A stretch of 64,000 nt of DNA from Microbacterium sp. T2.11-28 (GTDB lineage: Bacteria > Actinomycetota > Actinomycetes > Actinomycetales > Microbacteriaceae). Of this stretch, positions 1 to 64,000 are shown in pieces (within the stretch, counting starts at the first letter, position 1; every line of letters starts with the position of its first letter). The notes below the pieces were generated by a model. That model did no database searches. It was not told where the DNA came from and worked only from the letters and a program-made list of their open reading frames with translations. Position numbers and translations under genes: made by a program. The stretch spans positions 1 through 64,000 of the forward strand of contig NZ_CATNHF010000012.1 of the NCBI RefSeq assembly GCF_950097975.1, in the 5' to 3' direction.

Positions 1-2
1 GG

Positions 3-617
3 TCAGGGGCGGTGGGTGTCGATGACCGTGCGGGCGGACTGCGCGAAGACCGGTGCGACGATGTCGGTGCCGTCGAGGTAGCCGCCGACGAGCGCGGCGT
101 CGCGCAGCAGCACGAGCGCGCCGGCGACGCCCTCGGGATCGCGCAGGCCCGCCGCGGCGGCGAGGTCGCGCAGCGTGCTGCGGAACCAGTCGCGGTGGGT
201 CGCGATCAGCGCGCGCACCGGTCCCTCGTCGGGATACTCGGCTGCCGCGTTGATGAAGGGGCACCCGCGCGTGTGGCGCTGCGCGATGTCGGCCTGGATG
301 CCCGCCACCACGAGGTCGAGCAGCTCGTCGGGCGTGCCTCCGGCGGCGGCGGCCTCCTCGAAGAGCGCGCGCAGCCCGGCGTCCTCCCCCTCGAGGTACG
401 CGAGGACGAGGTTCTCCTTGCCGGCGAACTGCTTGTAGAGGGTGGCGCGGGTGACGCCGGCGACCTCGATCACGCGGTCGACGCCCACCGAGTGGATGCC
501 TTCGCGGTAGAACAGCGCGGTCGCCGCGGCCAGCAGCCTGTCGCGCGCCGGCAGCCCGGACGCCGCGATCTCGTCGACGGCGACGGGTGCAGTGCTCATC
601 GTCACATTCTCTGTCAT
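3..617 (-). CDS. TetR/AcrR family transcriptional regulator
   Basis: A 204-residue one-domain repressor. The N-terminal DNA-binding region (about residues 24-70) has the TetR layout: a helix ending in ALFYREGIHSVGV, then the helix-turn-helix VAGVTRATLYKQFAGKENLV. The rest is a helical ligand and dimerisation domain with the GCPFINAAAEYPD stretch common in TetR proteins of the TetR_C_33-like kind. The start at 617 is the longest; an internal ATG at 599 is also possible and neither has a strong ribosome site. It is divergent from the alpha/beta hydrolase at 774, with an operator-like palindrome at 670-685 between them, so it probably represses that gene and itself. Ligand unknown. Family assignment is firm; target is inference. 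Confidence 0.9.
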   Translation of the reverse strand: MTENVTMSTAPVAVDEIAASGLPARDRLLAAATALFYREGIHSVGVDRVIEVAGVTRATLYKQFAGKENLVLAYLEGEDAGLRALFEEAAAAGGTPDELLDLVVAGIQADIAQRHTRGCPFINAAAEYPDEGPVRALIATHRDWFRSTLRDLAAAAGLRDPEGVAGALVLLRDAALVGGYLDGTDIVAPVFAQSARTVIDTHRP

Positions 618-669
618 TTCGGATGCGGGCTTTCGTCTCGTGAGGATTCCGGGAATAGTCTTGCGCAGA

Positions 670-685
670 TAGAACGTTCGGTCTA
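670..685. promoter_or_regulatory. Candidate TetR operator
   Basis: TAGAACGT followed by TCGGTCTA forms an imperfect inverted repeat (6 of 8 pairs match, outer arms TAGA/TCTA) in the divergent intergenic region between the TetR gene and the hydrolase. Sequence of this AGAC/GTCT kind is typical of TetR operators. It overlaps AT-rich TACTAT and GATACA tracts that could serve as -10 elements for the hydrolase. Confidence 0.5.
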
Positions 686-773
686 CTATCAGGATACATC
701 AGCCGTGAACGACCGGCTCCCCGCACCACCCGCACCGCCACCATCCACTCGCACACCCCACAAGGAGCACGAC

Positions 774-1595
774 ATGAACACCTCGACCAAGACCCCCATC
801 GTCCTCATCCACGGACTCTGGATGACCCCGAAGAGCTGGGACACCTGGGCGGATCGCTTCCGCGCCGCGGGCCACCAGGTCATCGTCCCCGGCTGGCCCG
901 GGATCGACGACCGCTCGGTGGAGGACATCCGCCGCAACCCCGAGGCGCTGAAGGGCATCGGCATCCGTGACATCGTCGACCACTACGAGCGAATCATCCG
1001 CGCCCTCCCCGAGAAGCCGATCATCATGGGCCACTCCTTCGGCGGCCTCTTCACCCAGATGCTCGCCGACCGCGGCCTCGGCGTCGCCTACGTGGGCGTG
1101 ACGCCCGGCCAGCCGGCCGGCATCACGACGCTGCCGCTGTCGACCCTGTGGACCGGCACACCGATCCTCTCCAACCCGTTCGGCCGGAACGGTGCGAAGC
1201 CGCTGTCGAAGCGCCACTTCCACTTCACCTTCGGCAACGACCTGCCCCGCGCCGCGTCCGACGAGCTGTGGGAGCAGTACGCCGTGAACTCCTACAACCG
1301 GGTGTTCTTCGAGGGCGTCGCCGCCGCGTTCAACGAGAAGGGGGGTGCGTCGCACGTCGACTACGGCCGGACCGACCGCGCACCGCTCCTCGTCATCACC
1401 GGTGAGATCGACCACGTCGTGCCGCCGGCGATCGGGCGCGCGATCGTCAAGAAGTACCGCAGCACCGGGAGCCCGGCCGTCGTGGACTACCGCGAGTTCC
1501 CCGGACGCACCCACCGCATCGTCAGCCAGGACGGCTGGGAGGAAGTCGCCGACTTCGCCCTCGAGTGGGCGACCTCGCACGCCGCCGCGGCCTGA
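774..1595 (+). CDS. Alpha/beta hydrolase
   Basis: A 273-residue alpha/beta hydrolase. The first strand ends in VLIHGLW (oxyanion region, residues 10-16), the nucleophile elbow is GHSFGG with Ser88, the acid is probably the Asp in GEIDHVVP and the base the His in GRTHRIV near the C-terminus, so the triad looks complete. No signal peptide, so cytoplasmic. The start at 774 follows AAGGAG at a good distance; longer upstream reading frames are antisense of the TetR gene. Expression is probably controlled by the divergent TetR regulator. The substrate (ester, lactone or haloperoxidase-like) cannot be told from sequence. Confidence 0.88.
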   Translation: MNTSTKTPIVLIHGLWMTPKSWDTWADRFRAAGHQVIVPGWPGIDDRSVEDIRRNPEALKGIGIRDIVDHYERIIRALPEKPIIMGHSFGGLFTQMLADRGLGVAYVGVTPGQPAGITTLPLSTLWTGTPILSNPFGRNGAKPLSKRHFHFTFGNDLPRAASDELWEQYAVNSYNRVFFEGVAAAFNEKGGASHVDYGRTDRAPLLVITGEIDHVVPPAIGRAIVKKYRSTGSPAVVDYREFPGRTHRIVSQDGWEEVADFALEWATSHAAAA

Positions 1596-1620
1596 CCGAC
1601 CCCGCTCGCGCAGGAACGCA

Positions 1621-1652
1621 GAAGGCCGGAACCCCGAGGGGCTCCGGCCTTC
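1621..1652. terminator. Bidirectional stem-loop terminator
   Basis: GAAGGCCGGAACCCC pairs with GGGGCTCCGGCCTTC around a short GAG-centred loop, with one mismatch. It lies between the convergent ends of the hydrolase (1595) and rpsN (1701) and could serve both. No clear T tract follows, as is usual in high-GC actinobacteria. Confidence 0.7.
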
Positions 1653-1700
1653 GCTGCTGTGCGGGTGCTTACCAGCTCACAGCGCTGTCGGCGTGCTGGT

Positions 1701-2006
1701 TCACCAGCTCGACTTGGTCACGCCGGGCAGCTCGCCACGGTGCGCCATGTCGCGGAAGCGGACACGCGAGATGCCGAACTTCGACAGGTGGCCGCGCGGG
1801 CGGCCGTCGATGGCGTCGCGGTTGCGCAGACGCACCGGCGACGCGTTGCGCGGGAGCTTCTGCAGGCCGACGCGGGCGGCCTCGCGGGCCTCGTCGGTCG
1901 CGTTCGGGTCGACGAGCGTCTTCTTCAGCTCGGCGCGCTTCTCGGCGTACCGGGCCACGACCTCTTCGCGCTGGTTGTTGCGCGCGATCTTGCTCTTCTT
2001 GGCCAT
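1701..2006 (-). CDS. rpsN: 30S ribosomal protein S14, zinc-independent type
   Basis: A 101-residue S14. It begins [14 protein letters not shown] and ends with the conserved [17 protein letters not shown]. There are no cysteines, so this is the long, C-minus (zinc-independent) form rather than the short form with a CxxC zinc ribbon. Acts in 30S assembly near the mRNA/tRNA head region. Last gene of the rpmB-rpmG-rpsN operon, 4 bases after rpmG. In many actinobacteria and bacilli C-minus paralogs are induced under zinc limitation; a zinc uptake locus lies 6 kb away, but no Zur box was seen before this operon. Confidence 0.97.
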
Positions 2007-2010
2007 GAGA

Positions 2011-2181
2011 TCAGCGCTCCTCTCGGAATTCGACGTGCTTGCGGATCACCGGGTCGTACTTCTTGAGCACGATGCGGTCGGGGTTGTTGCGGCGGTTCTT
2101 GCGCGTCACGTAGGTGTACCCCGTGCCGGCGGTCGAGCGCAGCTTGATGATCGGACGGACGTCCTGAGCCTTCTTCGCCAT
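2011..2181 (-). CDS. rpmG: 50S ribosomal protein L33, zinc-independent type
   Basis: A 56-residue L33 starting [19 protein letters not shown] and carrying the family core [15 protein letters not shown]. It lacks the two CxxC pairs of the zinc-binding form. The start at 2181 is set by family length; the longer frame to 2406 is antisense-like noise over rpmB. The ATG overlaps the rpmB stop codon by one base, indicating translational coupling. Middle gene of rpmB-rpmG-rpsN. Confidence 0.96.
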
Positions 2182-2417
2182 TAGAGCTTCACACCCTTCG
2201 CGAGGAGGTCCTTCACGACCGACTCGATGCCGCGGGCGTCGATGACCTTGATGCCCTTGGCCGAGACGTTCAGCTTGATGTTGCGACCAAGCGAAGGAAC
2301 GTAGTAGGTCTTCTTCTGCACGTTCGGGTCGAAGCGGCGCTTCGTCCGGCGGTGCGAGTGCGAGATGTTGTGACCGAAGCCGGGAACTGCTCCAGTCACC
2401 TGGCACACTGCTGCCAT
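2181..2417 (-). CDS. rpmB: 50S ribosomal protein L28
   Basis: A 78-residue L28 with the family N-terminus [20 protein letters not shown] followed by [14 protein letters not shown] and the strand [15 protein letters not shown]. Only one Cys is present, so no zinc ribbon. First gene of a three-gene ribosomal protein operon with rpmG and rpsN, the same set found as alternative proteins in actinobacterial zinc-limitation regulons. A GGGAGA ribosome site precedes the start. Confidence 0.97.
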
Positions 2418-2527
2418 GGTGATGTCTCCCTTATGCCCCTGATGAGGCAGTTACCGTGAGGCCGGACGGCCCCACCCAAGATCCCTTGTCTGCATCCCGT
2501 GACACACGCGATCCCCGCCCGGATGTT

Positions 2528-2560
2528 CCGGTCGTTGAGCGAACGATGTGAGACGAAACG
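2528..2560 (-). repeat. Dispersed GGTCGTTGAGCGA repeat, copy 1
   Basis: Starts CCGGTCGTTGAGCGA and ends GAGACGAAACG. Reverse complement of the copy at 2643-2675 apart from the centre. Repeats of this wording are very common between genes in Microbacterium-type genomes (from general knowledge). Confidence 0.6.
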
Positions 2561-2642
2561 CGAACTGCGTGCTGGAGTGCGCGCAGACAAAGAGTCAGTC
2601 TAGCACGGGCGGGCCCGGACGCTGAGCGGGGCGGGGGGTCGC

Positions 2643-2675
2643 CGTTTCGTCTCGCTGCGCTCGCTCAACGACCGG
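2643..2675 (+). repeat. Dispersed GGTCGTTGAGCGA repeat, copy 2 (inverted)
   Basis: Starts CGTTTCGTCTCGCTGCGC and ends TCGCTCAACGACCGG; inverted relative to the copy at 2528-2560. Together the two could fold into a large hairpin in any transcript crossing the region. Confidence 0.6.
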
Positions 2676-2742
2676 GGTGGCCAGCGCTCGCTCGGCGAGC
2701 GGGGTGCGAGCGGCCGCTCGGCGACCGCGGTGCGAGCGTCGC

Positions 2743-3744
2743 TCAGCGGGCGCGGGGGCGGTACCGCTCGACGAGCAGGTCGGCCAGCTCCTCGTAGTGG
2801 GCGTCGACGGTCTGCGCCTCGGGATGCGCGTCGTACCACTCGACGATCTCCCGCGCGCCGCGGGCGAACGGGACGGTGGTGCCGAAGCCGGGCACGATGC
2901 GCGTGATCTTGGAGTTGTCGAACACCGCCGAGTGCGTCTTGTCGCCAAGGAGCGAGGATCCCCACTCCGCGTCGAGCGCCGCGATCGCCTCCGAGGGCAC
3001 GTGGACGAGGTCGGGCTCGGCCACCCCGGCGGCGTGGGCGAGCTCGGTGTAGATCTGGTTCCAGGTCGGGGCCTCGCCGCCGGTGATGTGGAAGGGCTCG
3101 CCGATCGCGTCGGCTCGGCCGAACAGGCCGACGAACCCCCGGGCGAAGTCGCTGCTGTGGGTGATCGTCCACAGGGACGTGCCGTCGCCGTGGACGATCA
3201 CCGGCTTGCCGGCGCGCATCCGCTCGATCGCGGTCCAGCCGCCGTCGATCGGCAGCAGCGTCGCGTCGTAGGTGTGCGACGGCCGCACGATCGTCATCGG
3301 GAAGCCGGTCTCGCGGTAGGCGGCGACGAGCGCGTCCTCGCAGGCGATCTTGTTGCGCGAGTACTCCCAGTGCGGGTTGCGCAGCGGCGTCGACTCGGTG
3401 ATCGGCAGGTGCGTGGGCGGCGTCTGGTAGGCCGAGGCGGAGCTGATGAAGATGTACTGGCGCGTGCGGCCGGCGAACAGCCGCAGGTCGGTCTCGATGT
3501 GGGCGGGCGTGAAGGCGAGGAACTCCGCGACGACGTCGAACTCGAGATCGCCGAGCGCCTCGCGCACCGAGTCCTCGTCGCGGATGTCTCCGAGGTGCAC
3601 GGTGACGCCCTCGGGCACCGCCCGCCGCTGCTCGCGCCCGCGGTGCAGCAGGTGCACCTCGTGCCCCTGGCGGAGAGCCTCGGCGACGCACGCCGTGCTG
3701 ATGATCCCCGTGCCTCCGATGAACAGCACACGCAGCGTCGACAT
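2743..3744 (-). CDS. NAD-dependent epimerase/dehydratase-like SDR protein
   Basis: A 333-residue extended short-chain dehydrogenase. The Rossmann fingerprint is FIGGTGIIS at residues 8-16, slightly off the classic GxxGxxG; the active-site Tyr-Lys is likely YSRNK around residue 129, preceded by the Ser-rich ISSASAYQT. The NADP/NAD-binding N-terminal half is followed by the variable substrate domain (HITGGEAPTWNQIY). The start at 3744 is preceded by GGAGG. It resembles the NAD-epimerase group annotated as isoflavone-reductase or RNA-binding-like proteins. Substrate unknown. The gene runs with the downstream-read genes at 3797-5955 but with a 52-base gap. Confidence 0.85.
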   Translation of the reverse strand: MSTLRVLFIGGTGIISTACVAEALRQGHEVHLLHRGREQRRAVPEGVTVHLGDIRDEDSVREALGDLEFDVVAEFLAFTPAHIETDLRLFAGRTRQYIFISSASAYQTPPTHLPITESTPLRNPHWEYSRNKIACEDALVAAYRETGFPMTIVRPSHTYDATLLPIDGGWTAIERMRAGKPVIVHGDGTSLWTITHSSDFARGFVGLFGRADAIGEPFHITGGEAPTWNQIYTELAHAAGVAEPDLVHVPSEAIAALDAEWGSSLLGDKTHSAVFDNSKITRIVPGFGTTVPFARGAREIVEWYDAHPEAQTVDAHYEELADLLVERYRPRAR

Positions 3745-3796
3745 GACTTCCTCCTCCGATGGGGGTCCGGCCTCCAGCATCACACGCCCGCGGGCC

Positions 3797-4519
3797 TCAG
3801 CGGGCCGCCTCGGCCGCACCGCGCCCCCAGCGGAACGCCGACACCGTCGGATCGCCCGTGACCCAGAAGCGCCACGGGAACGCATGCGTGCCCGCGATCC
3901 CGGCGACGCCCACGCGCGGTCCCGTCGACACGTCGGCGAGCGGCGCCGCCGGGAGCAGCAGCCGCGCGACGGCGCCCGCGCGCTCCTCCCCCGTCACGGC
4001 GTCGATCCCGTCGTGCCGCGGATGCCGGAGCCCGACGGCGTCGCCGAGCCGTCCCGGACCCCGGGCGAGGTCGCGCGGAGACCGGGAGGCCGGGCGCCGC
4101 GACGCCGCGGCCTCCACGCCCTCGACCACTTCACCGCCGCGCAGGAGGATTCCGCCGGCGACGCCCTCGGGGCCCGAGACGACGTTGACGCACGAGTGGA
4201 TGCCGTGGCTCAGGTAGACGTACAGGTGGCCGGGCTCGCCCCACATCGTGGCGTTGCGCGCGGTCGGGCCGCTGCGGGCATGCGATCCCGGGTCGGGCAC
4301 CGGACCGGTGCCCTGTCCGTGATAGGCCTCGACCTCGGTGATCCGCACGGCCACGGTGCCGCCGTCGACGGTCACCCGCAGCAGCCCGCCGAGCAGCCGC
4401 GGGGCCACCTCGACCGGCAGCCCGCGGAGCGCCTCGCGTGTCGCGGGGACGAGGCCCGCGCGACGATCGATCGCGTCGGGTGCGGAATCCGGCGCATCGC
4501 CGGACGGACGGCCGCTCAC
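3797..4519 (-). CDS. DNA-3-methyladenine glycosylase (AAG/MPG family)
   Basis: A 240-residue base-excision repair enzyme that removes alkylated purines. The sequence shows the AAG fold hallmarks ITEVEAYHG (catalytic Glu in EVEAY), ARNATMWGEPGHLYVYLSHG and the DNA-reading CVNVVSGPEGVAGGILLR. Starts at a GTG (4519) that overlaps the stop codon of the upstream membrane-anchored protein by four bases (GTGA), so the two are translated together although their functions look unrelated. The longer frame to 5620 is a shadow. Confidence 0.92.
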   Translation of the reverse strand: MSGRPSGDAPDSAPDAIDRRAGLVPATREALRGLPVEVAPRLLGGLLRVTVDGGTVAVRITEVEAYHGQGTGPVPDPGSHARSGPTARNATMWGEPGHLYVYLSHGIHSCVNVVSGPEGVAGGILLRGGEVVEGVEAAASRRPASRSPRDLARGPGRLGDAVGLRHPRHDGIDAVTGEERAGAVARLLLPAAPLADVSTGPRVGVAGIAGTHAFPWRFWVTGDPTVSAFRWGRGAAEAAR

Positions 4520-5955
4520 GGCCGCGGCGCCGACTGGCACCAGGAGATGTCGAAGCCGCGCAGGGCCACGACCTCGGCGCCGTCCTCGAGCGAGACGACG
4601 TGGGTCTGCAGGCGCTCGGGAAGCGGCAGCTGGTAGCCGTCGTAGGGGTTGTCGACCACCTCGGGGGCGACCAGGAGCGCCGCGTACCGGCCGCTGGGCG
4701 AGACGCACGCCTGCATGAGGCTGGCATCGGCGGGCACGTCGAACACCGGGCGCGCCTCTCCATCGGCGTCGACGACGGCGACCGAGGTGGACTCGACGGT
4801 GATCCCGGCCTCGTCGAGCTTCGACAGCACGCGCACCGTGTCGCCCGACCCGTCGGGCAGGCCGATGACCGACCAGGCCTGGCCGAGCGACGGGTCGGTG
4901 GGCGCCAGCTCGGTCTCCTCTGCGGTGGCGAGGTCGATCGCGACGAGCCCGGTCACGCGCTCGACGATCGCGGTGGCGGATCCGCGCGCGATCCCGTCGA
5001 TGGAGACGGCGTTGCCGAGGGCCACGGGAGCGCCGCCGACCGGCGTGACGAGCGTCAGCGACCCGTCGAAGGTCAGCATGAGGAGGCTGTCGGTCCCCGG
5101 CACGAACCGCCAGTCGTCCACCCGCGAGTCGCCGCCGTCGCGCGTGACCGCCGTGGGCGGCTCGTCGCGGCGCGAGGCCGAGAGGGATGCCGTGAAGAGG
5201 GCGGCCTCGCGGCCCGAGTCGGCGCCGATGTCGGCGTCGGTGAAGAGGTAGCCGACGAGGTTGCCGCGGTCGGCGCTCTGCAGGTCGGTCACCGTGCCGT
5301 CGCCGGGGAGCGGCAGCTCCCGCTCCCCCTCTCCCTCGAGGTCGGTGACGATGAGGTGCGAGAGTCCGTCGTCGTCCACCGTGGACATGACGAGGTGGCC
5401 CGCGGTGGCGCGGAAGTCCTCGATGTGCGGGTGCGTGAACACCGGCACGGCCGCGTCGCCGGCGAGGTCGGTGCGGTAGACGGTGTCGCCGCTCTCCTGC
5501 CGCTGCAGGATGTAGACCTCCAGCGGCGGCGTGGTCAGCGTCCGCTCGATCGTCACGGGCGGGCCGCCGCCGAGTCCGGTGACCCCCTCGATCCGCACCG
5601 TGTACTCGGTGTCGTCCCACAGCGGCAGCGCGAAGCGGAGCCCGACGCTGCGTCCCGACGTGTCCACGGTGAAGTCGGCCGCGGGCGTCACCGTCACCTG
5701 CGACGGGTCGACCTCGTCGAGGGACTGGCTGGTCGTGAAGATGACGCGCGATCCGGATGCGGTGACCGCCGCGTCAGGATCGAACTGCACGCTGGTCACC
5801 CGCGGTCCCTGCACCGTCGTCAGGGCGGCGCCGCCGAGGCCGAGCACGGCGAGCACGCCCACCACGACCGCGAACGCCCCTGCGAAGGCGCGCCCGCGAC
5901 GGCGGGCACCGCGCCGCGTCCCGCCGTCTCCGCGGCGGAGCTGCTCAGTACTCAT
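4516..5955 (-). CDS. Membrane-anchored protein with Ig-like and beta-propeller regions
   Basis: A 479-residue protein not assigned to a named family. After an Arg-rich N-terminus there is one membrane segment (about residues 24-46, FAVVVGVLAVLGLGGAAL), giving an extracytoplasmic body. Residues about 50-145 look like a Big_5-type immunoglobulin-like domain (TSQSLDEVDPSQVTVTPAAD). The remainder has repeating four-strand units typical of a beta-propeller (SHLIVTDLEGEGE, SLTLVTPVGGAP, GLVAIDLATAEE). It is read between a TIGR03943-like gene (11-base overlap) and the DNA glycosylase (4-base overlap). Possible cell-envelope sensor or binding protein; function unknown. Confidence 0.8.
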   Translation of the reverse strand: MSTEQLRRGDGGTRRGARRRGRAFAGAFAVVVGVLAVLGLGGAALTTVQGPRVTSVQFDPDAAVTASGSRVIFTTSQSLDEVDPSQVTVTPAADFTVDTSGRSVGLRFALPLWDDTEYTVRIEGVTGLGGGPPVTIERTLTTPPLEVYILQRQESGDTVYRTDLAGDAAVPVFTHPHIEDFRATAGHLVMSTVDDDGLSHLIVTDLEGEGERELPLPGDGTVTDLQSADRGNLVGYLFTDADIGADSGREAALFTASLSASRRDEPPTAVTRDGGDSRVDDWRFVPGTDSLLMLTFDGSLTLVTPVGGAPVALGNAVSIDGIARGSATAIVERVTGLVAIDLATAEETELAPTDPSLGQAWSVIGLPDGSGDTVRVLSKLDEAGITVESTSVAVVDADGEARPVFDVPADASLMQACVSPSGRYAALLVAPEVVDNPYDGYQLPLPERLQTHVVSLEDGAEVVALRGFDISWCQSAPRP

Positions 5956-6763
5956 AGGGGTCCCGCGGCTCCTCGATCGGGGCCACGGAGGACGCCTCGA
6001 TCTGGAGCCGGCCGTCGACGTCGCGGATCGTCCCCGTCACCGTCACCCACTGTCCGGTCTCCTGCACCTCTCCGGGCGCCTGGCCGGCGAGTGCGACCGG
6101 GACGCTCGCGGGCTGCGCGTCGATGACGCAGTGGGTGATGACGAGCCGCGTGAGTCCGAAGCCGCCGTCCTCGGGGGTGACGAATCCGGTGAGGGTGACC
6201 TCGTCGCCGTCGAAGGCCTCGGGATTGGTGGCCGTGGCGAACACGCTCGCCCACTCGCCGACCCCGAACGATGCGGTGTCACCCGTCGCCGCGAGGGCGA
6301 CGGTGTCGGCCCCCTGGAACAGCGGCGGGGCCCCGGTGTCGCGCGACATCGCGAGCTCGGCCGACAGCGTCGCCGGCGGCACGAGGACGATCGCGGCGAC
6401 GATCCCGGTGGCCAGCACCCCGCCGGTGGCGATCGCGGCGCGTCCGATCACCGCGGCCGGCCGCGCCCCCGCCGGCGACGGCCCGTGGTCGTGCGCGTGC
6501 CCGTGGTCGGGCGCCTCGCCGTGGTCGTGCGCCTCGCCGTGGTCGTGGCCGTGGTCGGCCTCGGCGCCGAGGGGCAGGGCGAAGCTCGCCGCCGCGCCGA
6601 TGAGCACGAGCACCGCCATCGAGACCGCGAAGAGGTTCGACGAGGGGTTGATATAGAGGGCCAGCTGGTCGGTGAGGGCCAGGGCGATGGTCACGGCGGC
6701 CAGGCCCGAGGCGAGCCCGACGCCGAGCAGACGGGTGCCGGAGCGGCGGAGGAACTCACGCAA
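5945..6763 (-). CDS. TIGR03943-family membrane protein, partner of UPF0718 permease
   Basis: A 272-residue protein with two N-terminal and one middle membrane segments (about residues 12-33, 43-65 and 106-128) and a soluble C-terminal domain containing DEVTLTGFVTPEDGG and THCVIDAQPASVPV, the signature of the TIGR03943/DUF1980 family (YcgQ of Bacillus). Residues 70-94 form a His-Asp-rich loop with repeated HDHGEA units, suggesting metal binding. Its start overlaps the end of the UPF0718 permease gene by 8 bases. In other bacteria this pair is often Zur-regulated; here the zur gene is directly upstream, supporting a zinc-related role. Confidence 0.85.
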   Translation of the reverse strand: MREFLRRSGTRLLGVGLASGLAAVTIALALTDQLALYINPSSNLFAVSMAVLVLIGAAASFALPLGAEADHGHDHGEAHDHGEAPDHGHAHDHGPSPAGARPAAVIGRAAIATGGVLATGIVAAIVLVPPATLSAELAMSRDTGAPPLFQGADTVALAATGDTASFGVGEWASVFATATNPEAFDGDEVTLTGFVTPEDGGFGLTRLVITHCVIDAQPASVPVALAGQAPGEVQETGQWVTVTGTIRDVDGRLQIEASSVAPIEEPRDPYEY

Positions 6764-7766
6764 GGAGGTTCACCACCCCTCCGACGGCGACCGCGAACAG
6801 CACGACGATCACGACGAGCCCGGCGAGCACCTTCGTGCGGAAGGTGGTGCGCAGCAGGGCGAGCATCTTCACGTCGACGAGCGGTCCGACCAGGAGGAAC
6901 GCGACGATCGAGCCGGGCGTGAAGGTCGACGCGAACGACAGCGCCACGAACGAGTCGACGTTCGAGCAGATGGAGACGATCATCGCGAGCGCGATCATCG
7001 CGACGATCGACAGCACGGGGTTCGATCCGATCGCCAGGAGCGCGTCGCGGGGCACGACGACCTGCACGGCGCCGGCCAGCGCCGACCCGATCACGAGGGC
7101 CGGCATGACCGCGCGCAGCTCCACGACGAACTGCGCGAGGCTGCGGCGTCCGCGGCCGGCGGTGAGGCTCTCGGCGTCGGCGATCTCGCAGGTGGCGCGG
7201 AAGCGGTCCGTGAGGAGGGAGTCCGGATCGGGGTGGCGGCTGTAGAGCCAGCCGATGAGGTTCGCGACCGCGTATCCGCCGAGGAGACGCGCGATGAGGA
7301 TCCCGTCGTCGAAGCCGAACGCCTGGTGGGTCGTGATGATGACGATCGGGTTCACGATCGGCGCCGCGATGAGGAAGGTGAGGGCCTCGGGCACCCGGAA
7401 CCCGCGCATCAGCAGGCCGCGGGCGAAGGGGACGTTCCCGCACTCGCACACCGGGACCAGCATGCCCAGGAGCGACAGCACCGCCCGCCGCCCCCACGCG
7501 CTCCGCGGCATCCACCGCTCGATCGCCCCCGGCGGCACCCACACCTGCACGACGATCGAGAGGATGACGCCCAGCACAACGAAGGGCAGCGACTCGATGA
7601 GGACGCTGAGGGCGAGGGTGAGGCCGTCCTGCGCCCGGGTGGGCAGCGCCGGGCCGGGGGCGAGGACGGCGACGACGACGAGCAGGCCGACGACCGCGAC
7701 ACCCGCGGCGATCAGCCCGGCGGTGCGTCGCGTGCCGGTCGGCGCGGGGCGGAGGTCAGTCGTCAC
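6756..7766 (-). CDS. UPF0718/ArsP_1-type permease
   Basis: A 336-residue polytopic membrane protein of the permease family that includes YcgR and ArsP. It has about eight membrane segments in two homologous halves, each with a Cys motif: PVCECGNVPFARG in the first and SICSNVDSFVALSF in the second. The start is taken as GTG at 7766, which overlaps the end of zur by 11 bases; the longer frame runs backwards through zur and is discarded. Operon zur-permease-TIGR03943 points to metal (probably zinc) homeostasis. Whether it imports, exports or serves as a metallochaperone channel is not known. Confidence 0.85.
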   Translation of the reverse strand: MTTDLRPAPTGTRRTAGLIAAGVAVVGLLVVVAVLAPGPALPTRAQDGLTLALSVLIESLPFVVLGVILSIVVQVWVPPGAIERWMPRSAWGRRAVLSLLGMLVPVCECGNVPFARGLLMRGFRVPEALTFLIAAPIVNPIVIITTHQAFGFDDGILIARLLGGYAVANLIGWLYSRHPDPDSLLTDRFRATCEIADAESLTAGRGRRSLAQFVVELRAVMPALVIGSALAGAVQVVVPRDALLAIGSNPVLSIVAMIALAMIVSICSNVDSFVALSFASTFTPGSIVAFLLVGPLVDVKMLALLRTTFRTKVLAGLVVIVVLFAVAVGGVVNLLA

Positions 7767-8160
7767 GGCCCGCCGCGGCGGTGCACGTCGCGCACAGACC
7801 GAAGATGTCGACGACGTGCTCGGCACGGGTGAACCCGTGGGCGGCGGCGGTGCGCTGTGCCCATTCCTCCACGTCGGTCGCCTGGATCTCGACGGTCGTG
7901 CCGCAGTTCCGGCAGATGAGGTGGTGGTGATGACCCTCGCTCGAGCAGGCGCGGTAGATGGCCTCGCCCTCGGGGCTCTGCAGCTGGTCGGCCTCTCCGC
8001 TGGCGGCCAGCGTCGCGAGCGCGCGGTACACGGTGGCCAGTCCGATGCCGGTGTTGTCGTCGCGCAGCGCCGCGTGGAGTTCCTGCGCGCTCACGAATCC
8101 GGGGGTGTCGGACAGCGCCGCACGCACGCGATCGCGCTGCCAGGTGTTGCGCTGAGCCAT
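7756..8160 (-). CDS. zur: Zinc uptake regulator Zur (Fur family)
   Basis: A 134-residue Fur-family repressor. The winged-helix part contains FVSAQELHAALRDDNTGIGLATVYRAL; the dimer/metal part has the GHHHHLICRNCGTTVEI core with the first CxxC (CRNC) and a second structural CxxC near the C-terminus (FGLCATC). The preference for zinc is inferred from neighbours znuB/znuC and the short HHHH motif rather than from any single residue. Start at 8160 is set by family length; the frame extends upstream only through a tandem repeat. Likely binds the site at 39668-39682 before znuA. Confidence 0.92.
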   Translation of the reverse strand: MAQRNTWQRDRVRAALSDTPGFVSAQELHAALRDDNTGIGLATVYRALATLAASGEADQLQSPEGEAIYRACSSEGHHHHLICRNCGTTVEIQATDVEEWAQRTAAAHGFTRAEHVVDIFGLCATCTAAAGRDD

Positions 8161-8699
8161 GCCCGGGAGTCTACCGCCGCCGCTTCGGAGGCGGCTGGGA
8201 GCGGCGGCGCCGCCGGTCCCGCCACGGCTGCGCGGCGGTTGCGCGCGGCGGTGGCGCGCGGCGGCCGCGCGTAACTCCGGCGATTCGGCGCGGACCGGCC
8301 GGTGACAGCCCGTTTCGGCCGCGCGGGGCCGGCGTTTCCGGAGTTGTGCACCGTCAGCGGCCCGCACTCGCGCGCTCGCGCCCGCACTCGCACATGGTGG
8401 CGGTGGCCCGCGGCGGCTGCGCGCAACTCCGGCGATTCGGCGCGGACCGGCCGGTGACAGCCCGCTTCGGCCGCGCGGGCCCGGCGTTTCCGGAGTTGTG
8501 CACCGTCAGCGGCCCGCACTCGCGCGCTCGCGCCCGCACCCGCACATGGTGGCGGTGGCGCACGGCGGCCGCGCGCAACTCCGGCGATTCGGCGCCGACC
8601 GGCCGGTGACAGCCCGTTTCGGCCGCGCGGGGGCCGGCGTTTCCGGAGTTGTGCACCGTCGGCGACCCGCACTCGCGCGCTGTCGCCCGAGCGCGGGGT
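8161..8699. other. 539-base gene-free region filled by a tandem repeat
   Basis: Between the start of zur and the stop of znuB. Bases 8161-8265 are GC-rich with repeated GGCGGC/GCGCGGCGG words; the rest is a 152-base tandem repeat. Reading frames seen here in every direction are repeats of each other and are not credible genes. znuB read-through could drive zur, or zur may have its own promoter within the array. Confidence 0.7.
8273..8690. repeat. 152-base tandem repeat, 2.75 copies
   Basis: The word AACTCCGG begins copies at 8273, 8425 and 8577, an exact period of 152 bases. Each copy reads AACTCCGGCGATTCGGCG, GACCGGCCGGTGACAGCCCG, TTTCCGGAGTTGTGCACCGT, CCCGCACTCGCGCGCT, and the first two end in CGCACATGGTGGCGGTGGC; the third is cut short before znuB. 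Copies differ by only a few bases. Within each unit, GCAACTCCGG and CCGGAGTTGTGC are inverted, so each can form a hairpin of about 90 bases. Confidence 0.9.
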
Positions 8700-9566
8700 T
8701 CAGGCGGCGCGCTGGCGCACGACGCGGCCGTGGCGAGCGCCGACCACGCGGCAGACGAGGTAGATGAGGAACGAGATCGTCGTGATGTAGGGGCTCACGG
8801 GCAGGGTGCCCATCACGGCGAGGAGGATGCCGCCGACCGCGGCCGTCACACCGAACAGCGCCGACAGCAGCGGCACGGCGACCGGCCCGGTCGCGACGCG
8901 CATCGCCGCGGCGGCGGGGGTCACCAGCAGCGCCATCACCAGCAGCGCGCCGATGATGTGGACCGCGACGGCGACGACCAGCCCCAGCAGCAGCATGAAG
9001 GTGAGCGAGACGGCGGTGGTCGGCACCCCCCGAGCGGCGGCGGACTGCGGATCGAGCGAGTCGAACCGCAGCGGGCGCCACATGAGCAGCAGCGCGACGA
9101 GCACGAACGCCGAGATCGCCACGAGCCATCCCAGCTGCGCGTTCTGCACCGAGACGATCTGCCCGGTGAGCAGGCTGAAGCGGTTGGCACTGCGGCCGTC
9201 GTAGAGCGAGAGGAAGAGGATGCCGAGGCCGAGGCCGAACGGCATGAGCACGCCGATGATCGAGTTGCGGTCCCGTGCGCGCGAGCCGAGCCAGCCGATG
9301 AGCCCCGCCGCCACGAGGGAGCCGACCACGGATCCGCTCACGACGTCGGCGCCGATCAGCAGCGCCGCGGCGGCCCCCGCGAACGACAGCTCGCTGATGC
9401 CGTGGACGGCGAAGGCCATGTCGCGCTGCATCACGAAGACGCCGATGAGGCCGCCGACGAGGCCGAGCACGGCGCCGGCCCACAGGGAGTTGGAGACCAG
9501 CGCGAGGATCGCCCCGTACTCGGGGAGCCCGCCGAACATGGCGTCGCCCACGTCGGACCAGTTCAC
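8700..9566 (-). CDS. znuB: Zinc ABC transporter permease ZnuB
   Basis: A 288-residue ABC-3 family permease with about eight hydrophobic segments. The family loop MQRDMAFAVHGISELSFAGAA and the later SLTFMLLLGLVVAVAVHIIG and LLVTPAAAAMRVA stretches are diagnostic. Start is a GTG at 9566 overlapping the znuC stop (GTGA), so channel and ATPase are co-translated. With ZnuC and the binding protein ZnuA (now 28 kb away) it would import Zn2+; manganese cannot be excluded from sequence alone. Confidence 0.93.
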   Translation of the reverse strand: MNWSDVGDAMFGGLPEYGAILALVSNSLWAGAVLGLVGGLIGVFVMQRDMAFAVHGISELSFAGAAAALLIGADVVSGSVVGSLVAAGLIGWLGSRARDRNSIIGVLMPFGLGLGILFLSLYDGRSANRFSLLTGQIVSVQNAQLGWLVAISAFVLVALLLMWRPLRFDSLDPQSAAARGVPTTAVSLTFMLLLGLVVAVAVHIIGALLVMALLVTPAAAAMRVATGPVAVPLLSALFGVTAAVGGILLAVMGTLPVSPYITTISFLIYLVCRVVGARHGRVVRQRAA

Positions 9567-10366
9567 GCGTGGTCCTCCTCGTGGTGATGGTGGTGCGAGG
9601 CTTCGGCGTCGGGGGCGCCGACGACGACCAGCCGGTCGCCCGCGCTCAGCACGAACACGGGGGCGCCGTAGAGGTCGCTGAGCACCTCGGAGGTCAGCAC
9701 GTCCTGGGGCTTGCCGAGGGTGAAGCGGCCGTTGGCGATGTAGAGGATCCGGTCGACCTGACCGAGGATCGGGTTGATGTCGTGGGTGACGAGCAGCACG
9801 GCGGCGCCGGTCCGGCGGTGGTCGTCGATGAGGCGCACGACCGCCTGCTGGTTGGCGAGGTCGAGGCTCGTGAGCGGTTCGTCGCACAGGAGCAGCCGCG
9901 GGTCGTCGGCGAGCGCCTGCCCGACGCGCAGGCGCTGCTGCTCCCCGCCCGAGAGCACGCCGACCGGCTGATCGGCGAACGAGGATGCGCCGACCGCGTC
10001 GACGAGCGCGTCGATGCGCGCGCGGTCTCCGCGACGGGGGAAGGGCAGCCCGAACCGGTGCCCGTCGACGCCGAGCGCGACGAGGTCCCTGCCGCGCATC
10101 GAGGTCTCGTCGGTGAGCGGTCGCGCCTGCGGCAGGTAGCCGATGCGGCGGCTGCCGCGGCGGTGCACGCGCTCGCCGAGCGCGGTGATGGTGCCGGCGC
10201 TCAGGGGCTCGAGGCCGAGGATCGCACGCAGGAGCGTCGTCTTGCCCGATCCCGACGGTCCCAGCACGGCGACGAGCTCGCCGGGGGCGACGTCGAGGTC
10301 CAGGCCGCTCCACAGCTCGCGGTCGCCCCGGCGCAGGGCGGCACCACGGATCTCGAGCAGGCTCAC
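9563..10366 (-). CDS. znuC: Zinc ABC transporter ATP-binding protein ZnuC
   Basis: A 267-residue ATPase. Walker A is GPSGSGKTTLL (residues 36-46), the signature LSGGEQQRLRVGQAL, Walker B RLLLCDEPLTSLD, and the switch His in LLVTHDIN. The C-terminus ends in a His/Glu-rich tail with five consecutive His, fitting a metal transporter. First gene of znuC-znuB-zur-permease in the present arrangement. Directly upstream (10367-10455) no Zur box or binding-protein gene is present; the cognate znuA sits beyond the flagellar cluster at 38661. Confidence 0.94.
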   Translation of the reverse strand: MSLLEIRGAALRRGDRELWSGLDLDVAPGELVAVLGPSGSGKTTLLRAILGLEPLSAGTITALGERVHRRGSRRIGYLPQARPLTDETSMRGRDLVALGVDGHRFGLPFPRRGDRARIDALVDAVGASSFADQPVGVLSGGEQQRLRVGQALADDPRLLLCDEPLTSLDLANQQAVVRLIDDHRRTGAAVLLVTHDINPILGQVDRILYIANGRFTLGKPQDVLTSEVLSDLYGAPVFVLSAGDRLVVVGAPDAEASHHHHHEEDHA

Positions 10367-10455
10367 CGGTTCAGCCTATCGGCGCGGCGACGGCGGCGGC
10401 CGGGGCGCGGCGCAACGGATCCGTCCCCTCTCCTCGCACGATCCGCACCGTCGCC

Positions 10456-10482
10456 TAACGCGGGCCGCGGCCGTGCCGATAG
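10456..10482 (+). promoter_or_regulatory. Sigma-28-type promoter of fliC
   Basis: TAAC at 10456-10459 and GCCGATAG at 10475-10482, separated by 15 bases. This matches the FliA/SigD consensus TAAA-N15-GCCGATAA closely. Start of transcription is expected near 10489, giving a leader of about 75 bases before fliC. Confidence 0.85.
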
Positions 10483-10492
10483 GGGGAATCAC

Positions 10493-10512
10493 GGAGTCCA
10501 CGGATGGACTCC
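10493..10512 (+). promoter_or_regulatory. CsrA-binding hairpin in the fliC leader
   Basis: GGAGTCCA (10493-10500) pairs perfectly with TGGACTCC (10505-10512) and presents CGGA in the loop. The loop region CACGGATG is close to the CsrA consensus core CARGGAUG. It stands upstream of the Shine-Dalgarno, like BS1 in the Bacillus hag leader. Confidence 0.7.
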
Positions 10513-10547
10513 CGGGTGTCCAGGACGGGCGCCCGCTGATCCCAATC

Positions 10548-10555
10548 ACGGAGGA
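10548..10555 (+). promoter_or_regulatory. fliC ribosome site overlapping a second CsrA motif
   Basis: ACGGAGGA is both the Shine-Dalgarno for the ATG at 10563 (8-base spacing from GGAGG) and an ANGGA CsrA core, so CsrA bound here would block initiation, like BS2 in Bacillus hag. Confidence 0.6.
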
Positions 10556-10562
10556 ACACACC

Positions 10563-11387
10563 ATGGGTATGCAGATCAACACCAACGTGTCGGCGCTCAA
10601 CGCCTACCGCAACCTGTCGAGCACGCAGAACGACCTGTCGAAGTCTCTCGAGAAGCTCTCGAGCGGCCTGCGCATCAACCGTGCCGCGGACGACGCCGCC
10701 GGTCTGGCGATCTCGGAGGGACTGAAGTCCCAGATCGGTGGACTGAACGTCGCCGCCCGCAACGCCCAGGACGGCATCTCGGTCATCCAGACCGCGGAAG
10801 GCGCCCTGACGGAGGTGCACTCGATCCTGCAGCGCGTGCGCGACCTCGCGGTCCAGGCCGGCAACGACTCGAACAACGCCGACTCGCGCACCGCGATCAA
10901 GACCGAGATCGATGCCCTGGGCTCCGAGCTCACCCGTCTGGCCTCGAGCACGAACTTCAACGGCATCAAGCTGCTGTCGGGCGGCTCCACGCTGACCTTC
11001 CAGGTCGGCGCCGGCGCCACCGCCGCGGAGGACCAGATCGCGATCACGCTGACCGACTTCGCCACCCTGGGCGCGACCGTGGGCGCGCTCACGGTCGACA
11101 CGTCGGCCAACGCGCTGGCGACGATCACGGCGATCGACACGCAGATCACGGCGGTCTCCACGGCGCGCGCCAGCTACGGTGCGCTCCAGAACCGCTTCGA
11201 GTCGACCATCAACAGCCTCAACGTGTCGGCGGAGAACCTGTCGGCGGCCAACAGCCGCATCCGCGACACCGACATGGCGGCCGAGATGGTCAAGTACACC
11301 GCGTCCAACATCCTGTCGCAGGCGGGCACCGCCATGCTCGCGCAGGCCAACCAGTCGAACCAGGGCGTCCTGCAGCTGCTGCGCTGA
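10563..11387 (+). CDS. fliC: Flagellin
   Basis: A 274-residue flagellin, the filament subunit exported by the flagellar type III system. The N-terminal D0/D1 region begins MGMQINTNVSALNAYRNLS and includes SSGLRINRAADDAAGLAISE; the C-terminal D1/D0 region ends NILSQAGTAMLAQANQSNQG then LLR. The middle (about residues 140-190) is short, so surface domains D2/D3 are essentially missing. ATG 10563 has the good ribosome site; ATG 10569 is a weaker alternative. Driven by a sigma-28 promoter and probably repressed by CsrA in translation, with FliW relieving it. Confidence 0.97.
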   Translation: MGMQINTNVSALNAYRNLSSTQNDLSKSLEKLSSGLRINRAADDAAGLAISEGLKSQIGGLNVAARNAQDGISVIQTAEGALTEVHSILQRVRDLAVQAGNDSNNADSRTAIKTEIDALGSELTRLASSTNFNGIKLLSGGSTLTFQVGAGATAAEDQIAITLTDFATLGATVGALTVDTSANALATITAIDTQITAVSTARASYGALQNRFESTINSLNVSAENLSAANSRIRDTDMAAEMVKYTASNILSQAGTAMLAQANQSNQGVLQLLR

Positions 11388-11413
11388 CGCACAGCCGCTG
11401 CATCGACGTACTG

Positions 11414-11454
11414 GACGGTGGGTCCCGTGGCATCCGGCTACGGGATCCACCGTC
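11414..11454 (+). terminator. Terminator-like hairpin after fliC
   Basis: GACGGTGG (11414-11421) pairs with CCACCGTC (11447-11454), with further pairing between TCCCGT and ACGGGA inside. It begins 26 bases after the fliC stop and would separate fliC from the ATP-grasp gene. No T run. Confidence 0.65.
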
Positions 11455-11521
11455 GACTCGGGGACGCTCCGCCCACTCCCACCTGACTCACCCAGGCCCC
11501 CGAGACCCGCCCAGGAGCACG

Positions 11522-12652
11522 ATGTCATCCGCCCCCGTCATCACGCCGCGCCTCCGTTACCTCGCGCGGCGTTTTCGTCGTCTCGACGCGGGAGCGCTCG
11601 TCGCCCGCGCCCGTCAGGCCGCGCAGCAACACGGCCGGTGGACGCCCGCCGTCGTGGCCGACATGCTGTGGCAGGCCGCGTTCCGGGCCGTCGGGTTCCA
11701 GGACTACATCGACTACGACTTCGCGATCCTCACCCGCGCCGAACGCGCGACCTACATGACGAGCCCGCTCTCGGACCGGCTGGCGATGCAGTTCGACGAC
11801 CCGGCGTACCGTCATCTGTTCCACGACAAGATCGCCTTCAACGGCACCTTCGACGGCTTCCTGCGGCGCGAGTGGATGGTGGTGACCGAGGGCGGCGCCG
11901 ACGCCCTGCGCGCGTTCGCGGAGCGCCACGGCACCATCGTCACGAAGGAGCCCCTCGGCCGCGCCGGCCTCGGCGTGCACCGCTACCACGCCGCCGAGGT
12001 CACCGACTGGACCGCGTTCCACCGGGGGCTGCTGGCCCGCGGCGAGACGCTGGTCGAGGAGGTCATCCGCCAGCACGAGGAGCTGGCGGCGCTCTGCGCA
12101 GGCACCGTCAACACCACCCGCGTCACCGCGTTCTTCGACGGCCGCACGACGCACATCCTCGCCGTGGCGCAGAAGTTCGGCCGCGGCGCCGTGAGCGACC
12201 AGAACGCGTTCGGCGGCTTCTACGCGATGCTCGACGAGACCGGCCGGGCCACCGGCGCCGGCTACGACTCCTGCGGCCGGGTGCACCGGTCGCACCCCGA
12301 GTCCGCGGTCACCATCGCCGACTTCCGGCTGCCGATGTTCGACGAGGTGCTCGCCCTCGTCGACCGCGCCGCGCGGGTCGTGCCGCAGGTGCGCTACGTC
12401 GGCTGGGATGTCGCCGTCACCCCCGAGGGCCCGGTGCTCGTCGAGGGCAACTGGGCGGCGGGGGTCTACGAGAACAAGCCGAGCGCGACCGGGATCCGCA
12501 CCGGACATCGGGGCCGCTATCTGGCCGCGATCGCCGCCGCGCCCGTCGCCGCGCCCGCCATCCCGGCCGCCGAGCCGGCCTCCTCCGTGCGGGAGTCGGC
12601 AGGTCACGTCCCCGCGCCGGTCGTCCCCGCGCGCGAGCCCGTCGCCGCCTGA
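11522..12652 (+). CDS. Sugar-transfer-associated ATP-grasp family protein
   Basis: A 376-residue protein resembling the ATPgrasp_ST (PF14397) group, ATP-dependent ligases linked to surface sugar pathways. Visible features: FHDKIAFNGTFDGFLRREWM, the nucleotide loop IVTKEPLGRAGLGVHR, LVEEVIRQHEELAAL, and the metal-binding end WDVAVTPEGPVLVEGNW. An Ala/Pro-rich tail follows residue 340. Start at 11522 follows AGGAGC; the 1027-residue frame extending back over fliC is a shadow. It lies between flagellin and the flgL/fliW genes, so modification of flagellin or of a surface glycan tied to the flagellum is a reasonable guess, unproven. Confidence 0.72.
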   Translation: MSSAPVITPRLRYLARRFRRLDAGALVARARQAAQQHGRWTPAVVADMLWQAAFRAVGFQDYIDYDFAILTRAERATYMTSPLSDRLAMQFDDPAYRHLFHDKIAFNGTFDGFLRREWMVVTEGGADALRAFAERHGTIVTKEPLGRAGLGVHRYHAAEVTDWTAFHRGLLARGETLVEEVIRQHEELAALCAGTVNTTRVTAFFDGRTTHILAVAQKFGRGAVSDQNAFGGFYAMLDETGRATGAGYDSCGRVHRSHPESAVTIADFRLPMFDEVLALVDRAARVVPQVRYVGWDVAVTPEGPVLVEGNWAAGVYENKPSATGIRTGHRGRYLAAIAAAPVAAPAIPAAEPASSVRESAGHVPAPVVPAREPVAA

Positions 12653-12690
12653 GCCTGCCGGGCGCGCTCACGGCGCCGCCTCCGCAAGGC

Positions 12691-12764
12691 ATGTCCCACT
12701 TCCGGTGGGGCATGTCCCACTATCCGTCGATTCACCCGCCCCGAAACAGCGGAATCTGGGACAT
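12691..12764. repeat. Short ATGTCCCA inverted/direct repeat element
   Basis: ATGTCCCA occurs at 12691-12698 and 12712-12719 and its complement TGGGACAT at 12757-12764, all within the gap between the ATP-grasp gene and fliW, where the genes converge. It could fold into a stem of 8 pairs and may act as a terminator or be a small repeat element. Confidence 0.45.
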
Positions 12765-12812
12765 GGTGCGACCGGAAGACAGCGCCGGCTCAGCCAGCGC
12801 TCAGCCCAGCCT

Positions 12813-13181
12813 TCAGCCCAGCAGGGCGCGGACGGGCAGATCCTGCCCCTCGAGGATGACCTGTGCGGCCTCTCCCGTGCGGGTGTTGATCACGACGGGG
12901 GCCAGCAGGTTCACGCCCATCCCCTCGTCGGTCATGCGGGCGACCACGAGCAGCTGCGCCTCCTCGGCGGCGCGCAGTCCCAGCTCGTCGGCCTGCGCGT
13001 CGGTGAGGACGGGCGCGTAGTCGGGCACGACCGCGGCGGGATCGACGGCGAACAGGCGCACGGCGGGATCGCCGACCGCGGTGAGCGCGAACAGTCCGTC
13101 GGCCCCGGCGACCGGGTCGAGCGAGAAGGCGACGTGCGGCGCGAGCCCGGGCGGCGGCGCGAGGAAGGCGACCGCGCTCAT
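12813..13181 (-). CDS. fliW: Flagellar assembly factor FliW
   Basis: A 122-residue FliW, the antagonist of CsrA and a binder of flagellin. The sequence contains the family features LFAVDPAAVVPDYAPVL and the C-terminal strand pair NLLAPVVINTRTGEAAQVIL. Its ATG overlaps the flgL stop codon by four bases. Last gene of flgN-flgK-flgL-fliW. By analogy with Bacillus, free flagellin would bind FliW when secretion is blocked, freeing CsrA to repress fliC; csrA lies at the other end of the cluster (38371). Confidence 0.92.
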   Translation of the reverse strand: MSAVAFLAPPPGLAPHVAFSLDPVAGADGLFALTAVGDPAVRLFAVDPAAVVPDYAPVLTDAQADELGLRAAEEAQLLVVARMTDEGMGVNLLAPVVINTRTGEAAQVILEGQDLPVRALLG

Positions 13182-14059
13182 GCCAGGAAGTCCAGCAGGG
13201 TCGGCTGCAGCACCCGCGCGGTCACCGAGAGCGCAGACTGGTAGACGAGCTCCTGCGCCCGCAGGGCGACGAGGACCTCCACCGTGTCGACGTCCTCGAC
13301 GGCGGCGCGCTGGGCCTCGAGGGAGACCTTGGCATCCAATGCAGCCTCCTTCGCTCGCAGCACCTGGTTCTGCCGGGCGCCCACCGCGCCCTGCACCCCG
13401 AGCATAGTGTTCAGCCTGTCGTCGATCTCCGCCAGCCGGGGCCCGACGTTCCGCCCGGAGCGCAGGTCGGCGACCACCGCGTCGAGCACCGCGAACACCG
13501 AGGCGGCGCCCACCCCGAACGCCTCCGCGCCGCTGGCGTCGACGCGCACCGTCTCGCCGTCCGAGATGCGGCGGTGCACTTCGCCGCCGGCGATCCCCGA
13601 GAAGGAGTAGTCCGCCGCGAAGGCGGGCGCATCCGAGGTGCCGGCGAAGACCGACCGGCCGAGCACGCGGGTGTTCGCCTGGGCGAGCAGCTCGGAGCGG
13701 ATGCCCTCCAGCTCCACGGCGATCGCCTCCAGCGCGGTCGCGTCGAGCGCCCCCGAGTTCGCTCCCTGCGCGGTGAGGTCGCGCGCGCGGGAGAGCAGAT
13801 CCGTCGATGCCGTGAGGGAGTTGTCGACCGTGGTCAGCCAGGCCAGGCCGTCGTCGATGTTGCGGGCGTACTGGGTGGCGCGCCGCTGGGCGGCGTGGAT
13901 GTCGAGCGCCGTCGAGGCGGCGGCCGGGTCGTCGGAGGGGACGGCGAAGGCGCGCTGCGACGTGGCCTGATCCTGCAGGCGCGAGAGCGTCGTGAGCCCG
14001 GACTGCAGGTTCCGCAGGGCCGTCTGGGTCATCGCCTGCGTGGTCACTCGGGAGATCAT
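13178..14059 (-). CDS. flgL: Flagellar hook-associated protein 3 (hook-filament junction)
   Basis: A 293-residue FlgL. The N-terminus MISRVTTQAMTQTALRNLQ with SGLTTLSRLQDQATSQRAFA and SDDPAAASTALDIHAAQRRA is the flagellin-like D0/D1 form of HAP3; the C-terminus VEVLVALRAQELVYQSALSV closes the coiled coil. Forms the second junction ring between FlgK and the filament. Read 14 bases after flgK, ahead of fliW. Confidence 0.95.
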   Translation of the reverse strand: MISRVTTQAMTQTALRNLQSGLTTLSRLQDQATSQRAFAVPSDDPAAASTALDIHAAQRRATQYARNIDDGLAWLTTVDNSLTASTDLLSRARDLTAQGANSGALDATALEAIAVELEGIRSELLAQANTRVLGRSVFAGTSDAPAFAADYSFSGIAGGEVHRRISDGETVRVDASGAEAFGVGAASVFAVLDAVVADLRSGRNVGPRLAEIDDRLNTMLGVQGAVGARQNQVLRAKEAALDAKVSLEAQRAAVEDVDTVEVLVALRAQELVYQSALSVTARVLQPTLLDFLA

Positions 14060-14073
14060 GGGGCTCCTGACGG

Positions 14074-15483
14074 TCAGCGGCCGACCAGGCCGGTGCGGTT
14101 GATGAGCACGTCGAGCGCCTCGTCGACGGCGGTGAGGACGCGCGCGGCGGCCTGGTAGGCGGTCTGGAACGTGAGCAGGCTCACGGTCTCCTCGTCGTTG
14201 TCGACGCCGGCCACCGACTGCTGCGCGATGACGGCGGCGTTCACCCCCGTCTCAGCCCGGCTGGCGCGACCGGCGTCGGCCGCCGTGCCCACCGCGAGGC
14301 GGGCCACGACATCGCCCCAGAGCGCATCCGGTCCGCCGGCGCGGCCGCCGATGGCCGACAGCGCGTCGGCGTTCGAGCCGTCGAGGGGCCCGGCGCCGGG
14401 CGCGGCGAGCGCGAGCTCGGCCCGGCCGGTGGGGACGACGCCCAGCCCGAGCGCCGCCGGGGCGCCCGCCGCGAGAGAGAAGAAGTCGCCGCCGGGTGCG
14501 CCCGTGGCGGTGACCCCCGCGGCGTGCTGCGCGTTGACCGCGTCTGCCAGTGCGGTCGCGAGCGCGTTGTAGTCGGCCGCCAGGCCCGCCAGCACGCCGT
14601 CCTCGCCGGCGGGCGCGAGCACCGCGAGCAGACCGCCGAGCTCTCCGCCGACGGTGGAGACGGGGAGGTCGCCGTCGGAGACCCAGGCCAGGGCGAGCGG
14701 ATCGGCCGACTCGAGCGACGGCGGTCCGGAGAGGGCGAGGGCGCGGGCGTTGGCGCCCGAGACGAGGGCGTTGCCGTCGATGCGCAGCGTCAGCGTTCCG
14801 TCGGTCTCGACGGTCGCCGTCGCGCCCGAGAGGCGGGCCACGTTCTGCGCGAGGAGGTTGCGGCGGTCGATCAGCTCGTTGGGTGCACCGCCCGCGGCCG
14901 TCGCGTCGCGGATCGCCCCGTTGAGCTCGGCGATCTCGGTGGCGGCGGCGTTGATCCGCGAGACCGTCATGTCGGCCGAGGCACGCGCATCGGCCCACTG
15001 CCCGGCCACAGCGCGGTAGCCGTCGGCGATCCGGGCGGCCAGCGTCTGCGCGTGGGTGATCACGGTGGCAGCCGCGGCCGTCGAGTCGGGCGCGTTCGCG
15101 ACGTCCTGCCACGCGGCCCAGAACTCGGACAGCTGATGGGCGATGCCGTCGCTCGTGGGCTCGCCGAGGGTGGCCTCGGCGGCGGCGGATGCGGCGGCCC
15201 GGGTCGACCAGTAGCCCGAGGCGGCGAGGGTGTCCCGCACGCGGGCGTCGAGCACAGCGTCGCCGAGGCGCGCGATGCCGTCGACCGAGACGCCGCCGCC
15301 GGGCTGGACCCCCGCCGAGAACCGCCCCGACACCGCCACGGCGCCCACGGCCGAGGTCTCCAGCCGCTGCCGGGTGTAGCCGGCGGTCGTCTGGTTGGCG
15401 ATGTTCTGCCCCACCAGGTCCATCCCCCGGCGCGCCGCCGAGAGGGCGCTGGCCGCCGTCCCCAGCCCGCTGAATGTCGACAT
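14074..15483 (-). CDS. flgK: Flagellar hook-associated protein 1
   Basis: A 469-residue FlgK. N-terminal rod-type motif STFSGLGTAASALSAARRGM then GQNIANQTTAGYTRQRLE, a mid-region with ELNGAIRDATAAGGAPNELIDRR split here as ELNGAIRDA and PNELIDRRNLL, and C-terminal coiled region NDEETVSLLTFQTAYQAAAR ending in LINRTGLVGR. First junction protein on the hook tip. Start fixed at 15483 by homology; the frame extends further up only as a shadow of flgN. Second gene of flgN-flgK-flgL-fliW. Confidence 0.95.
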   Translation of the reverse strand: MSTFSGLGTAASALSAARRGMDLVGQNIANQTTAGYTRQRLETSAVGAVAVSGRFSAGVQPGGGVSVDGIARLGDAVLDARVRDTLAASGYWSTRAAASAAAEATLGEPTSDGIAHQLSEFWAAWQDVANAPDSTAAAATVITHAQTLAARIADGYRAVAGQWADARASADMTVSRINAAATEIAELNGAIRDATAAGGAPNELIDRRNLLAQNVARLSGATATVETDGTLTLRIDGNALVSGANARALALSGPPSLESADPLALAWVSDGDLPVSTVGGELGGLLAVLAPAGEDGVLAGLAADYNALATALADAVNAQHAAGVTATGAPGGDFFSLAAGAPAALGLGVVPTGRAELALAAPGAGPLDGSNADALSAIGGRAGGPDALWGDVVARLAVGTAADAGRASRAETGVNAAVIAQQSVAGVDNDEETVSLLTFQTAYQAAARVLTAVDEALDVLINRTGLVGR

Positions 15484-15491
15484 CGCGTCCC

Positions 15492-15974
15492 TCACATCTC
15501 CCTGTCCACGATCCGCGGCTGGTCCTCCCGGGCGCGCTCGCCGTGCGTGTCGTACACGCCGGCGCCCGCCTCCAGGCCAGCCAGGGTCTCCTCGACCGCG
15601 CGGCCGGCAGCCCGCAGGTGCACCTCGTTGGAGCCCTTCAGCTGCGCGACCTCGGCCATGAGCGAGGTGAGCGCCGCGCGGTGATCGGTGAAGATGTCGC
15701 GCCAGGACTCCGTCGGCGCCGCGTCGAGCAGACGGGCGAGCGTCACCGGCTCGGTCACGCCCCACTCCCGGGCGAGGGCGGCGACCTCGACGTCGCGGCC
15801 CAGTCCGGACTCGCGCAGGCGCTCGAGCACCTGCTCGATCTCGCGGGTGGCGAAGTGGACCCAGCGCATGCCGCCGGACTCCAGCAGGAGCCGCTGCTCT
15901 TCGAGTTTGAAGATCAGCATCTCCAGCAGCTCGCGTTCACGCCACAGCTGCATCGACAACTCGTTGGCTCCCAT
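15492..15974 (-). CDS. flgN: FlgN-type flagellar export chaperone
   Basis: A 160-residue mostly helical protein in the position and with the pattern of FlgN (PF05130), the chaperone of FlgK and FlgL: WRERELLEMLIFKLEEQRLL near the N-terminus and a second long helix around TSLMAEVAQLKGSNEVHLR. ATG 15974 is preceded by GGGGAGG. First gene after the minus-strand sigma-28 promoter at 16061-16087. Similarity is by pattern and gene order, so slightly less certain than its neighbours. Confidence 0.85.
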   Translation of the reverse strand: MGANELSMQLWRERELLEMLIFKLEEQRLLLESGGMRWVHFATREIEQVLERLRESGLGRDVEVAALAREWGVTEPVTLARLLDAAPTESWRDIFTDHRAALTSLMAEVAQLKGSNEVHLRAAGRAVEETLAGLEAGAGVYDTHGERAREDQPRIVDREM

Positions 15975-16060
15975 GTTCTTCCTCCCCAGTGGATTCCCTG
16001 TTCGTGCCGCGGAGGACGCAACCCCAATTTGCGCCGGATCCGCGACGGGCTCGTACCTGT

Positions 16061-16087
16061 CTATCGGCACGCGTCGCCGATACGTAA
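16061..16087 (-). promoter_or_regulatory. Sigma-28-type promoter of flgN-flgK-flgL-fliW
   Basis: On the minus strand TTAC (16087-16084) is followed after 15 bases by GCCGATAG (16068-16061). It faces the flgN start at 15974 and is divergent from the sigma-28 gene. Confidence 0.8.
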
Positions 16088-16116
16088 CGTGTCGGAAACC
16101 GTTGGTACTTCAGTTT

Positions 16117-16134
16117 TATGAGAGTTCTCTCATA
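16117..16134. promoter_or_regulatory. Perfect palindrome before the sigma-28 gene
   Basis: TATGAGAG, then TT, then CTCTCATA: an uninterrupted perfect inverted repeat with 8-base arms in the divergent region between flgN and the sigma factor gene. AT-rich in a GC-rich genome, so it is a strong candidate operator for a regulator of the flagellar master operon. No matching regulator gene is in the cluster. Confidence 0.6.
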
Positions 16135-16223
16135 GTCTGAGTCCGACGCCGCGCGATCCCCCCACGCTGCGGCGACGTCTGAGTATCCCCCCTGCTCGAC
16201 AGACGAAAGGCAGACATCCCCCG

Positions 16224-17051
16224 ATGCCTGGCAGTGCCGAACGAAACCTCCTCATCGAGGAGAACCTCCCGCTCGTGGGCTACCTCGCCCGCGAGCTCCA
16301 CTCCCGCGCGACGCATGTCCCGCTCGAAGACCTGGCCGCCGTGGGCGCCCTCGCCCTCGTGACCGCCGCCGACGCCTTCGATCCGGACCTCGGCGTCCCG
16401 TTCGGGGCCTACGCCCGCCGGCGCATCCTCGGCGCGTTCGCCGACGAGATGCGCTCGATGGACTGGGCCTCGCGCGGCACGCGCCGGCGGATCAAGGAGA
16501 CCACCGCCGTGCGCGACACGCTGACCGCGAGGCTCGGGCGCACGGCCACCGTCGACGAGATCGCCGCCACGATGGGCGTCCCGCGGGAGAACGTCGTCGA
16601 GGCGCTCGACGACGCGGCCCGCACCGTCACCAGCCTCGACGACGAGAGCGTCTACGACGTCCCGTCCGGGATGGTGCTGCCCGAGGAGTCGGTGCTGATC
16701 CGCGAGCGCCGCGAGGCGCTGGCGCACGCCGTCGCCGCGCTCCCGGAGCGGATGCGGCTGATCGTCCACGCCGTCTATGTGCAGGAGCGCACCGTCAAGG
16801 AGATCGCCGAGGAGCTCGGCGTCTCGCACTCGGCGGTGTCGCAGCAGCGCGCGGAGGCCGTCCGCCTGCTGCACGACGCTCTGGAGCGGCACACCGAGGG
16901 CGCCGCGATGGTGCCCGTCTCGCGGGTGTCGGTCGAGACGCGCGACGCGTTCTTCGCCCGCATCGACGCCCTCGACCCGGTCCGCCGCGCCGCGGCCTCG
17001 GCCTCCGCCGCCGTCCCGCCGCACCTCACGCCCCGCGCCGCGACCGCCTGA
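16224..17051 (+). CDS. fliA: Flagellar RNA polymerase sigma factor (sigma-28)
   Basis: A 275-residue group 3 sigma factor. Region 2 spans about residues 13-90 with YARRRILGAFADEMRSMDWA, the FliA/SigD hallmark; region 3 contains TVDEIAATMGVPRENVVEAL; region 4 has VYVQERTVKEIAEELGVSHS then AVSQQRAEAVRLLHDAL. The tail after residue 235 is Ala-rich and not conserved. It should read the six T(A/T)AC-N15-RCCGAYAG promoters in this cluster. No flgM anti-sigma gene was recognised. The gene itself lacks an obvious sigma-28 site; a palindrome sits about 90 bases upstream. Confidence 0.95.
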   Translation: MPGSAERNLLIEENLPLVGYLARELHSRATHVPLEDLAAVGALALVTAADAFDPDLGVPFGAYARRRILGAFADEMRSMDWASRGTRRRIKETTAVRDTLTARLGRTATVDEIAATMGVPRENVVEALDDAARTVTSLDDESVYDVPSGMVLPEESVLIRERREALAHAVAALPERMRLIVHAVYVQERTVKEIAEELGVSHSAVSQQRAEAVRLLHDALERHTEGAAMVPVSRVSVETRDAFFARIDALDPVRRAAASASAAVPPHLTPRAATA

Positions 17052-17077
17052 CCGCGTCGCCACCGGCCGGGTCGCGT

Positions 17078-17157
17078 TCACGACTCCGGAAATCCGTGAC
17101 GACATCCGCCAGCTCGGGCCGTCCTGCGGCCCCGGCGCGCCGGAATTCCGGAGTTGT
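17078..17157. repeat. Inverted AACTCCGGAA repeat, terminator-like
   Basis: TTCACGACTCCGGAA at 17078 onward pairs with TTCCGGAGTTGTGAA ending near 17157 (14 of 15 pairs). It shares the AACTCCGG / CCGGAGTTGTG core with the tandem array at 8273-8690, so it is a diverged single copy of the same family. Its place just after fliA suggests it also ends transcription. Confidence 0.6.
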
Positions 17158-17164
17158 GAACCGC

Positions 17165-17191
17165 TAACGCGCGCGCCGACCCGGCCGATAG
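17165..17191 (+). promoter_or_regulatory. Sigma-28-type promoter of fliD
   Basis: TAAC (17165-17168), 15 bases, GCCGATAG (17184-17191). The fliD GTG start is about 50 bases downstream. Confidence 0.85.
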
Positions 17192-17243
17192 GCACAGATG
17201 CCGGGGAGGTCCTCCGGCATCTGCGGCTCCTGGGGGTTGTGCG

Positions 17244-18623
17244 GTGGCGATCTCGCTGGACGGCCTGGCGTCGAAACTCGACACCACGGCGATCATCAAC
17301 GCCCTCATGGACGTCGAGAAGATCCCGCGCACGCTGCTGAGTGCCAAATCCGACGACCGCAAGGTCGTGATCTCGCACCTCCAGTCCCTGAACACCGCCC
17401 TCCAGGACCTGTTCACGCGCGCCAAGACAGCGGCCGGACCGACCGCGCTCGCGCAGGTGTCGGCCACGAGCTCGGACGCCTCGGTGACCGTCACCCCGAG
17501 TGCCGGGGTGGCGCCGATGTCGACGCAGATCGTCGTCGACCGGGTGGCCACCGCGCACAGCGTCGTCTCGGCCGCGTACACCGCGCTGCCGGGGAGCCCG
17601 CCCGTCCTGACCGTCGAGGATGCCACCGGCGCTCTCGTCGAGGTCCACCCGACCAACGGCTCGCCGGCCGATGTGGCGCGCGCGCTCACGGCCGCCGGGG
17701 TCGGCATCTCCGCCTCCGCGGTGGCCGCCGGGGTCGACGGGGGCGGCGCCCCCGTGTTCCGTCTGCAGCTGACGGCGACCGAGACCGGGGCGGCGGGGAC
17801 GTTCCGCGTCTACCTCGGGGACGCGGCGGCCGTCTCGGCCGGCACCGCGTCCGACCTCGCCGCCGAACCCGGCGCCGCCGTCGTGACGCCCGGCGCCGAC
17901 GCCCAGATCCGCCTGTGGGCAGGAACGGCGGCCGAGCAGACCGTCACCTCGGCGGGCAACGTGTTCACCGACCTGTTCCCCGGCATCGACGTCACGGTGA
18001 GCGCACCGACGGCGGCTCCCGTCACGCTGACCGTCGCCCCCGACGCCGCCGCGCGCACGAAGGCCGCCTCGGAGCTCGTGACGCAGATCGCCGCGATCAT
18101 GACGACGATCGCGAAGGGCTCCAGCGCCACCCCCGCCACCTCCTCGGGCCAGAACACCACGCTCGGGGTGTTCACGGGCGACAGCACGGTGCGCGCACTC
18201 CGTCAGGGCCTCGCCAACGCGGTGCAGTACCCGGTCGACGGACGCTCCCCGTCGACGATCGGCATCTCGTTCGACCGGGACGGCGTGCTCTCCTTCGACG
18301 AGGACGCCTTCGCGACGGCGCTCGCCGAGGATCCGGCGGCCGTCGAGGCGATGTTCACCGGCATCGCGGGCCGCGTGCAGGACGTCGCCGCGCAGTACTC
18401 CGACAAGTACGACGGGCTCCTCACGGCACGGATCACGGGACAGCAGGACGAGGTCTCCCGGATCGCGGACCAGCTCGAGCGGTGGGACGTGCGCCTCGAC
18501 CAGCGGCGCGCGACGCTCGAGCGCACGTACGCCGCGATGGAGACGATGCTCTCGCGCCTGCAGTCGCAGTCGTCGTACCTCACCTCGCAGCTGGACGGGC
18601 TCTCGTCGGGGAGCGACTCGTGA
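17244..18623 (+). CDS. fliD: Flagellar filament cap protein (HAP2)
   Basis: A 459-residue FliD. N-terminal FliD_N region: ISLDGLASKLDTTAIINALM then DVEKIPRTLL; C-terminal FliD_C region with DRDGVLSFDEDAFATALAED and a coiled end RLDQRRATLERTYAAMETML. Start is GTG 17244 behind a run of G. Forms the pentameric cap that guides flagellin assembly. Its stop overlaps the GTG of fliS by four bases. Confidence 0.95.
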   Translation: MAISLDGLASKLDTTAIINALMDVEKIPRTLLSAKSDDRKVVISHLQSLNTALQDLFTRAKTAAGPTALAQVSATSSDASVTVTPSAGVAPMSTQIVVDRVATAHSVVSAAYTALPGSPPVLTVEDATGALVEVHPTNGSPADVARALTAAGVGISASAVAAGVDGGGAPVFRLQLTATETGAAGTFRVYLGDAAAVSAGTASDLAAEPGAAVVTPGADAQIRLWAGTAAEQTVTSAGNVFTDLFPGIDVTVSAPTAAPVTLTVAPDAAARTKAASELVTQIAAIMTTIAKGSSATPATSSGQNTTLGVFTGDSTVRALRQGLANAVQYPVDGRSPSTIGISFDRDGVLSFDEDAFATALAEDPAAVEAMFTGIAGRVQDVAAQYSDKYDGLLTARITGQQDEVSRIADQLERWDVRLDQRRATLERTYAAMETMLSRLQSQSSYLTSQLDGLSSGSDS

Positions 18624-19000
18624 ACCCGGCGCTGCGCGCGCAGCAGCGCTACCGGGAGGAGGCGATCCTCTCGGCGAGCCCCGAGCGCCTGCTCACGATG
18701 CTCTACGACCGGCTCGTGCTCGACATCGAGCGCGGCGAGGCGGCGCAGCTGCGTGGCGATCGAGAGACGGCGAACACCGAGCTCCAGCACGCTCAGCAGA
18801 TCGTGACCGAGCTGGCGGGGTCGCTGTCGGCCGAGTGGGAGGGCAGTGCGGGCCTGCGCGCTCTCTACGGCTACCTGACGCGGGAGCTCATCGGAGCGAA
18901 CATCTCGCGGGACGCCTCACGCACCCGCGCCTGCCTCGACATCGTGCTGCCGCTGCGCGACGCCTGGCACGCCGCGGCGGAGACGATGACCGTCGCATGA
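18620..19000 (+). CDS. fliS: Flagellin export chaperone FliS
   Basis: A 126-residue FliS. Hallmarks: QQRYREEAILSASPERLLTM with LYDRLVLDIERGE, and YGYLTRELIGANISRDASR then IVLPLRDAW. Binds the flagellin C-terminus before export. Starts at GTG 18620 overlapping the fliD stop, so it is translationally coupled; the long frame from 17198 is a shadow of fliD. Confidence 0.94.
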   Translation: MNPALRAQQRYREEAILSASPERLLTMLYDRLVLDIERGEAAQLRGDRETANTELQHAQQIVTELAGSLSAEWEGSAGLRALYGYLTRELIGANISRDASRTRACLDIVLPLRDAWHAAAETMTVA

Positions 19001-19263
19001 GCGCATCGGACTGGAGCGCAGAGCTCGATCGGTTCGAGCGCGACCTCGAATCCCCGGAGCCGGGGCCGTGGGCCCCGTGTCCGAGCCTCGGGCCGCTGCC
19101 GCCGCACCTCGTGGAGCGCGCGCGCAGCATCGCGGCGCGGCAGTTGGCGCGGACCGCGCACCTGCGCGGGGAGCTCGCCGCGGTCCGCGCGCAACTCGAC
19201 GCCGCGCGCCTGATCCCGGGTACCCGCACCGACGACGCGGCCTACGTCGAACGCGACGGCTAA
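18997..19263 (+). CDS. Small hypothetical protein after fliS (FliT position)
   Basis: An 88-residue protein with an acidic N-terminus (DWSAELDRFERDLES), a Pro-rich linker (PEPGPWAPCPSLGPLPP) and a predicted helix (ERARSIAARQLARTAHLRGE) that could form a coiled coil. Its ATG overlaps the fliS stop by four bases, and its TAA stop is also the first three bases of the next sigma-28 promoter. In other flagellated bacteria the gene after fliS is often fliT, a FliD chaperone; this one may fill that role but shows no recognisable FliT sequence. Confidence 0.7.
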   Translation: MSASDWSAELDRFERDLESPEPGPWAPCPSLGPLPPHLVERARSIAARQLARTAHLRGELAAVRAQLDAARLIPGTRTDDAAYVERDG

Positions 19264-19287
19264 CGCGCGGCACGAACCGGCCGATAG
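19261..19287 (+). promoter_or_regulatory. Sigma-28-type promoter of flgB operon
   Basis: TAAC (19261-19264), 15 bases, GCCGATAG (19280-19287). The TAA doubles as the stop codon of the preceding gene. Leads into flgB at 19359. Confidence 0.85.
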
Positions 19288-19358
19288 AGGGTGACGAGCA
19301 CGGATCGCTCGTCCCCCGGCCACGGATCGGCCACTCATCCGAAGACGAAAGCAGTTTC

Positions 19359-19700
19359 GTGCTCGAATCAGTGACCACCGCCGCGCTCACGAGCGCGCTG
19401 GACGGCCTGTCGCAGCGGCAACGCGCGATCGCCGACAACATCGCCAACGTCAACACGGCCGGCTACCACGCCAAGGTCGTCTCGTTCGAGCAGGAGCTCG
19501 CCGCCTCCGTCGCCCGCGGTGACGGACACGTCGCGGCACGGGTGTCCGAGTCCGCGGCACCCACCCGCCTGAACGGGAACAACGTCGACCTCGACACCGA
19601 GACGCTCTCCAACATCGACACGGTCCTGCGCTTCCAGTTCGCCTCGCAGGCCGTCGGCGGGGCGTTCGCCTCGGTCCAGACCGCCTTGAGGACCTCATGA
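19359..19700 (+). CDS. flgB: Flagellar basal-body rod protein FlgB
   Basis: A 113-residue proximal rod protein. The N-terminal rod motif is GLSQRQRAIADNIANVNTAG followed by YHAKVVSFEQEL; the C-terminal motif is LRFQFASQAVGGAFASVQTA. Start is the GTG at 19359 (VLESVTTAALTSALDG); the frame from 19068 runs through the previous gene. Stop overlaps the flgC ATG. First gene of a long run flgB to flgE. Confidence 0.94.
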   Translation: MLESVTTAALTSALDGLSQRQRAIADNIANVNTAGYHAKVVSFEQELAASVARGDGHVAARVSESAAPTRLNGNNVDLDTETLSNIDTVLRFQFASQAVGGAFASVQTALRTS

Positions 19701-20089
19701 CCTTCGACGCCATCGGCATCGCCGGCTCGGGCATGAGAGCGCACCGGGTGTGGCTCGACGCGCTCAGCGACAACATCGCCAACATGAACACCGCCGTGCC
19801 CGCCGACGAGGAGGCGTTCCGCCAGCGCTACGTCGCCGTCCAGGCCGATCAGGAGCGGGGGGGCATCGCGGTGAGCGGCGTCGTGTGGGGCGACGGCGAA
19901 GGCCGGCTCGCCTACGAGCCGACCAACCCGCTCGCCGACGACGCCGGCTACGTCCGGTACCCCGACATCGACCTCGGCGAGCAGATGAGCTACCTGATCC
20001 TCGCCCAGCGCGGGTACCAGGCCAACGCGGCGGTCGTCGACCGCGCCAAGACCTCCTACGAGGCCGCCCTCCAGATCGGGAGGCGCTGA
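19697..20089 (+). CDS. flgC: Flagellar basal-body rod protein FlgC
   Basis: A 130-residue rod protein: N-terminal AIGIAGSGMRAHRVWLDALS with DNIANMNTA, and the C-terminal VRYPDIDLGEQMSYLILAQR then GYQANAAVVDRAKTSYEAAL that closes the rod coiled coil. One-base overlap with fliE. Confidence 0.96.
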   Translation: MTFDAIGIAGSGMRAHRVWLDALSDNIANMNTAVPADEEAFRQRYVAVQADQERGGIAVSGVVWGDGEGRLAYEPTNPLADDAGYVRYPDIDLGEQMSYLILAQRGYQANAAVVDRAKTSYEAALQIGRR

Positions 20090-20388
20090 TGCCGATCTCC
20101 GGAGTCTCGGGCGTCGACCCCTCCGCCTTCACCCTGCCGTCGCTCGGCACGCGTTCGGCCGACGACGGCGCCTCGTTCGGCGAGAGCGTCACCGGGGCGA
20201 TCGACCAGCTCCGGGAGCTCCAGTCGACCTCCAACGAGCTGTCGGTGGCCGCGGTGACCGGCGATCTCGATGACATCCACTCCGCGATGATCGCGTCGAC
20301 CCGCGCCTCGGTGACCCTCGAGCTGGTCGCCGCCGTCCGCAACAAGGGCGTCGAGGCGTTCAACGAGATCATGAGGATGCAGGCCTGA
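20089..20388 (+). CDS. fliE: Flagellar hook-basal body protein FliE
   Basis: A 99-residue FliE, the adaptor between the MS ring and the rod. It has the family C-terminal region DIHSAMIASTRASVTLELVA followed by AVRNKGVEAFNEIMRMQ. Starts at 20089 in the TGATG overlap with flgC; the longer frame from 19750 is a shadow. One-base overlap with fliF. Confidence 0.95.
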   Translation: MPISGVSGVDPSAFTLPSLGTRSADDGASFGESVTGAIDQLRELQSTSNELSVAAVTGDLDDIHSAMIASTRASVTLELVAAVRNKGVEAFNEIMRMQA

Positions 20389-22019
20389 TGCCCGCCGCCG
20401 TCTCGTCGGTCTTCGGCAGGCTCCGCGCCGCCGTCGGATCATTCACGCTCGCCCAGCGGACGATCGCCATCATCGGCGTGGCCGTGCTCGCGATGGGGAT
20501 CTTCGCCCTCACCAGCTGGCTGTCCCGTCCCGCCATGTCACCGCTGTTCTCGGGCCTCGGCGCCGAGGACGCGAGCGCCGTCGTCGAGCAGCTGCGCGCC
20601 GCCTCGGTGCCCTACGAGCTCGCCGACGGCGGATCGACCGTGCTCGTCGCCGACGCCGACGTGTACGAGCAGCGGCTCGCGGCAGCCGCCGCCGGGCTTC
20701 CCCAGGGGCGCACCGACGGCTACTCGCTGTTCGACGCGATGGGCGTCACGAGCTCGGAGTTCCAGCAGACCGTCACCTACAAGCGCGCGATCGAGGGGGA
20801 GCTGGCCCGCACGATCGGCGCCCTCGACAACGTGACGACCGCGTCGGTGCAGCTCGCGATCCCCGAGGAGAGCGTGTTCGTGTCGGAGAAGGTCGACCCG
20901 ACGGCCTCGGTGTTCATCGAGACCGCCAACGGGACGACGCTGGCGACCGAGCAGGTCGAGGCGATCGTCCACCTCACCTCTGCGGCGGTCAGCGGCATGA
21001 AGCCCGAGGACGTCGCCGTGATCGACAGCACCGGCCGGACGCTCTCCGCCGTCGGCGGCGACCTCACCCGCAGCGCCGACCAGCAGACGGGCGCCTACGA
21101 GGCGCGGACGGCGGCCAACGTCCAGCAGATGCTCGACACCGTGGTGGGCACCGGGCACGCGACCGTGTCGGTGTCGGCGGTCATGGAGCAGTCCGTCAGC
21201 GAGCGGATCGACGAGACCTACGAGCCGGTCGACGGCGCGCCGTCGGTGACCGAGGAGACCTCGACCGAGACCTACACGGGCACCGGCGCCGATCCCGGCG
21301 TGCTCGGCGCGGAGGTCGCCGCGGGGGCCGGGGAGGGCGGGACCTACGAGTCGACGCAGTCCACGCGGACCAACGTCATCAACAAGTCGGTCGAGAGCAC
21401 CACCACCCCCGCCGGCGCCGTCACCCGCCAGACGGTCGCGGTCGCCGTCGACGAGGGAGCGGCCGAGGGCGTCGACCTCGCCCAGCTCACCGCGCTGGTC
21501 ACCTCGGCGGCCGGCATCGACCCCGATCGCGGGGATGCCGTCACCGTCGAGCTCGTCCCCTTCAGCGTCGGGGCCGCCGCCGATGCGCAGGCCGCCCTGG
21601 AGGCCGCCCGCGCCGAGGAGGAGGCCGAGCGCACCGCCGTGACGACCCGCATCGCGATGATCGCCGGGGCCGCCGTCTTCGTCCTCGTGATCGCGATCGT
21701 CACCGCCGTCGTGATCGGCCGCCGCCGCCGCGCGGCCGCCGCGGAGCCCGCCGTCCTCACCCTCTCGCCCGTCGACGAGACCATCGACCGCTTCGACGCG
21801 CTCACCCACGGGCTGCCCACGGGGCTGGCGACCGCGCAGCTGGAGTCCGCAGCGGGCGCCTCGCCGGCCGCCGCCGCGCTCGAGCCCGACCCGGAGCCGG
21901 AGCTCAGCCAGGTGACCCTCGACCGCCGCCGCGCCGAGATCGGCGACTTCGCGCGCCGCGACCCGGCCAAGACCGCCGACCTGCTGCGCCAGCTGGTGCG
22001 GGATCGGCAGGACGCATGA
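20388..22019 (+). CDS. fliF: Flagellar MS-ring protein FliF
   Basis: A 543-residue MS-ring protein. A first membrane segment (about residues 24-45) is followed by the YscJ/FliF secretin-like domain with MSPLFSGLGAEDASAVVEQL and LDNVTTASVQLAIPEESVFV, a variable region rich in Thr/Glu, a second membrane segment (about residues 422-445), and a C-terminal FliG-binding tail ending DPAKTADLLRQLVRDRQ. Translationally coupled to fliE and fliG. Confidence 0.97.
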   Translation: MPAAVSSVFGRLRAAVGSFTLAQRTIAIIGVAVLAMGIFALTSWLSRPAMSPLFSGLGAEDASAVVEQLRAASVPYELADGGSTVLVADADVYEQRLAAAAAGLPQGRTDGYSLFDAMGVTSSEFQQTVTYKRAIEGELARTIGALDNVTTASVQLAIPEESVFVSEKVDPTASVFIETANGTTLATEQVEAIVHLTSAAVSGMKPEDVAVIDSTGRTLSAVGGDLTRSADQQTGAYEARTAANVQQMLDTVVGTGHATVSVSAVMEQSVSERIDETYEPVDGAPSVTEETSTETYTGTGADPGVLGAEVAAGAGEGGTYESTQSTRTNVINKSVESTTTPAGAVTRQTVAVAVDEGAAEGVDLAQLTALVTSAAGIDPDRGDAVTVELVPFSVGAAADAQAALEAARAEEEAERTAVTTRIAMIAGAAVFVLVIAIVTAVVIGRRRRAAAAEPAVLTLSPVDETIDRFDALTHGLPTGLATAQLESAAGASPAAAALEPDPEPELSQVTLDRRRAEIGDFARRDPAKTADLLRQLVRDRQDA

Positions 22020-23032
22020 CCGCCGCCCCCGGTGCGCTCACGGGCGCGCAGACCGCCGCCGTCGTCGTCATGAACCTCGACCGGGCGCTGGCGGTCGAGG
22101 TCATGAAGCACCTGGGCGACGACGAGGCCGAGGCGATCGCCGCCGAGATCATCCGCCTCCGCGATCTCGACGCCGAGGCGACCAACGCGGCACTCACCGA
22201 CTTCCACCGCGTCGCGCAGGGCCACCTGCCTCCCGCCCGCGGCGGCCGAGACGTGGCGACGGGCCTCTTGGAGGCCTCGTTCGGCGCCGAGCGCGCCGCG
22301 GGCGTGCTCACGAAGGTATCCTCGGCGATGACGGGGTCGTCCTTCGACTTCCTGACCGCGATCGAGCCCGCGCAGATCGCGAGCGTCGTCGAGGGCGAGC
22401 TGCCGCAGACGATCGCCCTCGTCCTGGCCCACCTTCCCGTCGACCGCGCCGCGGCCGTGCTGGCCGAGCTCTCCGATCCCGCCCGCACCGACGTCGCGCA
22501 CGCGATCGCCACCATGGGCACCGCCACGCAGGACGCGGTCTCGATCGTCGCCGGCGCGCTCCGCGCGCGGTCGGGGGTGTTCGCCACCCGCGACGCGCGC
22601 GAGACCCTCGGCGGCGTGCAGCCGCTCGTCGACATCATCAACCGCTCGGACGCGACCGTCGAGAAGGCGCTGCTGTCCAACCTCGAGGCCCGCGACAGCG
22701 CGCTCGCGGAGGACATCCGCTCGCGGATGTTCACCTTCGCCGACCTCGTCGTGCTCGACGACCGCGACGCTCAGCGCGTCCTGCGCGGGATCGAGATCCG
22801 CGTGCTGGCGCTCGCGCTGAAGGGCGCGCCGCAGGAGGTCGCCGGTGTCATCCGCCGGAACATGACCGAGCGCAACCGCGAGACCCTCGACGAGGAGTCG
22901 CGCGTGCTCGGCTCGGTCCGCGTCTCGCAGGTCGAGGAGGCGCGCGCCGAGATCGTGCGCACCATCCGCACGCTCGAGGCGGCCGGCGAGATCCGCGTGC
23001 GGCGCGGGGACGAGGACGAGTATGTCGCCTGA
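22016..23032 (+). CDS. fliG: Flagellar motor switch protein FliG
   Basis: A 338-residue rotor protein. The N-terminal FliF-binding domain begins LTGAQTAAVVVMNLDRALAV; the middle domain carries VVEGELPQTIALVLAHLP (the EHPQ motif here ELPQ); the C-terminal torque helix is MFTFADLVVLDDRDAQRVL with the usual charged residues. Overlaps fliF by four and fliH by eleven bases. Confidence 0.96.
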   Translation: MTAAPGALTGAQTAAVVVMNLDRALAVEVMKHLGDDEAEAIAAEIIRLRDLDAEATNAALTDFHRVAQGHLPPARGGRDVATGLLEASFGAERAAGVLTKVSSAMTGSSFDFLTAIEPAQIASVVEGELPQTIALVLAHLPVDRAAAVLAELSDPARTDVAHAIATMGTATQDAVSIVAGALRARSGVFATRDARETLGGVQPLVDIINRSDATVEKALLSNLEARDSALAEDIRSRMFTFADLVVLDDRDAQRVLRGIEIRVLALALKGAPQEVAGVIRRNMTERNRETLDEESRVLGSVRVSQVEEARAEIVRTIRTLEAAGEIRVRRGDEDEYVA

Positions 23033-23627
23033 GTCCTTCGTGCGCCGGGAGATCCCGCGGCTGACCCCCGCCTCGCACCAGCACGAGCGCGAGCGTGCCC
23101 GGGCGCAGGGTCACGCGCTCGGATACGCGGAGGGCGTGCGCGACGCCGCCCGCCGCGCCGAGGCCGACGCCGCCCGCGCGGACGAGGAGCGCCGGCGCGC
23201 CCGCCGCGAGGACGCCGTGGCCGCAGCGGCGGCCCGGGAGGCGCTCGAACAGGCGGCGGCGTCTCTCCGCGATCGCGTGGCGCTCATCTCCGAGCTCGCC
23301 GAGGAGAAGATCTGGAGCCTCGCGATCGATGTCGCCGAGGCGATCCTCGGACGGGAGCTGTCGGATCCGGTGCACGCCGCGCGCACCGCCGTCGCGAGGG
23401 CCGAGCGCGCGGTCGGCGACGCCGTCGACGCGGTCGTGATCCTCAGCGAGGCCGACCTCGCGACCCTGGACCGGCTCGGGGAGCGCCCCGGCACGCTCGC
23501 CATCGAGTCCTCTCCCGCCCTCTCGCCGGGTGACGCCGTGGTGCACCTGGCCGACGGCGACATCGACCTCCAGGTCACGCAGGCCCTTGCGCGCGCCCGC
23601 GCCGCCCTCTCGGAGGCGATCTCGTGA
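23022..23627 (+). CDS. fliH: Flagellar export apparatus stator FliH
   Basis: A 201-residue FliH-like protein. Residues 20-80 are an Arg/Ala/Glu-rich coiled coil (RERARAQGHALGYAEGVRDA), followed by a C-terminal domain with LISELAEEKIWSLAIDVAEA and ILGRELSD, like the FliH/VATP-E peripheral stalk. Binds and regulates the ATPase FliI encoded next. Starts inside the end of fliG. Confidence 0.9.
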   Translation: MSPESFVRREIPRLTPASHQHERERARAQGHALGYAEGVRDAARRAEADAARADEERRRARREDAVAAAAAREALEQAAASLRDRVALISELAEEKIWSLAIDVAEAILGRELSDPVHAARTAVARAERAVGDAVDAVVILSEADLATLDRLGERPGTLAIESSPALSPGDAVVHLADGDIDLQVTQALARARAALSEAIS

Positions 23628-24928
23628 GCGGGTGGGGAGCGGTGCTCGATGCCGCCCGGCCCGAGCGCTCCGGCACGGTCTCGCGGGTGGTCGGACTGGG
23701 CGTGGAGGTCCGCGGCCTGATCGGCGCGGTCGGCGACCTCGTCAGCATCGGCGGCGGCGAAGCGGAGGTCGTCGCCGAGGTCGTGGCGGCCGAGAAGGGC
23801 GCCCTGCGCTGCATGCCGCTGTCGACGACCGACGGGCTGCGCGTCGGAGAGCGGGCGCGATCGATGTCGGGCCGGCTGCGGGTGCCGATCGGTCCCAGCG
23901 TGCTGGGTCGCGTCATCGACGGCCTCGGCCGCCCCATCGACGATCGCGGGCCGATCGCCGCGCTCCGGGTGGGCCTGGATCACGAGCCGCCCTCCGTCAT
24001 GGAGCGCACGCGCATCGCGGAGCCGCTCGCCACGGGCGTGCGGGCGATCGACACCCTCGTCCCCCTCGGCCGCGGCCAGCGCCTGGGACTGTTCGCCGGC
24101 TCGGGCGTCGGCAAGTCGTCGCTGCTGTCGATGATCGCCCGCGGCTCGGCCGCCGACGCGAACGTGATCGCCCTCGTCGGAGAGCGCGGGCGTGAAGTGC
24201 GCGAGTTCATCGAGGACGACCTCGGCCCCGAGGGCCTCGCCCGGTCGGTCGTCGTGGTCTCCACCTCCGACCAGCCGGCCCTCGCCCGACTGCGCGCCGC
24301 GTCGACGGCGACGCGCATCGCCGAGGCGTTCCGGGACGCCGGCGGGCACGTCATGCTCATGATGGACTCCCTCACCCGCGTGGCCATGGCCCAGCGCGAG
24401 ATCGGGCTGGCCGCCGGGGAGCCGCCCGCGACCCGCGGCTATCCGCCTTCGACGTTCCCCGTGCTGGCGGGTCTCCTCGAGCGGGCCGGCACCGACCGGC
24501 AGGGCTCGATCACGGGCGTCTACACGGTGCTCGTCGAAGGCGACGACCACAACGAGCCGGTCGCCGACACGGTCCGCTCCATCCTCGACGGGCACCTGGT
24601 GCTCGACCGCGCCCTCGCGATCACCGGTCACCATCCGGCCATCGACGTGCTCGGGTCGGTCTCGCGGCTGGAGGGGAAGGTCGCGGGGACCGCCCAGCGG
24701 GAGCTCGCGTCGCGGCTGCGCACCGTCCTGGCCGCCCGCCAGGACGCGCGCGACCTCATCGGCATCGGCGCCTACCGCGCCGGAGCCGACCCGCGCGTGG
24801 ACGCGGCGCTCGCGCACGAGCGCGCCATCACCGCCTTCCTCACGCAGCCGCTGGACGAGCGGGCCGTGCCCGACGATTCCCTGCGCCGGCTGAGGGAGCT
24901 CGTCGACGCCTTCGGAGATCTCTCATGA
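23624..24928 (+). CDS. fliI: Flagellum-specific ATP synthase FliI
   Basis: A 434-residue type III export ATPase. Walker A is GLFAGSGVGKSSLLS, Walker B VMLMMDSLTRVA, with GERGREVREFIEDDLG and the YPPSTFPVLAGLLERAGT stretch shared with F1-beta-type ATPases. Energises unfolding and release of export substrates at the gate. Overlaps fliH and fliJ by four bases each. Confidence 0.97.
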   Translation: MSGWGAVLDAARPERSGTVSRVVGLGVEVRGLIGAVGDLVSIGGGEAEVVAEVVAAEKGALRCMPLSTTDGLRVGERARSMSGRLRVPIGPSVLGRVIDGLGRPIDDRGPIAALRVGLDHEPPSVMERTRIAEPLATGVRAIDTLVPLGRGQRLGLFAGSGVGKSSLLSMIARGSAADANVIALVGERGREVREFIEDDLGPEGLARSVVVVSTSDQPALARLRAASTATRIAEAFRDAGGHVMLMMDSLTRVAMAQREIGLAAGEPPATRGYPPSTFPVLAGLLERAGTDRQGSITGVYTVLVEGDDHNEPVADTVRSILDGHLVLDRALAITGHHPAIDVLGSVSRLEGKVAGTAQRELASRLRTVLAARQDARDLIGIGAYRAGADPRVDAALAHERAITAFLTQPLDERAVPDDSLRRLRELVDAFGDLS

Positions 24929-25374
24929 GCCGCGCCTTCCCGCTCGCCGGACTCCTGCGCGTGCGCGGCCTCCAGGAACGCGCCGCCGCCGAGCGCCTGT
25001 CGCGCGCGGCGCTGGAGCACGCCCACACCGAGGCCCGGGACCGTCAGCTGCGCGCATCGCTGACCTCGTCGGCCGAAGGACCCGAGGACGTCCGCACCCT
25101 GGCTGCCCTCGCGGCCAGTCGCGTGGCCGCCCGGAGCCTGCTGTCCGATCTGCGCACGCTCCAGGACGCGCAGGCGGAGGCCCTCGGCGCCGCGCGGGCC
25201 GAGCACGCGAGCGCGCGGGTCGAGGAGCACGGACTCAGCCGGCTCGCCGAGGCGCACGCGCGGCGCGAGCACGCCCGGGTGCTGCGCGAGGAGCAGGCAG
25301 CCCTCGACGAGGTCGCCGCGCGACCCGCTGCGCACTCCGCGCCCACGACGTCCCCGACGGAGGAGCCCTCATGA
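24925..25374 (+). CDS. fliJ: Flagellar export protein FliJ
   Basis: A 149-residue helical protein: FPLAGLLRVRGLQERAAAER at the start and a second long charged helix (GLSRLAEAHARREHARVLRE) as in the two-helix coiled coil of FliJ, the central stalk of the export ATPase. Poorly conserved family, so assignment relies also on position after fliI. Confidence 0.88.
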   Translation: MSRAFPLAGLLRVRGLQERAAAERLSRAALEHAHTEARDRQLRASLTSSAEGPEDVRTLAALAASRVAARSLLSDLRTLQDAQAEALGAARAEHASARVEEHGLSRLAEAHARREHARVLREEQAALDEVAARPAAHSAPTTSPTEEPS

Positions 25375-26948
25375 CCCTGGTCGCCGCCCTCGGGCGCATC
25401 GACGACATCCAGCAGCGCATCCGGAGCCTGTCGCCGGAGCCGGTGGTGACCGACGCGGCCGCCGCGACGACGGGCACCACAGGCGGCGCCACGAGCGCCA
25501 GCGCGTCCGCCTTCGCCTCGGCCGTGCGCGACGCGGGCGGAGTGGGCGAGGTCCCCACCCTTCCCGCAGGGCCGGTGGACGGCGGCGACATCGTGGCGCA
25601 GGCGAAGCAGTACCTCGGCGTGCCGTATGTCTTCGGCGGCGAGGACCGCTCGGGGATGGACTGCTCCGGCCTGGTGCAGCGGGTGCTCGCCGACCTGGGC
25701 ATCGACGCGCCGCGGGTCGTGCAGGACCAGGCCGACATCGGCGTCGAGGTGCCCTCGCTCGCCGATGCCCGCCCCGGCGACCTCATCGTCACCAAGGGCG
25801 AGGGCCACATCGTCATCTACGCCGGCGACGGCATGGTGATCCACGCCCCCAGCCCCGGCAAGCACGTGGAACTGCGCGACAACTGGCTGAAGGATGCCGA
25901 CATCGCCACCATCCGCCGCGTCGTGCCGCCGCCGGGTGAGGGCGGCGCCGCCGCCGGTATCGCCGCCGTGTCCGGGCTTCCGGCGTCGGCCGTGCCCGCG
26001 CTCTCCGTCCCGGCGCTGTCGGCCGCCGTGTCGTCCCCCACGTCGATGGCCGCCGCCGCCCGCACCGCTCTCGCGGCTGTCCCCGTGGCGTCGCGATCCG
26101 CGGACGCCGGCGGGGTCGCCGACGCGCTCGCCTCCCTCATCGCCGCCGCGTCCGCCCCTTCCGGGGTCGCCGCCTCCGAAGCCGCCGCCTCCGAAGCCGC
26201 CGCCTCCAGAGACGGGGCCGCGGGGGCCGGGGTCGCCGCCCTCGCCGCTGCCGGCGGATCGACGACCGCCGCCGCGTCACCGGCGACCGCGGCCGCGGCA
26301 CCGACGACGCCCGCCGTGTCGCCGGCGCCCGCCGAAACGGTGGCCTCGCCGTCCGCCGTCGCCGCCGCGGCGGGGCTCACGCCGTCCGCCGTGACGTCGG
26401 GTGCGGGCGTCGCGGCGCCGGCTGCCCCGGCTCCGCCGGCCGCCACCCCGCCGGCTCCGCTCGCTCCGCAGCTCACCACCCCGCTCGTGTCGCTGGCCCG
26501 CAGCGGCCAAGGCGAGCACACGCTCACGCTGCGCGTCTCGCCCGAGGACCTGGGTCCCGTCACCGTCAAGGCGCGCATCACCGGGTCATCCGTCACGATC
26601 GAGCTCGCCTCGGGCACCGTCGCCGGGCGCGACGCGCTGCGCGCGCTGCTGGTGGACCTTCGGCGCGACCTCGCCGTCCTCGTCCCGCACTCCTCGATCG
26701 CCGTCACGACCGCCGACGCGCCCCGCGGCGACCAGCTCGCGACCGGCACCGGCGGCTCGTCGGGCGGGGCCTCCGGCGCCTCGACGTCGGGCCAGCCGTT
26801 CGGGCAGGGCGGGTCCGACGGATCCGGGCGCGAGCGGGCGACGCCGCCCGCGCCTGCGGCGCCCGTCCTCCCGCCCTCCGCGGACGCCCTGCCGCTCCCC
26901 GCGCCGACCGCCGCCAGCGCGGCGACCGGCATCGACCTGTTCGCCTGA
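25371..26948 (+). CDS. fliK: FliK hook-length control protein fused to an NlpC/P60 peptidase domain
   Basis: A 525-residue two-part protein. Residues about 70-185 are an NlpC/P60 (C40) peptidoglycan endopeptidase: AKQYLGVPYVFGGEDRSGMD with catalytic Cys98 in MDCSGLV, His146 in EGHIVIYAG and His158 in MVIHAP. Residues about 190-375 are a low-complexity Ala/Ser/Pro/Thr region with a tandem EAAAS repeat. Residues about 380-450 match the Flg_hook (FliK C-terminal) domain: HTLTLRVSPEDLGPVTVKAR and DALRALLVDLRRDLAVLV. The reading frame is unbroken. Flg_hook domains set hook length and switch export specificity; the hydrolase part could open the cell wall for the rod or hook, replacing FlgJ-type muramidase, which is absent. 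Confidence 0.88.
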   Translation: MTLVAALGRIDDIQQRIRSLSPEPVVTDAAAATTGTTGGATSASASAFASAVRDAGGVGEVPTLPAGPVDGGDIVAQAKQYLGVPYVFGGEDRSGMDCSGLVQRVLADLGIDAPRVVQDQADIGVEVPSLADARPGDLIVTKGEGHIVIYAGDGMVIHAPSPGKHVELRDNWLKDADIATIRRVVPPPGEGGAAAGIAAVSGLPASAVPALSVPALSAAVSSPTSMAAAARTALAAVPVASRSADAGGVADALASLIAAASAPSGVAASEAAASEAAASRDGAAGAGVAALAAAGGSTTAAASPATAAAAPTTPAVSPAPAETVASPSAVAAAAGLTPSAVTSGAGVAAPAAPAPPAATPPAPLAPQLTTPLVSLARSGQGEHTLTLRVSPEDLGPVTVKARITGSSVTIELASGTVAGRDALRALLVDLRRDLAVLVPHSSIAVTTADAPRGDQLATGTGGSSGGASGASTSGQPFGQGGSDGSGRERATPPAPAAPVLPPSADALPLPAPTAASAATGIDLFA

Positions 26949-26963
26949 CCCCCGAGGAGACCC

Positions 26964-27377
26964 ATGCCCGTCGAATCCGTCACCGCCGCGGCGGTCGCCA
27001 CCGCGGCGACCAGCACCGCCGCACCCCCCAAGAAGGCGCTCGACGCCGAGGTGTTCCTGCAGCTGCTCGTCGCCCAGATGAAGAACCAGGACCCGAGCTC
27101 GCCACTGGACACCAACGAGATGATGGCCCAGACCACGCAGCTGGCGATGATGGAGCAGCTGACCGCCCTGGCCGACACCTTCACCGAGAGCTTCGCGCTC
27201 AGCATGCGCCAGACCGCCGCCGCGCTCGTCGGCACCCAGGCGTCCTACGTCGACGCCGACGGCGTCACCCGCACGGGCCTCGTCAGCAAGGTCTCGTTCG
27301 AGAACAGCATCCCCCTCGTCACCATCGGCGACACCACCGTTCCGCTCGACGCCGTGTCGGGCATCACCGCTTCCTGA
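26964..27377 (+). CDS. flgD: Flagellar hook-capping protein FlgD
   Basis: A 137-residue FlgD. The conserved N-terminal region is EVFLQLLVAQMKNQDPSSPL followed by DTNEMMAQTTQLAMMEQL; the C-terminal Tudor/FnIII cap domains of enterobacterial FlgD are missing, leaving a short form. Works as scaffold for hook assembly. Located 15 bases after the fliK fusion with GAGGAG ribosome site. Confidence 0.95.
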   Translation: MPVESVTAAAVATAATSTAAPPKKALDAEVFLQLLVAQMKNQDPSSPLDTNEMMAQTTQLAMMEQLTALADTFTESFALSMRQTAAALVGTQASYVDADGVTRTGLVSKVSFENSIPLVTIGDTTVPLDAVSGITAS

Positions 27378-27400
27378 CCCCCCACAGAAGGGCACCCCCC

Positions 27401-28558
27401 ATGCTCCGTTCGCTCTACGCCGGCATCTCCGGCCTCCGCTCCCACCAGACCATGCTCGACGTGACCGGCAACAACATCGCCAACGTCAACACCATCGGCT
27501 TCAAGGCGGGCTCCGTCCAGTTCCAGGACACGCTCTCGCAGATCGTGCAGAACTCCCGCGCCCCGCAGGAGGGTGCCGCAGGCTCCAACGCCGCGCAGGT
27601 CGGTCTCGGCACCCAGATCGCCGCGATCCGCACCAACTTCGCGCAGGGATCCGCGCAGACCACCGGCGTCCCGACCGACCTGATGGTCGCCGGCGACGGA
27701 TTCTTCGTCGTCCGCAAGGGCGCCGAGACGCTCTACACGCGCAACGGCGGCTTCTCGTTCGACTCCGCCGGCCGCCTCGCGACCGCCGACGGCGCGCTCG
27801 TGCAGGGATGGACGGCCACCGACGGCGTCATCGCGACCGGCTCCCCGATCGGCACGGTCGCGCTCCCGGTCGGCGCGACCTCGCCCGCCGTCGCGACCGG
27901 CGGCGCCACGGTCACCGGCAACCTGCCCGCCGACGCCGCCGCCGGCGAGCAGATCGTCCGCGACATCACCGTGTACGACGCGGACGGCGCCGCGAGCCAG
28001 CTCACGCTCACCTTCACCCGCACCGCCGCCGGCTGGGACGTCACCGACGGCACCGCGACGACCTCGCTCGCCTTCACGAACGGCGCGCTCACCGCCCCGG
28101 CGTCGCTCACGGCAGGGGCCGTCACCGTCGACCTGTCGGCCCTCACCGGCTTCGCCAACCTCCGCACGGTCGCGATCACCGGGCAGGACGGTCGCGCCTC
28201 CGGCGCCCTCGTCTCCTACACGCTGACCGCCGACGGGAGTCTCGTGGGCTCGTTCAGCAACGGCGCCACCGAGGTGCTCGCCCAGATCGCCCTGGCATCC
28301 TTCGACAACCCCGAGGGGCTCGAGAAGGCCGGCTCCTCGCAGTACCGCGTGGGCGCGAACTCCGGCGCGGCGCAGGTCGGCGTCGCCGGCAGCGACGGAC
28401 TCGGCGACCTCGTCAGCGGCGCGCTCGAGATGTCGAACGTCGACCTCTCGCAGGAGTTCACGAACCTCATCGTCGCCCAGCGCGGCTTCCAGGCGAACGC
28501 CCGCATCATCACGACGAGCGACGAGGTGCTGCAGGAGCTCACCAGCCTCAAGCGCTGA
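27401..28558 (+). CDS. flgE: Flagellar hook protein FlgE
   Basis: A 385-residue hook protein. N-terminal rod/hook motif RSLYAGISGLRSHQTMLDVT with GNNIANVNTIGFKAGS, FlgE D1 features TDLMVAGDGFFVVRKGAETL and YTRNGGFSFDSAG, and the C-terminal VDLSQEFTNLIVAQRGFQAN followed by ARIITTSDEVLQELTSLKR. Because flgF and flgG are missing from the window this protein might also contribute rod-like subunits, but length fits the hook. Confidence 0.95.
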   Translation: MLRSLYAGISGLRSHQTMLDVTGNNIANVNTIGFKAGSVQFQDTLSQIVQNSRAPQEGAAGSNAAQVGLGTQIAAIRTNFAQGSAQTTGVPTDLMVAGDGFFVVRKGAETLYTRNGGFSFDSAGRLATADGALVQGWTATDGVIATGSPIGTVALPVGATSPAVATGGATVTGNLPADAAAGEQIVRDITVYDADGAASQLTLTFTRTAAGWDVTDGTATTSLAFTNGALTAPASLTAGAVTVDLSALTGFANLRTVAITGQDGRASGALVSYTLTADGSLVGSFSNGATEVLAQIALASFDNPEGLEKAGSSQYRVGANSGAAQVGVAGSDGLGDLVSGALEMSNVDLSQEFTNLIVAQRGFQANARIITTSDEVLQELTSLKR

Positions 28559-28589
28559 CCCTTTCCGGGATCCCCCCCAGGTCCCGGCT

Positions 28590-28630
28590 GGATCCCCGGC
28601 GATCTCCCCCAGATCACACACCGGGGATCC
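28590..28630 (+). terminator. Terminator hairpin after flgE
   Basis: GGATCCCCGG (28590-28599) and CCGGGGATCC (28621-28630) are perfect inverted arms. Located 32 bases after flgE, ending the flgB-flgE transcription unit. Confidence 0.75.
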
Positions 28631-28633
28631 CCC

Positions 28634-28716
28634 CGCGAGCCGACACGATCCGCACGAACCCACACGCTCTGTGCGGTTCGCATCGTGTCGGCTCGCGCAT
28701 TTCGTGTCGGCTCGCG
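28634..28716. repeat. Dispersed GAGCCGACACG palindromic repeat, copy 1
   Basis: CGCGAGCCGACACGAT (28634-28649) is perfectly inverted by ATCGTGTCGGCTCGCG (28682-28697), followed by a further CGTGTCGGCTCGCG at 28703-28716; CGCTCTGTGCGG lies in between. Two related copies occur at 39706 and 55431. Confidence 0.8.
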
Positions 28717-28730
28717 GGTTGGGCGGGGTG

Positions 28731-29003
28731 CTACGGCGAGGGCTCGAGGCCGGCGTGCTCCCTGTCCGTGGGAGGGTCTCCCTCGGCCTGCCGAATGAGG
28801 TCGCGATCGAGCCAGACGGAGCCGAGATAGACGAGCCCTCCAAAGACGAATGGCCCGGCAAGGGTGATGATCCACCACGGGGCGAAGGGCGCCACCCACG
28901 TCGAGGCGAGGTAGTAGGCCGCCAGGACTCCAGCGACGATCAGGATGCGAGGGAGGCTTCCGAACAGAGCACGTGCCGCTGCGAGGCTGACGATTCTTCT
29001 CAT
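28731..29003 (-). CDS. Small membrane protein inside the flagellar cluster
   Basis: A 90-residue protein not assigned to a family. Two hydrophobic segments (about residues 17-37, SLPRILIVAGVLAAYYLAST, and 44-65, WWIITLAGPFVFGGLVYLG) are followed by an acidic tail DREHAGLEPSP. It runs against the neighbouring flagellar genes and lies between repeats, so it is probably a passenger rather than a motility gene. No strong ribosome site seen. Confidence 0.6.
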   Translation of the reverse strand: MRRIVSLAAARALFGSLPRILIVAGVLAAYYLASTWVAPFAPWWIITLAGPFVFGGLVYLGSVWLDRDLIRQAEGDPPTDREHAGLEPSP

Positions 29004-29337
29004 CGCGATGGCCTGCTCATATGTGAGTCGGCTTTCATAGCGGCTCAGACTAGTCGCAGCGGCGCCTCGACCGCCGCGCGCCCTGTGGATAGGCCCTCGG
29101 ACGGGCCGCTTCCCTCCGGGCCCACCGCTTCGCGGGCGCCGAAATGCGGGTGCGCACAGCTCGCACCCACGAATCGCCGCCGGCGAACCTCACCCGCACC
29201 CGCAGGCCGCAGCCGGCACGCCGACCTAACGCATCCGGCGCACTGGCCGACAGTGCTCCTCGAGCCGAAGACACGATGTCGCAGGCCCGCCGTCAGCGCT
29301 CCGCGCAGCGGCTGCATCGACCAGGGAAGGGGTGCTC
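29004..29337. other. Intergenic region before flbD
   Basis: These 334 bases hold no convincing gene. They contain the promoter side of the small membrane gene at 29003 and the sigma-28 site at 29227-29253. The GC-rich middle includes the inverted words CCCTCGGACGGGCC and GGCCCG but no clear longer element. Confidence 0.55.
29227..29253 (+). promoter_or_regulatory. Sigma-28-type promoter of flbD-motA-motB
   Basis: TAAC (29227-29230), 15 bases, GCCGACAG (29246-29253); one base off the GCCGATAG seen elsewhere. Leads to flbD 85 bases downstream. Confidence 0.75.
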
Positions 29338-29586
29338 GTGATCGTCCTCACACGGCTGAACCGCACCCCGTTCGCGGTCAACCCCGACCTCATCGAACGC
29401 ATCCAGGCGACACCCGACACCACGCTCGTGATGGTCGACGGGGCGACGTTCGTCGTCGCCGACACGATGGACGCCGTCATCGACGCGGTCGTTGCCTTCC
29501 GCGCGCGCGTGCTCTCCACCGCGCTGCGGGGCCCGTCCGCCGACCCCGCCGCGGGCGCCTCAGACAGCGCGGGGGGTGAGCGCTGA
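29338..29586 (+). CDS. flbD: FlbD-family flagellar protein
   Basis: An 82-residue protein of the FlbD/SwrD family. It reads (M)IVLTRLNRTPFAVNPDLIER then IQATPDTTLVMVDG and ATFVVADTMDAVIDAVV, matching the family order. In Bacillus SwrD raises motor power through MotAB, and here too the gene sits directly before motA. Start chosen as GTG 29338 (AAGGGG six bases upstream, and it gives the usual MIxLTR start); GTG 29332 is possible. One-base overlap with motA. Confidence 0.88.
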   Translation: MIVLTRLNRTPFAVNPDLIERIQATPDTTLVMVDGATFVVADTMDAVIDAVVAFRARVLSTALRGPSADPAAGASDSAGGER

Positions 29587-30377
29587 TGCTCATCATCGGC
29601 GTCCTGCTCGCCTTCGCGGGCCTCTACGCGATGATCACGCTCGAGGGCGCGCACGTCGAGGCGCTCCTGCTACCCGCGCCGATGATCCTCGTCTTCGGCG
29701 CGACGATCGCGATCGGCCTCGCCGGCGGCACGGTCCACGACGCGAAGGAGGCCGTCCGCGCGCTGCCGCGTGCGCTCCGCGGGCTCAAGGGATCCGCCGA
29801 GGACCTCATCGTCACCGTCGTCGGCTACGCCGAGAAGGCCCGCGCCGAGGGCCTGCTCGCCCTGGAGGACGCGGTCGCCGACGAGAAGGACCCGTTCCTG
29901 CGCCAGGCGCTGCAGAACATCGCCGACGGCACGGATGCCGAGGACCTCCGCGTGCTCATGGAGGATCAGGTCGCCACGGTCGCCGCCGAGCGCCGCACGG
30001 CCGCCCGGTTCTACAGCACCCTCGGCGGCTACGCGCCCACCGTGGGCATCGTGGGCACGGTGGTCTCGCTCACCCACGTGCTGGAGAAGCTGGACGAGCC
30101 CTCCACCCTGGGACCGCTCATCGCCGCGGCCTTCGTCGCCACCCTCTGGGGCCTGCTGTCGGCCAACTTCATCTGGCTGCCGATCGGAGCGCGGCTCCAG
30201 CGCCTCGCCGAGCTCGAGGTCGACCGCATGACCCTCCTCACCGAGGGGATGCTCGCCGTGCAGGCCGGAAGCCCCCACCACCTCGTCGAGGAGCGCCTCC
30301 GTGCGCTCACCCCGGACACCGGCGGCAAGCGGCGCCGCGAGAAGCCGGCGCCCGCACCGGTCGAGGAGCCCGCATGA
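29586..30377 (+). CDS. motA: Flagellar stator protein MotA
   Basis: A 263-residue stator with four membrane segments: MLIIGVLLAFAGLYAMITLE, APMILVFGATIAIGLAGG, then after a cytoplasmic loop the pair GGYAPTVGIVGTVVSLTHVL and PLIAAAFVATLWGLLSANFI. The loop contains AVADEKDPFLRQALQNIADG. Forms the proton or sodium channel with MotB. Overlaps motB by four bases. Confidence 0.95.
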   Translation: MLIIGVLLAFAGLYAMITLEGAHVEALLLPAPMILVFGATIAIGLAGGTVHDAKEAVRALPRALRGLKGSAEDLIVTVVGYAEKARAEGLLALEDAVADEKDPFLRQALQNIADGTDAEDLRVLMEDQVATVAAERRTAARFYSTLGGYAPTVGIVGTVVSLTHVLEKLDEPSTLGPLIAAAFVATLWGLLSANFIWLPIGARLQRLAELEVDRMTLLTEGMLAVQAGSPHHLVEERLRALTPDTGGKRRREKPAPAPVEEPA

Positions 30378-31186
30378 GCGTGCCGCGCCGGCGCCGCATC
30401 CCCGCCCACAGCGGCCACGACGGCCCCGACGAGCGCTGGATGGCGTCCTATCTCGACATGATCACGGTGCTCATGTGCATGTTCATCGTGATGTTCGCCA
30501 TGTCGACCGTCGACCAGGAGAAGTTCGAGGCGCTGCGCGCGTCGCTGGCCACCGGCTTCGGCGTGGAGGAGTCCGCGGCCGTCGACGTGTCCGAGGGCGT
30601 CGTCGTGCCCGCCGACCTGGTCGACGACGAGGGCGAGGCGTTCTACGAGCTCCCCCCGAACGCCGCCGAGGAAGAGTACGACAGCCTGGCGCTCCTGCGC
30701 GAGCGCCTGCAGGATGCACTGGACGAGGAGGGCCTCGGCGACACCGCGACCTTCACGATCGACGAGCGAGGGCTGACGATGGGGCTGAAGAGCGCCGAGA
30801 CGTTCTTCGCGACCAACAGCACCGTGCTCAGCGCCAAGGCCCGCGCCGTCCTCGACGCCGCCGCCACCGTGCTCGCCGACGACACGCACGACATCTCGGT
30901 GGAGGGTCACGCCGACTATCGCCGGCCCGCCCCGCCGTTCCGCGACAACTGGGAGCTGTCCTCCGCACGCGCGACGGGGGTGCTGCGCTACCTCGCGAAC
31001 GAGGGCGAGGTCGACCACGGGCGCATCAGCTCCGTCGGATACGGCTCCTCGCGCCCGCTCGCGAAGGGCACCAGCGCGGCCGCGCTCGCCAAGAACCGCC
31101 GCGTCGACATCGTGGTCCTCTCCTCCGCCGCAGAGGAGGTGCGCGAAGAGCTCCCCCGCCTCGACGCGGTCGCCGCCGGCCGCTGA
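30374..31186 (+). CDS. motB: Flagellar stator protein MotB
   Basis: A 270-residue stator. The single membrane helix carries the ion-binding Asp: WMASYLDMITVLMCMFIVMF. The OmpA-like peptidoglycan-binding domain in the C-terminal half shows DISVEGHADYRRPAPPFRDN, WELSSARATGVLRYLANEGE and NRRVDIVVLS. Anchors the stator to the cell wall. Starts inside the motA stop; the long frame from 29492 is a motA shadow. Confidence 0.95.
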   Translation: MSVPRRRRIPAHSGHDGPDERWMASYLDMITVLMCMFIVMFAMSTVDQEKFEALRASLATGFGVEESAAVDVSEGVVVPADLVDDEGEAFYELPPNAAEEEYDSLALLRERLQDALDEEGLGDTATFTIDERGLTMGLKSAETFFATNSTVLSAKARAVLDAAATVLADDTHDISVEGHADYRRPAPPFRDNWELSSARATGVLRYLANEGEVDHGRISSVGYGSSRPLAKGTSAAALAKNRRVDIVVLSSAAEEVREELPRLDAVAAGR

Positions 31187-31242
31187 ACCGCCGTACCGCC
31201 TCCCCGGCGCCGCCGGACCGCCCGCACCCTGCGACGCGGCCC

Positions 31243-31269
31243 TTACGCGGTCGCACGGGCGACCGATAG
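31243..31269 (+). promoter_or_regulatory. Sigma-28-type promoter of fliM-flhA
   Basis: TTAC (31243-31246), 15 bases, ACCGATAG (31262-31269). Only 8 bases separate the end of the -10 from the GTG annotated as the fliM start, so transcription would begin at or next to the start codon. Confidence 0.72.
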
Positions 31270-31277
31270 TCCCGCTC

Positions 31278-32216
31278 GTGCAGATCGAGGACAGCGTGCG
31301 GACGGACGACGGTGCGTCGACGACCGATGCCGGCCCCGCTGTGCCCGAGCGCTACGACTTCGGCCGCCCGGCCGCGCTGTCGCGCGAGCACACCCGTGCG
31401 CTGGCCGGGGCGTTCGACGCGTTCGCGCGCCTGTGGGCGATGCAGCTCACGTCGAAGGCCCGGCTGCGCTCGCACATCACCGTCGAGCGGGTGACCCTGG
31501 AGACCTACGACGAGTACGTGTCCACGGTGCCCGCCACGACGACGCTCGTGCTGTGCAGCGACGAGGATGCCGACGCCCGCGCGATCATCGAGTTCCCGGT
31601 CTCGACCGCCCTCCTGTGGATCGTGAAGATGCTCGGCGGCGACAGCGCCCGCCCGCTCGAAGCCCGCTCCCTCACCCCCATCGAGTTCGCCCTGCTGCGC
31701 GCGCTCATGGACGAGACGCTCGGCCATCTGCGGGGATCGCTGGGCGGCCTGCTGTCGGAGCGGCTGGCCGTGACCGCCGTGCAGTACAACGCCGCGTTCG
31801 CCCAGATCGTGTCGGCGCAGGAGCTCGTCGTGGTGGCCCGCTTCTCCATGCGCCTCGCCGACCACACCGAGTCGGCGAGCATCGCGCTGCCGGCGGCGGT
31901 GCTGCTGGAGCGCCTGACCGATACGACCTCCGCGCCGCACGCCGCGCCCGATCCCGACGTCGTCCGCCACCACGTCGAGGAGGCGCCCGTCGAGCTCACG
32001 CTGCGCCTCGCGTCCCGCCCCATGCTGCCCGGCGAGGTCCTCGACCTCGCCGTCGGCGACGTCCTCACGCTGCCCCACGGCGAGGACCGCCCGCTCGAGC
32101 TCGCGATCGGCGACCACGTCGTCGCCGCCGCGGCCGTCGGCGCCAACGGCGCCCGCCTCGCCTGCGTCATCACCTCATCCGACCTTTCCCGCTCGCTCGT
32201 CGAGGAGACCCCATGA
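31278..32216 (+). CDS. fliM: Flagellar motor switch protein FliM
   Basis: A 312-residue C-ring protein. The core matches FliM: YDFGRPAALSREHTRALAGA, TLETYDEYVSTVPATTTLVL, IIEFPVSTALLWIVKMLGG, and a C-terminal SpoA domain (ELTLRLASRPMLPGEVLDLA). The N-terminal 30 residues are MQIEDSVRTDDG-like and lack the LSQxEIDALL motif to which CheY-P binds in other bacteria. The GTG at 31278 has no Shine-Dalgarno and coincides with the expected transcript start, so it may be leaderless; a later GTG at 31296 is possible. Confidence 0.92.
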   Translation: MQIEDSVRTDDGASTTDAGPAVPERYDFGRPAALSREHTRALAGAFDAFARLWAMQLTSKARLRSHITVERVTLETYDEYVSTVPATTTLVLCSDEDADARAIIEFPVSTALLWIVKMLGGDSARPLEARSLTPIEFALLRALMDETLGHLRGSLGGLLSERLAVTAVQYNAAFAQIVSAQELVVVARFSMRLADHTESASIALPAAVLLERLTDTTSAPHAAPDPDVVRHHVEEAPVELTLRLASRPMLPGEVLDLAVGDVLTLPHGEDRPLELAIGDHVVAAAAVGANGARLACVITSSDLSRSLVEETP

Positions 32217-32860
32217 CCAGCACCACGACGCACGAAGCCGCCGCGGCCGCCGCGTTCGCCGACCGCCTTCCGACTGCCAGCCGCACAACGGCACGGCCGA
32301 GCGCCGGGTCCGGCGAGACCGGCGACGCCCTCATGGTGTCGTCGGTGGGAGACACCAGCGCCGCCCTGGCCGTCGTGATCCTCGACGAGTCGGCCCTGCT
32401 GGGCGACCCGTCGGCGTCGCTCGCCGACCGCCTGCGGGACGCCCTCGACGCCGCGGCGGCCGCGTTCGGCCCGAGCGTGCTCGGCGAGCCCGTCCTCGGC
32501 GACGCGTCGGCGCTCTTCTCGCACCCGTCGGCACAGGTGTTCGACCTCGTCGAGGAGTCCGGTCGCACGCTCGGCCGCCTCGCGGTGCGCATCTCCCAGA
32601 CGCGGGCGGCCTCGCCGCGGCGCCTGCAGCGGATCGCCGGCGTCGAGATGGACCTCACGGTCGAGGTCGGCCGCACCCGCATGACCGTGCGCGACGTGCT
32701 CGACCTCGAGCCCGGCCGCATCATCGAGCTCGACCGCTCGGCGGGCGCCCCGGCCGACGTCAAGCTCAACGGCCGACTCATCGCGCACGGCGAGATCGTC
32801 GTCGTGGATCAGGACTACGCCGTGCGCATCACCCGCATCATCGAGAGCGCGGAGGCCTGA
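32213..32860 (+). CDS. fliN: Flagellar motor switch protein FliN
   Basis: A 215-residue FliN/FliY-like protein. The C-terminal SpoA domain (about residues 140-212) is clear: LQRIAGVEMDLTVEVGRTRM, TVRDVLDLEPGRIIELDRSA and GRLIAHGEIVVVDQDYAVRI. The N-terminal 130 residues resemble part of a CheC-like domain (DALMVSSVGDTSAALAVVIL) without its phosphatase motif, intermediate between FliN and FliY. Start 32213 overlaps the fliM stop. Confidence 0.92.
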   Translation: MTSTTTHEAAAAAAFADRLPTASRTTARPSAGSGETGDALMVSSVGDTSAALAVVILDESALLGDPSASLADRLRDALDAAAAAFGPSVLGEPVLGDASALFSHPSAQVFDLVEESGRTLGRLAVRISQTRAASPRRLQRIAGVEMDLTVEVGRTRMTVRDVLDLEPGRIIELDRSAGAPADVKLNGRLIAHGEIVVVDQDYAVRITRIIESAEA

Positions 32861-32861
32861 G

Positions 32862-33311
32862 CTGGACGATCTGCTTCTCGGCGTCCGCGTCGTCGTCTCG
32901 CTCGCGGCGGTCCTGGCGGTCGTCTGGCTGCTGCAGCGCCGTGTCGCCCGCGGCGCGGCGAAGGAGCGCGCGCGCGACGCGGTGCGGGTGATCGCCCGGC
33001 GCGGCCTCGGTGCCAAGGCGCAGGTCGTCGTGGTCGAGATCGACGACGTCCGCTACGTCCTGGGCATCGGCGACGGTGCCGTCTCGGTGATCGACCGCGC
33101 TCCGGCGGAGGCCGCGGCCGGCGCCGCCATCGCGCCGCTCACCGCGCTCCCGGCCCGGCCCGCGCCGATCGAGGCCGCCGATCCTGCCGCTCCCCTGCCG
33201 GCGCGCCGCAGTCTCCGCGCCGAGCAGCGCACGGCCTCCCGCGCGGCCTCCCGCACGCCGTCGCTGCCGCGGGATGCCGCCCAGGCGCTGCGCCGGGCGC
33301 TCGGCGCCTGA
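32862..33311 (+). CDS. fliO: Flagellar biosynthesis protein FliO, CTG start
   Basis: A 149-residue FliO-type protein if read from the CTG at 32862. That start gives (M)DDLLLGVRVVVSLAAVLAV with a membrane helix (about residues 5-26), then VIARRGLGAKAQVVVVEIDD and VRYVLGIGDGAVSVID, the FliO cytoplasmic core. There is no ATG, GTG or TTG in frame before GTG 32982, which would delete the membrane helix. GGAGG at 32851-32855 stands six bases before the CTG. An Ala/Arg-rich tail follows. Assists FliP assembly in the export gate. One-base overlap with fliP. Confidence 0.78.
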   Translation: MDDLLLGVRVVVSLAAVLAVVWLLQRRVARGAAKERARDAVRVIARRGLGAKAQVVVVEIDDVRYVLGIGDGAVSVIDRAPAEAAAGAAIAPLTALPARPAPIEAADPAAPLPARRSLRAEQRTASRAASRTPSLPRDAAQALRRALGA

Positions 33312-34132
33312 TGGGTGCCGGGCGCGTGAGGACTCGGGGGCGCCGAACGGCCGCGCGGGCCGGGATGGCCACGGCGCTGTCGCTCGGACTGATCGCGCTG
33401 CAGGCGGTGACCGTGCCGGCCGCCCACGCCGACGCGATCGATCCCACCCCGGCGCCCCCGACCGGGGTGACCGTCGACATCAACGGCATCGACGGCACGC
33501 CGTCGGCGTCGATCCTCACCCTCATCGGCATCACGCTGCTGTCGGTGGCGCCCGCGCTCCTGCTCATGATGTCGTCGTTCACGAAGATCTTCGTGGTGCT
33601 CGCGATGACGCGGAACGCCCTGTCGCTGCCCACGATCCCGCCGAACCAGGTGCTCGCCGGGCTGTCGCTGTTCCTGACGCTGTTCATCATGTGGCCGGTC
33701 CTCACCGAGATCAACACGATCGCCGTCCAGCCCTACACCGACGGCGGCCTCACCTTCACCGACGCCGTCACGGCCGCCTCGGATCCGCTGCGCACCTGGA
33801 TGCTGGCCTACACGCGCGAGGAGGACCTCGCCCTGATGACGAGGTTCTCGGGCGGCGAGAACCCGGACGACCCGGCGAGCACCCCGCTCATCACGCTCAT
33901 CCCGGCGTTCATGATCTCGGAGCTGCGCGCCGCCTTCATCATCGGGTTCGTCATCTTCGTGCCGTTCCTGGTCATCGACCTCGTCGTGGCCGCCGCGCTC
34001 ATGTCGATGGGCATGATGATGCTGCCGCCGGTCATGATCTCGCTCCCCTTCAAGATCCTGCTGTTCATCCTGGTCGACGGCTGGGGCCTGATCCTGCGCA
34101 CGCTGATGCAGAGCTATGCGGGGGGCGGATGA
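33311..34132 (+). CDS. fliP: Flagellar export gate protein FliP
   Basis: A 273-residue gate protein with an N-terminal signal-like segment (about residues 18-42, ending AAHA) and four membrane segments. Family hallmarks are LLMMSSFTKIFVVLAMTRNA, IPPNQVLAGLSLFLTLFIMW, TPLITLIPAFMISELRAAFI and SMGMMMLPPVMISLPFKILL. Forms the FliPQR export channel. Overlaps fliQ by four bases. Confidence 0.97.
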   Translation: MGAGRVRTRGRRTAARAGMATALSLGLIALQAVTVPAAHADAIDPTPAPPTGVTVDINGIDGTPSASILTLIGITLLSVAPALLLMMSSFTKIFVVLAMTRNALSLPTIPPNQVLAGLSLFLTLFIMWPVLTEINTIAVQPYTDGGLTFTDAVTAASDPLRTWMLAYTREEDLALMTRFSGGENPDDPASTPLITLIPAFMISELRAAFIIGFVIFVPFLVIDLVVAAALMSMGMMMLPPVMISLPFKILLFILVDGWGLILRTLMQSYAGGG

Positions 34133-34404
34133 ACCCCGAAGCCGTCCTCGACATCGCCCTCGAGGGCGTGATGATCACCGCGAAGCTCGCCGCCCCGCTG
34201 CTGGTCACCGCGCTCGTCGTCGGCTTCGCGATCTCGCTCCTGCAGTCGATCACGCAGATCCAGGAGGTCACGCTCTCGTTCGTCCCGAAGGCGATCGCCG
34301 TCGGGGTCGCCCTCGTGGTGTGCGGCAACTGGATGATCACCGAGGCCGTCACCTTCACCCACGCCCTGTTCGACCGCATCCCGCAGCTGCTGAGCGGCGG
34401 ATGA
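34129..34404 (+). CDS. fliQ: Flagellar export gate protein FliQ
   Basis: A 91-residue two-helix protein: AVLDIALEGVMITAKLAAPL then LVVGFAISLLQSITQIQEVT, LSFVPKAIAVGVALVVCGNW. Matches the family in length and motif (QxITQIQExTLSFVPK). Stop is followed by a duplicated GATGACGGG sequence before fliR. Confidence 0.96.
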   Translation: MNPEAVLDIALEGVMITAKLAAPLLVTALVVGFAISLLQSITQIQEVTLSFVPKAIAVGVALVVCGNWMITEAVTFTHALFDRIPQLLSGG

Positions 34405-34442
34405 CGGGTCGATGACGATGCGACAGATGACGGGCCGATGAC
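34405..34442 (+). repeat. Short duplicated linker between fliQ and fliR
   Basis: The 18-base word GATGACGGGTCGATGACG around the fliQ stop is repeated 35 bases... away as GATGACGGGCCGATGACG just before the fliR start, with GATGCGACA-like spacer. This is the only spaced junction in the otherwise overlapping fliN-flhA series and looks like a local tandem duplication of a start-stop overlap. Confidence 0.55.
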
Positions 34443-35204
34443 GTGGACATCCCCATCGACTTCGCGTGGCTGGAGGCCACGGGCCTCGCCGCCGCACGGA
34501 TCACCGCGTTCCTCTTCCTCGCACCGCCCTTCTCGTACCGCGGCTTCCCGACGCGCATCAAGGCGGCGCTGGGCGTGGGCCTGGCCGTCGCCATGAGCGG
34601 CACCGTCGCGCCGGGCTACACGCCGCTGGACTCGGGCGCGTTCCTCCTCGCCCTGCTCGCGCAGCTCGTGACGGGCGCCCTGCTCGGCTTCCTCGTGACC
34701 GTGTGCTTCGCGGCCGTCCAGTCGGCGGGCGGCCTCATCGACCTGTTCGGCGGATTCCAGCTGGCCCAGGCGTTCGATCCGCAGATGAACGTCAGCGGCG
34801 CGCAGTTCACGCGGCTGTTCCAGATGGTGGCCCTCGCGCTCCTCATCTCCTCGAACGGCTATGCGCTGATCCTCGCCGGACTCGCGCGGAGCTTCTCGGC
34901 CGTCCCGGTCGACGGCATGCTCACCCTGGAGCGGCCCGCCGAGCTGCTGATCGACACCGCCGCGCAGCTGCTGCTGGCCGCCGTCCAGATCGCCGGGCCG
35001 CTCCTGCTGGTCCTGTTCCTGGCCGACATCGGCCTGGGCCTCGTCAGCCGGGTCGCCCCGGCCCTGAACGCGTTCGCCATGGGCTTCCCCGTGAAGATCA
35101 TGCTCACCCTGGTGCTGGCGGGCACCGTGATCCTCGCGCTCCCCGCCGTCGTCAGCGCGCTCACCGAGGATGCCGTCGGGCTGCTGATCGGGGGTGCGCG
35201 ATGA
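34443..35204 (+). CDS. fliR: Flagellar export gate protein FliR
   Basis: A 253-residue polytopic protein with about six membrane segments. Family features: FLFLAPPFSYRGFPTRIKAA, LLGFLVTVCFAAVQSAGGLI with DLFGGFQLAQAFDPQMN, and LVSRVAPALNAFAMGFPVKI. Start is GTG 34443 (MDIPIDFAWLEATGLAAAR); no good ribosome site because the region just upstream is a duplication. Overlaps flhB by four bases. Confidence 0.95.
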   Translation: MDIPIDFAWLEATGLAAARITAFLFLAPPFSYRGFPTRIKAALGVGLAVAMSGTVAPGYTPLDSGAFLLALLAQLVTGALLGFLVTVCFAAVQSAGGLIDLFGGFQLAQAFDPQMNVSGAQFTRLFQMVALALLISSNGYALILAGLARSFSAVPVDGMLTLERPAELLIDTAAQLLLAAVQIAGPLLLVLFLADIGLGLVSRVAPALNAFAMGFPVKIMLTLVLAGTVILALPAVVSALTEDAVGLLIGGAR

Positions 35205-36292
35205 GCGATGCCGACAGCGGCGAGCGCACCGAGATGGCCTCGCGCCGGCAGCTGCGCGAGGCCTACCGCAAGGGCCGGATCACCCGGAGCCAGGACATGT
35301 CCGCGTGGATCGCGATCGGCGCGTTCTGCGTCATGCTGCCCGCTCTGATCGGCGCGGGCGCCGACGCCGGCACCGAGCAGTTCGTGGGGATCGCGTCGAT
35401 CATCCGCAGTCCCGACGTCGACGACGCGCTCGCGCTGCTGTCCTCGGCCCTCGGGCACATCCCCGCGATCATCGGCACGACGCTCGGGACCGTCTCGATC
35501 GTCGTGCTGATCATCTCCGTGGTGCAGGGCGGGGTGCACCTGCGCGGCGTGCCGGCTCGGTTCGAGCAGTTCAATCTGATCACGGGGATCCAGCGGCTGT
35601 TCGGGCTGCAGGCCCTGTGGGAGGGCGTCAAGGCGCTGCTGAAGACGGCGGCGATCGGCCTCGCGCTCTACGTCGTCGTCGCGGGCCTCATGCCGCTGCT
35701 CGTCACCAGCGGCGCCGCGCCCGTGAGCCGCCTGCTCGAGGTGGCCGCCTCGGGCATCGCGGGCCTGCTGATGACGGCTGTGGCGGTCGGCATCGCCCTC
35801 GCCCTCGCCGACGTCCTCGTCGTCGCCCGCCGCAACCGCAAGCACACGCGCATGACCAAGAAGCAGGCGCGCGACGAGCACAAGAGCAGCGAGGGCGACC
35901 CCCTCATCCGCAGTCAACGCCGCGCGCGGCAGATGGCCATGAGCCGCAACCGCATGATCGCCGCCGTCGGGGACGCCGACGTCGTGCTCGTGAACCCGAC
36001 CCACGTCGCGGTCGCCCTGCGCTACGAGCCCGGCAAGGCGGCGCCCCGCGTGGTCGCGAAGGGCAAGGGCGTGGTGGCCGAGCGCATCCGCGATCGCGCG
36101 ACCGAGGCCGGCGTGCCCCTGGTGCGCGACATCCCGCTCGCCCGCGCGCTCCACAGCGCGTGCGAGCTCGGCCAGGAGATCCCGGCCGACCTGTACACCG
36201 CCGTCGCACGCATCCTCGTGTTCGTCGACGGCCTCAAGCGTCGCGGCTCGGCCCGCGGCGTGCACACCGTCCCGGAGAGGAAGGCGCCATGA
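35201..36292 (+). CDS. flhB: Flagellar export switch protein FlhB
   Basis: A 363-residue protein with four membrane segments and a cytoplasmic domain that cleaves itself at NPTH (in DVVLVNPTHVAVALRYEPGK). The N-terminus GERTEMASRRQLREAYRKGR is the family export-gate segment. Switches export from hook to filament substrates together with the FliK C-terminal domain. Starts at ATG 35201 overlapping fliR; overlaps flhA by four bases. Confidence 0.97.
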   Translation: MSDADSGERTEMASRRQLREAYRKGRITRSQDMSAWIAIGAFCVMLPALIGAGADAGTEQFVGIASIIRSPDVDDALALLSSALGHIPAIIGTTLGTVSIVVLIISVVQGGVHLRGVPARFEQFNLITGIQRLFGLQALWEGVKALLKTAAIGLALYVVVAGLMPLLVTSGAAPVSRLLEVAASGIAGLLMTAVAVGIALALADVLVVARRNRKHTRMTKKQARDEHKSSEGDPLIRSQRRARQMAMSRNRMIAAVGDADVVLVNPTHVAVALRYEPGKAAPRVVAKGKGVVAERIRDRATEAGVPLVRDIPLARALHSACELGQEIPADLYTAVARILVFVDGLKRRGSARGVHTVPERKAP

Positions 36293-38361
36293 AGGGCATC
36301 CTGAAGAAGTCCGCGATCCCGGTCGCCGTCGTCGGCATCATCATGCTGCTGATCGTGCCGGTGCCCCCGCCGGTGCTCGACGTGCTGATCATCACGAACA
36401 TCCTGTTCGCGCTGCTGATCCTCCTCACGACGATGTTCGTGCGGAAGCCGCTCGACTTCTCGGTGTTCCCCTCGCTGCTGCTGGTCGCCACGCTGTTCCG
36501 GCTCGGGCTCAACGTCGCCTCCACCAAGCTCGTGCTCGGCGAGGCGCACGCCGGCCAGGTGATCGACGCGTTCGGCGCCATCGCCGTCGGCGGATCGCTC
36601 GTGATCGGCATCGTCGTCTTCCTCATCCTCATCGTGATCCAGTTCGTCGTGGTCACCAAGGGCGCCGAGCGCGTCGCCGAGGTGGGTGCGCGGTTCACCC
36701 TCGACGCCATGCCGGGCAAGCAGATGGCGATCGACGCCGACCTCAACGCCGGACTCATCACCGACGCCGAGGCCCGCGCCCGGCGCGCCGAGATCGCCGC
36801 CGAGGCCGACTTCTACGGCGCGATGGACGGCGCATCGAAGTTCGTCAAGGGCGACGCGATCGCCGGCCTGGTGATCATCGTCATCAACCTCGTCGGCGGC
36901 ATCGCCATCGGCCTCATGTCGCACGGCATGGAGATCGACGAGGCGCTCAGCACCTACGCGATCCTGACGATCGGCGACGGCCTGGTCACCCAGATCCCCG
37001 CGCTGCTGATGGCCGTCGCGACCGGCATGATCGTGACGCGCTCCAACGCCGAGGCCGACATGGGCACCTCGGCGGCGGGCCAGCTCGGCCAGTCGCGCAC
37101 GGCGCTCCTCATCGCCGGCGGCGCCGCGATCGCCATGTCGTTCATCCCCGGCATGCCGATGCTCGCCTTCCTCGTGATCGGGGGTCTGCTGCTGCTCATC
37201 GCCCAGCGCGTCGGGGCGGCGGAGCAGCGGGCGCAGGAGGAGGCGCCGGCGGCCGAGACGCGGGCCGCGGACGCGCCGGAGGAGCTGGCCGAGCGCATGC
37301 GCGTGCACACCCTCGAGATCCTGCTCGCGCCCGACATCGTCGACCTCGTCACCGGCGGCCCCGACGACCTGCTGGGTCGCGTGAAGTCGCTGCGGCGCAA
37401 GACCGCCGTGGAGATGGGGCTCATCGTCCCGCCGGTCCGCACGCGCGACAGCATCGAGCTTCCCGCGTCGACCTACGTCATCCGGGTCGCCGGCGTCGAG
37501 GCCGGTCGCGGCGTGGCGCCGCGCGGATCGATGCTCGCGCTCGGCACCGCGCTCGACGCGCTCCCCGGCGCCGCCGCCCCCGACCCGGTCTTCGGCATCG
37601 AGGGCAAGTGGGTCCCGCTGCAGATGCGTCACACCGCCGAGCTGTCGGGCGCCACGGTCGTGGACCGCGCGAGCGTGATCATCACGCACCTGTCGAGCAT
37701 CATCCAGGCCCACGCCTCCCGGCTCCTCAGCCGCGAGGACGTGCGCCAGCTCACCGAGGGCCTGCGCCAGACGAGCCCCGCCGCCGTCGAGGAGCTCACC
37801 CCGGCGCTGCTGTCGCTGGCGGAGATCCAGCGCGTGCTGCAGGGGCTGCTCGCCGAGCGCGTCGCCGTCAACGACCTGGTGCGGATCTACGAGGCGCTGG
37901 CGCTGCGCGCCAAGACCTCCACCGAGCCGGAGGGGCTGATCGAGGCGGCGCGCGCCGCCCTCGGCCCGGCCGTCGCCGCCCGCTTCGCGGAGAACGGGCG
38001 TCTGCGCATCGTGATGATCGATCCGCTGCTCGAGCAGTCGATGCTCGAGTCGCTGCGGCCGGCCGAGGACGGCATGCACATCGCCCTCGACCCGCGCCGG
38101 CTCGAAGCGGTCATCGCGTCGACGAAGGCGGCCGTCGAGGGCGCCGGCCCCGGCGCCGAGCCTGTGCTGGTGTGCGCGCCGTCGCTGCGCACCGCCGTAC
38201 GCCGACTGGTGTCCACCCAGACCGACGGCCTGCCGGTGCTGTCGTACACCGAGGCGACCGCCGGGGGTCTCGCGATCGACACGATCGGGATCGTCCGCGA
38301 CGCGGTCCCCGAGCCGCACGCGATCGAGGCGGGATCGTCGGCGGGCGCGGTGGGAAAGTAG
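36289..38361 (+). CDS. flhA: Flagellar export gate protein FlhA
   Basis: A 690-residue protein. About eight N-terminal membrane segments with the FHIPEP-family stretches FVRKPLDFSVFPSLLLVATL, FRLGLNVASTKLVLGEAHAG, RFTLDAMPGKQMAIDADLNA and DFYGAMDGASKFVKGDAIAG; a cytoplasmic C-terminal ring domain from about residue 325 with LLSREDVRQLTEGLRQTSP. Last large gene of the fliM operon; ends 9 bases before csrA. No flhF or flhG follows. Confidence 0.97.
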   Translation: MKGILKKSAIPVAVVGIIMLLIVPVPPPVLDVLIITNILFALLILLTTMFVRKPLDFSVFPSLLLVATLFRLGLNVASTKLVLGEAHAGQVIDAFGAIAVGGSLVIGIVVFLILIVIQFVVVTKGAERVAEVGARFTLDAMPGKQMAIDADLNAGLITDAEARARRAEIAAEADFYGAMDGASKFVKGDAIAGLVIIVINLVGGIAIGLMSHGMEIDEALSTYAILTIGDGLVTQIPALLMAVATGMIVTRSNAEADMGTSAAGQLGQSRTALLIAGGAAIAMSFIPGMPMLAFLVIGGLLLLIAQRVGAAEQRAQEEAPAAETRAADAPEELAERMRVHTLEILLAPDIVDLVTGGPDDLLGRVKSLRRKTAVEMGLIVPPVRTRDSIELPASTYVIRVAGVEAGRGVAPRGSMLALGTALDALPGAAAPDPVFGIEGKWVPLQMRHTAELSGATVVDRASVIITHLSSIIQAHASRLLSREDVRQLTEGLRQTSPAAVEELTPALLSLAEIQRVLQGLLAERVAVNDLVRIYEALALRAKTSTEPEGLIEAARAALGPAVAARFAENGRLRIVMIDPLLEQSMLESLRPAEDGMHIALDPRRLEAVIASTKAAVEGAGPGAEPVLVCAPSLRTAVRRLVSTQTDGLPVLSYTEATAGGLAIDTIGIVRDAVPEPHAIEAGSSAGAVGK

Positions 38362-38370
38362 TCTGATCGA

Positions 38371-38625
38371 GTGCTGGTTCTGACGAGACGGATCGGTGAG
38401 CGCGTGCTCATCGGCGACGACATCGAGCTCACGGTGGTGGAGATCCGCGGCGACAGCGTGCGCCTCGGCATCCAGGCCCCCCGTGAGACGCGCATCCAGC
38501 GCGCCGAGATCGTCGCCGCGGTCGAGACCGAGAACCGGTCGGCCGCCGAGGGCTCCGCCGATCAGGAGCAGGCGCTGCTGCAGGCGCTCGCGGCACGGCG
38601 AAGCCCCGCCGCAGACGCCGACTGA
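38371..38625 (+). CDS. csrA: Carbon storage regulator / translational repressor CsrA
   Basis: An 84-residue CsrA starting at GTG 38371: LVLTRRIGERVLIGDDIELT then VVEIRGDSVRLGIQAP. The RNA-contacting residues LTRR at the start and the C-terminal RLGIxAP strand are present; the tail after residue 55 is Glu/Ala-rich. Probably represses fliC translation through the GGA sites in the fliC leader, opposed by FliW. Last gene of the flagellar cluster, convergent with znuA 35 bases away. Confidence 0.95.
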   Translation: MLVLTRRIGERVLIGDDIELTVVEIRGDSVRLGIQAPRETRIQRAEIVAAVETENRSAAEGSADQEQALLQALAARRSPAADAD

Positions 38626-38660
38626 CGCCCACGGCGGGACCGCGCCCGAGGGGTTCCGGC

Positions 38661-39647
38661 TCAGCCGGCCAGCACGCCCGCGAGCTCGTCGATGTTCTTC
38701 GCCATCCAGGTGAGGTAGCTCTCGCCCTCCGGCAGGATCTCGGAGAACTCGATCACCGGGATGCCGTCGGCCTCGGCCGTCTGGATCACCTGGGTCGTCT
38801 CGGCTCCGCCGGTCTGCGAGTTCGCGATCAGCACCCGCACATCGCCCGCGCCCAGCAGGGTGGTGGCTTCGAGCAGGGTCGCCGGCGGCACGTCCTGTCC
38901 CTCCTCGACGGCTTCGCTGAACGCCTCGGGGGTCACGTTCTCGAGCCCCGCGGCCGCCGTGAGGTACAGCGGCACGGGCTCGGTGACGAAGATCTTCTCG
39001 CCCTGGTGGGCCGCCGCGATGTCCGAGAGCGAGGTCTCGAGGCCCGCGACGCCGTCGACGAAGGCGGCCAGGCCGCTCTCGAAGGTCGCGGCCTCGTCCG
39101 GGACCAGCTCGGTCAGCTCCTCGGCGATCGCCTCGGCGACGTGCTCGATGGTGTGCGGGTCGTACCAGACGTGCTCGTTGAAGCCCTCGACGTGGTCGTG
39201 CCCGGCGTGATCGTGGTCGTGGTCCGCCTCTTCGGTGGCCTCGGCATCCCCGTCCGCGTGATCGTGGCCCTCGTTCTCGGGCCAGTCGTGCGAGTACTCG
39301 GCGGCGGTGATGACGTGCGCCTCCGAGCCGGAAGCCTCGATCAGCGAGTCGATGAAGGAGTCGTAGCCGCCGCCGTTCTCGACGATGAGGTCGGCGCGCG
39401 AGATCGTCAGCTGGTCGCTCGCCGACGCCTCGTAGGAGTGGGGGTCCTGGCTGGACGAGGTGACGATCGAGGTGACCTCGACGGCGTCGCCCGCGATCGC
39501 CGACACGATGTCGCCGTAGACGCTGGTCGAGGCGACCACCTGCACGGCGTCGCCGTCCGCGGCGTCCGTCGGCGTCGACGCGCAGCCGGCGAGGACGAGA
39601 GCGGTCGCGCCGAGCAGCGCGCTGATCGTGAGGGTCTTCCGTGCCAT
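38661..39647 (-). CDS. znuA: Zinc ABC transporter substrate-binding lipoprotein ZnuA
   Basis: A 328-residue cluster A-I (TroA-like) binding protein. Signal peptide with lipobox LVLAGC (Cys21), metal-coordinating His residues in DPHSYEASASD and WYDPHTIEHVAEAIAEEL, and a His/Asp-rich loop (about residues 125-150; HDHADGDAEATEEADHDHD part) typical of zinc-specific members. The start at 39647 is chosen for the signal peptide; an upstream frame exists but would pass through the Zur box. Its ABC partners znuC and znuB lie 28 kb away on the other side of the flagellar cluster in the same orientation. Confidence 0.93.
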   Translation of the reverse strand: MARKTLTISALLGATALVLAGCASTPTDAADGDAVQVVASTSVYGDIVSAIAGDAVEVTSIVTSSSQDPHSYEASASDQLTISRADLIVENGGGYDSFIDSLIEASGSEAHVITAAEYSHDWPENEGHDHADGDAEATEEADHDHDHAGHDHVEGFNEHVWYDPHTIEHVAEAIAEELTELVPDEAATFESGLAAFVDGVAGLETSLSDIAAAHQGEKIFVTEPVPLYLTAAAGLENVTPEAFSEAVEEGQDVPPATLLEATTLLGAGDVRVLIANSQTGGAETTQVIQTAEADGIPVIEFSEILPEGESYLTWMAKNIDELAGVLAG

Positions 39648-39667
39648 GCTCCGAGTGTAGGGGCTAG

Positions 39668-39682
39668 TGATAATCATTCTCA
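39668..39682. promoter_or_regulatory. Zur box upstream of znuA
   Basis: TGATAATCATTCTCA is a 7-1-7 imperfect palindrome of the Fur/Zur type (TGAnAATnATTnTCA), 20 bases before the znuA start codon. The only such site found in the window. Zur is encoded at 7756-8160. Confidence 0.82.
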
Positions 39683-39705
39683 AATCCGCCGCGCGTGCCT
39701 CACCC

Positions 39706-39787
39706 CGCGAGCCGACATGCTGCCGCCGAGCCGACACGCTGCGGACGCGCATAACGTGTCGGCTCGCGCATAGCGTGTCGGCTCGGC
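39706..39787. repeat. Dispersed GAGCCGACACG palindromic repeat, copy 2
   Basis: CGCGAGCCGACATGC and GAGCCGACACGCTGCG are followed by two inverted copies of GTGTCGGCTCG ending at 39787. Related to copies at 28634 and 55431. Confidence 0.8.
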
Positions 39788-39861
39788 GAAAAGGGGCTCG
39801 CGCCGCAGCGCAGCGGGGGTGGGAACTGCCGCGCGCGGCATCCGGCTTGTCGCGCGGTCGG

Positions 39862-40896
39862 TTACTCGCCCGTGTCCAAGAAGTGGACGACGGTGTTCTC
39901 GACGTCCATCACGGACAGGGTGCTGCGGTCGGCCGACACGCGGAGGTGACGCGGGTACCCCGGCAGCACGTGCTCGTCGGTGATCGCGCCGCTGGAGGCG
40001 ACCATCTTGGCGACGCCGTCGTTCGGCACTCCGGCGACGTAGAGGCTGCGACCGTCGCCGGCGGCCACGACTCCCCGCGGCTGCCCGACGCCGCGGACGT
40101 CGATCGTGCGGGCGAGGGTCGCCTCGGGGATGCGGTAGACGAGGATCCGGTCGTTCGTGACGGCGTCGCCCGCCGGGATGTACAGCGCTTTTCCGTTGCG
40201 CGAGAAGGTCGCGCCCGCGTCGATGTTGCCCGTGTCACCCTGGGTGAGGTCGATGCGCTTGCCGATCGCACCGGTCTTCGCGTTGATGGCCCACAACCGC
40301 GGCTTGCCGTCCATCCAGCTGCAGTCCGTGACGTAGAGACGGCGTCCGTCGCTCGTCGGCAGGACATCGCAGGGGCTGTCCACGGCGAACTTCGGGAAGC
40401 TCGTCAGATCGCGGACCGTGCCCGTGCGCGTGTTGAGCAGGCGGACCTTGTCGGTGGCGGCCACGTAGACGCCGACTCCTCCCGGTCCGAAAGCGAGCAC
40501 CCCGGACTTGGCGACGGAGGCCGTCCGCACGATCTTGTTGGTCGCGGTCGAGATGATGTGCACCCGCGCCTTGCCGGCGGAAGAGAAGCTGGCCACGAGC
40601 ACACGACCGTCCGGAGACAGCGCGGTGCTGCCGACCTTCGGCATCGCGATGCGTCCCGACATCTCGCCCGTCGTCGTGTCGACGATGTCGATGCCGCCGC
40701 GCGAGGTCGCGAGGTAGGCCGTCGTGCCGTCGTTGCTCAGCTCGGCGTCGATCAGGTCGGTCGGCTGAGGCAGCGCGTACGAGGCGCGAGGCTGGATGCC
40801 GCCAGCCGCAGGAGCCGCGGCCTGCGCCGGGATCACGCCCGCGCACAGCAGCACCGCGGCGGTCGTGGCGATGATCGATCGGGGGCGGACGTGCAT
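39862..40896 (-). CDS. Secreted YncE-like beta-propeller protein
   Basis: A 344-residue exported protein. A Sec signal peptide ends at AQA (residues 1-26), followed by repeated beta-propeller blades: TAYLATSRGGIDIVDTTTGE, RVHIISTATNKIVRTASV, RLWAINAKTGAIGKRID, and VYRIPEATLARTIDVRGV. The D/G-rich blade turns and spacing of about 45 residues fit the YVTN/YncE seven-bladed form. No lipobox and no recognised partner; extracellular binding role unknown. Confidence 0.8.
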   Translation of the reverse strand: MHVRPRSIIATTAAVLLCAGVIPAQAAAPAAGGIQPRASYALPQPTDLIDAELSNDGTTAYLATSRGGIDIVDTTTGEMSGRIAMPKVGSTALSPDGRVLVASFSSAGKARVHIISTATNKIVRTASVAKSGVLAFGPGGVGVYVAATDKVRLLNTRTGTVRDLTSFPKFAVDSPCDVLPTSDGRRLYVTDCSWMDGKPRLWAINAKTGAIGKRIDLTQGDTGNIDAGATFSRNGKALYIPAGDAVTNDRILVYRIPEATLARTIDVRGVGQPRGVVAAGDGRSLYVAGVPNDGVAKMVASSGAITDEHVLPGYPRHLRVSADRSTLSVMDVENTVVHFLDTGE

Positions 40897-41008
40897 CGGT
40901 GAACTCCTTCGTCGGGGGGTTCCCTGCAGGGTAGCCGACAGCCCTGCGCATCCGAGACACCCCGGAGGCCACGCACGGCAGTTCCCCTTCCCCCTGCCTG
41001 CTGTCTTC

Positions 41009-42346
41009 TCAGTCGAGGAGCAGTGCGGGCTCTTCCAGGATCGAGGCGATGTCGGCGATGAAGCGGCTCATGCCGTCGCCGTCGATGACGCGGTGGTCGA
41101 ACGAGCCCGAGACGGTCGTGACGAAGCGCGGGCGCACCTCGCCGTCGACGACCCACGGCTTCTGCCGGATCGTGCCCATCGCGACGATCCCCGACTCCCC
41201 CGGGTTGATGATGGGCGTCCCGGCATCCATCCCGAACACGCCGATGTTCGTGATGGTGATCGTGCCGCCCTGCTGGTCGGCGGGGCTCGTCTTCCCCTCG
41301 CGGGCGGTGAGCGTCAGCTTCTCGAGCGCCTTGGCGAGCTCGCGCATGTTCATGTCCTGCGCGTCCTTGATGTTCGGCACGAGGAGCCCGCGCGGCGTCG
41401 CGGCGGCGATGCCGAGGTTGACGTAGTTGCGCACGCGGATCTCGGCGGTGCCGTCCTCGCGGTCGATCCACGCGGCGCCGACCAGCGGCGTGCGGCGGAC
41501 GGCCCAGATGACGGCGCGCGCCATGATCAGCAGCGGCGACACCTTGATGTCGGCGAAGTCGGGCGACGCCTTGAGCCGCTTGACGAGCTCCATGGTGCGC
41601 GTGGCGTCCACGTCGGTCCAGACCGACACGTGCGGTGCGGTGTAGGCGGAGCGCACCATCGCCGACGACGTCGCCTTGCGGACGCCCTTGACGGGGATGG
41701 CCTCCTCGCGGCCCTCGACGAGCGCCGGGGCGGGAGCGGATGCCGCGGGCACCGGCGGCACGGGGATCGTCTGCTCCCGCTCGACCGGCCGGTCCGGGGT
41801 CGCGATGTTGCGGAAGACGGAGGCCTGGTCGGCGTGGCGCACGACGTCGTCTCGCGTCACCTCGCCGGCGGGTCCGGAGGGCACCACCTGGGCGAGCTCG
41901 ACACCGAGATCGCGCGCGAGCTTGCGCACCGGCGGCTTCGCCACCACTCCGGCCGAGGCGCGGACGGCCTCTTCGCGCGGAGCGGGCTTGCTGCGACGGG
42001 ACTTCACCGCGCCGCCGGTGCCGTAGCCGACGAGCACCGCGCCCCCGGCGTCCGCCTCGGCGGGCTTCTCGCCGTGCTCGCTCTGCCCGGCCGACACGTC
42101 GGCGGCGCCGCCGCTGATCGTGATGATCGGCGCGCCGACGGTCACGGTGTCGCCCTCGGCGACCAGCAGCTCGCCGATCGTCCCCTCGAACGGCGACGGC
42201 AGCTCGACGAGGGACTTCGCGGTCTCGATCTCGACGATCACGTCGTTGACGGCGATGGTGTCACCGGGGCCGACGCGCCACTGCACGATCTCGGCCTCGG
42301 TGAGGCCTTCGCCGACGTCCGGCAGGTGGAAGGTCTGAGTGCTCAT
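41009..42346 (-). CDS. Branched-chain 2-oxoacid dehydrogenase E2 (lipoamide acyltransferase)
   Basis: A 445-residue E2. N-terminal lipoyl domain with the lipoylated Lys in [15 protein letters not shown] (about Lys44), a peripheral-subunit-binding domain [20 protein letters not shown] around residue 160, and a C-terminal catalytic domain with the active-site [15 protein letters not shown] (His-x-x-x-Asp). Transfers acyl groups from lipoamide to CoA. Last gene of the E1alpha-E1beta-E2 operon. No E3 gene is in the window. Branched-chain rather than pyruvate specificity is the usual reading for this gene order. Confidence 0.92.
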
Positions 42347-42393
42347 GGCAGCTCCTTCGTCAGGCCTCGGTGGTGGACCGAGAGTACGACATG

Positions 42394-43410
42394 TCAGTAG
42401 GCGAGGGCGCGATCGACGGCCTCGAGGATGCGGTCGGCGTCAGGGAGGAAGAGCCCCTCGAGCTTGGCCGGCGGGAACGGGGTGTCGAAGCCCGAGACGC
42501 GCAGCACGGGCGCCTCCAGTGCGAAGAACGCCTTCTCCATGACGGTGGCGGCGACCTCCGAGCCGACCGACGTGAAGCCCGACGCCTCCTGCGCGTAGAC
42601 CATGCGGCCGGTGCGGCGCACGGAGTCGAGGATCGGGCCGTAGTCGATCGGCGAGATCGAGCGCAGGTCGATCACCTCGCACGAGGTGCCCTCGCCCTCG
42701 GCGAGCGCGGCGGCCTGCAGCAGGGTCGTGACCATCGCGCCGTGGCCGACGAGGGTGACGTCGGTGCCGCGGCGGACGACGCGCGAGGCGTGCAGCGGCA
42801 GCGCGCGGGCGGAGGTGTCGACCTCGCCCTTCATCCAGTACTTGGCCTTGGGCTCGAGGAAGATGATCGGGTCGTTCGAGGTGATCGCGTCCTGGATCAT
42901 CCAGTACGCGTCGTTGGGCGTCGACGGCGACACCACCCGCAGACCCGGGGTGTGCGCGAAGTACGCCTCGGGGCTCTCCTGGTGGTGCTCGACGGCGCCG
43001 ATGTGCCCGCCGTACGGGATGCGGATGACCACCGGGAAGGGCAGGGCGCCTTCGTGCCGGTTGGTCAGCTTCGCCAGCTGCGAGGTGATCTGGTCGAAGG
43101 CCGGGAAGACGAAGCCGTCGAACTGGATCTCGCACACCGGGCGGAATCCCGCCATCGCGAGGCCGATCGCGGTGCCGACGATGCCCGACTCGGCCAGCGG
43201 GGTGTCGAGCACCCGCTCGGCGCCGAACTCGGCCTGAAGCCCCTCCGTCACCCGGAACACGCCGCCGAGCGGGCCGATGTCCTCGCCCATGAGCAGGACG
43301 TGGTCGTCGGCGGCGAGCGCGGCGCGCAGCCCCGCGTTGATCGCCTTGGCGAACGGCATGGTGACGACGGATGCCGGGGCGGCGCTGGTCTCCTGGTCCA
43401 CGACGCTCAT
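42394..43410 (-). CDS. 2-oxoacid dehydrogenase E1 beta subunit
   Basis: A 338-residue transketolase-like beta subunit: [20 protein letters not shown] (thiamine-diphosphate contact GEDI), [38 protein letters not shown] middle and [21 protein letters not shown]-terminal transketolase_C domain. Start 43410 overlaps the E1 alpha stop (ATGA); an earlier in-frame start to 43662 is a shadow of the alpha gene. Confidence 0.93.
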
Positions 43411-44537
43411 GCCTTGCCTCCCTCGAAGGACGCCTCGTAGTCGGCGAGCCAGCGGCGCTGCTCGTCGATCAGCGGGTGCGGCTCGCTGTAGACGTGCCCG
43501 AACATCACCTCGCGGTCGAGGTCGCCGAGCGCGTTGGTGCGGATGCGGACGTCGTCGGCGTACGCCGCGGCGTCCTCCTCGACTCCCGCGAAGAACTCGT
43601 CCGAGGCGCCGCGTGCGCGAAGGTACGCGTGCATGCGGGCGATCGGGTCGCGCCGCGCCCACGACTCCTCCTCGTCGGAGGTGCGGTACTTCGTCGGATC
43701 GTCGCTCGTGGTGTGGGCGCCCATCCGGTAGGTCAGGGCCTCGATCGCGCGGGGGCCGCCGCCGGCGCGCGCCTCGTCGAGCGCGGTCTTGGTGACGGCG
43801 TAGCTCGCCAGGACGTCGTTGCCGTCGACCTGGATGGAGGGCATGCCGTAGCCGGCGGCGCGCTGGAAGAGCGGCGTCCGCGACTGGGTGCTGACCGGCA
43901 CCGAGATCGCCCAGTGGTTGTTCTGCAGGAAGAAGACCTGCGGCGCACGGTAGCTGGCGGCGAAGACCATCGCCTCGTGCACGTCGCCCTGGCTCGACGA
44001 CCCGTCGCCGTAGTAGACGATGAGCGCCTCGTCCTTCTCGGGGTCACCCGTGGCGGTGCGCTTGTCGAAGACGAGGCCCATGCCGAAGCCCGCCGCGTGC
44101 AGCGTCTGGGAGCCGAGCACGAGCGTGTAGATGCGGGTGTTGCCGTTCTTCGGGTCGGTCGGGTCCCAGCCGCCGTGAGTCAGGCCGCGCATCAGCCGGA
44201 TGATGTCGATCGGGTCGACGCCGCGGATCGTGCACACGACGTGCTCGCGGTACGACGGGAAGAGGTGGTCCTGGGGGCGAGCCGCTCGGGCGGAGCCGAC
44301 CTGCGCCGCCTCCTGCCCGAAGGACGGCGGCCACAGGGCCAGCTGCCCCTGGCGCTGCAGGTTCGTGGCCTGCCGGTCGAAGGCGCGCACCACGACCATG
44401 TCGCGGTAGAAGGTCTCGAGCTCGCTGTCGGCGAGCGCGTCGATGAGCGGCAGGTAGCGCTCTGCTCCGGGCGTGGGGGCGAACGTCCCGTCCGCCGCCA
44501 GGACGCGCACGAGGGCCGGATCGTCAGGCGGGGTCAT
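43407..44537 (-). CDS. 2-oxoacid dehydrogenase E1 alpha subunit
   Basis: A 376-residue alpha subunit. The thiamine-diphosphate motif is GDGSSSQGDVHEAMVFAASY followed by FFLQNNHWAIS; ALTYRMGAHTTSDDPTKYRT includes the phosphorylation-loop-like region. Uses ThDP to decarboxylate the 2-oxoacid. First gene of a three-gene operon on the minus strand. Confidence 0.94.
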   Translation of the reverse strand: MTPPDDPALVRVLAADGTFAPTPGAERYLPLIDALADSELETFYRDMVVVRAFDRQATNLQRQGQLALWPPSFGQEAAQVGSARAARPQDHLFPSYREHVVCTIRGVDPIDIIRLMRGLTHGGWDPTDPKNGNTRIYTLVLGSQTLHAAGFGMGLVFDKRTATGDPEKDEALIVYYGDGSSSQGDVHEAMVFAASYRAPQVFFLQNNHWAISVPVSTQSRTPLFQRAAGYGMPSIQVDGNDVLASYAVTKTALDEARAGGGPRAIEALTYRMGAHTTSDDPTKYRTSDEEESWARRDPIARMHAYLRARGASDEFFAGVEEDAAAYADDVRIRTNALGDLDREVMFGHVYSEPHPLIDEQRRWLADYEASFEGGKA

Positions 44538-44652
44538 GTACCCACGCTAACGCTCCCCGCATGCGTGCCACTGCATGAGTTCGACAACGGATGCCGCGAT
44601 TCGCGGTGCCGCCGAGACAATCGGGCCGGGAGAAATCCGCCTCGGCGATGGC

Positions 44653-45846
44653 TCACGGCGCGGGGAGGACGTTCTCCTGCGCCAGCGCGCCCAGCCAGGC
44701 GAGGCTCGGCTTCGGGGTGCGGACGAACGTGTCGCGGTCGACGCCGATGAGCCCGAAGGTCGGGCGGAACGAGCCCCACTCGTAGTTGTCGAGCAGCGAC
44801 CAGTGCAGGTACCCGCGCACGTCGCAGCCGTCGGCGCCGGCCGCCGCCAGCCCCTGCAGGGCACCGGTCGTGTAGTCGATCCGCCGGTTGTCGTCGGCGG
44901 TCGCGATGCCGTTCTCGGTGACGAGCATCGGGATGCCGCCGGTCACCTCGTGCGTGTGGCGGAGCGCGTGGCCGAGGGCCTCGGGGTAGTACTCCCACCC
45001 GGTGAGGGTCCGCTCGACGTCATCGGGGAACGGCACAGGGCCGTCCGGGCCGATGATCGTCCGGAGGTAGGACTGCACGCCGATGAAGTCGTCGCCGCGG
45101 GACTGCTCGAGGTAGAAGTCCTCGCGCCAGTAGCCCCACTCGTCGCGCTCCTTCTCGTACCCCGGCACCGCCTGGTACACCTGGTTCGCGACCGTCCAGC
45201 CGGACTTCACGTGGCCGAGACCACGCAGCACGTCGACCGAGGCGTGGTGGGCGTCGGCGATGACCCGGGCCACGTGCGGCGAGGGCCCCGGGAAGTTGAC
45301 GCCGTTCTCGGTGTCGATCTTCGCCTCGTCCTGGTTGACCATCATGTTGGGCTCGTTGATGGTGACGACCCAGTCGACGTCGTCGAGGATGCCGGTGGCG
45401 ACCTCGGTGTAGCGGCGGAAGCGGTCCACGACGTCGGCCGCGTACCAGCCGCCGTCGCGGAACTGCCAGCGCGGCACCGTGAAGTGGTGGAGCGTCACGA
45501 TCGGCTGCACCCCGGCATCCCGGCAGGTGTCGATCATGCGGCGGTAGTGGTCGAGCTGCGCGCGCGAGACGACGCCCTTCTCGGGCTCGATCCGGGCCCA
45601 CTCGATCGAGAAGCGGTACGCCGTCAGGCCGCCCGCCGCGAGGAGGGCGATGTCCTCGGGGAAGCGGTGGTACGAATCGAGCGCGTCGCCGGAGGGCTCC
45701 TCGACGGTGGTGCCCTCGGAGTGCTCGTACTCCCAGTGGCTGGTGTTCACGTTCCCGCCCTCGATCTGGTGGGCGGCCGTCGCGGCTCCCCAGATGAAGC
45801 CCTCCGGGGCGGGGATCGTCTCGAACGGTCGGTTCGTCGCGGTCAT
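44653..45846 (-). CDS. GH1 beta-glucosidase
   Basis: A 397-residue family 1 glycoside hydrolase. The N-terminal FIWGAATAAHQIEGGNVNTS, the acid/base Glu in WVVTINEPNMM and the nucleophile Glu in MLVTENGIATADD are all present; the C-terminal WSLLDNYEWGSFRPTFGLI is the GH1 signature end. No signal peptide, so it would act on imported beta-glucosides. Start 45846 has GAGGAG upstream; the 899-residue longer frame is a shadow of the GH13 gene. Read after the GH13 gene, likely in one LacI-controlled operon. Confidence 0.93.
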   Translation of the reverse strand: MTATNRPFETIPAPEGFIWGAATAAHQIEGGNVNTSHWEYEHSEGTTVEEPSGDALDSYHRFPEDIALLAAGGLTAYRFSIEWARIEPEKGVVSRAQLDHYRRMIDTCRDAGVQPIVTLHHFTVPRWQFRDGGWYAADVVDRFRRYTEVATGILDDVDWVVTINEPNMMVNQDEAKIDTENGVNFPGPSPHVARVIADAHHASVDVLRGLGHVKSGWTVANQVYQAVPGYEKERDEWGYWREDFYLEQSRGDDFIGVQSYLRTIIGPDGPVPFPDDVERTLTGWEYYPEALGHALRHTHEVTGGIPMLVTENGIATADDNRRIDYTTGALQGLAAAGADGCDVRGYLHWSLLDNYEWGSFRPTFGLIGVDRDTFVRTPKPSLAWLGALAQENVLPAP

Positions 45847-45884
45847 GCGCGGCTCCTCTCGGGAGTGGTCGGTGACGGGGGTGG

Positions 45885-47519
45885 TCAGCGTTCGGAGGGG
45901 GTCCGCACGGGCGCGAGGTCGACGACGGCGCAGCCGAAGGCGTCCAGGCGCAGGATGCCGTCGGCGATCTCGGCGCGGAAGGCGAGGGGGAGGGTCGCAT
46001 CGGTGTCGCCGATGTCGCCGATGTCGCCGGAGAGGTCGACCTCGCGCGGGGTGTCCGACGGATTCAGTGCGACCAGCAGCGAGCCGCGCGTGAAGACGAA
46101 CGGGTATCCGGTCGTTCGCACCGCGACGGGAGCGCGCGCCGAGAGCCGCTCGTCGGCGCGGCGCACCGCGATCGCGGCACGCACGAACCGCAGGAGCGAC
46201 TCGGGGTCCTCGAGCTGGTCGGCGACCGTCGGCCGCAGCGGGTCGGGGTCCTGCGGCAGGTAGCGGGACTCGAAGGCGGGCGCAGCCGTGCCGGGAAGCG
46301 CGCCCCACTGCATCGGCGTCCGTGAGCCCGCGCGCTCGTAGGTCGGCCCGAGCGATGAGCCCTCGAGCGAGGCGAGGCCCGGCACGTAACGCATCCCGAT
46401 CTCGTCGCCGTAGTAGATCGACGGGAGCGCCGGCCACGTTAGCGCGAGCAGCAGCGCGCTCCGCGCCTGCTCCGCGTCCCTCCCGCCGGCGACCAGGCGC
46501 GTGAAGTCGTGGTTGGCCGTCGGCAGGCCCGGGATGCCGGTCGAGCCGGCCGCGGCGATGGCGGCGGCGGCACGCTCCCAGGCGGCGACGAAGACGGCGG
46601 CGTCGCCGGTGCCCGCGGCATCCGCCCACGCGGCGGGCTCGCCCCAGGCCTCGTGGACGGTCCCGGCGCCGTTGTTCCACAGCGACTTGAGGGGCGCTCC
46701 GTCGTCGTCCCCGCCGAACTGGAGGAAGAAGTCGACGTCGAAGCCGGCGGGCACCGCGCGGGCGGGGTCGCCCCACTCCGAGATGAGGATGTTGCCCGGA
46801 TGCCGGGCATCGAGCCGCGCGCGGACCTCGGCCCAGAGCCGGCCGGTCTCGACGTGGCCGGGGTCGTCCTTCACGAGCGAGGCGGCCATGTCGACGCGGA
46901 AGCCCTGCACGCCCCGGTCGTACCAGCGGGAGATGATCTCGACGAGGGCGTCGCGATTGCGGCGCGGACCGGCGGCGTCGACCGGCTGCCGCCAGGGCTC
47001 GGACGGGTCGGTGCGCGCGAATCCGAAGTTGAGCGCGGGCTGGAACTCGAAGAAGTTCGGCTTGTAGAACTGTCCCCGCGCGCCCGGACCCGCCACGAAG
47101 CCCGGCGCCGGCGTGGGGCTCCAGACGTAACGGTCGTCGGCGGGATCGTCGGCGGAGGCGAGGAACCACGGATGCCGGTCGGAGGTGTGCCCCGCGACGA
47201 GGTCGAGAACGATCGCGATCCCGCGCTCGTCGGCTGCCGCGATGAGGCGATCGAGGGCCGCGTCGCCGCCGTAGCGCGGGTCGACGTGATCGAAGTCGGC
47301 GACGTCGTAGCCGGCGTCGCGCATCGGGGACACGAAGCACGGGTTGAGCCACACGGCGTCCACCCCGAGCCAGGCCAGGTAGTCGAGCCGCGCGGCGACG
47401 CCGTCGAGGTCTCCCATGCCGTCGCCGTCGGCGTCGGCGAAGCTCTGCGGATAGGCCTGATAGAGCACGACGCGGTCGAGTCGATCCCGCAGCGTGAGCA
47501 TCGTCGGTGATGCGGTCAT
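45885..47519 (-). CDS. GH13 alpha-glucosidase
   Basis: A 544-residue alpha-amylase-superfamily enzyme. Conserved regions: IVLDLVAGHTSDRHPWF, nucleophile Asp in QGFRVDMAASLV, acid/base Glu in NILISEWGDPARA, and TANHDFTRLVAGG. Layout (YQAYPQSFADADGDGMGDLD at the start) matches oligo-1,6-glucosidase/alpha-glucosidase, with no signal peptide. Start 47519 follows AGGAG; two LacI-type operators lie 17 to 62 bases upstream. First gene before GH1. Confidence 0.9.
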   Translation of the reverse strand: MTASPTMLTLRDRLDRVVLYQAYPQSFADADGDGMGDLDGVAARLDYLAWLGVDAVWLNPCFVSPMRDAGYDVADFDHVDPRYGGDAALDRLIAAADERGIAIVLDLVAGHTSDRHPWFLASADDPADDRYVWSPTPAPGFVAGPGARGQFYKPNFFEFQPALNFGFARTDPSEPWRQPVDAAGPRRNRDALVEIISRWYDRGVQGFRVDMAASLVKDDPGHVETGRLWAEVRARLDARHPGNILISEWGDPARAVPAGFDVDFFLQFGGDDDGAPLKSLWNNGAGTVHEAWGEPAAWADAAGTGDAAVFVAAWERAAAAIAAAGSTGIPGLPTANHDFTRLVAGGRDAEQARSALLLALTWPALPSIYYGDEIGMRYVPGLASLEGSSLGPTYERAGSRTPMQWGALPGTAAPAFESRYLPQDPDPLRPTVADQLEDPESLLRFVRAAIAVRRADERLSARAPVAVRTTGYPFVFTRGSLLVALNPSDTPREVDLSGDIGDIGDTDATLPLAFRAEIADGILRLDAFGCAVVDLAPVRTPSER

Positions 47520-47535
47520 CGGAGACTCCTCTTGA

Positions 47536-47549
47536 TGTAACCGGTTACA
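47536..47549. promoter_or_regulatory. LacI-type operator 1
   Basis: TGTAACCGGTTACA is a perfect 14-base palindrome with the central CG typical of LacI/GalR operators. In the divergent region between the GH13 and lacI-type genes. Confidence 0.85.
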
Positions 47550-47567
47550 CTGCGTTACAGTACCCGA

Positions 47568-47581
47568 TGTATCCGGTTACA
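47568..47581. promoter_or_regulatory. LacI-type operator 2
   Basis: TGTATCCGGTTACA differs by one base from a perfect palindrome. Its centre lies 32 bases (three helical turns) from operator 1, allowing co-operative binding. Confidence 0.82.
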
Positions 47582-47653
47582 TCCACCAGGATCACCGCGA
47601 TTCACCGACACCGACCCGCCGCAGACGACGGGCGACGAGGAAGGGAGGGCGAC

Positions 47654-48694
47654 ATGGCGAAGCGGCCGACGAACCCCGGCAAGCCGACCATCCGCGACAT
47701 CGCGCGCGAGGCCGGCGTGTCCGTGGCGACGGTCTCGCGCGTGACCCACGACGACCCCCGCGTCACCGTCGACACCAAGCTCCGCGTGCAGGAGGCGATC
47801 GACCGCCTCGACTACCGTCCCTCCGCGCTCGGCCGCGCGCTGTCGTACCAGCGCACCAACACGCTCGGCATCGTCCTCCCCGGCCTCGGCGGCCCCTACT
47901 TCGCGCAGCTCATCGAGGGCGCCGAGTCGGTCGCCGTCGCCCGTGGCGTCGTCATCAACGTGCTCGGCACGCACCTGCGCCCCGATGCCGTCGCCGCCGT
48001 CCGCCAGCTCGCCGAGCGCACCGACGGCCTGATCATCGCCGGCGGGACGATCCCGGACGACGAGCTCGCCCGCCTCGCCCGGACCGTGCGCGTCGTCCTC
48101 GTCGCCGGCGAGGCGCCCGGCGTGCCGTGGGTCCGCACCGACGGCCGCACCGCCGCCGCAGAGATCACCGCGCACCTGATCGAGACCCACGGCCACCGCC
48201 GCCTGCGCTTCGTCGGCGAGCCGACCGGCTCCCCCGACACCACCGAGCGCTACGCCGGCTTCCGCGCCGCGCTCGCCGCGCACGGCCTCGAGGAGGCGGG
48301 CGAGCCCCTCCGCTACGGGCTCGACGTGCCGAGCGGTGCGGTCGCCGCCCGCGATCTCGACCGCTCCGGCGCCCTGCCCGACGCCCTCGTGTGCGCCAAC
48401 GACGAGCTCGCGATCGGCCTGCTGGCCACCCTTCCCGGGCTCGGGCACCGCATCCCCGCCGACGTCGCCATCACCGGCTTCGACGACACGGCGCTGGCCG
48501 AGCTGGCCTCCCCGCGTCTCACGACGGTCCACCAGCCCATCGTCGAGCTCGGCGCCCGCGCCGCCGCCGGCGCGCTCGACGACGCCGCATGGGGAGAGCC
48601 CCTGGCCGATGGCGCCGCCCCTGTCAACCTTCTGGCCACGACCCTGGTGATCCGCGAATCTTGCGGATGCGCCGCTGAGGGAGTGGCCGGCTGA
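47654..48694 (+). CDS. LacI family transcriptional regulator
   Basis: A 346-residue repressor. The N-terminal helix-turn-helix and hinge are TIRDIAREAGVSVATVSRVT and LRVQEAIDRLDYRPSALGRA; the rest is a periplasmic-binding-protein-like sugar domain (NTLGIVLPGLGGPYFAQLIE) with the C-terminal TTVHQPIVELGARAA. ATG 47654 follows GGAGGG. Likely binds the paired operators before the divergent GH13-GH1 operon and, through read-through or its own promoter, may also govern the co-directional transporter operon that starts 48 bases later. Inducer probably a glucose oligosaccharide, inferred from neighbours. Confidence 0.93.
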   Translation: MAKRPTNPGKPTIRDIAREAGVSVATVSRVTHDDPRVTVDTKLRVQEAIDRLDYRPSALGRALSYQRTNTLGIVLPGLGGPYFAQLIEGAESVAVARGVVINVLGTHLRPDAVAAVRQLAERTDGLIIAGGTIPDDELARLARTVRVVLVAGEAPGVPWVRTDGRTAAAEITAHLIETHGHRRLRFVGEPTGSPDTTERYAGFRAALAAHGLEEAGEPLRYGLDVPSGAVAARDLDRSGALPDALVCANDELAIGLLATLPGLGHRIPADVAITGFDDTALAELASPRLTTVHQPIVELGARAAAGALDDAAWGEPLADGAAPVNLLATTLVIRESCGCAAEGVAG

Positions 48695-48741
48695 AGCCCC
48701 CCGCCGGGTGCTTCCCGGCCCAACGGAACGAGGAGGTTCCG

Positions 48742-50439
48742 ATGAAGAAGCGAACGAGGACGATCGTGTGCGCCGCCGCGCTCACGTCGCTGGTCGCCAC
48801 GTCGGGCTGTGCCAACATCGGGCTCGAGCCGCCGCCCCCGGCGGAAGAGGGGTACATCGCCGAGATCCGGATGCCGTCCGAGGCGACCTCGTCGGTGCAG
48901 GGGCTCATCAACTACAACTACCTCGCCCCGAACGCGACGGTGCAGACGTGGCTGTTCGAGCCGCTGATGATCCGCGACCGGTTTACGTGCGAGGCGGTGC
49001 CGTGGCTCGCGACCTCGTACGAGTGGCCGAGCACCGACCGGATGATCGTGCACCTGCGCGAGGGGGTGGAGTGGAACGACGGCGAGCCGTTCACGGCCGA
49101 CGACGTCGTCTACACCTTCAACGCCGGCAAGGAGTTCCCCGCGGCGGACCGCAACGGGGTCTGGGGCGAGTTCTACGGCGCCGCCGCGACGTCGGTCACG
49201 GCGCTCGACGAGCTCACGGTGGAGTTCCGCTTCGGCGGCCCCGCCGTGCCGAAGACCGACGACATCCTGCAGAACACGAAGATCCTCCCCGAGCACGTCT
49301 ACGCCGATCAGGGCGACCCGACGGCGTTCGTCGACACCGAAGGCGTCGGCACCGGGCCGTTCGTGCCCAGCGAGTACAACGGCCGGCGCCTCGTCATGGA
49401 GCGCAACGACAACTACTGGGATGCCGAGAACCTGAAGATCCAGCGGATCTCGATGGAGGGGCAGTACGACGCCAACTCCGGTGCGCTGAAGATCCGCTCG
49501 GGCGCGCTCGACATGTACCGCGGCGACATCCCGAACCCGCCGCGCTCGATCGTCGCGGCGGACCCCGACAACGCGCACTACTTCTTCCCGCCGGACTCCT
49601 CGACGGTCATCGCGATCAACAACGAGCGACCGGTCCTGAGCGACCCCGCATTCCGCGAGGGCATCGCGTACGCCCTCGACCGCGAGGCGCTGAGCGAGCG
49701 CGCCAGCTACGGGATCATGGAGCCCGCCAGCCAGACGATGCTCCTCCTCCCCTTCCAGGAGGCGGAGGTGCCCGAGAAGTGGAAGGGCAAGGAGTACATC
49801 CCCTACGACCCAGACGAGGCGAACCGCCTGCTCGACGAGGCCGGGTACGAGAGGAACGCCGACGGCTGGAGGGTCGACGAGAACGGCGAGCCGCTCTCGT
49901 TCGTCTTCAGCGTGCAGGCCGGGTGGATGGACTTCATCGCCATGGCCGACGTGATCGTGCGGAACCTCCGCGACGTCGGCGTGCAGATCAAGATGGTCGC
50001 CACCGACCCCAACGCGGTCGACGGCATGCAGCGCTCGGGCGACTTCGACATGGTGCTCGACTTCGTCGGCGGCGGATGCCAGCGCGCCCGCGATCTCGGC
50101 TCGCGCCTCGTGTCGACGCAAATCTCGCACGACCAGGAGCTGCTCCTGAACCGCGCGCGCTTCGAGGACCCCGCCATCGACGCCCTGGTCGCCGAGTGGT
50201 CGAACACGACCGACGAGGCCGAGGCGAAGGCGTACCAGGACCGGATCATCGACGTCTTCATGACCGAGTTCCCCTACATCGCGCTGCAGTACGCGCCGAG
50301 CCGCCTGATCTACCGCACCGACAACGCGGTCGGGTGGCCCACCGAGGAGGAGCCGTACCCCGTCGACCAGCCCCTGCGGCTCGCGACGAAGCTCCGACCG
50401 CCCGCCGACGGCGCGGATGCCGCGCAGAACGGGGAGTGA
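48742..50439 (+). CDS. ABC transporter substrate-binding lipoprotein (SBP_bac_5)
   Basis: A 565-residue family 5 extracellular binding protein. The signal peptide ends in a lipobox VATSGC (Cys22). Family features are PWLATSYEWPSTDRMIVHLR with EGVEWNDGEPFTADDVVYTF, EGVGTGPFVPSEYNGRRLVM and PEKWKGKEYIPYDPDEANRL. SBP_bac_5 proteins bind peptides, nickel or, in gene clusters with beta-glucosidases, cello- and related oligosaccharides; the latter fits here. First gene of a five-gene operon. Confidence 0.92.
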   Translation: MKKRTRTIVCAAALTSLVATSGCANIGLEPPPPAEEGYIAEIRMPSEATSSVQGLINYNYLAPNATVQTWLFEPLMIRDRFTCEAVPWLATSYEWPSTDRMIVHLREGVEWNDGEPFTADDVVYTFNAGKEFPAADRNGVWGEFYGAAATSVTALDELTVEFRFGGPAVPKTDDILQNTKILPEHVYADQGDPTAFVDTEGVGTGPFVPSEYNGRRLVMERNDNYWDAENLKIQRISMEGQYDANSGALKIRSGALDMYRGDIPNPPRSIVAADPDNAHYFFPPDSSTVIAINNERPVLSDPAFREGIAYALDREALSERASYGIMEPASQTMLLLPFQEAEVPEKWKGKEYIPYDPDEANRLLDEAGYERNADGWRVDENGEPLSFVFSVQAGWMDFIAMADVIVRNLRDVGVQIKMVATDPNAVDGMQRSGDFDMVLDFVGGGCQRARDLGSRLVSTQISHDQELLLNRARFEDPAIDALVAEWSNTTDEAEAKAYQDRIIDVFMTEFPYIALQYAPSRLIYRTDNAVGWPTEEEPYPVDQPLRLATKLRPPADGADAAQNGE

Positions 50440-50442
50440 GCC

Positions 50443-51429
50443 ATGGTGTACTACGCGAGGAAGATCGGCTACTTCGTCCTCACGCTGTGGGCCGCGGTCA
50501 CGCTGAACTTCATCATCCCCCGCCTGCAGCCCGGCGACCCGGCCGAGATCATGGTCCGTCAGCTCACCGGGAAGGGCGAGGTCGACCCCGCCCAGGTCGC
50601 GGCGATCCGCACGATGCTCGGCTACGGCGACGAGAACGTGCTCGTCGCATACGTCAAGTACCTCGGGCAGATGATCCGGGGCGACTTCGGCATCTCCTTC
50701 ACGTACTTCCCCTTCCCGGTGACCGACGTGATCTGGAAGGCCCTGCCGTGGACGCTCGTGCTCGTCGGACTGACGCAGCTGCTGTCGTTCGTCCTGGGGA
50801 CGCTCCTCGGCGCGATCGCGGCGTGGCGCCGCAACAGCCGGTTCGACGCGACCATCTCGGTCGGCTCCACCTTCGTCGGCAACCTGCAGTCGGTCTGGAT
50901 CGGCCTGATGATCCTGTACGTCTTCGCCTACCAGCTGGGGTGGTTCCCCGCCTCCGGAGGGTACGGGTACACCGACGAGGAGTTCAGCCTCATCCACGCC
51001 GCCGACGTGATCTCGCACGGGTTCCTCCCCGCGCTCACCCTCATGATCACGGCGCCGATCGGCTTCATCCTGTCGATGCGGAACACGATGGTGCAGGTGC
51101 TCGGCGAGGACTACATCCGCCTCGGCGCGGCTGCCGGCCTCAAGCAGCGCACGCTCGCCCTCGGCTACGCGGCCCGCAACGCCCTGCTGCCGGTCGTCAC
51201 GAGCTTCGCGCTCTCGCTCGGCGTCCTCATGGGCGGCTCGATCCTCATCGAGACCGTCTTCGACTACCCCGGCATGGGCCGGCTCATGGGCGAGGCGACC
51301 GCCGCCCGCGACTTCCCGCTCATGCAGACGATCCTGCTCGCGACGATCGTCATCGTCCTGACGGCGAACTTCATCGTCGATCTCCTCTATCCGCTCATCG
51401 ACCCGCGTGCGCGCCGGGCGAAGGCCTGA
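50443..51429 (+). CDS. ABC transporter permease (DppB/OppB type)
   Basis: A 328-residue permease with six membrane segments, FIIPRLQPGDPAEIMVRQL near the N-terminus and the EAA loop in NTMVQVLGEDYIRLGAAAGL followed by KQRTLALGYAARNALLPVVT. Read 3 bases after the binding protein gene. Forms the channel with the next permease. Confidence 0.94.
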   Translation: MVYYARKIGYFVLTLWAAVTLNFIIPRLQPGDPAEIMVRQLTGKGEVDPAQVAAIRTMLGYGDENVLVAYVKYLGQMIRGDFGISFTYFPFPVTDVIWKALPWTLVLVGLTQLLSFVLGTLLGAIAAWRRNSRFDATISVGSTFVGNLQSVWIGLMILYVFAYQLGWFPASGGYGYTDEEFSLIHAADVISHGFLPALTLMITAPIGFILSMRNTMVQVLGEDYIRLGAAAGLKQRTLALGYAARNALLPVVTSFALSLGVLMGGSILIETVFDYPGMGRLMGEATAARDFPLMQTILLATIVIVLTANFIVDLLYPLIDPRARRAKA

Positions 51430-51445
51430 AAGGCAGGTGACAGCG

Positions 51446-52429
51446 ATGTCCCCCGACGACATGGAGCAGGTGCCCGAAGCGCGCGCCTCGATGCCCACCG
51501 CCACGCGGCCCACGCGCACCTACCGGCGCAGCGTCACCGGCGACGACGCCTCGACGAGCGAGGTGGTCGCCGTCGTCCAGCCGCCGCGCTGGTACGCCGT
51601 CATCTGGTCGAGCCCGAAGGCGCGGATCGGCATCGTCATGCTGACCTTCTTCGTGCTGGTGGCCGTCTTCGCCGACGTCATCTCGCCGCACAGTCCCACC
51701 GACGCGAGCTTCGCGCCGGTCCAGGACCCGAGCGCCGATCACTGGCTCGGCACCAACACGCTCGGCTACGACCTGTGGGCCCAGCTCGTCCACGGCACGC
51801 GGCTCTCGCTCGCGATCGGTGTCCTCGGCGGCCTCGCGACGATCCTCATCGCCCTCGTGGTGGGACTCATCGCCGGTTACACCGAGGGGTCGGTCGTCGA
51901 CGACGGCCTGTCGTTCCTCACGAACCTCGCCCTCGTGGTGCCGGTCCTCCCCCTCATGATGGTGATCGTCGCCTACAGCGAGACCCGTGGCCTCATGCTC
52001 CTCGTCTTCGTGGTGGCGATCACGAGCTGGGCCGGCGCCTCGCGCGAGATGCGCTCGCTGATCATCTCGATGCGCAACCGCGACTACGTCACCGCGGCGC
52101 GCTTCGGCGGCGACCGGATGTTCCGGATCGTCTTCCGCGAGATCATGCCGAACATGTCCTCGCTCATCGTGTCGGGGTTCATCGGCGCGGCGACCGGGGC
52201 GATCGCCGCCGAGGCGGGGCTCTCGTTCATGGGCTTCGGCGACCCCAACACCGTCAGCTGGGGCCAGATGCTCGCCCAGGCCGACGCCAACGGCGCGCTC
52301 GTCCAGGGTCTCTGGATCTGGCTCGTCGCTCCCGGCCTCATGCTCGCCCTGCTCATGACGTCGCTGACGTTCGTGAACTTCGGCGTCGACATGCTGAGCA
52401 ACCCGCACCTGCGCGAAGAGGAGAAGTGA
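51446..52429 (+). CDS. ABC transporter permease (DppC/OppC type)
   Basis: A 327-residue permease. Cytoplasmic N-terminal segment of about 50 residues, then VMLTFFVLVAVFADVISPHS, GTNTLGYDLWAQLVHGTRLS, and the EAA-type loop SMRNRDYVTAARFGGDRMFR with IVFREIMPNMSS. ATG 51446 follows AGGCAGG. Two bases before the ATPase gene. Confidence 0.94.
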   Translation: MSPDDMEQVPEARASMPTATRPTRTYRRSVTGDDASTSEVVAVVQPPRWYAVIWSSPKARIGIVMLTFFVLVAVFADVISPHSPTDASFAPVQDPSADHWLGTNTLGYDLWAQLVHGTRLSLAIGVLGGLATILIALVVGLIAGYTEGSVVDDGLSFLTNLALVVPVLPLMMVIVAYSETRGLMLLVFVVAITSWAGASREMRSLIISMRNRDYVTAARFGGDRMFRIVFREIMPNMSSLIVSGFIGAATGAIAAEAGLSFMGFGDPNTVSWGQMLAQADANGALVQGLWIWLVAPGLMLALLMTSLTFVNFGVDMLSNPHLREEEK

Positions 52430-52431
52430 CC

Positions 52432-54156
52432 ATGGATACGGATGCCACGACGCACACCCCCGTGCTCTCGGTCGAGAACCTGTCGGTGCGCTACGAGCCG
52501 AAGATCGGCCACGCGGTCGACGCGGTGCGGAACGCCTCGCTCCGGGTCGCGCCGGGCGAGTTCGTCGGGCTCGCCGGCGAGTCCGGGTCGGGCAAGACGA
52601 CGTTCGCGCAGGCCGTGCTCAAGCTCCTGCGGAGCCCCGGTCACGTGACCGGCGGCCGCATCCGCTGGGGCGAGCTCGACGTCACGGATCTCGACGAGGA
52701 CGGCGTGCGCCCCTACCGCTGGTCGTACGTGTCGACGGTGTTCCAGTCGAGCATGAACTCGCTGAACCCGGTCGTCCGTGTGCGCAAGGTCTTCGAGGAC
52801 GTCATCGGCGAGCACCGCGAGGGCGGCCGCGACGACCGGGCCGCGCGGGAGCGCGCCGAGGAGCTCTTCGACCTCGTCAGCGTCGACGAGAAGTTCCTCG
52901 ACATGTACCCGCACGAGCTGTCGGGCGGCATGCGCCAGCGCGTCAACCTCGCCCTGGCGCTCGCCCTCAAGCCGCAGCTGGTGCTCTTCGACGAGCCCAC
53001 CACCGGCCTCGACGTGGTCGTGCAGAAGTCGATCCTCGACAAGATCCGCGAGCTGCAGGAGCGCGAGCGGTTCGGTGCGGTCCTCATCACCCACGACATG
53101 GGGACGCTGCTGGACTTCTCCGATCGCGTCGCCGTCATGTACGAGGGCGAGATCGTCGAGGACATCGGCGCGCAGCAGGCCGTCACCGAGGGCCCCCGGC
53201 ATCCGTATTCCATCCACCTCGTCGGCTCATACGCCGAGCTCCTCGGCGAGGACGTCGCCGGCTACGAGGGCGCCGCGCTCGACGACCCCGACGAGGTGGC
53301 GCAGGAGGCACCCGTCGAGCACCACCCCGTGCTCGAGATCGCGGGGCTCGGCCGGCGCTTCGAGAAGCGGCGCGGCTTCCGCGTCGAGCACGTCGACGCG
53401 GTGAAGGACGTGTCGTTCACCCTCGAGGAGGGCGTCGTCACGGCGCTCGTCGGCCAGTCCGGCTCGGGGAAGTCGACGATCGCGCGGATCCTCACCCGCA
53501 TCGACTCGCCCACGGCCGGCTCGGTGCTCTACCACCCGCTGCGCCGGGGCGAGGGCTCCGAACCCGAGCCGGTCGACGTGACAAAGCTGCGCGGCACGCT
53601 CTCGCGCGAGTACCTGCGGAGCGTCCAGTACGTCTTCCAGGACCCCTACGCGGCGCTGAACCCGACGCTCACCGTCGGCTACTCGCTGGCGCGCCCGCTC
53701 ATGAACTTCCTGCACGTGGGCAAGCGCGAGGCCATCGAGCGGGCCGCGAGCCTCCTCGAGACCGTGGGACTCACCCCGGCCGGCCGGTACATCGGCCGCC
53801 TGCCGCACGAACTGTCGGGCGGACAGCGCCAGCGCGTCGTGATCGCCCGCGCGCTGGCCGCCGAGCCCCGGCTCGTCATCGCCGACGAGCCGATCGCGAG
53901 TCTCGACGTCTCGATCCGCGCCGAGATCCTCGAGGTGCTCCAGAGCCTCGTGAAGGACCACGGCGTCGGGATGCTGTACATCACCCACGATCTCCTCAGC
54001 GCGAAGAGCCTCGCCAACCACGCCCTCGTGCTGCGCGACGGCGAGCTGATCGAGTCCGGGCCCGCCGACGAGGTCATCGACAACCCCCGCGAGGACTACA
54101 CCCGGCAGCTGCTGGATGCCATCCCCAACCCCTTCGAGAAGAGGAGCGCTGCATGA
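52432..54156 (+). CDS. Fused double ATPase of peptide/oligosaccharide ABC transporter
   Basis: A 574-residue protein with two complete ABC domains, equal to DppD fused to DppF. First: Walker A GLAGESGSGKTTFAQ, signature LSGGMRQRVNLAL, Walker B LVLFDEPTTGLD. Second: Walker A ALVGQSGSGKSTIAR, signature LSGGQRQRVVIARAL, Walker B LVIADEPIASLD. Linked by an acidic stretch near residue 285. The last four bases overlap the glycoamylase-like gene. Confidence 0.95.
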   Translation: MDTDATTHTPVLSVENLSVRYEPKIGHAVDAVRNASLRVAPGEFVGLAGESGSGKTTFAQAVLKLLRSPGHVTGGRIRWGELDVTDLDEDGVRPYRWSYVSTVFQSSMNSLNPVVRVRKVFEDVIGEHREGGRDDRAARERAEELFDLVSVDEKFLDMYPHELSGGMRQRVNLALALALKPQLVLFDEPTTGLDVVVQKSILDKIRELQERERFGAVLITHDMGTLLDFSDRVAVMYEGEIVEDIGAQQAVTEGPRHPYSIHLVGSYAELLGEDVAGYEGAALDDPDEVAQEAPVEHHPVLEIAGLGRRFEKRRGFRVEHVDAVKDVSFTLEEGVVTALVGQSGSGKSTIARILTRIDSPTAGSVLYHPLRRGEGSEPEPVDVTKLRGTLSREYLRSVQYVFQDPYAALNPTLTVGYSLARPLMNFLHVGKREAIERAASLLETVGLTPAGRYIGRLPHELSGGQRQRVVIARALAAEPRLVIADEPIASLDVSIRAEILEVLQSLVKDHGVGMLYITHDLLSAKSLANHALVLRDGELIESGPADEVIDNPREDYTRQLLDAIPNPFEKRSAA

Positions 54157-55421
54157 CCGCCCCCCTCCGGGTCGCCGACCTGGCCACCGACATCCGCGAG
54201 CTCACCGAGGCCGAGGTCGACGCCTCGATCCGGTGGCTCTGGGCCCACGCGACCCCGGACGGCGACGGCTGCGGCCTCGTGCTCGATCGCGACGACCTGC
54301 CGGGGGTCGCGACGGTCGCCGCCACGGGCTTCGCGCTGGCCGCGTGGTGCGTGGGCGTCGAGCGCGGGATCCTCGATCACGACGAGGTGCTCACGCGGGT
54401 GCGCGGGACGCTCCGCACCCTCGAGGAGTCGGTGCCGCACCGCAACGGCTTCCTCGCGCACTTCGTCGACGCCGCCACCGGTGAGCGTCAGGGCCGGTCG
54501 GAGTATTCGACGATCGACACGACGCTCGCGCTCTGCGGGGCGGTCGTCGCGGCATCCTTCTTCGGAGATGCCGACCTCGACGCGCGTCTGGAGCGCCTGC
54601 TCTCGCGCATCGACTGGCGGTGGCTGTCGGCAGAGCGCGACGGCCGCACCGTGCTGCGGATGGCGTGGGTGTCGGACCGCGAGGACGACTACGCCGACGG
54701 CGCCGACGAGGCCGGGTTCGTGAGCGCGTGGTCGATGACGGCCGAGCAGCTGACGATGTACCTCCTCGCCGCGGGTCACGCGGACGTCTCCGAGGGGCTC
54801 GCCCGCGATCTCTGGCGCGGCTTCGACAAGCCGATCGGATCGTACGGCGGGCACGAGTGCGTCTACGAGCCCGGAGGGACGCTCTTCACCTACCACTTCC
54901 CGCTCGCGTTCTACCCCTTCCAGCGGGTGCGCGACCTCGACGGCCGCGACTGGTGGGCGAACGCCCGCGAGGCGTCGCTCGCCTCGCAGGCGTGGTGCGC
55001 CGACCAGGCGGATCGCTGGAAGACCTTCGCCGCGGGGCTGTGGGGTCCGGCGGCGGGGCTCGGACCCGGCGGCTACGTCGTGAACGGCGCGCGCCCCTCG
55101 GCACGCGAACCGCACGCCGACGGCACGATCCCGCCGGTCTCGCTCTTCGGGGCCCTGCCGCTCGCGCCCGACGCCGTGGCGCCGGCCCTCCGGCTGCTCC
55201 GCGACGAGCACCCGGGCGCGTGGAACGAGTGGGGCGCGACCGACGGCGTCAACCTCGAGGGCGACGCGCCCTGGTACGCACCGCCGCGCTACGGCCTGAA
55301 CAAGGGCGCGACCGCGCTCCTCGGGTCGGCGGCGCTCGGGTCGACGCTCGTCTGGGACGCGTTCTCGCGGCATCCCTGGATCGCCCGCGGCGCCGACAAG
55401 CTGGGCTTCACCCCCGCGTGA
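54153..55421 (+). CDS. Glycoamylase-like (GH144-type) hydrolase or binding protein
   Basis: A 422-residue protein with an (alpha/alpha) barrel appearance. Visible: RWLWAHATPDGDGCGLVLDR, HRNGFLAHFVDAATGERQGR and the C-terminal PRYGLNKGATALLGSAALGS then TLVWDAFSRHPWIARGADKL, like the glycoamylase-like domain PF10091 (GH144 endo-beta-1,2-glucanases). Relationship is by pattern only. No signal peptide is seen. Last gene of the transporter operon; with GH1 it suggests breakdown of imported beta-glucans. Confidence 0.68.
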   Translation: MTAPLRVADLATDIRELTEAEVDASIRWLWAHATPDGDGCGLVLDRDDLPGVATVAATGFALAAWCVGVERGILDHDEVLTRVRGTLRTLEESVPHRNGFLAHFVDAATGERQGRSEYSTIDTTLALCGAVVAASFFGDADLDARLERLLSRIDWRWLSAERDGRTVLRMAWVSDREDDYADGADEAGFVSAWSMTAEQLTMYLLAAGHADVSEGLARDLWRGFDKPIGSYGGHECVYEPGGTLFTYHFPLAFYPFQRVRDLDGRDWWANAREASLASQAWCADQADRWKTFAAGLWGPAAGLGPGGYVVNGARPSAREPHADGTIPPVSLFGALPLAPDAVAPALRLLRDEHPGAWNEWGATDGVNLEGDAPWYAPPRYGLNKGATALLGSAALGSTLVWDAFSRHPWIARGADKLGFTPA

Positions 55422-55430
55422 TCCTCACGT

Positions 55431-55517
55431 CGGCGAGCCGACACGCTGCGTACGAACCGACACGCTCTGTGCGGTCCGGATCGTGTCGGCTCGCGCGGAT
55501 CGTGTCGGCTCGGCGAA
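55431..55517. repeat. Dispersed GAGCCGACACG palindromic repeat, copy 3
   Basis: GGCGAGCCGACACGCTGCG, then ACCGACACGCTCTGTGCGG as in copy 1, followed by inverted ATCGTGTCGGCTCGCG and CGTGTCGGCTCGGCG. Lies between the glycoamylase-like gene and the aminotransferase, which converge. Confidence 0.8.
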
Positions 55518-55527
55518 GGGGGGTAGC

Positions 55528-56604
55528 TCAGGTGGTGGTGGTGGTGGCGGTGGCGGTGGCGGTGGCGACGACGCGGTCGAGGGACTCTTCCTCGCCCACG
55601 GAGACGCGGATGCCGTCGCCGGGGAAGGCGCGCACGATCAGCCCCGCGGCCTCGAACGCGGCCGCGACCTCGACGGTCCGCTCCCCCGCGGGGAGCCAGA
55701 CGAAGTTGCCCTGCGCCTGCGGCACGTCCCACCCGGCGTCGCGCAGCCGCGCTGCCAGGCGATCACGGCGCTCCGCGATCACGCGCACCCGGTCGAGCAG
55801 CTCGTCCTCGGCGTCGAGACTCGCGAGCGCCGCCTCCTCCGCCGCCGCGGTGACCGAGAGCGGGATGCCGGTGGCGCGCGCGGCATCCAGGATGCGCGGA
55901 TGGCCGATCGCGTACCCGACGCGCAGTCCGGCGAGGCCGTACGCCTTCGAGAACGTCCGCAGCACGACGACGTTCTCTCGTCCGGACGCCAGCACGCGGC
56001 GGCCGTCGACGGCGTCCGGGTCGGTCACGAACTCCGCGTACGCCTCGTCGAGCACGACGAGCAGGTCGCTCGGGACGGCGTCGAGGAACGCGTCGAACTC
56101 CGCCTGGGTGACGACGGGACCGGTCGGGTTGTTGGGGCTGCAGACGATGACGATGCGCGTGCGGTCTGTGACCGCGGCGGCCATGGCGACGAGGTCATGC
56201 CGTCCGTCCGGCATGCACGGCACCATGACGGCGGACGCGCCCGCGACGACTGCCAGCCCGGGGTACGCCTCGAACGAGCGCCACGCGAAGACGACCTCGT
56301 CGCCCGGCCCGCTCGTCGCCTGCGTGAGCTGGTACAGGATCGAGACCGATCCCGCAGCGACGTGCACGCTGTCGGATGCCACGCCGAACCGCTCCGCGAG
56401 CCGCGCACGCAGCCGCGGCGACGACGCGTCCGGGTAGCGGTTGACGCCGGTCGCCGACTGGATCGCCGTGACGACCGACGGCAGCGGATCGAAGGGGTTC
56501 TCGTTGCTCGACAGCTTGAACGCGTCGGCGCCGGCCTGCTTGCCCTGCCGGTAGGCGGGGAGGGCGGCGATCTCGGGGCGGAGGCGGACGGGCAGCTCGG
56601 TCAC
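55528..56604 (-). CDS. Histidinol-phosphate/aromatic aminotransferase family protein
   Basis: A 358-residue PLP-dependent class I aminotransferase. The pyridoxal Lys lies in [49 protein letters not shown] and [12 protein letters not shown] are conserved stretches of HisC/Pat enzymes. The C-terminus is a simple run of Ala and Thr codons (ATATATATTTTT) written by a trinucleotide repeat. Stand-alone gene, so it could be the aromatic aminotransferase Pat rather than HisC of histidine synthesis. Confidence 0.88.
55531..55567 (-). repeat. Trinucleotide repeat at the aminotransferase C-terminus
   Basis: On the plus strand GGTGGTGGTGGTGG is followed by alternating GCGGTG units up to GGCGACG; on the coding strand these are ACC and GCC codons for Thr and Ala. 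In-frame repeat-number changes would alter the tail length without a frameshift. Confidence 0.6.
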
Positions 56605-56766
56605 GCGTCGAGTCTACGGACGGCGACGCGCTCCCGTCGTCGGCGGTCGCGCGCCCGCCCGTCGACGCCGCGTTCGAGCTGGTGCTCGCAGTGGCTCCGG
56701 GCCAGGTCGCGCCGGACGACATCGCTGATGCCCTCGGCGGGCACTCCGTGCCACAATGACGTCACC

Positions 56767-57162
56767 ATGAGATTCCTGATCCGGGTCATCGTCAACGCGT
56801 TCGCCATCTGGGTCGTCACCCTGATCCAGCCGCTGAACGTCGACGTCATCGCGTTCGCACCCGGCGAGACGCTGCAGCTCGTTCTGACGCTGCTCGCCGT
56901 GGCCGCCGTGTTCGCGATCGTGAACACCTTCATCGGCACGGTGATCAAGATCGTCGCCTTCCCGCTCTACATCCTCACTCTCGGCCTCATCTCGCTCGTC
57001 ATCAACGGCCTGCTGCTGTGGATCACGGCATGGGTGACGCACTGGTGGTCGTGGGGTCTGCGCGTCGAGGACTTCTGGCTCGGCGTCGTGGCGGCCCTCG
57101 TGATCTCGCTGATCAACTGGATCTTCGGGATCATCCTCCGCCCCCAGCTGAAGCGCCGCTGA
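56767..57162 (+). CDS. Phage holin family 4 / YvlD-like membrane protein
   Basis: A 131-residue membrane protein with four hydrophobic segments: FLIRVIVNAFAIWVVTLIQP, LQLVLTLLAVAAVFAIVNTF, VAFPLYILTLGLISLVINGL and LGVVAALVISLINWIFGIIL. This is the PF04020 (YvlD) pattern; despite the family title these are chromosomal envelope proteins of unknown role. The end overlaps the convergent hydrolase gene by 32 bases. Confidence 0.85.
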   Translation: MRFLIRVIVNAFAIWVVTLIQPLNVDVIAFAPGETLQLVLTLLAVAAVFAIVNTFIGTVIKIVAFPLYILTLGLISLVINGLLLWITAWVTHWWSWGLRVEDFWLGVVAALVISLINWIFGIILRPQLKRR

Positions 57163-58468
57163 CCCCGCGCCGGGCGGCCGTCGCCGGCGTCCCGTGGTCG
57201 CGGCGCGCGCCGTAGACGATCGCGGTCGCCGCCCCGGCCGACGCCAGCCCGGCCAGGTGCGCCCGGACGGCGTCGACGCGCGGGTCGTCCGACGCGTCGA
57301 CCATCGCGGCGGTCCGGCGATAGGCGTCCATGTGGTGCACGCCGAGCGCGAGGTCGCCCACGCGGGGCTGCGGATCGGCGACCCGCTCGACCACGAAGCT
57401 CCCCGGCGCGCCACCCGCCACCGGCACCCCGCCCGCCGACAGTGCCACGACCGGATCGTCGGTGTGCCGCACGGTCACCGTCAGCACATCATCGAGCTCC
57501 GCCTCGATGGGGCTCGCGAACGTGATGAGCGTCCCGACGTCGTATCCGCTCTCGCGGGCGAAGCGGGTGGCGATCATGGCGCCTTGCGAATGGCCCACCA
57601 GATGGATGCGGTCGCCGGCCAGCGCGCCGGCCGCCGCCAGGGCCCGGCCGGTCGCGTCGTAGGAGGACGAGGCTTGGCCGAGGTAGAGCTCGCCGTTGGA
57701 CGCCATGTCCCACGGCTCGGCGTAGGGCGTTCCCAGGTCCTTGGTGCCGGCGATGTAGACGACGTGCTCGCGCCGGCCCGGCGCCGTCTCGTACGTCTCC
57801 ACTAGGACCCGGTCGTCGCCCCCTCCCGGGATCCGCGCGGCGACCTCCGCCAGCGTCCGCGGCGCGGACACCTCCGAGCGGGCGAGCTCGGTGACCACCG
57901 TGGTGCGCGCCGCCGGCACGAGCGGCGGATCGTCACGCCGGATCGTCCCCCGGTCGATGATCCGGATCAGACCGCCGACGCCGCCGAGCAGAGCCGCCGC
58001 CATCCAGAGGGGCGCCACGGCACCGGAGAGCTGGCGCCCGACTTCGGCATGGCGTCCGTCACGCCAGGCGTCCCACAGCGCCGCCGCCTCGACGGCGACG
58101 GTGTCGGCGCCCGCGTGCAGCTCGTCGAGGGCTCGCGCGGCGTGCCGCTCGATCCGCTCGTAGACCTCCGCCCGGTGACGCAGCGCCCGTGCGAGTGCCG
58201 CGGCGCGTTCCTCGGCCTCCTCGGCCGTCCCCGCCGGGTCGGGGAGCAAGAGTCCGCCCTCCCGCGACACGAGGCCCGCCCGCCGCAGCAGGGCGGACAC
58301 GGCGGCGCACTCCGCCGCGAGCAGGTCGAGGACCCCCGCGACGTGTCGCAGCGTGCCGGTGTCGACCGCGATCAGCCCCCCGGCCCGGATCTCGAGGTCC
58401 CCACCGCTGCTCCCGCCGCCGCTGCTCCCGTCGCCGCCGCTCCCGCCACCGCCCCCGTCGCCCCTCAC
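57131..58468 (-). CDS. Alpha/beta hydrolase with N-terminal helical domain
   Basis: A 445-residue protein. It begins with a Gly-rich segment (VRGDGGGGGSGGDGSS), a long helical region with a WXG/LXG-like character (TLRHVAGVLDLLAAECAAVS, EERAAALARALRHRAEVYE), a membrane-like stretch LWMAAALLGGVGGLI, then an alpha/beta hydrolase domain with nucleophile elbow GHSQGA. Similar actinobacterial DUF1023-type proteins are linked to ESX-like secretion. GTG 58468 overlaps the stop of the small upstream gene. The longer frame to 59218 is a shadow. Confidence 0.75.
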   Translation of the reverse strand: MRGDGGGGGSGGDGSSGGGSSGGDLEIRAGGLIAVDTGTLRHVAGVLDLLAAECAAVSALLRRAGLVSREGGLLLPDPAGTAEEAEERAAALARALRHRAEVYERIERHAARALDELHAGADTVAVEAAALWDAWRDGRHAEVGRQLSGAVAPLWMAAALLGGVGGLIRIIDRGTIRRDDPPLVPAARTTVVTELARSEVSAPRTLAEVAARIPGGGDDRVLVETYETAPGRREHVVYIAGTKDLGTPYAEPWDMASNGELYLGQASSSYDATGRALAAAGALAGDRIHLVGHSQGAMIATRFARESGYDVGTLITFASPIEAELDDVLTVTVRHTDDPVVALSAGGVPVAGGAPGSFVVERVADPQPRVGDLALGVHHMDAYRRTAAMVDASDDPRVDAVRAHLAGLASAGAATAIVYGARRDHGTPATAARRGVSGASAGGGG

Positions 58469-58722
58469 CCGGACGCGCCCGTCGACCCTGCCGCTCGCGC
58501 CTGCGCCGCCGCCAGCGCGGCCTCCCACCGGTCGAGCTCGTCGTCGATCCGCCGGAGGCTCCGCGTCCACTCCCCCAGCGCGTCGGCGAACTCGTCGGCG
58601 GCCCGGGAGCGCCATCTCGTCGCGGCCTCGAGCCCCGGCACGCGGGAGCGGATCTCTCCGAGCTCGTCGCGAGCGCGCAGCAGGATGGCGCGCGCTTCGG
58701 TGAGCATCTCGGAGTCGGTCAT
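58465..58722 (-). CDS. WXG100-like small helical protein
   Basis: An 85-residue protein without recognised family but with the helical-hairpin feel of WXG100/ESX proteins: SEMLTEARAILLRARDELGE, WRSRAADEFADALGEWTRSL and RRIDDELDRWEAALAAAQAR. A WRSRAADEF turn stands where the WxG is usually found. Read directly before, and overlapping, the hydrolase gene at 57131-58468, so the two are a cassette. ATG 58722 chosen for length; an upstream start at 58782 is less likely. Confidence 0.6.
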   Translation of the reverse strand: MTDSEMLTEARAILLRARDELGEIRSRVPGLEAATRWRSRAADEFADALGEWTRSLRRIDDELDRWEAALAAAQARAAGSTGASG

Positions 58723-58835
58723 CCCCCCAGCGTCGGCCGCGCGGCGCCGCGGGATCCGCGATCCGCACCTCATCGTGGACACCCGTCCGGCGCCGCGCCC
58801 TGTGCAGGAGTCGCCGGCTCCCCCACAATAGGGAG

Positions 58836-59342
58836 GTGGCTACGCGTGACGACCCCTTCCGGGTGGTGTTCGTCTGCACCGGGAACATCTGCCGCTCGCC
58901 GATGGCCGAGGTCGTGTTCCGCTGGTTCGCCGACCAGGCGGGTCTGGGCGATCGCGTCGTGTCCACGAGCGCGGGCACGGGCGACTGGCACGTCGGCGAG
59001 CGCGCCGACAGCCGCACGCTCGCGGCGCTGACCGGCCGCGGGTACGACGGCTCACGACACCGGGCCCGGCAGTTCACCCTCGGCGACTTCGACCGCCACG
59101 ACCTCATCGTCGCCCTCGACCGATCCCACGAGCGCATCCTCGCGGGGTGGGCGCGCACGCCCGCCGACACCGACAAGCTCGCGCTCCTGCTCTCGTTCGA
59201 CCCGTCTGCCGACGGCAACCTCGACGTGCCCGACCCCTACTACGCGGGCCCTGCCATGTTCGACGAGGTGCTCGGTATGATCGAGAGTGCGAGCCGGGCG
59301 CTCTTCCGGCAGCTCGAGCCCGCTATCCGCCCGACGTCCTGA
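58836..59342 (+). CDS. Low molecular weight protein-tyrosine phosphatase
   Basis: A 168-residue LMW-PTP. The P-loop FVCTGNICRSPMAE (Cx5RS) near residue 14 and the acid loop DVPDPYYAGPAMFDEVL are intact. GTG 58836 has GGGAGG abutting it and a CACAAT hexamer at 58824-58829, so the transcript may start at the GTG (leaderless). Starts 113 bases from the divergent WXG100-like gene. Confidence 0.93.
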   Translation: MATRDDPFRVVFVCTGNICRSPMAEVVFRWFADQAGLGDRVVSTSAGTGDWHVGERADSRTLAALTGRGYDGSRHRARQFTLGDFDRHDLIVALDRSHERILAGWARTPADTDKLALLLSFDPSADGNLDVPDPYYAGPAMFDEVLGMIESASRALFRQLEPAIRPTS

Positions 59343-59374
59343 GCGCCCGTTCTTCCCCGATCGGAGCTGTTCCT

Positions 59375-60766
59375 GTGACTTCTGCGTCCTCTCTGCCGCC
59401 TCAGCCCCTGAGCCCCCTCGACGGGCGCTACCGCGCCGCCGTGTCGGGTCTCGGCGACTTCCTCTCGGAGGCCGGCCTGAACCGTGCGCGGGTCGAGGTG
59501 GAGGTCGAGTGGATCATCGCGCTGACCGACCGCTCGCTGTTCGGCTCGTCGCCGCTGACCGACCCCGACAAGGAGGCCCTGCGCGGCCTCTACCGCGACT
59601 TCGGGCAGGCCGAGATCGACTGGCTCGCCGAGAAGGAGGCCGTCACGCGTCACGACGTGAAGGCCGTCGAATACCTCGTGCGGGACCGGTTGGCATCGCT
59701 CGGCCTCGACGGCGTCGCCGAGCTCGCGCATTTCGCCTGCACGAGCGAGGACATCAACTCCGCCTCCTACGCCCTGACCGTCAAGCGCGCGGTCGAGCAG
59801 GTCTGGCTGCCGAAGCTCCGCGCCGTGATCGCCGCGCTCGGCGAGCTGGCCCGTGAGCACCGCGACGCCGCCATGCTGTCCCGCACGCACGGGCAGCCCG
59901 CGACGCCGTCGACGATGGGCAAGGAGCTCGCCGTGTTCGCGTGGCGCCTCGAGCGCGTCGCGGCCCAGATCGAGGGCGGCGAGTACCTGGCGAAGTTCTC
60001 CGGCGCGACCGGCACCTGGTCGGCGCACCTCTCCGCGGCGCCCGACGTGGACTGGCCCGCGCTGTCGCGCTCGTTCATCGAGGGCCTCGGCATCGACTTC
60101 AACGTGCTGACCACCCAGATCGAGTCGCACGACTGGCAGGTCGAGCTCTACGACCGCGTCCGGCACGTGGGCGGCATCCTCCACAACCTCGCCACCGACA
60201 TCTGGACCTACATCGCGATGGGCTTCTTCGCGCAGATCCCCGTGGCGGGCGCGACCGGGTCGTCAACCATGCCGCACAAGATCAACCCCATCCGGTTCGA
60301 GAACGCCGAGGCGAACCTCGAGATCGCGGGCGGGCTGTTCACGACGCTGGCCTCGACCCTCGTCACCTCGCGCATGCAGCGCGACCTCACCGACTCGACG
60401 ACCCAGCGCAACATCGGCGTCGCCTTCGGGCACTCCCTGCTCGCCCTCGACAACCTCCAGCGCGGGCTCACCGAGATCTCGCTCTCGCGGGATGTGCTGC
60501 TGGCCGACCTCGACGCCAACTGGGAGGTGCTCGCCGAGGCGATCCAGACCGTCGTCCGCGCCGAGATCGTCGCCGGTCGCTCGCAGATCACCGACCCGTA
60601 CGCGCTGCTCAAGGAGCTCACCCGCGGACGTCGCGTCGGCGGCGCCGAGCTCGCCGAGTTCGTGCGCGGCCTCGACGTCGGCGACGAGGCGAAGGAGCGG
60701 CTCCTCGCGCTGACGCCCGCGACCTACACGGGCCTCGCCGACCGACTCGTCGACGAGCTCGGCTGA
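59375..60766 (+). CDS. purB: Adenylosuccinate lyase
   Basis: A 463-residue fumarase/aspartase-superfamily enzyme. It shows LSPLDGRYRAAVSGLGDFLS, the signature GSSTMPHKINPIRFENAEAN, and SRTHGQPATPSTMGKELAVF. Catalyses two steps of purine synthesis (SAICAR to AICAR, adenylosuccinate to AMP). GTG 59375 has CGGAG upstream. Follows the LMW phosphatase by 32 bases. Confidence 0.95.
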   Translation: MTSASSLPPQPLSPLDGRYRAAVSGLGDFLSEAGLNRARVEVEVEWIIALTDRSLFGSSPLTDPDKEALRGLYRDFGQAEIDWLAEKEAVTRHDVKAVEYLVRDRLASLGLDGVAELAHFACTSEDINSASYALTVKRAVEQVWLPKLRAVIAALGELAREHRDAAMLSRTHGQPATPSTMGKELAVFAWRLERVAAQIEGGEYLAKFSGATGTWSAHLSAAPDVDWPALSRSFIEGLGIDFNVLTTQIESHDWQVELYDRVRHVGGILHNLATDIWTYIAMGFFAQIPVAGATGSSTMPHKINPIRFENAEANLEIAGGLFTTLASTLVTSRMQRDLTDSTTQRNIGVAFGHSLLALDNLQRGLTEISLSRDVLLADLDANWEVLAEAIQTVVRAEIVAGRSQITDPYALLKELTRGRRVGGAELAEFVRGLDVGDEAKERLLALTPATYTGLADRLVDELG

Positions 60767-60812
60767 CACGGCGGCGACCGGCGACCCGCCGACGCCACGC
60801 TGATCGCGTCGG

Positions 60813-61199
60813 CTAGCGCTGCGGCGGGTCGGCTCCGGGATCGACCCCGCGGGCGGCGCCGTCGCCGGCGGCGGAAGCACCCGGTCCGGACGCCGGCTCC
60901 TCGTCGGGGAGCAGGACCGGCCGGTCGATCTGCTTGGTCAGCTGCGCCGGGTCGACCGCCAGCAGCAGCAGCGCGATCGTCACGAGCGTGACGATGAAGA
61001 CGATCCCCGCGACCACGCCCGCCACGACCCAGGCCTTCAGATGAGGGTGCATCTCGCCCGGGGGCACGGGGCGCGGCTCCTGCAGGACGCCCATCGACAT
61101 GAGGGTGATCACCCCGCCGAACAGCGCCGCGGCGAAGGCGAGGCCGATCAGCTGCGCGGGCTTCATGAGCTCGCGCCGGCTCGGTCGCGGATCTGTCAT
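60813..61199 (-). CDS. Small two-helix membrane protein
   Basis: A 128-residue protein with two membrane segments (about residues 15-36, LIGLAFAAALFGGVITLMSM, and 53-80, AWVVAGVVAGIVFIVTLVTI) and an acidic, disordered C-terminal tail. Its ATG overlaps the stop codon of the DUF308-like gene at 61196. Unknown function. Confidence 0.75.
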   Translation of the reverse strand: MTDPRPSRRELMKPAQLIGLAFAAALFGGVITLMSMGVLQEPRPVPPGEMHPHLKAWVVAGVVAGIVFIVTLVTIALLLLAVDPAQLTKQIDRPVLLPDEEPASGPGASAAGDGAARGVDPGADPPQR

Positions 61200-61855
61200 G
61201 CGTGCTCTCCTGCCGCGTCGGTGCCCGTGGGCGCGGCCGCGACCTCGGCGGGTCCGCTCTCGCGCCGCGGCGAGAAGCCCGCGATGCCGAGGAAGACCGC
61301 GATGACCGCGGCGTACCCGCCGAACAGGCCGACGCCGATCGTGATGCCCGTGAGGACGAAGCTCTGCCGCGCCTCGGTGATGAAGTACTCGAGGCTGTAG
61401 GCGGGGTTCACCAGCAGCAGCCCCACGCCGAGCGCGAGGGTCAGCGCGCCGATGAGGATGGCGTCCCGCGCGTACTCGTCCGTGGCGCGTCGGCGGGTGC
61501 CGATCAGCAGTTCGAGGAAGCCGGTGAGGAGGGCCCACGCGATCACGAGCACGAAGAAGAGGGTCGTGGAGCGGAGGCCGGGGAGACCGGCGACCATGCC
61601 GGCGACGAGCGTGGGCACGCCGATCGCGATCGCGGCCGCGCGCTCTCCGGCGGGATGGACCAGCCAGACCGAGAGCAGGAGCACCAGGGCCGTCGCGATC
61701 GCCCATCCGCTGAACACCGCGAGCCCGACCTCGGCCGAATGATCGGGCGAGAAGGTGACCATGAGGGCCGCCATCGCCGCGAACAAGGCGCGCGCGAGCT
61801 GCACGTGACGCACTTCGAAGGTGCGGGTGGGGCTTGCGGACACGGTGGAGCTCAT
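61196..61855 (-). CDS. DUF308/HdeD-like membrane protein
   Basis: A 219-residue polytopic protein with about six membrane segments (LARALFAAMAALMVTFS, VGLAVFSGWAIATALVLLLS, and TLALGVGLLLVNPAYSLEYF as a typical HdeD-type stretch). C-terminal tail rich in Ala/Gly/Thr. Pair with the downstream 128-residue membrane protein. Often called acyl-CoA synthetase in databases, which has no support here. Confidence 0.78.
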   Translation of the reverse strand: MSSTVSASPTRTFEVRHVQLARALFAAMAALMVTFSPDHSAEVGLAVFSGWAIATALVLLLSVWLVHPAGERAAAIAIGVPTLVAGMVAGLPGLRSTTLFFVLVIAWALLTGFLELLIGTRRRATDEYARDAILIGALTLALGVGLLLVNPAYSLEYFITEARQSFVLTGITIGVGLFGGYAAVIAVFLGIAGFSPRRESGPAEVAAAPTGTDAAGEHA

Positions 61856-61907
61856 CAGGTCGGCGGACGCGGGACCGTTCCAGTCTAGTTGCGGTTACCG
61901 TGGGGTC

Positions 61908-63071
61908 ATGAGGCGAGCGGATGCCGGGCGGACCACCACGACGACGGCGCTGCTGGCGGGCGCCCTCCTGCTGAGCGGGTGCGGGGCGGAGCCGCAGGCG
62001 GCGCCGAGCTCGCCCGCGCCGACCAGCCCGGCCTCGGCCAGCCCCGCGCCGGCCAGCCCGTCGCCGACGCCCACGCCCACCGCGTCGCCGGTTGCGCTCC
62101 CGGAGGAGGCCGAGACGTTCGCGAGCGGCCTGGACGCGCCGTGGTCGATCGCGTGGACCGCCGACGGCACCCCGCTCGTGAGCGAACGCGACACCGGACG
62201 CATCCTGGAGCTCGACGCCGACGGCGACGCGCGCGAGGTCGGCGTCGTCGCCGGGGTGAACCACGGCACCGAGGGCGGCCTGCTCGGTCTCGCCGTGCAC
62301 GAGGGCGACCTTTTCGTGTACTTCACGGCCGACGACGGCAACCGCGTCGTGCGCTACGACCTGCGCGGGACGGCCGGCTCGCTCGCTCTCGGGGAGCGCA
62401 CGACCATCCTCGAAGAGCTCCCGTACTCCCCGGTCCACAACGCCGGGCGGATCGCCTTCGGTCCCGACGGCAAGCTCTACGTCCCGGTCGGCGACGCGCG
62501 CAACCCCTCGGCGGCACAGGACCCGGGCGTGCGGCGGGGGAAGATCCTGCGGGTCGAGGCCGACGGGTCGGTGCCCGCCGACAACCCCACCCCGGGCTCG
62601 CCGGTGTACAGCCTGGGTCACCGCAACGTGCAGGGTCTCGTGTGGGACGCCGACGGCACCCTGTACGCCAGCGAGTTCGGCCAGAACGCGTGGGACGAGC
62701 TCAACGTGATCGAGCCGGGCGGAAACTACGGCTGGCCGCTGGTGGAGGGCACCGGCGGCGAGGGACGCGGCTTCATCGATCCGATCGCCACCTGGCCCAC
62801 CGAGGACGCGAGCCCGAGCGGCATCGCCCTCGCCGGAGACACGCTGCTCATCGCGAACCTGCGCGGCGAGGTGCTGCGCGCGGTCTCGACGGCCGACCCG
62901 GGGGTGCAGAGGGAGTACTACGCCGGAGAGCTCGGCCGGCTGCGCGATGTCGCGATCGGACCCGACGGCGCCGTCTGGTTCCTGACGAACAACACCGACG
63001 GCCGCGGCGACCCGCGCGAGGGCGACGACCGCATCCTGCGGGTCGATCCCGCCTCGGTCACCGCCGACTAG
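61908..63071 (+). CDS. PQQ-dependent sugar dehydrogenase-type lipoprotein
   Basis: A 387-residue exported lipoprotein. Signal peptide with lipobox LLLSGC (Cys25), then a Pro/Ser/Thr-rich linker (residues 30-58), then a six-bladed propeller of the glucose/sorbosone dehydrogenase family: LDAPWSIAWTADGTPLVSER, GHRNVQGLVWD as HRNVQGLVWD, and SEFGQNAWDELNVIEPGGNY then GWP. Oxidises aldoses at the cell surface with PQQ in the family; many actinobacterial members lack proven activity. ATG 61908 fixed by the signal peptide. Confidence 0.88.
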   Translation: MRRADAGRTTTTTALLAGALLLSGCGAEPQAAPSSPAPTSPASASPAPASPSPTPTPTASPVALPEEAETFASGLDAPWSIAWTADGTPLVSERDTGRILELDADGDAREVGVVAGVNHGTEGGLLGLAVHEGDLFVYFTADDGNRVVRYDLRGTAGSLALGERTTILEELPYSPVHNAGRIAFGPDGKLYVPVGDARNPSAAQDPGVRRGKILRVEADGSVPADNPTPGSPVYSLGHRNVQGLVWDADGTLYASEFGQNAWDELNVIEPGGNYGWPLVEGTGGEGRGFIDPIATWPTEDASPSGIALAGDTLLIANLRGEVLRAVSTADPGVQREYYAGELGRLRDVAIGPDGAVWFLTNNTDGRGDPREGDDRILRVDPASVTAD

Positions 63072-63081
63072 CGGCGCGAGC

Positions 63082-63528
63082 TCAGCCGACGGCCTTCCGC
63101 ACGAGCTCGCGGATCCGCTTCTCCGCCGCGTCGGTCATCTCCAGCAGCGCGTAGGACACGGCCCACATCTCACCGTCGTCCAGGTGGGCGGCCTCGTCGA
63201 ACGAGACCGTGCCGTACCGCGTCTGGAACTTGGACGCCGGCTGGTAGAACACGACGATCTTGCCGTCGCGCGCGTAGGCCGGGAAGCCGTAGAAGGTCTT
63301 CGGCGCGAGGTCGGGCGCCTCCTCTGCGACGATCGCGTGCAGCCGCACGCCGATCTCCCGATCAGTGCCCTCGAGGGCGTCGATCGCGGCCACGCACGCC
63401 TCGAGCTCCTTCGCCAGCTTCGCGGCGCCCTTCAGGCCCTTCGTCGACCGCAGCTCGTCGGCGCGCTGCTGCATCGCGGCGCGCTCCTCGTCGCTGAAGC
63501 CGCTCTTCGTGTCGCGCTTCTCACTCAT
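63082..63528 (-). CDS. DUF1801 (YdhG-type) protein
   Basis: A 148-residue protein with a Lys/Glu-rich N-terminal helix and the DUF1801 features LAPKTFYGFPAYARDGKIVV then FYQPASKFQTRYGTVSF. Related to Bacillus YdhG/Fra-like iron-binding proteins, but the metal site is not obvious here. Starts 8 bases inside the VOC gene end. Confidence 0.8.
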   Translation of the reverse strand: MSEKRDTKSGFSDEERAAMQQRADELRSTKGLKGAAKLAKELEACVAAIDALEGTDREIGVRLHAIVAEEAPDLAPKTFYGFPAYARDGKIVVFYQPASKFQTRYGTVSFDEAAHLDDGEMWAVSYALLEMTDAAEKRIRELVRKAVG

Positions 63529-63952
63529 GTCCGTGCTCCTTCCGGGGTGTCTGCTGGAGGCGCAGGAGGTTTCCCGCCGGGTCGCGGACCGCCGCGTCCC
63601 TCACGCCGTAGTCCTGCTCGATCGGCTCCTGCACGATGTCCGCGCCCGCCGCCTCGATGCGCGCGAAGGCGGCGTCGAGATCGTCGGTGGCGAGGTTCAC
63701 GCCGAAGTAGCTGCCCTTCGCGATGAGCTCGAGCAGCAGGGCGCGCTCCTCGTCGGTCACGTCGTGCCCCACCGCCGGCGGGTGCAGGACGATCGCCGTG
63801 GACGGCTGGCCGGCCGGACCGACGGTGATCCACCGCATGTCCTCGTAGCCGACGTCGAGGCGCACCTCGAAGCCGAGCACGTCGCGGTAGAAGGCGAGGG
63901 ACGCCTCGGGATCGGTGTGCGGCAGGAAGCTCGAGTGGATCGTGATCTCCAT
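63521..63952 (-). CDS. VOC family protein (glyoxalase/bleomycin-resistance fold)
   Basis: A 143-residue VOC-domain protein: EITIHSSFLPHTDPEASLAF at the start, YRDVLGFEVRLDVG, and the second-half RDAAVRDPAGNLLRLQQTPR. Small-molecule binding or lyase role unknown. ATG 63952 chosen; a GTG 63961 upstream adds three residues. Confidence 0.88.
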   Translation of the reverse strand: MEITIHSSFLPHTDPEASLAFYRDVLGFEVRLDVGYEDMRWITVGPAGQPSTAIVLHPPAVGHDVTDEERALLLELIAKGSYFGVNLATDDLDAAFARIEAAGADIVQEPIEQDYGVRDAAVRDPAGNLLRLQQTPRKEHGHE

Positions 63953-64000
63953 GGCCAACACGTTACGACCGGGGCGCCGCCGGCGCTTCTCGATTCCTGA

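What the first reader, a model, noticed from the sequence alone, without database searches (positions are those of the whole stretch)
25371..26948. FliK fused to an NlpC/P60 peptidoglycan hydrolase
Seen: one unbroken 525-codon frame carrying a C40 peptidase core (Cys98, His146, His158) then a low-complexity linker, then a Flg_hook domain. Known: Flg_hook controls hook length and triggers the FlhB switch; rods and hooks need a wall opening, usually made by a FlgJ muramidase, absent here. Inference: the hook ruler carries its own wall hydrolase, perhaps exported through the flagellar system and acting at the growing rod or hook.
Basis: partly seen in the sequence, partly recalled or inferred. 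Interest (0 to 1): 0.82.

Follow-up and report, generated by a model that had tools for sequence, protein, structure and literature searches.

The report
Flagellar hook ruler carrying wall-cutting enzyme
In a Microbacterium-like bacterium one gene encodes both a predicted flagellar hook-length protein and an intact-looking cell-wall-cutting enzyme domain, and the joint protein is predicted to be sent out through the growing flagellum, where it would likely open the wall just where the hook has to pass.

Summary
The fusion is real. Window 25371-26948 is one 525-codon frame: predicted N-terminal helix, an FxxxV motif, an NlpC/P60 core (Cys98 and His146 invariant), a predicted disordered linker, and the FliK switch domain. 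Both domains recur in 45 of 93 homologues; trees suggest several fusions; no separate FliK start is visible. Relatives explain it: at 39 of 48 FliK loci of the family, and 19 of 20 informative further loci of the class, a separate NlpC gene (13 of those 19 with SLT) sits just before fliK. These enzymes lack a Sec-like hydrophobic stretch (0 of 48) and carry an FxxxPhi pattern like that of flagellar early export substrates (47 of 48, against 0 of 30 non-flagellar NlpC proteins). So a flagellar wall hydrolase was joined to FliK, apparently replacing FliK's N-terminal half at a FliK-like overall span. Best reading: it is exported with the ruler and opens wall for the hook, export ending when FliK trips the FlhB switch. 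Export, activity and need are untested. Against strict need: of 47 informative FliK loci of the genus, 30 lack the enzyme and 9 keep only its tails.

The parts
25371..26948 (+). fliK-NlpC fusion gene, 525 aa
   Evidence: unbroken frame; Pfam domains; homologues with the same architecture
25359..25365 (+). ribosome-binding site GGAGGAG ahead of the ATG; start overlaps the fliJ stop by 4 bp
   Evidence: sequence read; fliJ frame 24925-25374
25377..25430 (+). predicted N-terminal helix, residues 3-20 (LVAALGRIDDIQQRIRSL), similar by eye to the start of stand-alone flagellar NlpC and NlpC+SLT enzymes; predicted export signal part 1
   Evidence: sequences side by side; predicted helix; function inferred
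25512..25526 (+). FASAV, residues 48-52: FxxxPhi motif, predicted gate-recognition motif (export signal part 2)
   Evidence: 47 of 48 loci enzymes against shuffled mean 9.3, 0 of 30 non-flagellar NlpC; function inferred
25617..25877 (+). NlpC/P60 (C40) peptidase core, residues 83-169
   Evidence: Pfam 68.5 bits; fold match
25662..25664 (+). Cys98, predicted nucleophile
   Evidence: invariant in 40 of 40 fused proteins
25806..25808 (+). His146, predicted catalytic base
   Evidence: invariant in 40 of 40 fused proteins
25842..25844 (+). His158, predicted third catalytic residue (Glu in some fused relatives)
   Evidence: His in 35, Glu in 10 of 45
25920..26459 (+). Ala/Pro/Ser-rich linker, predicted disordered; no Phe; no start codon with a ribosome-binding site
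26499..26675 (+). Flg_hook (FliK switch) domain core, residues 377-435
   Evidence: Pfam 33 bits; matches FliK 2rrl and PscP 5cuk
24925..25374 (+). fliJ (TIGR02473, 24.8 bits, below its cut-off of 50.45), upstream neighbour
26964..27377 (+). flgD, hook cap
27401..28558 (+). flgE, hook; the only FlgE/F/G-class match above the cut-off in the genome

Best explanation
The gene encodes a FliK-type protein, predicted to be the flagellar hook-length ruler, whose N-terminal half appears to have been replaced by an NlpC/P60 cell-wall peptidase domain, and the single polypeptide is predicted to leave through the flagellar type III channel and to cut peptidoglycan where the growing hook meets the wall. 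Proposed steps: (1) the N-terminal helix and FASAV motif would dock the protein at FlhB as an early substrate (inferred from pattern); (2) the protein would be threaded out unfolded, intermittently like FliK of Salmonella, and the NlpC core would refold outside the membrane (inferred); (3) it would cleave stem peptides next to the growing structure (inferred). The genome gives no match for FlgF, FlgG or FlgJ (shown at the thresholds used), so it is probably the hook itself, on a short FlgB/FlgC rod, that must cross the wall, which would make the hook stage the right time for a hydrolase (inferred); (4) when the hook is long enough, the FliK domain would switch FlhB to late substrates, which would also end export of the hydrolase, so wall cutting would be dosed and shut off by the ruler (inferred). 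History, read from comparison: the enzyme was first a separate gene just before fliK and was fused to fliK, apparently more than once.
For: One frame, both domains. Neighbours are fliF-G-H-I-J and flgD-flgE. Separate NlpC gene between fliI/fliJ and fliK at 39 of 48 family FliK loci, fused at 2; present at 19 of 20 informative further loci of the class (18 of 19 outside the family), 13 with SLT. Export signature: FxxxPhi within 75 residues before the core in 47 of 48 loci enzymes (1000 shuffles: mean 9.3, max 18), 19 of 19 in the further loci (90 residues), 0 of 30 non-flagellar NlpC proteins of the family; hydrophobic stretch (KD15 at least 1.9) in 0 of 48 flagellar against 27 of 30 non-flagellar. 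Own early substrates have the like: FlgD FLQLL at 31, FlgE FQDTL at 41; in Salmonella the motif lies at FlgD 36-40 (PMC8983047, passages) and FlgE 39-43 (PMC10936197, passages). No Phe in this protein's linker, so the motif that unfused FliKs have near their start (39 of 40 and 40 of 44) is gone here. No usable start in the linker at 6 of 6 fused loci. FliK-like span: N-terminus to switch motif median 345 fused against 336 in FliKs of loci without the enzyme (p=0.21) but 380 beside a separate enzyme (p=0.0003). Enzyme core has lower dN than the FliK domain in 10 of 10 pairs of 5 fused genus genes. Only PF00877 match of the genome; in 197 genus genomes the 8 matches above 70 bits all lie at fliK. 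No FlgJ, FlgF, FlgG match.
Against: No experiment. In the genus, of 47 informative FliK loci (48 less one at a contig edge) 30 have neither enzyme nor remnant and 9 only its tails, so hooks are presumably built there without it, by unknown means; five informative family loci also lack it, as does one class locus (L249). One genus locus without the enzyme (L164) lies inside the own fused clade of the FliI tree. The FxxxPhi form of the motif is recalled (Evans 2013), not read in a call. FlgC of this window has no such motif, and L191 among the enzymes lacks it. 18 of 45 fused proteins do have an FxxxPhi in the linker, so loss of FliK's own motif is not general. A folded domain of some 110 residues must unfold to pass the channel. 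46 of 48 genus genomes with FliK carry a weak SLT match elsewhere; the own genome and G229 do not reach the threshold.
Confidence: 0.6

Rival explanations
1. The fusion is mainly a genetic accident of two neighbouring genes: the enzyme still cuts wall for rod or hook insertion and FliK still measures, but a protease separates them before or after export, so there is no functional link between ruler and hydrolase.
For: In relatives fliK overlaps the end of the enzyme gene by 4 bp at 35 of 42 loci, so a small change could join them; the fused label changes at least 3 times on the FliI tree and at least 4 on the NlpC tree; low-confidence linker.
Against: Fusion persists over many Microbacterium-type proteins; the FliK part is short (median 168 residues from core to switch motif) and the whole span FliK-like; in this protein the FliK part has no FxxxPhi motif of its own.
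Confidence: 0.22
2. The NlpC domain is a structural or wall-anchoring part of the ruler (binding, not cutting), for instance marking the wall as a start point for measurement.
For: A non-catalytic NlpC/P60 wall protein exists (RipD, 4jxb, in the fold list); at 9 loci the core is missing and the tails kept, so parts other than the enzyme matter; the third residue varies.
Against: Cys98 and His146 invariant in 40 of 40 fused proteins; the core is better conserved than the FliK domain; 13 of 19 separate homologues of the further class loci pair it with an SLT lytic domain.
Confidence: 0.1
3. The protein stays in the cytoplasm and the NlpC domain acts on recycled muropeptides or on a protein partner, FliK acting from inside.
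For: No Sec-like stretch; NlpC/P60 members with other substrates exist (recalled).
Against: Operon position and export-like N-terminus shared across the class; FliK of Salmonella is secreted (PMC9307174, passages).
Confidence: 0.05

Closest known systems
FlgJ, dual-domain (beta/gamma-proteobacteria)
   Same: Flagellum-dedicated wall hydrolase joined to a second assembly function in one protein (PMC8517470, passages); export through the flagellum is recalled
   Different: FlgJ joins a rod scaffold domain to a glucosaminidase; here a switch domain is joined to a C40 peptidase. No Rod-binding or Glucosaminidase match in the genome
FliK
   Same: Flg_hook domain on the C-terminal side, gene between fliJ and flgD, FliK-like span
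   Different: Unfused FliKs of relatives have a low-complexity N-terminal half; here an enzyme stands there
[quoted passage not shown]
   Same: Same operon slot; listed there as a transglycosylase SLT protein and raised together with the flagellar genes
   Different: Separate gene with SLT; its function is not discussed in the passages seen
Flagellar SLT enzyme BB0259 of Borrelia burgdorferi (PMC8517470, passages)
   Same: Dedicated wall opening for flagella without a dual-domain FlgJ
   Different: Modelled there as Sec-exported; different enzyme class; not joined to a ruler
Phage tail tape-measure proteins with lytic domains (PMC10194240, abstract in listing and passages)
   Same: Length ruler and wall hydrolase in one polypeptide
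   Different: GH23 transglycosylase in those described; no homology claimed; convergent at most

Membership tests
FliK | Flg_hook (switch) domain above the curated cut-off | tested here: met
   33 bits, cut-off 29.8; fold match to FliK 2rrl
FliK | gene in the flagellar operon, only Flg_hook match of the genome | tested here: met
   one match in the own genome, operon neighbours
FliK | sets hook length and switches FlhB | not testable with these tools
   needs mutants
NlpC/P60 (C40) peptidase | domain above the curated cut-off with Cys and His in place | tested here: met
   68.5 bits, cut-off 23; Cys98, His146 invariant
NlpC/P60 (C40) peptidase | cleaves peptidoglycan stem peptides | not testable with these tools
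   no assay
FlgJ | Rod-binding domain (PF10135) | tested here: not met
   no match in this protein or genome
FlgJ | Glucosaminidase (PF01832) or SLT domain | tested here: not met
   not in this protein; no match in the genome
early flagellar export substrate | hydrophobic N-terminus plus gate-recognition motif near residues 30-50 | tested here: inconclusive
   pattern present and conserved; docking not testable here

The most novel reading that the evidence does not exclude
A self-limiting wall drill: in actinobacteria that have lost FlgF, FlgG and FlgJ the hook itself bores through the thick wall, and the hook ruler brings the cutting enzyme through the same channel, so that the length switch that ends hook growth also ends wall cutting. 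It is the flagellar counterpart of the phage tape-measure protein that carries its own lysin, and it rests on an overlooked class-wide family of flagellum-exported NlpC and NlpC-SLT hydrolases.
Probability: 0.42. Interest if true: 0.86.

Novelty: new variant of a known kind. Interest (0 to 1): 0.74.

Why it matters
How actinobacterial flagella, which in the later classes lack FlgJ, FlgF and FlgG, get through a thick wall is named as an open question in a survey of which passages were seen (PMC10746217; the words NlpC and transglycosylase do not occur in its main text). The loci here give a concrete candidate, an operon-encoded NlpC or NlpC-SLT enzyme with an early-substrate-like N-terminus, and in the fused species a single gene whose point mutants would separate wall passage from hook-length control. 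It also gives a natural experiment: relatives with separate, fused, core-less and missing enzyme.

Tried and rejected
Sequencing artefact or frame joining: rejected (45 of 93 homologues have both domains). Separate translation of FliK from inside the gene: looked for and not seen (10 in-frame start codons from residue 185 to 373, one of them ATG, none with a ribosome-binding site; none with one in the linker of 5 other fused loci). Two in-frame starts further up, codons 26 and 96, do have a partial site; they would shorten the enzyme, not free FliK. 'Fusion is general to the genus': rejected, 5 of 48 FliK loci are fused. 'FliK's own export motif is always lost in fusions': rejected, 18 of 45 fused proteins have an FxxxPhi in the linker. 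'The genome has no SLT protein': held only as a threshold result, since 46 of 48 genus genomes with FliK show a weak match of 21.9-29.1 bits away from fliK. 'His158 is a fixed triad residue': rejected.

Limits and rows dropped. P0049 (756 aa, frame looks disturbed) was left out of the 45 fused proteins (P0001-P0045, near-copies included) but kept in the tree. A1 holds 40 of them (P0002, P0015, P0017, P0018, P0020 left out). L094 and L112 were left out of the FliK length and motif counts (start unsure); 3 of 44 and 5 of 40 unfused FliKs had no switch motif for the span count. Contig-edge loci L076, L099, L169, L246, L256 are left out of informative counts. L255 among the further class loci is of the own family. 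The 30 non-flagellar NlpC controls are the 30 loci given for the best matches, not a random draw; that none lies by fliK was judged by eye from coordinates; their hydrophobicity was taken over the whole stretch before the domain, that of the flagellar ones over 100 residues. The SLT profile was built from 3 sequences. Start codons picked by the rule were often wrong, so motif counts use the frame upstream of the core. Likeness of the N-terminal helices was judged by eye, not counted. Trees are quick searches with SH-aLRT only; the tool warns that three changes may be one gain and two losses, that L116 is a long branch meeting another, and that the NlpC tree has few columns. The pairs are not independent. 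Presence of FliK was taken as presence of flagella; no swimming data were seen.

Literature: no paper on a FliK-NlpC fusion was among those listed by the searches (3 of 3 listed; 20 of 37; 15 of 20; 15 of 70; 8 of 8; 10 of 153; 10 of 27); open-licence papers only, and of the papers listed only the ones cited here were opened, in passages.

Full report
What is there. The frame at 25371-26948 is intact and 525 codons long. Pfam finds NLPC_P60 at 83-169 and Flg_hook at 377-435, both above their cut-offs. AlphaFold2 on a 40-row alignment gives a mean pLDDT of 63 with two folded domains (blocks of ten residues at 61-94 over 71-190 and 81-95 over 361-450), predicted helices at 3-20 and 40-54, and a low-confidence linker of about 180 residues. 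Foldseek matches the first domain to NlpC/P60 structures and the second, more weakly, to FliK and PscP switch domains. The gene overlaps fliJ by 4 bp, has a GGAGGAG site, and is followed by flgD and flgE.

Is it real and how common. Of 93 homologues, 45 have both domains; where a source gives a name these are Microbacterium, Ruicaihuangia and Gryllotalpicola. A 525-aa copy with 98% identity sits on a 3.2-Mb Microbacterium contig. In whole genomes: 48 of 149 family genomes have a Flg_hook match; at their loci 39 have a separate NlpC gene between fliI/fliJ and fliK, 2 are fused (own and G139), 7 have none, two of these at contig edges. In the genus 48 of 197 genomes have a Flg_hook match, 39 of them over the curated cut-off: 5 fused including the own one, 3 separate, 40 without the enzyme, one of them at a contig edge. 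In the class, 25 of 196 genomes have a match; of the 22 loci not already held, 20 are informative and 19 have the enzyme (18 of 19 outside the family), 13 of them with an SLT domain behind it.

Origin. A FliI tree of 92 loci needs three changes for the fused label, as many as its starred branches force: the own clade (which also holds L164, without enzyme), a second genus lineage (L162) beside a species with separate genes (L148), and G139, a long branch. An NlpC tree, poor in columns, needs seven and at least four, and puts the Gryllotalpicola-type fusions beside separate genes of other genera. I read this as a neighbouring enzyme gene fused to fliK more than once; the tool warns that three changes may be one gain and two losses. 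In relatives the two genes overlap by 4 bp at 35 of 42 loci.

Export signature. By eye the flagellar versions begin with a similar short stretch (pattern like ALGRIDDIQQRI) and then have an FxxxPhi motif in an otherwise variable linker; in A1 Phe48 is at least 90% conserved. Within 75 residues before the core the motif occurs in 47 of 48 loci enzymes, against a shuffled mean of 9.3 and maximum of 18 in 1000 shuffles (L191 lacks it), and within 90 residues in 19 of 19 of the further class loci. Of 30 non-flagellar NlpC proteins of the family none has it within 75 residues, and 27 have a hydrophobic stretch of Sec or membrane type, which 0 of 48 flagellar ones have. The window's FlgD and FlgE have FLQLL at 31 and FQDTL at 41; FlgC has none. 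In Salmonella early substrates carry a hydrophobic N-terminus and a gate-recognition motif, FlgD 36-40, and FliK export is weakened when non-polar residues at its N-terminus are removed (PMC8983047, passages); the FlgE motif lies at 39-43 (PMC10936197, passages). The FxxxPhi form of the motif is recalled. Unfused FliKs have such a motif in their first 70 residues in 39 of 40 (separate class; 500 shuffles: mean 5.4, max 13) and 40 of 44 (no-enzyme class; mean 8.4, max 16). The window protein has no Phe in its linker, so its only candidate signal of this kind is the enzyme's; 27 of 45 fused proteins lack FxxxPhi there and 18 have one.

Ruler and enzyme. From the N-terminus to the switch motif the fused proteins span a median of 345 residues (n=45, near-copies included), FliKs of no-enzyme loci 336 (n=41, p=0.21), FliKs beside a separate enzyme 380 (n=35, p=0.0003); from the end of the core to the motif there are only 168. 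So the enzyme seems to stand in the place of FliK's N-terminal half rather than to be added to it. In 10 of 10 pairs among 5 fused genus genes dN is lower in the NlpC core than in the FliK domain, and Cys98 and His146 do not vary in 40 proteins: the enzyme looks maintained.

Need. The genome has one FlgE/F/G match above the cut-off, FlgE, no Rod-binding match, no Glucosaminidase match. The survey of actinobacterial flagella reports FlgF, FlgG and FlgJ absent in later classes and asks how so simple a rod is assembled in a thick wall (PMC10746217, passages). In the genus, PF00877 is found in 18 of 197 genomes and the eight matches over 70 bits are exactly the ones at fliK. Against a strict need, 30 informative genus loci have neither enzyme nor remnant, and nine have a 108-134-residue gene that keeps the N-terminal stretch, the FxxxPhi motif and a C-terminal tail like that of the intact enzyme of L178, with the NlpC core missing. 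How these species open the wall is unknown; weak SLT matches away from fliK occur in 46 of 48.

Mechanism. FliK of Salmonella is an intermittently secreted ruler that switches FlhB (PMC9307174, passages). A hydrolase on the same chain would be delivered intermittently during hook growth and stop when the switch is thrown. With no FlgF/FlgG rod, the hook would be the part crossing the wall. These steps are inferred. Shown are anatomy, conservation, context and the absence of a visible separate start; the history is read from trees of moderate support.

Comparison. In working principle it is like dual-domain FlgJ, but it fails FlgJ's defining domains. It is a FliK by domain and place, and an NlpC/P60 by domain and residues. 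Phage tape-measure proteins with lytic domains (PMC10194240, abstract in listing and passages) are a parallel in design, without homology. The separate gene has been listed in print as nlpC in the Actinosynnema flagellar operon (PMC9019756, passages); among the papers listed by the searches none is on the fusion.

Noticed in passing
L174, L175, L177, L181, L186, L187, L188, L192, L193 (between fliJ and fliK): Nine genus members carry a 108-134-aa stub gene: like the flagellar NlpC enzyme without its catalytic core, with N-terminal stretch, FxxxPhi motif and C-terminal tail kept. It suggests that the tails have a job of their own.
   Followed up: partly
genus genomes: NlpC/P60 domains are rare in the genus outside the flagellar locus: 10 of 197 genomes have one elsewhere, at 21.7-57.5 bits (one of them under the cut-off). 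A link with the cross-link type of these walls is only recalled.
   Followed up: no
L086, L087, L091, L095, L096: Five family genomes outside the genus with FliK also lack the enzyme next to fliK.
   Followed up: no
L235-L255: At 13 of 19 further class loci the enzyme slot holds an NlpC plus SLT two-domain protein with the same N-terminal pattern, a likely flagellar double hydrolase.
   Followed up: partly
window 33274-34404 and 35194-38361: Pfam matches for fliQ and flhA lie far inside long open frames (fliQ at residue 291 of 376, flhA at 382 of 1055), so the listed starts are probably too early.
   Followed up: no
window 38371-38625: A csrA gene lies right behind flhA, next to a ZnuA gene on the other strand.
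   Followed up: no
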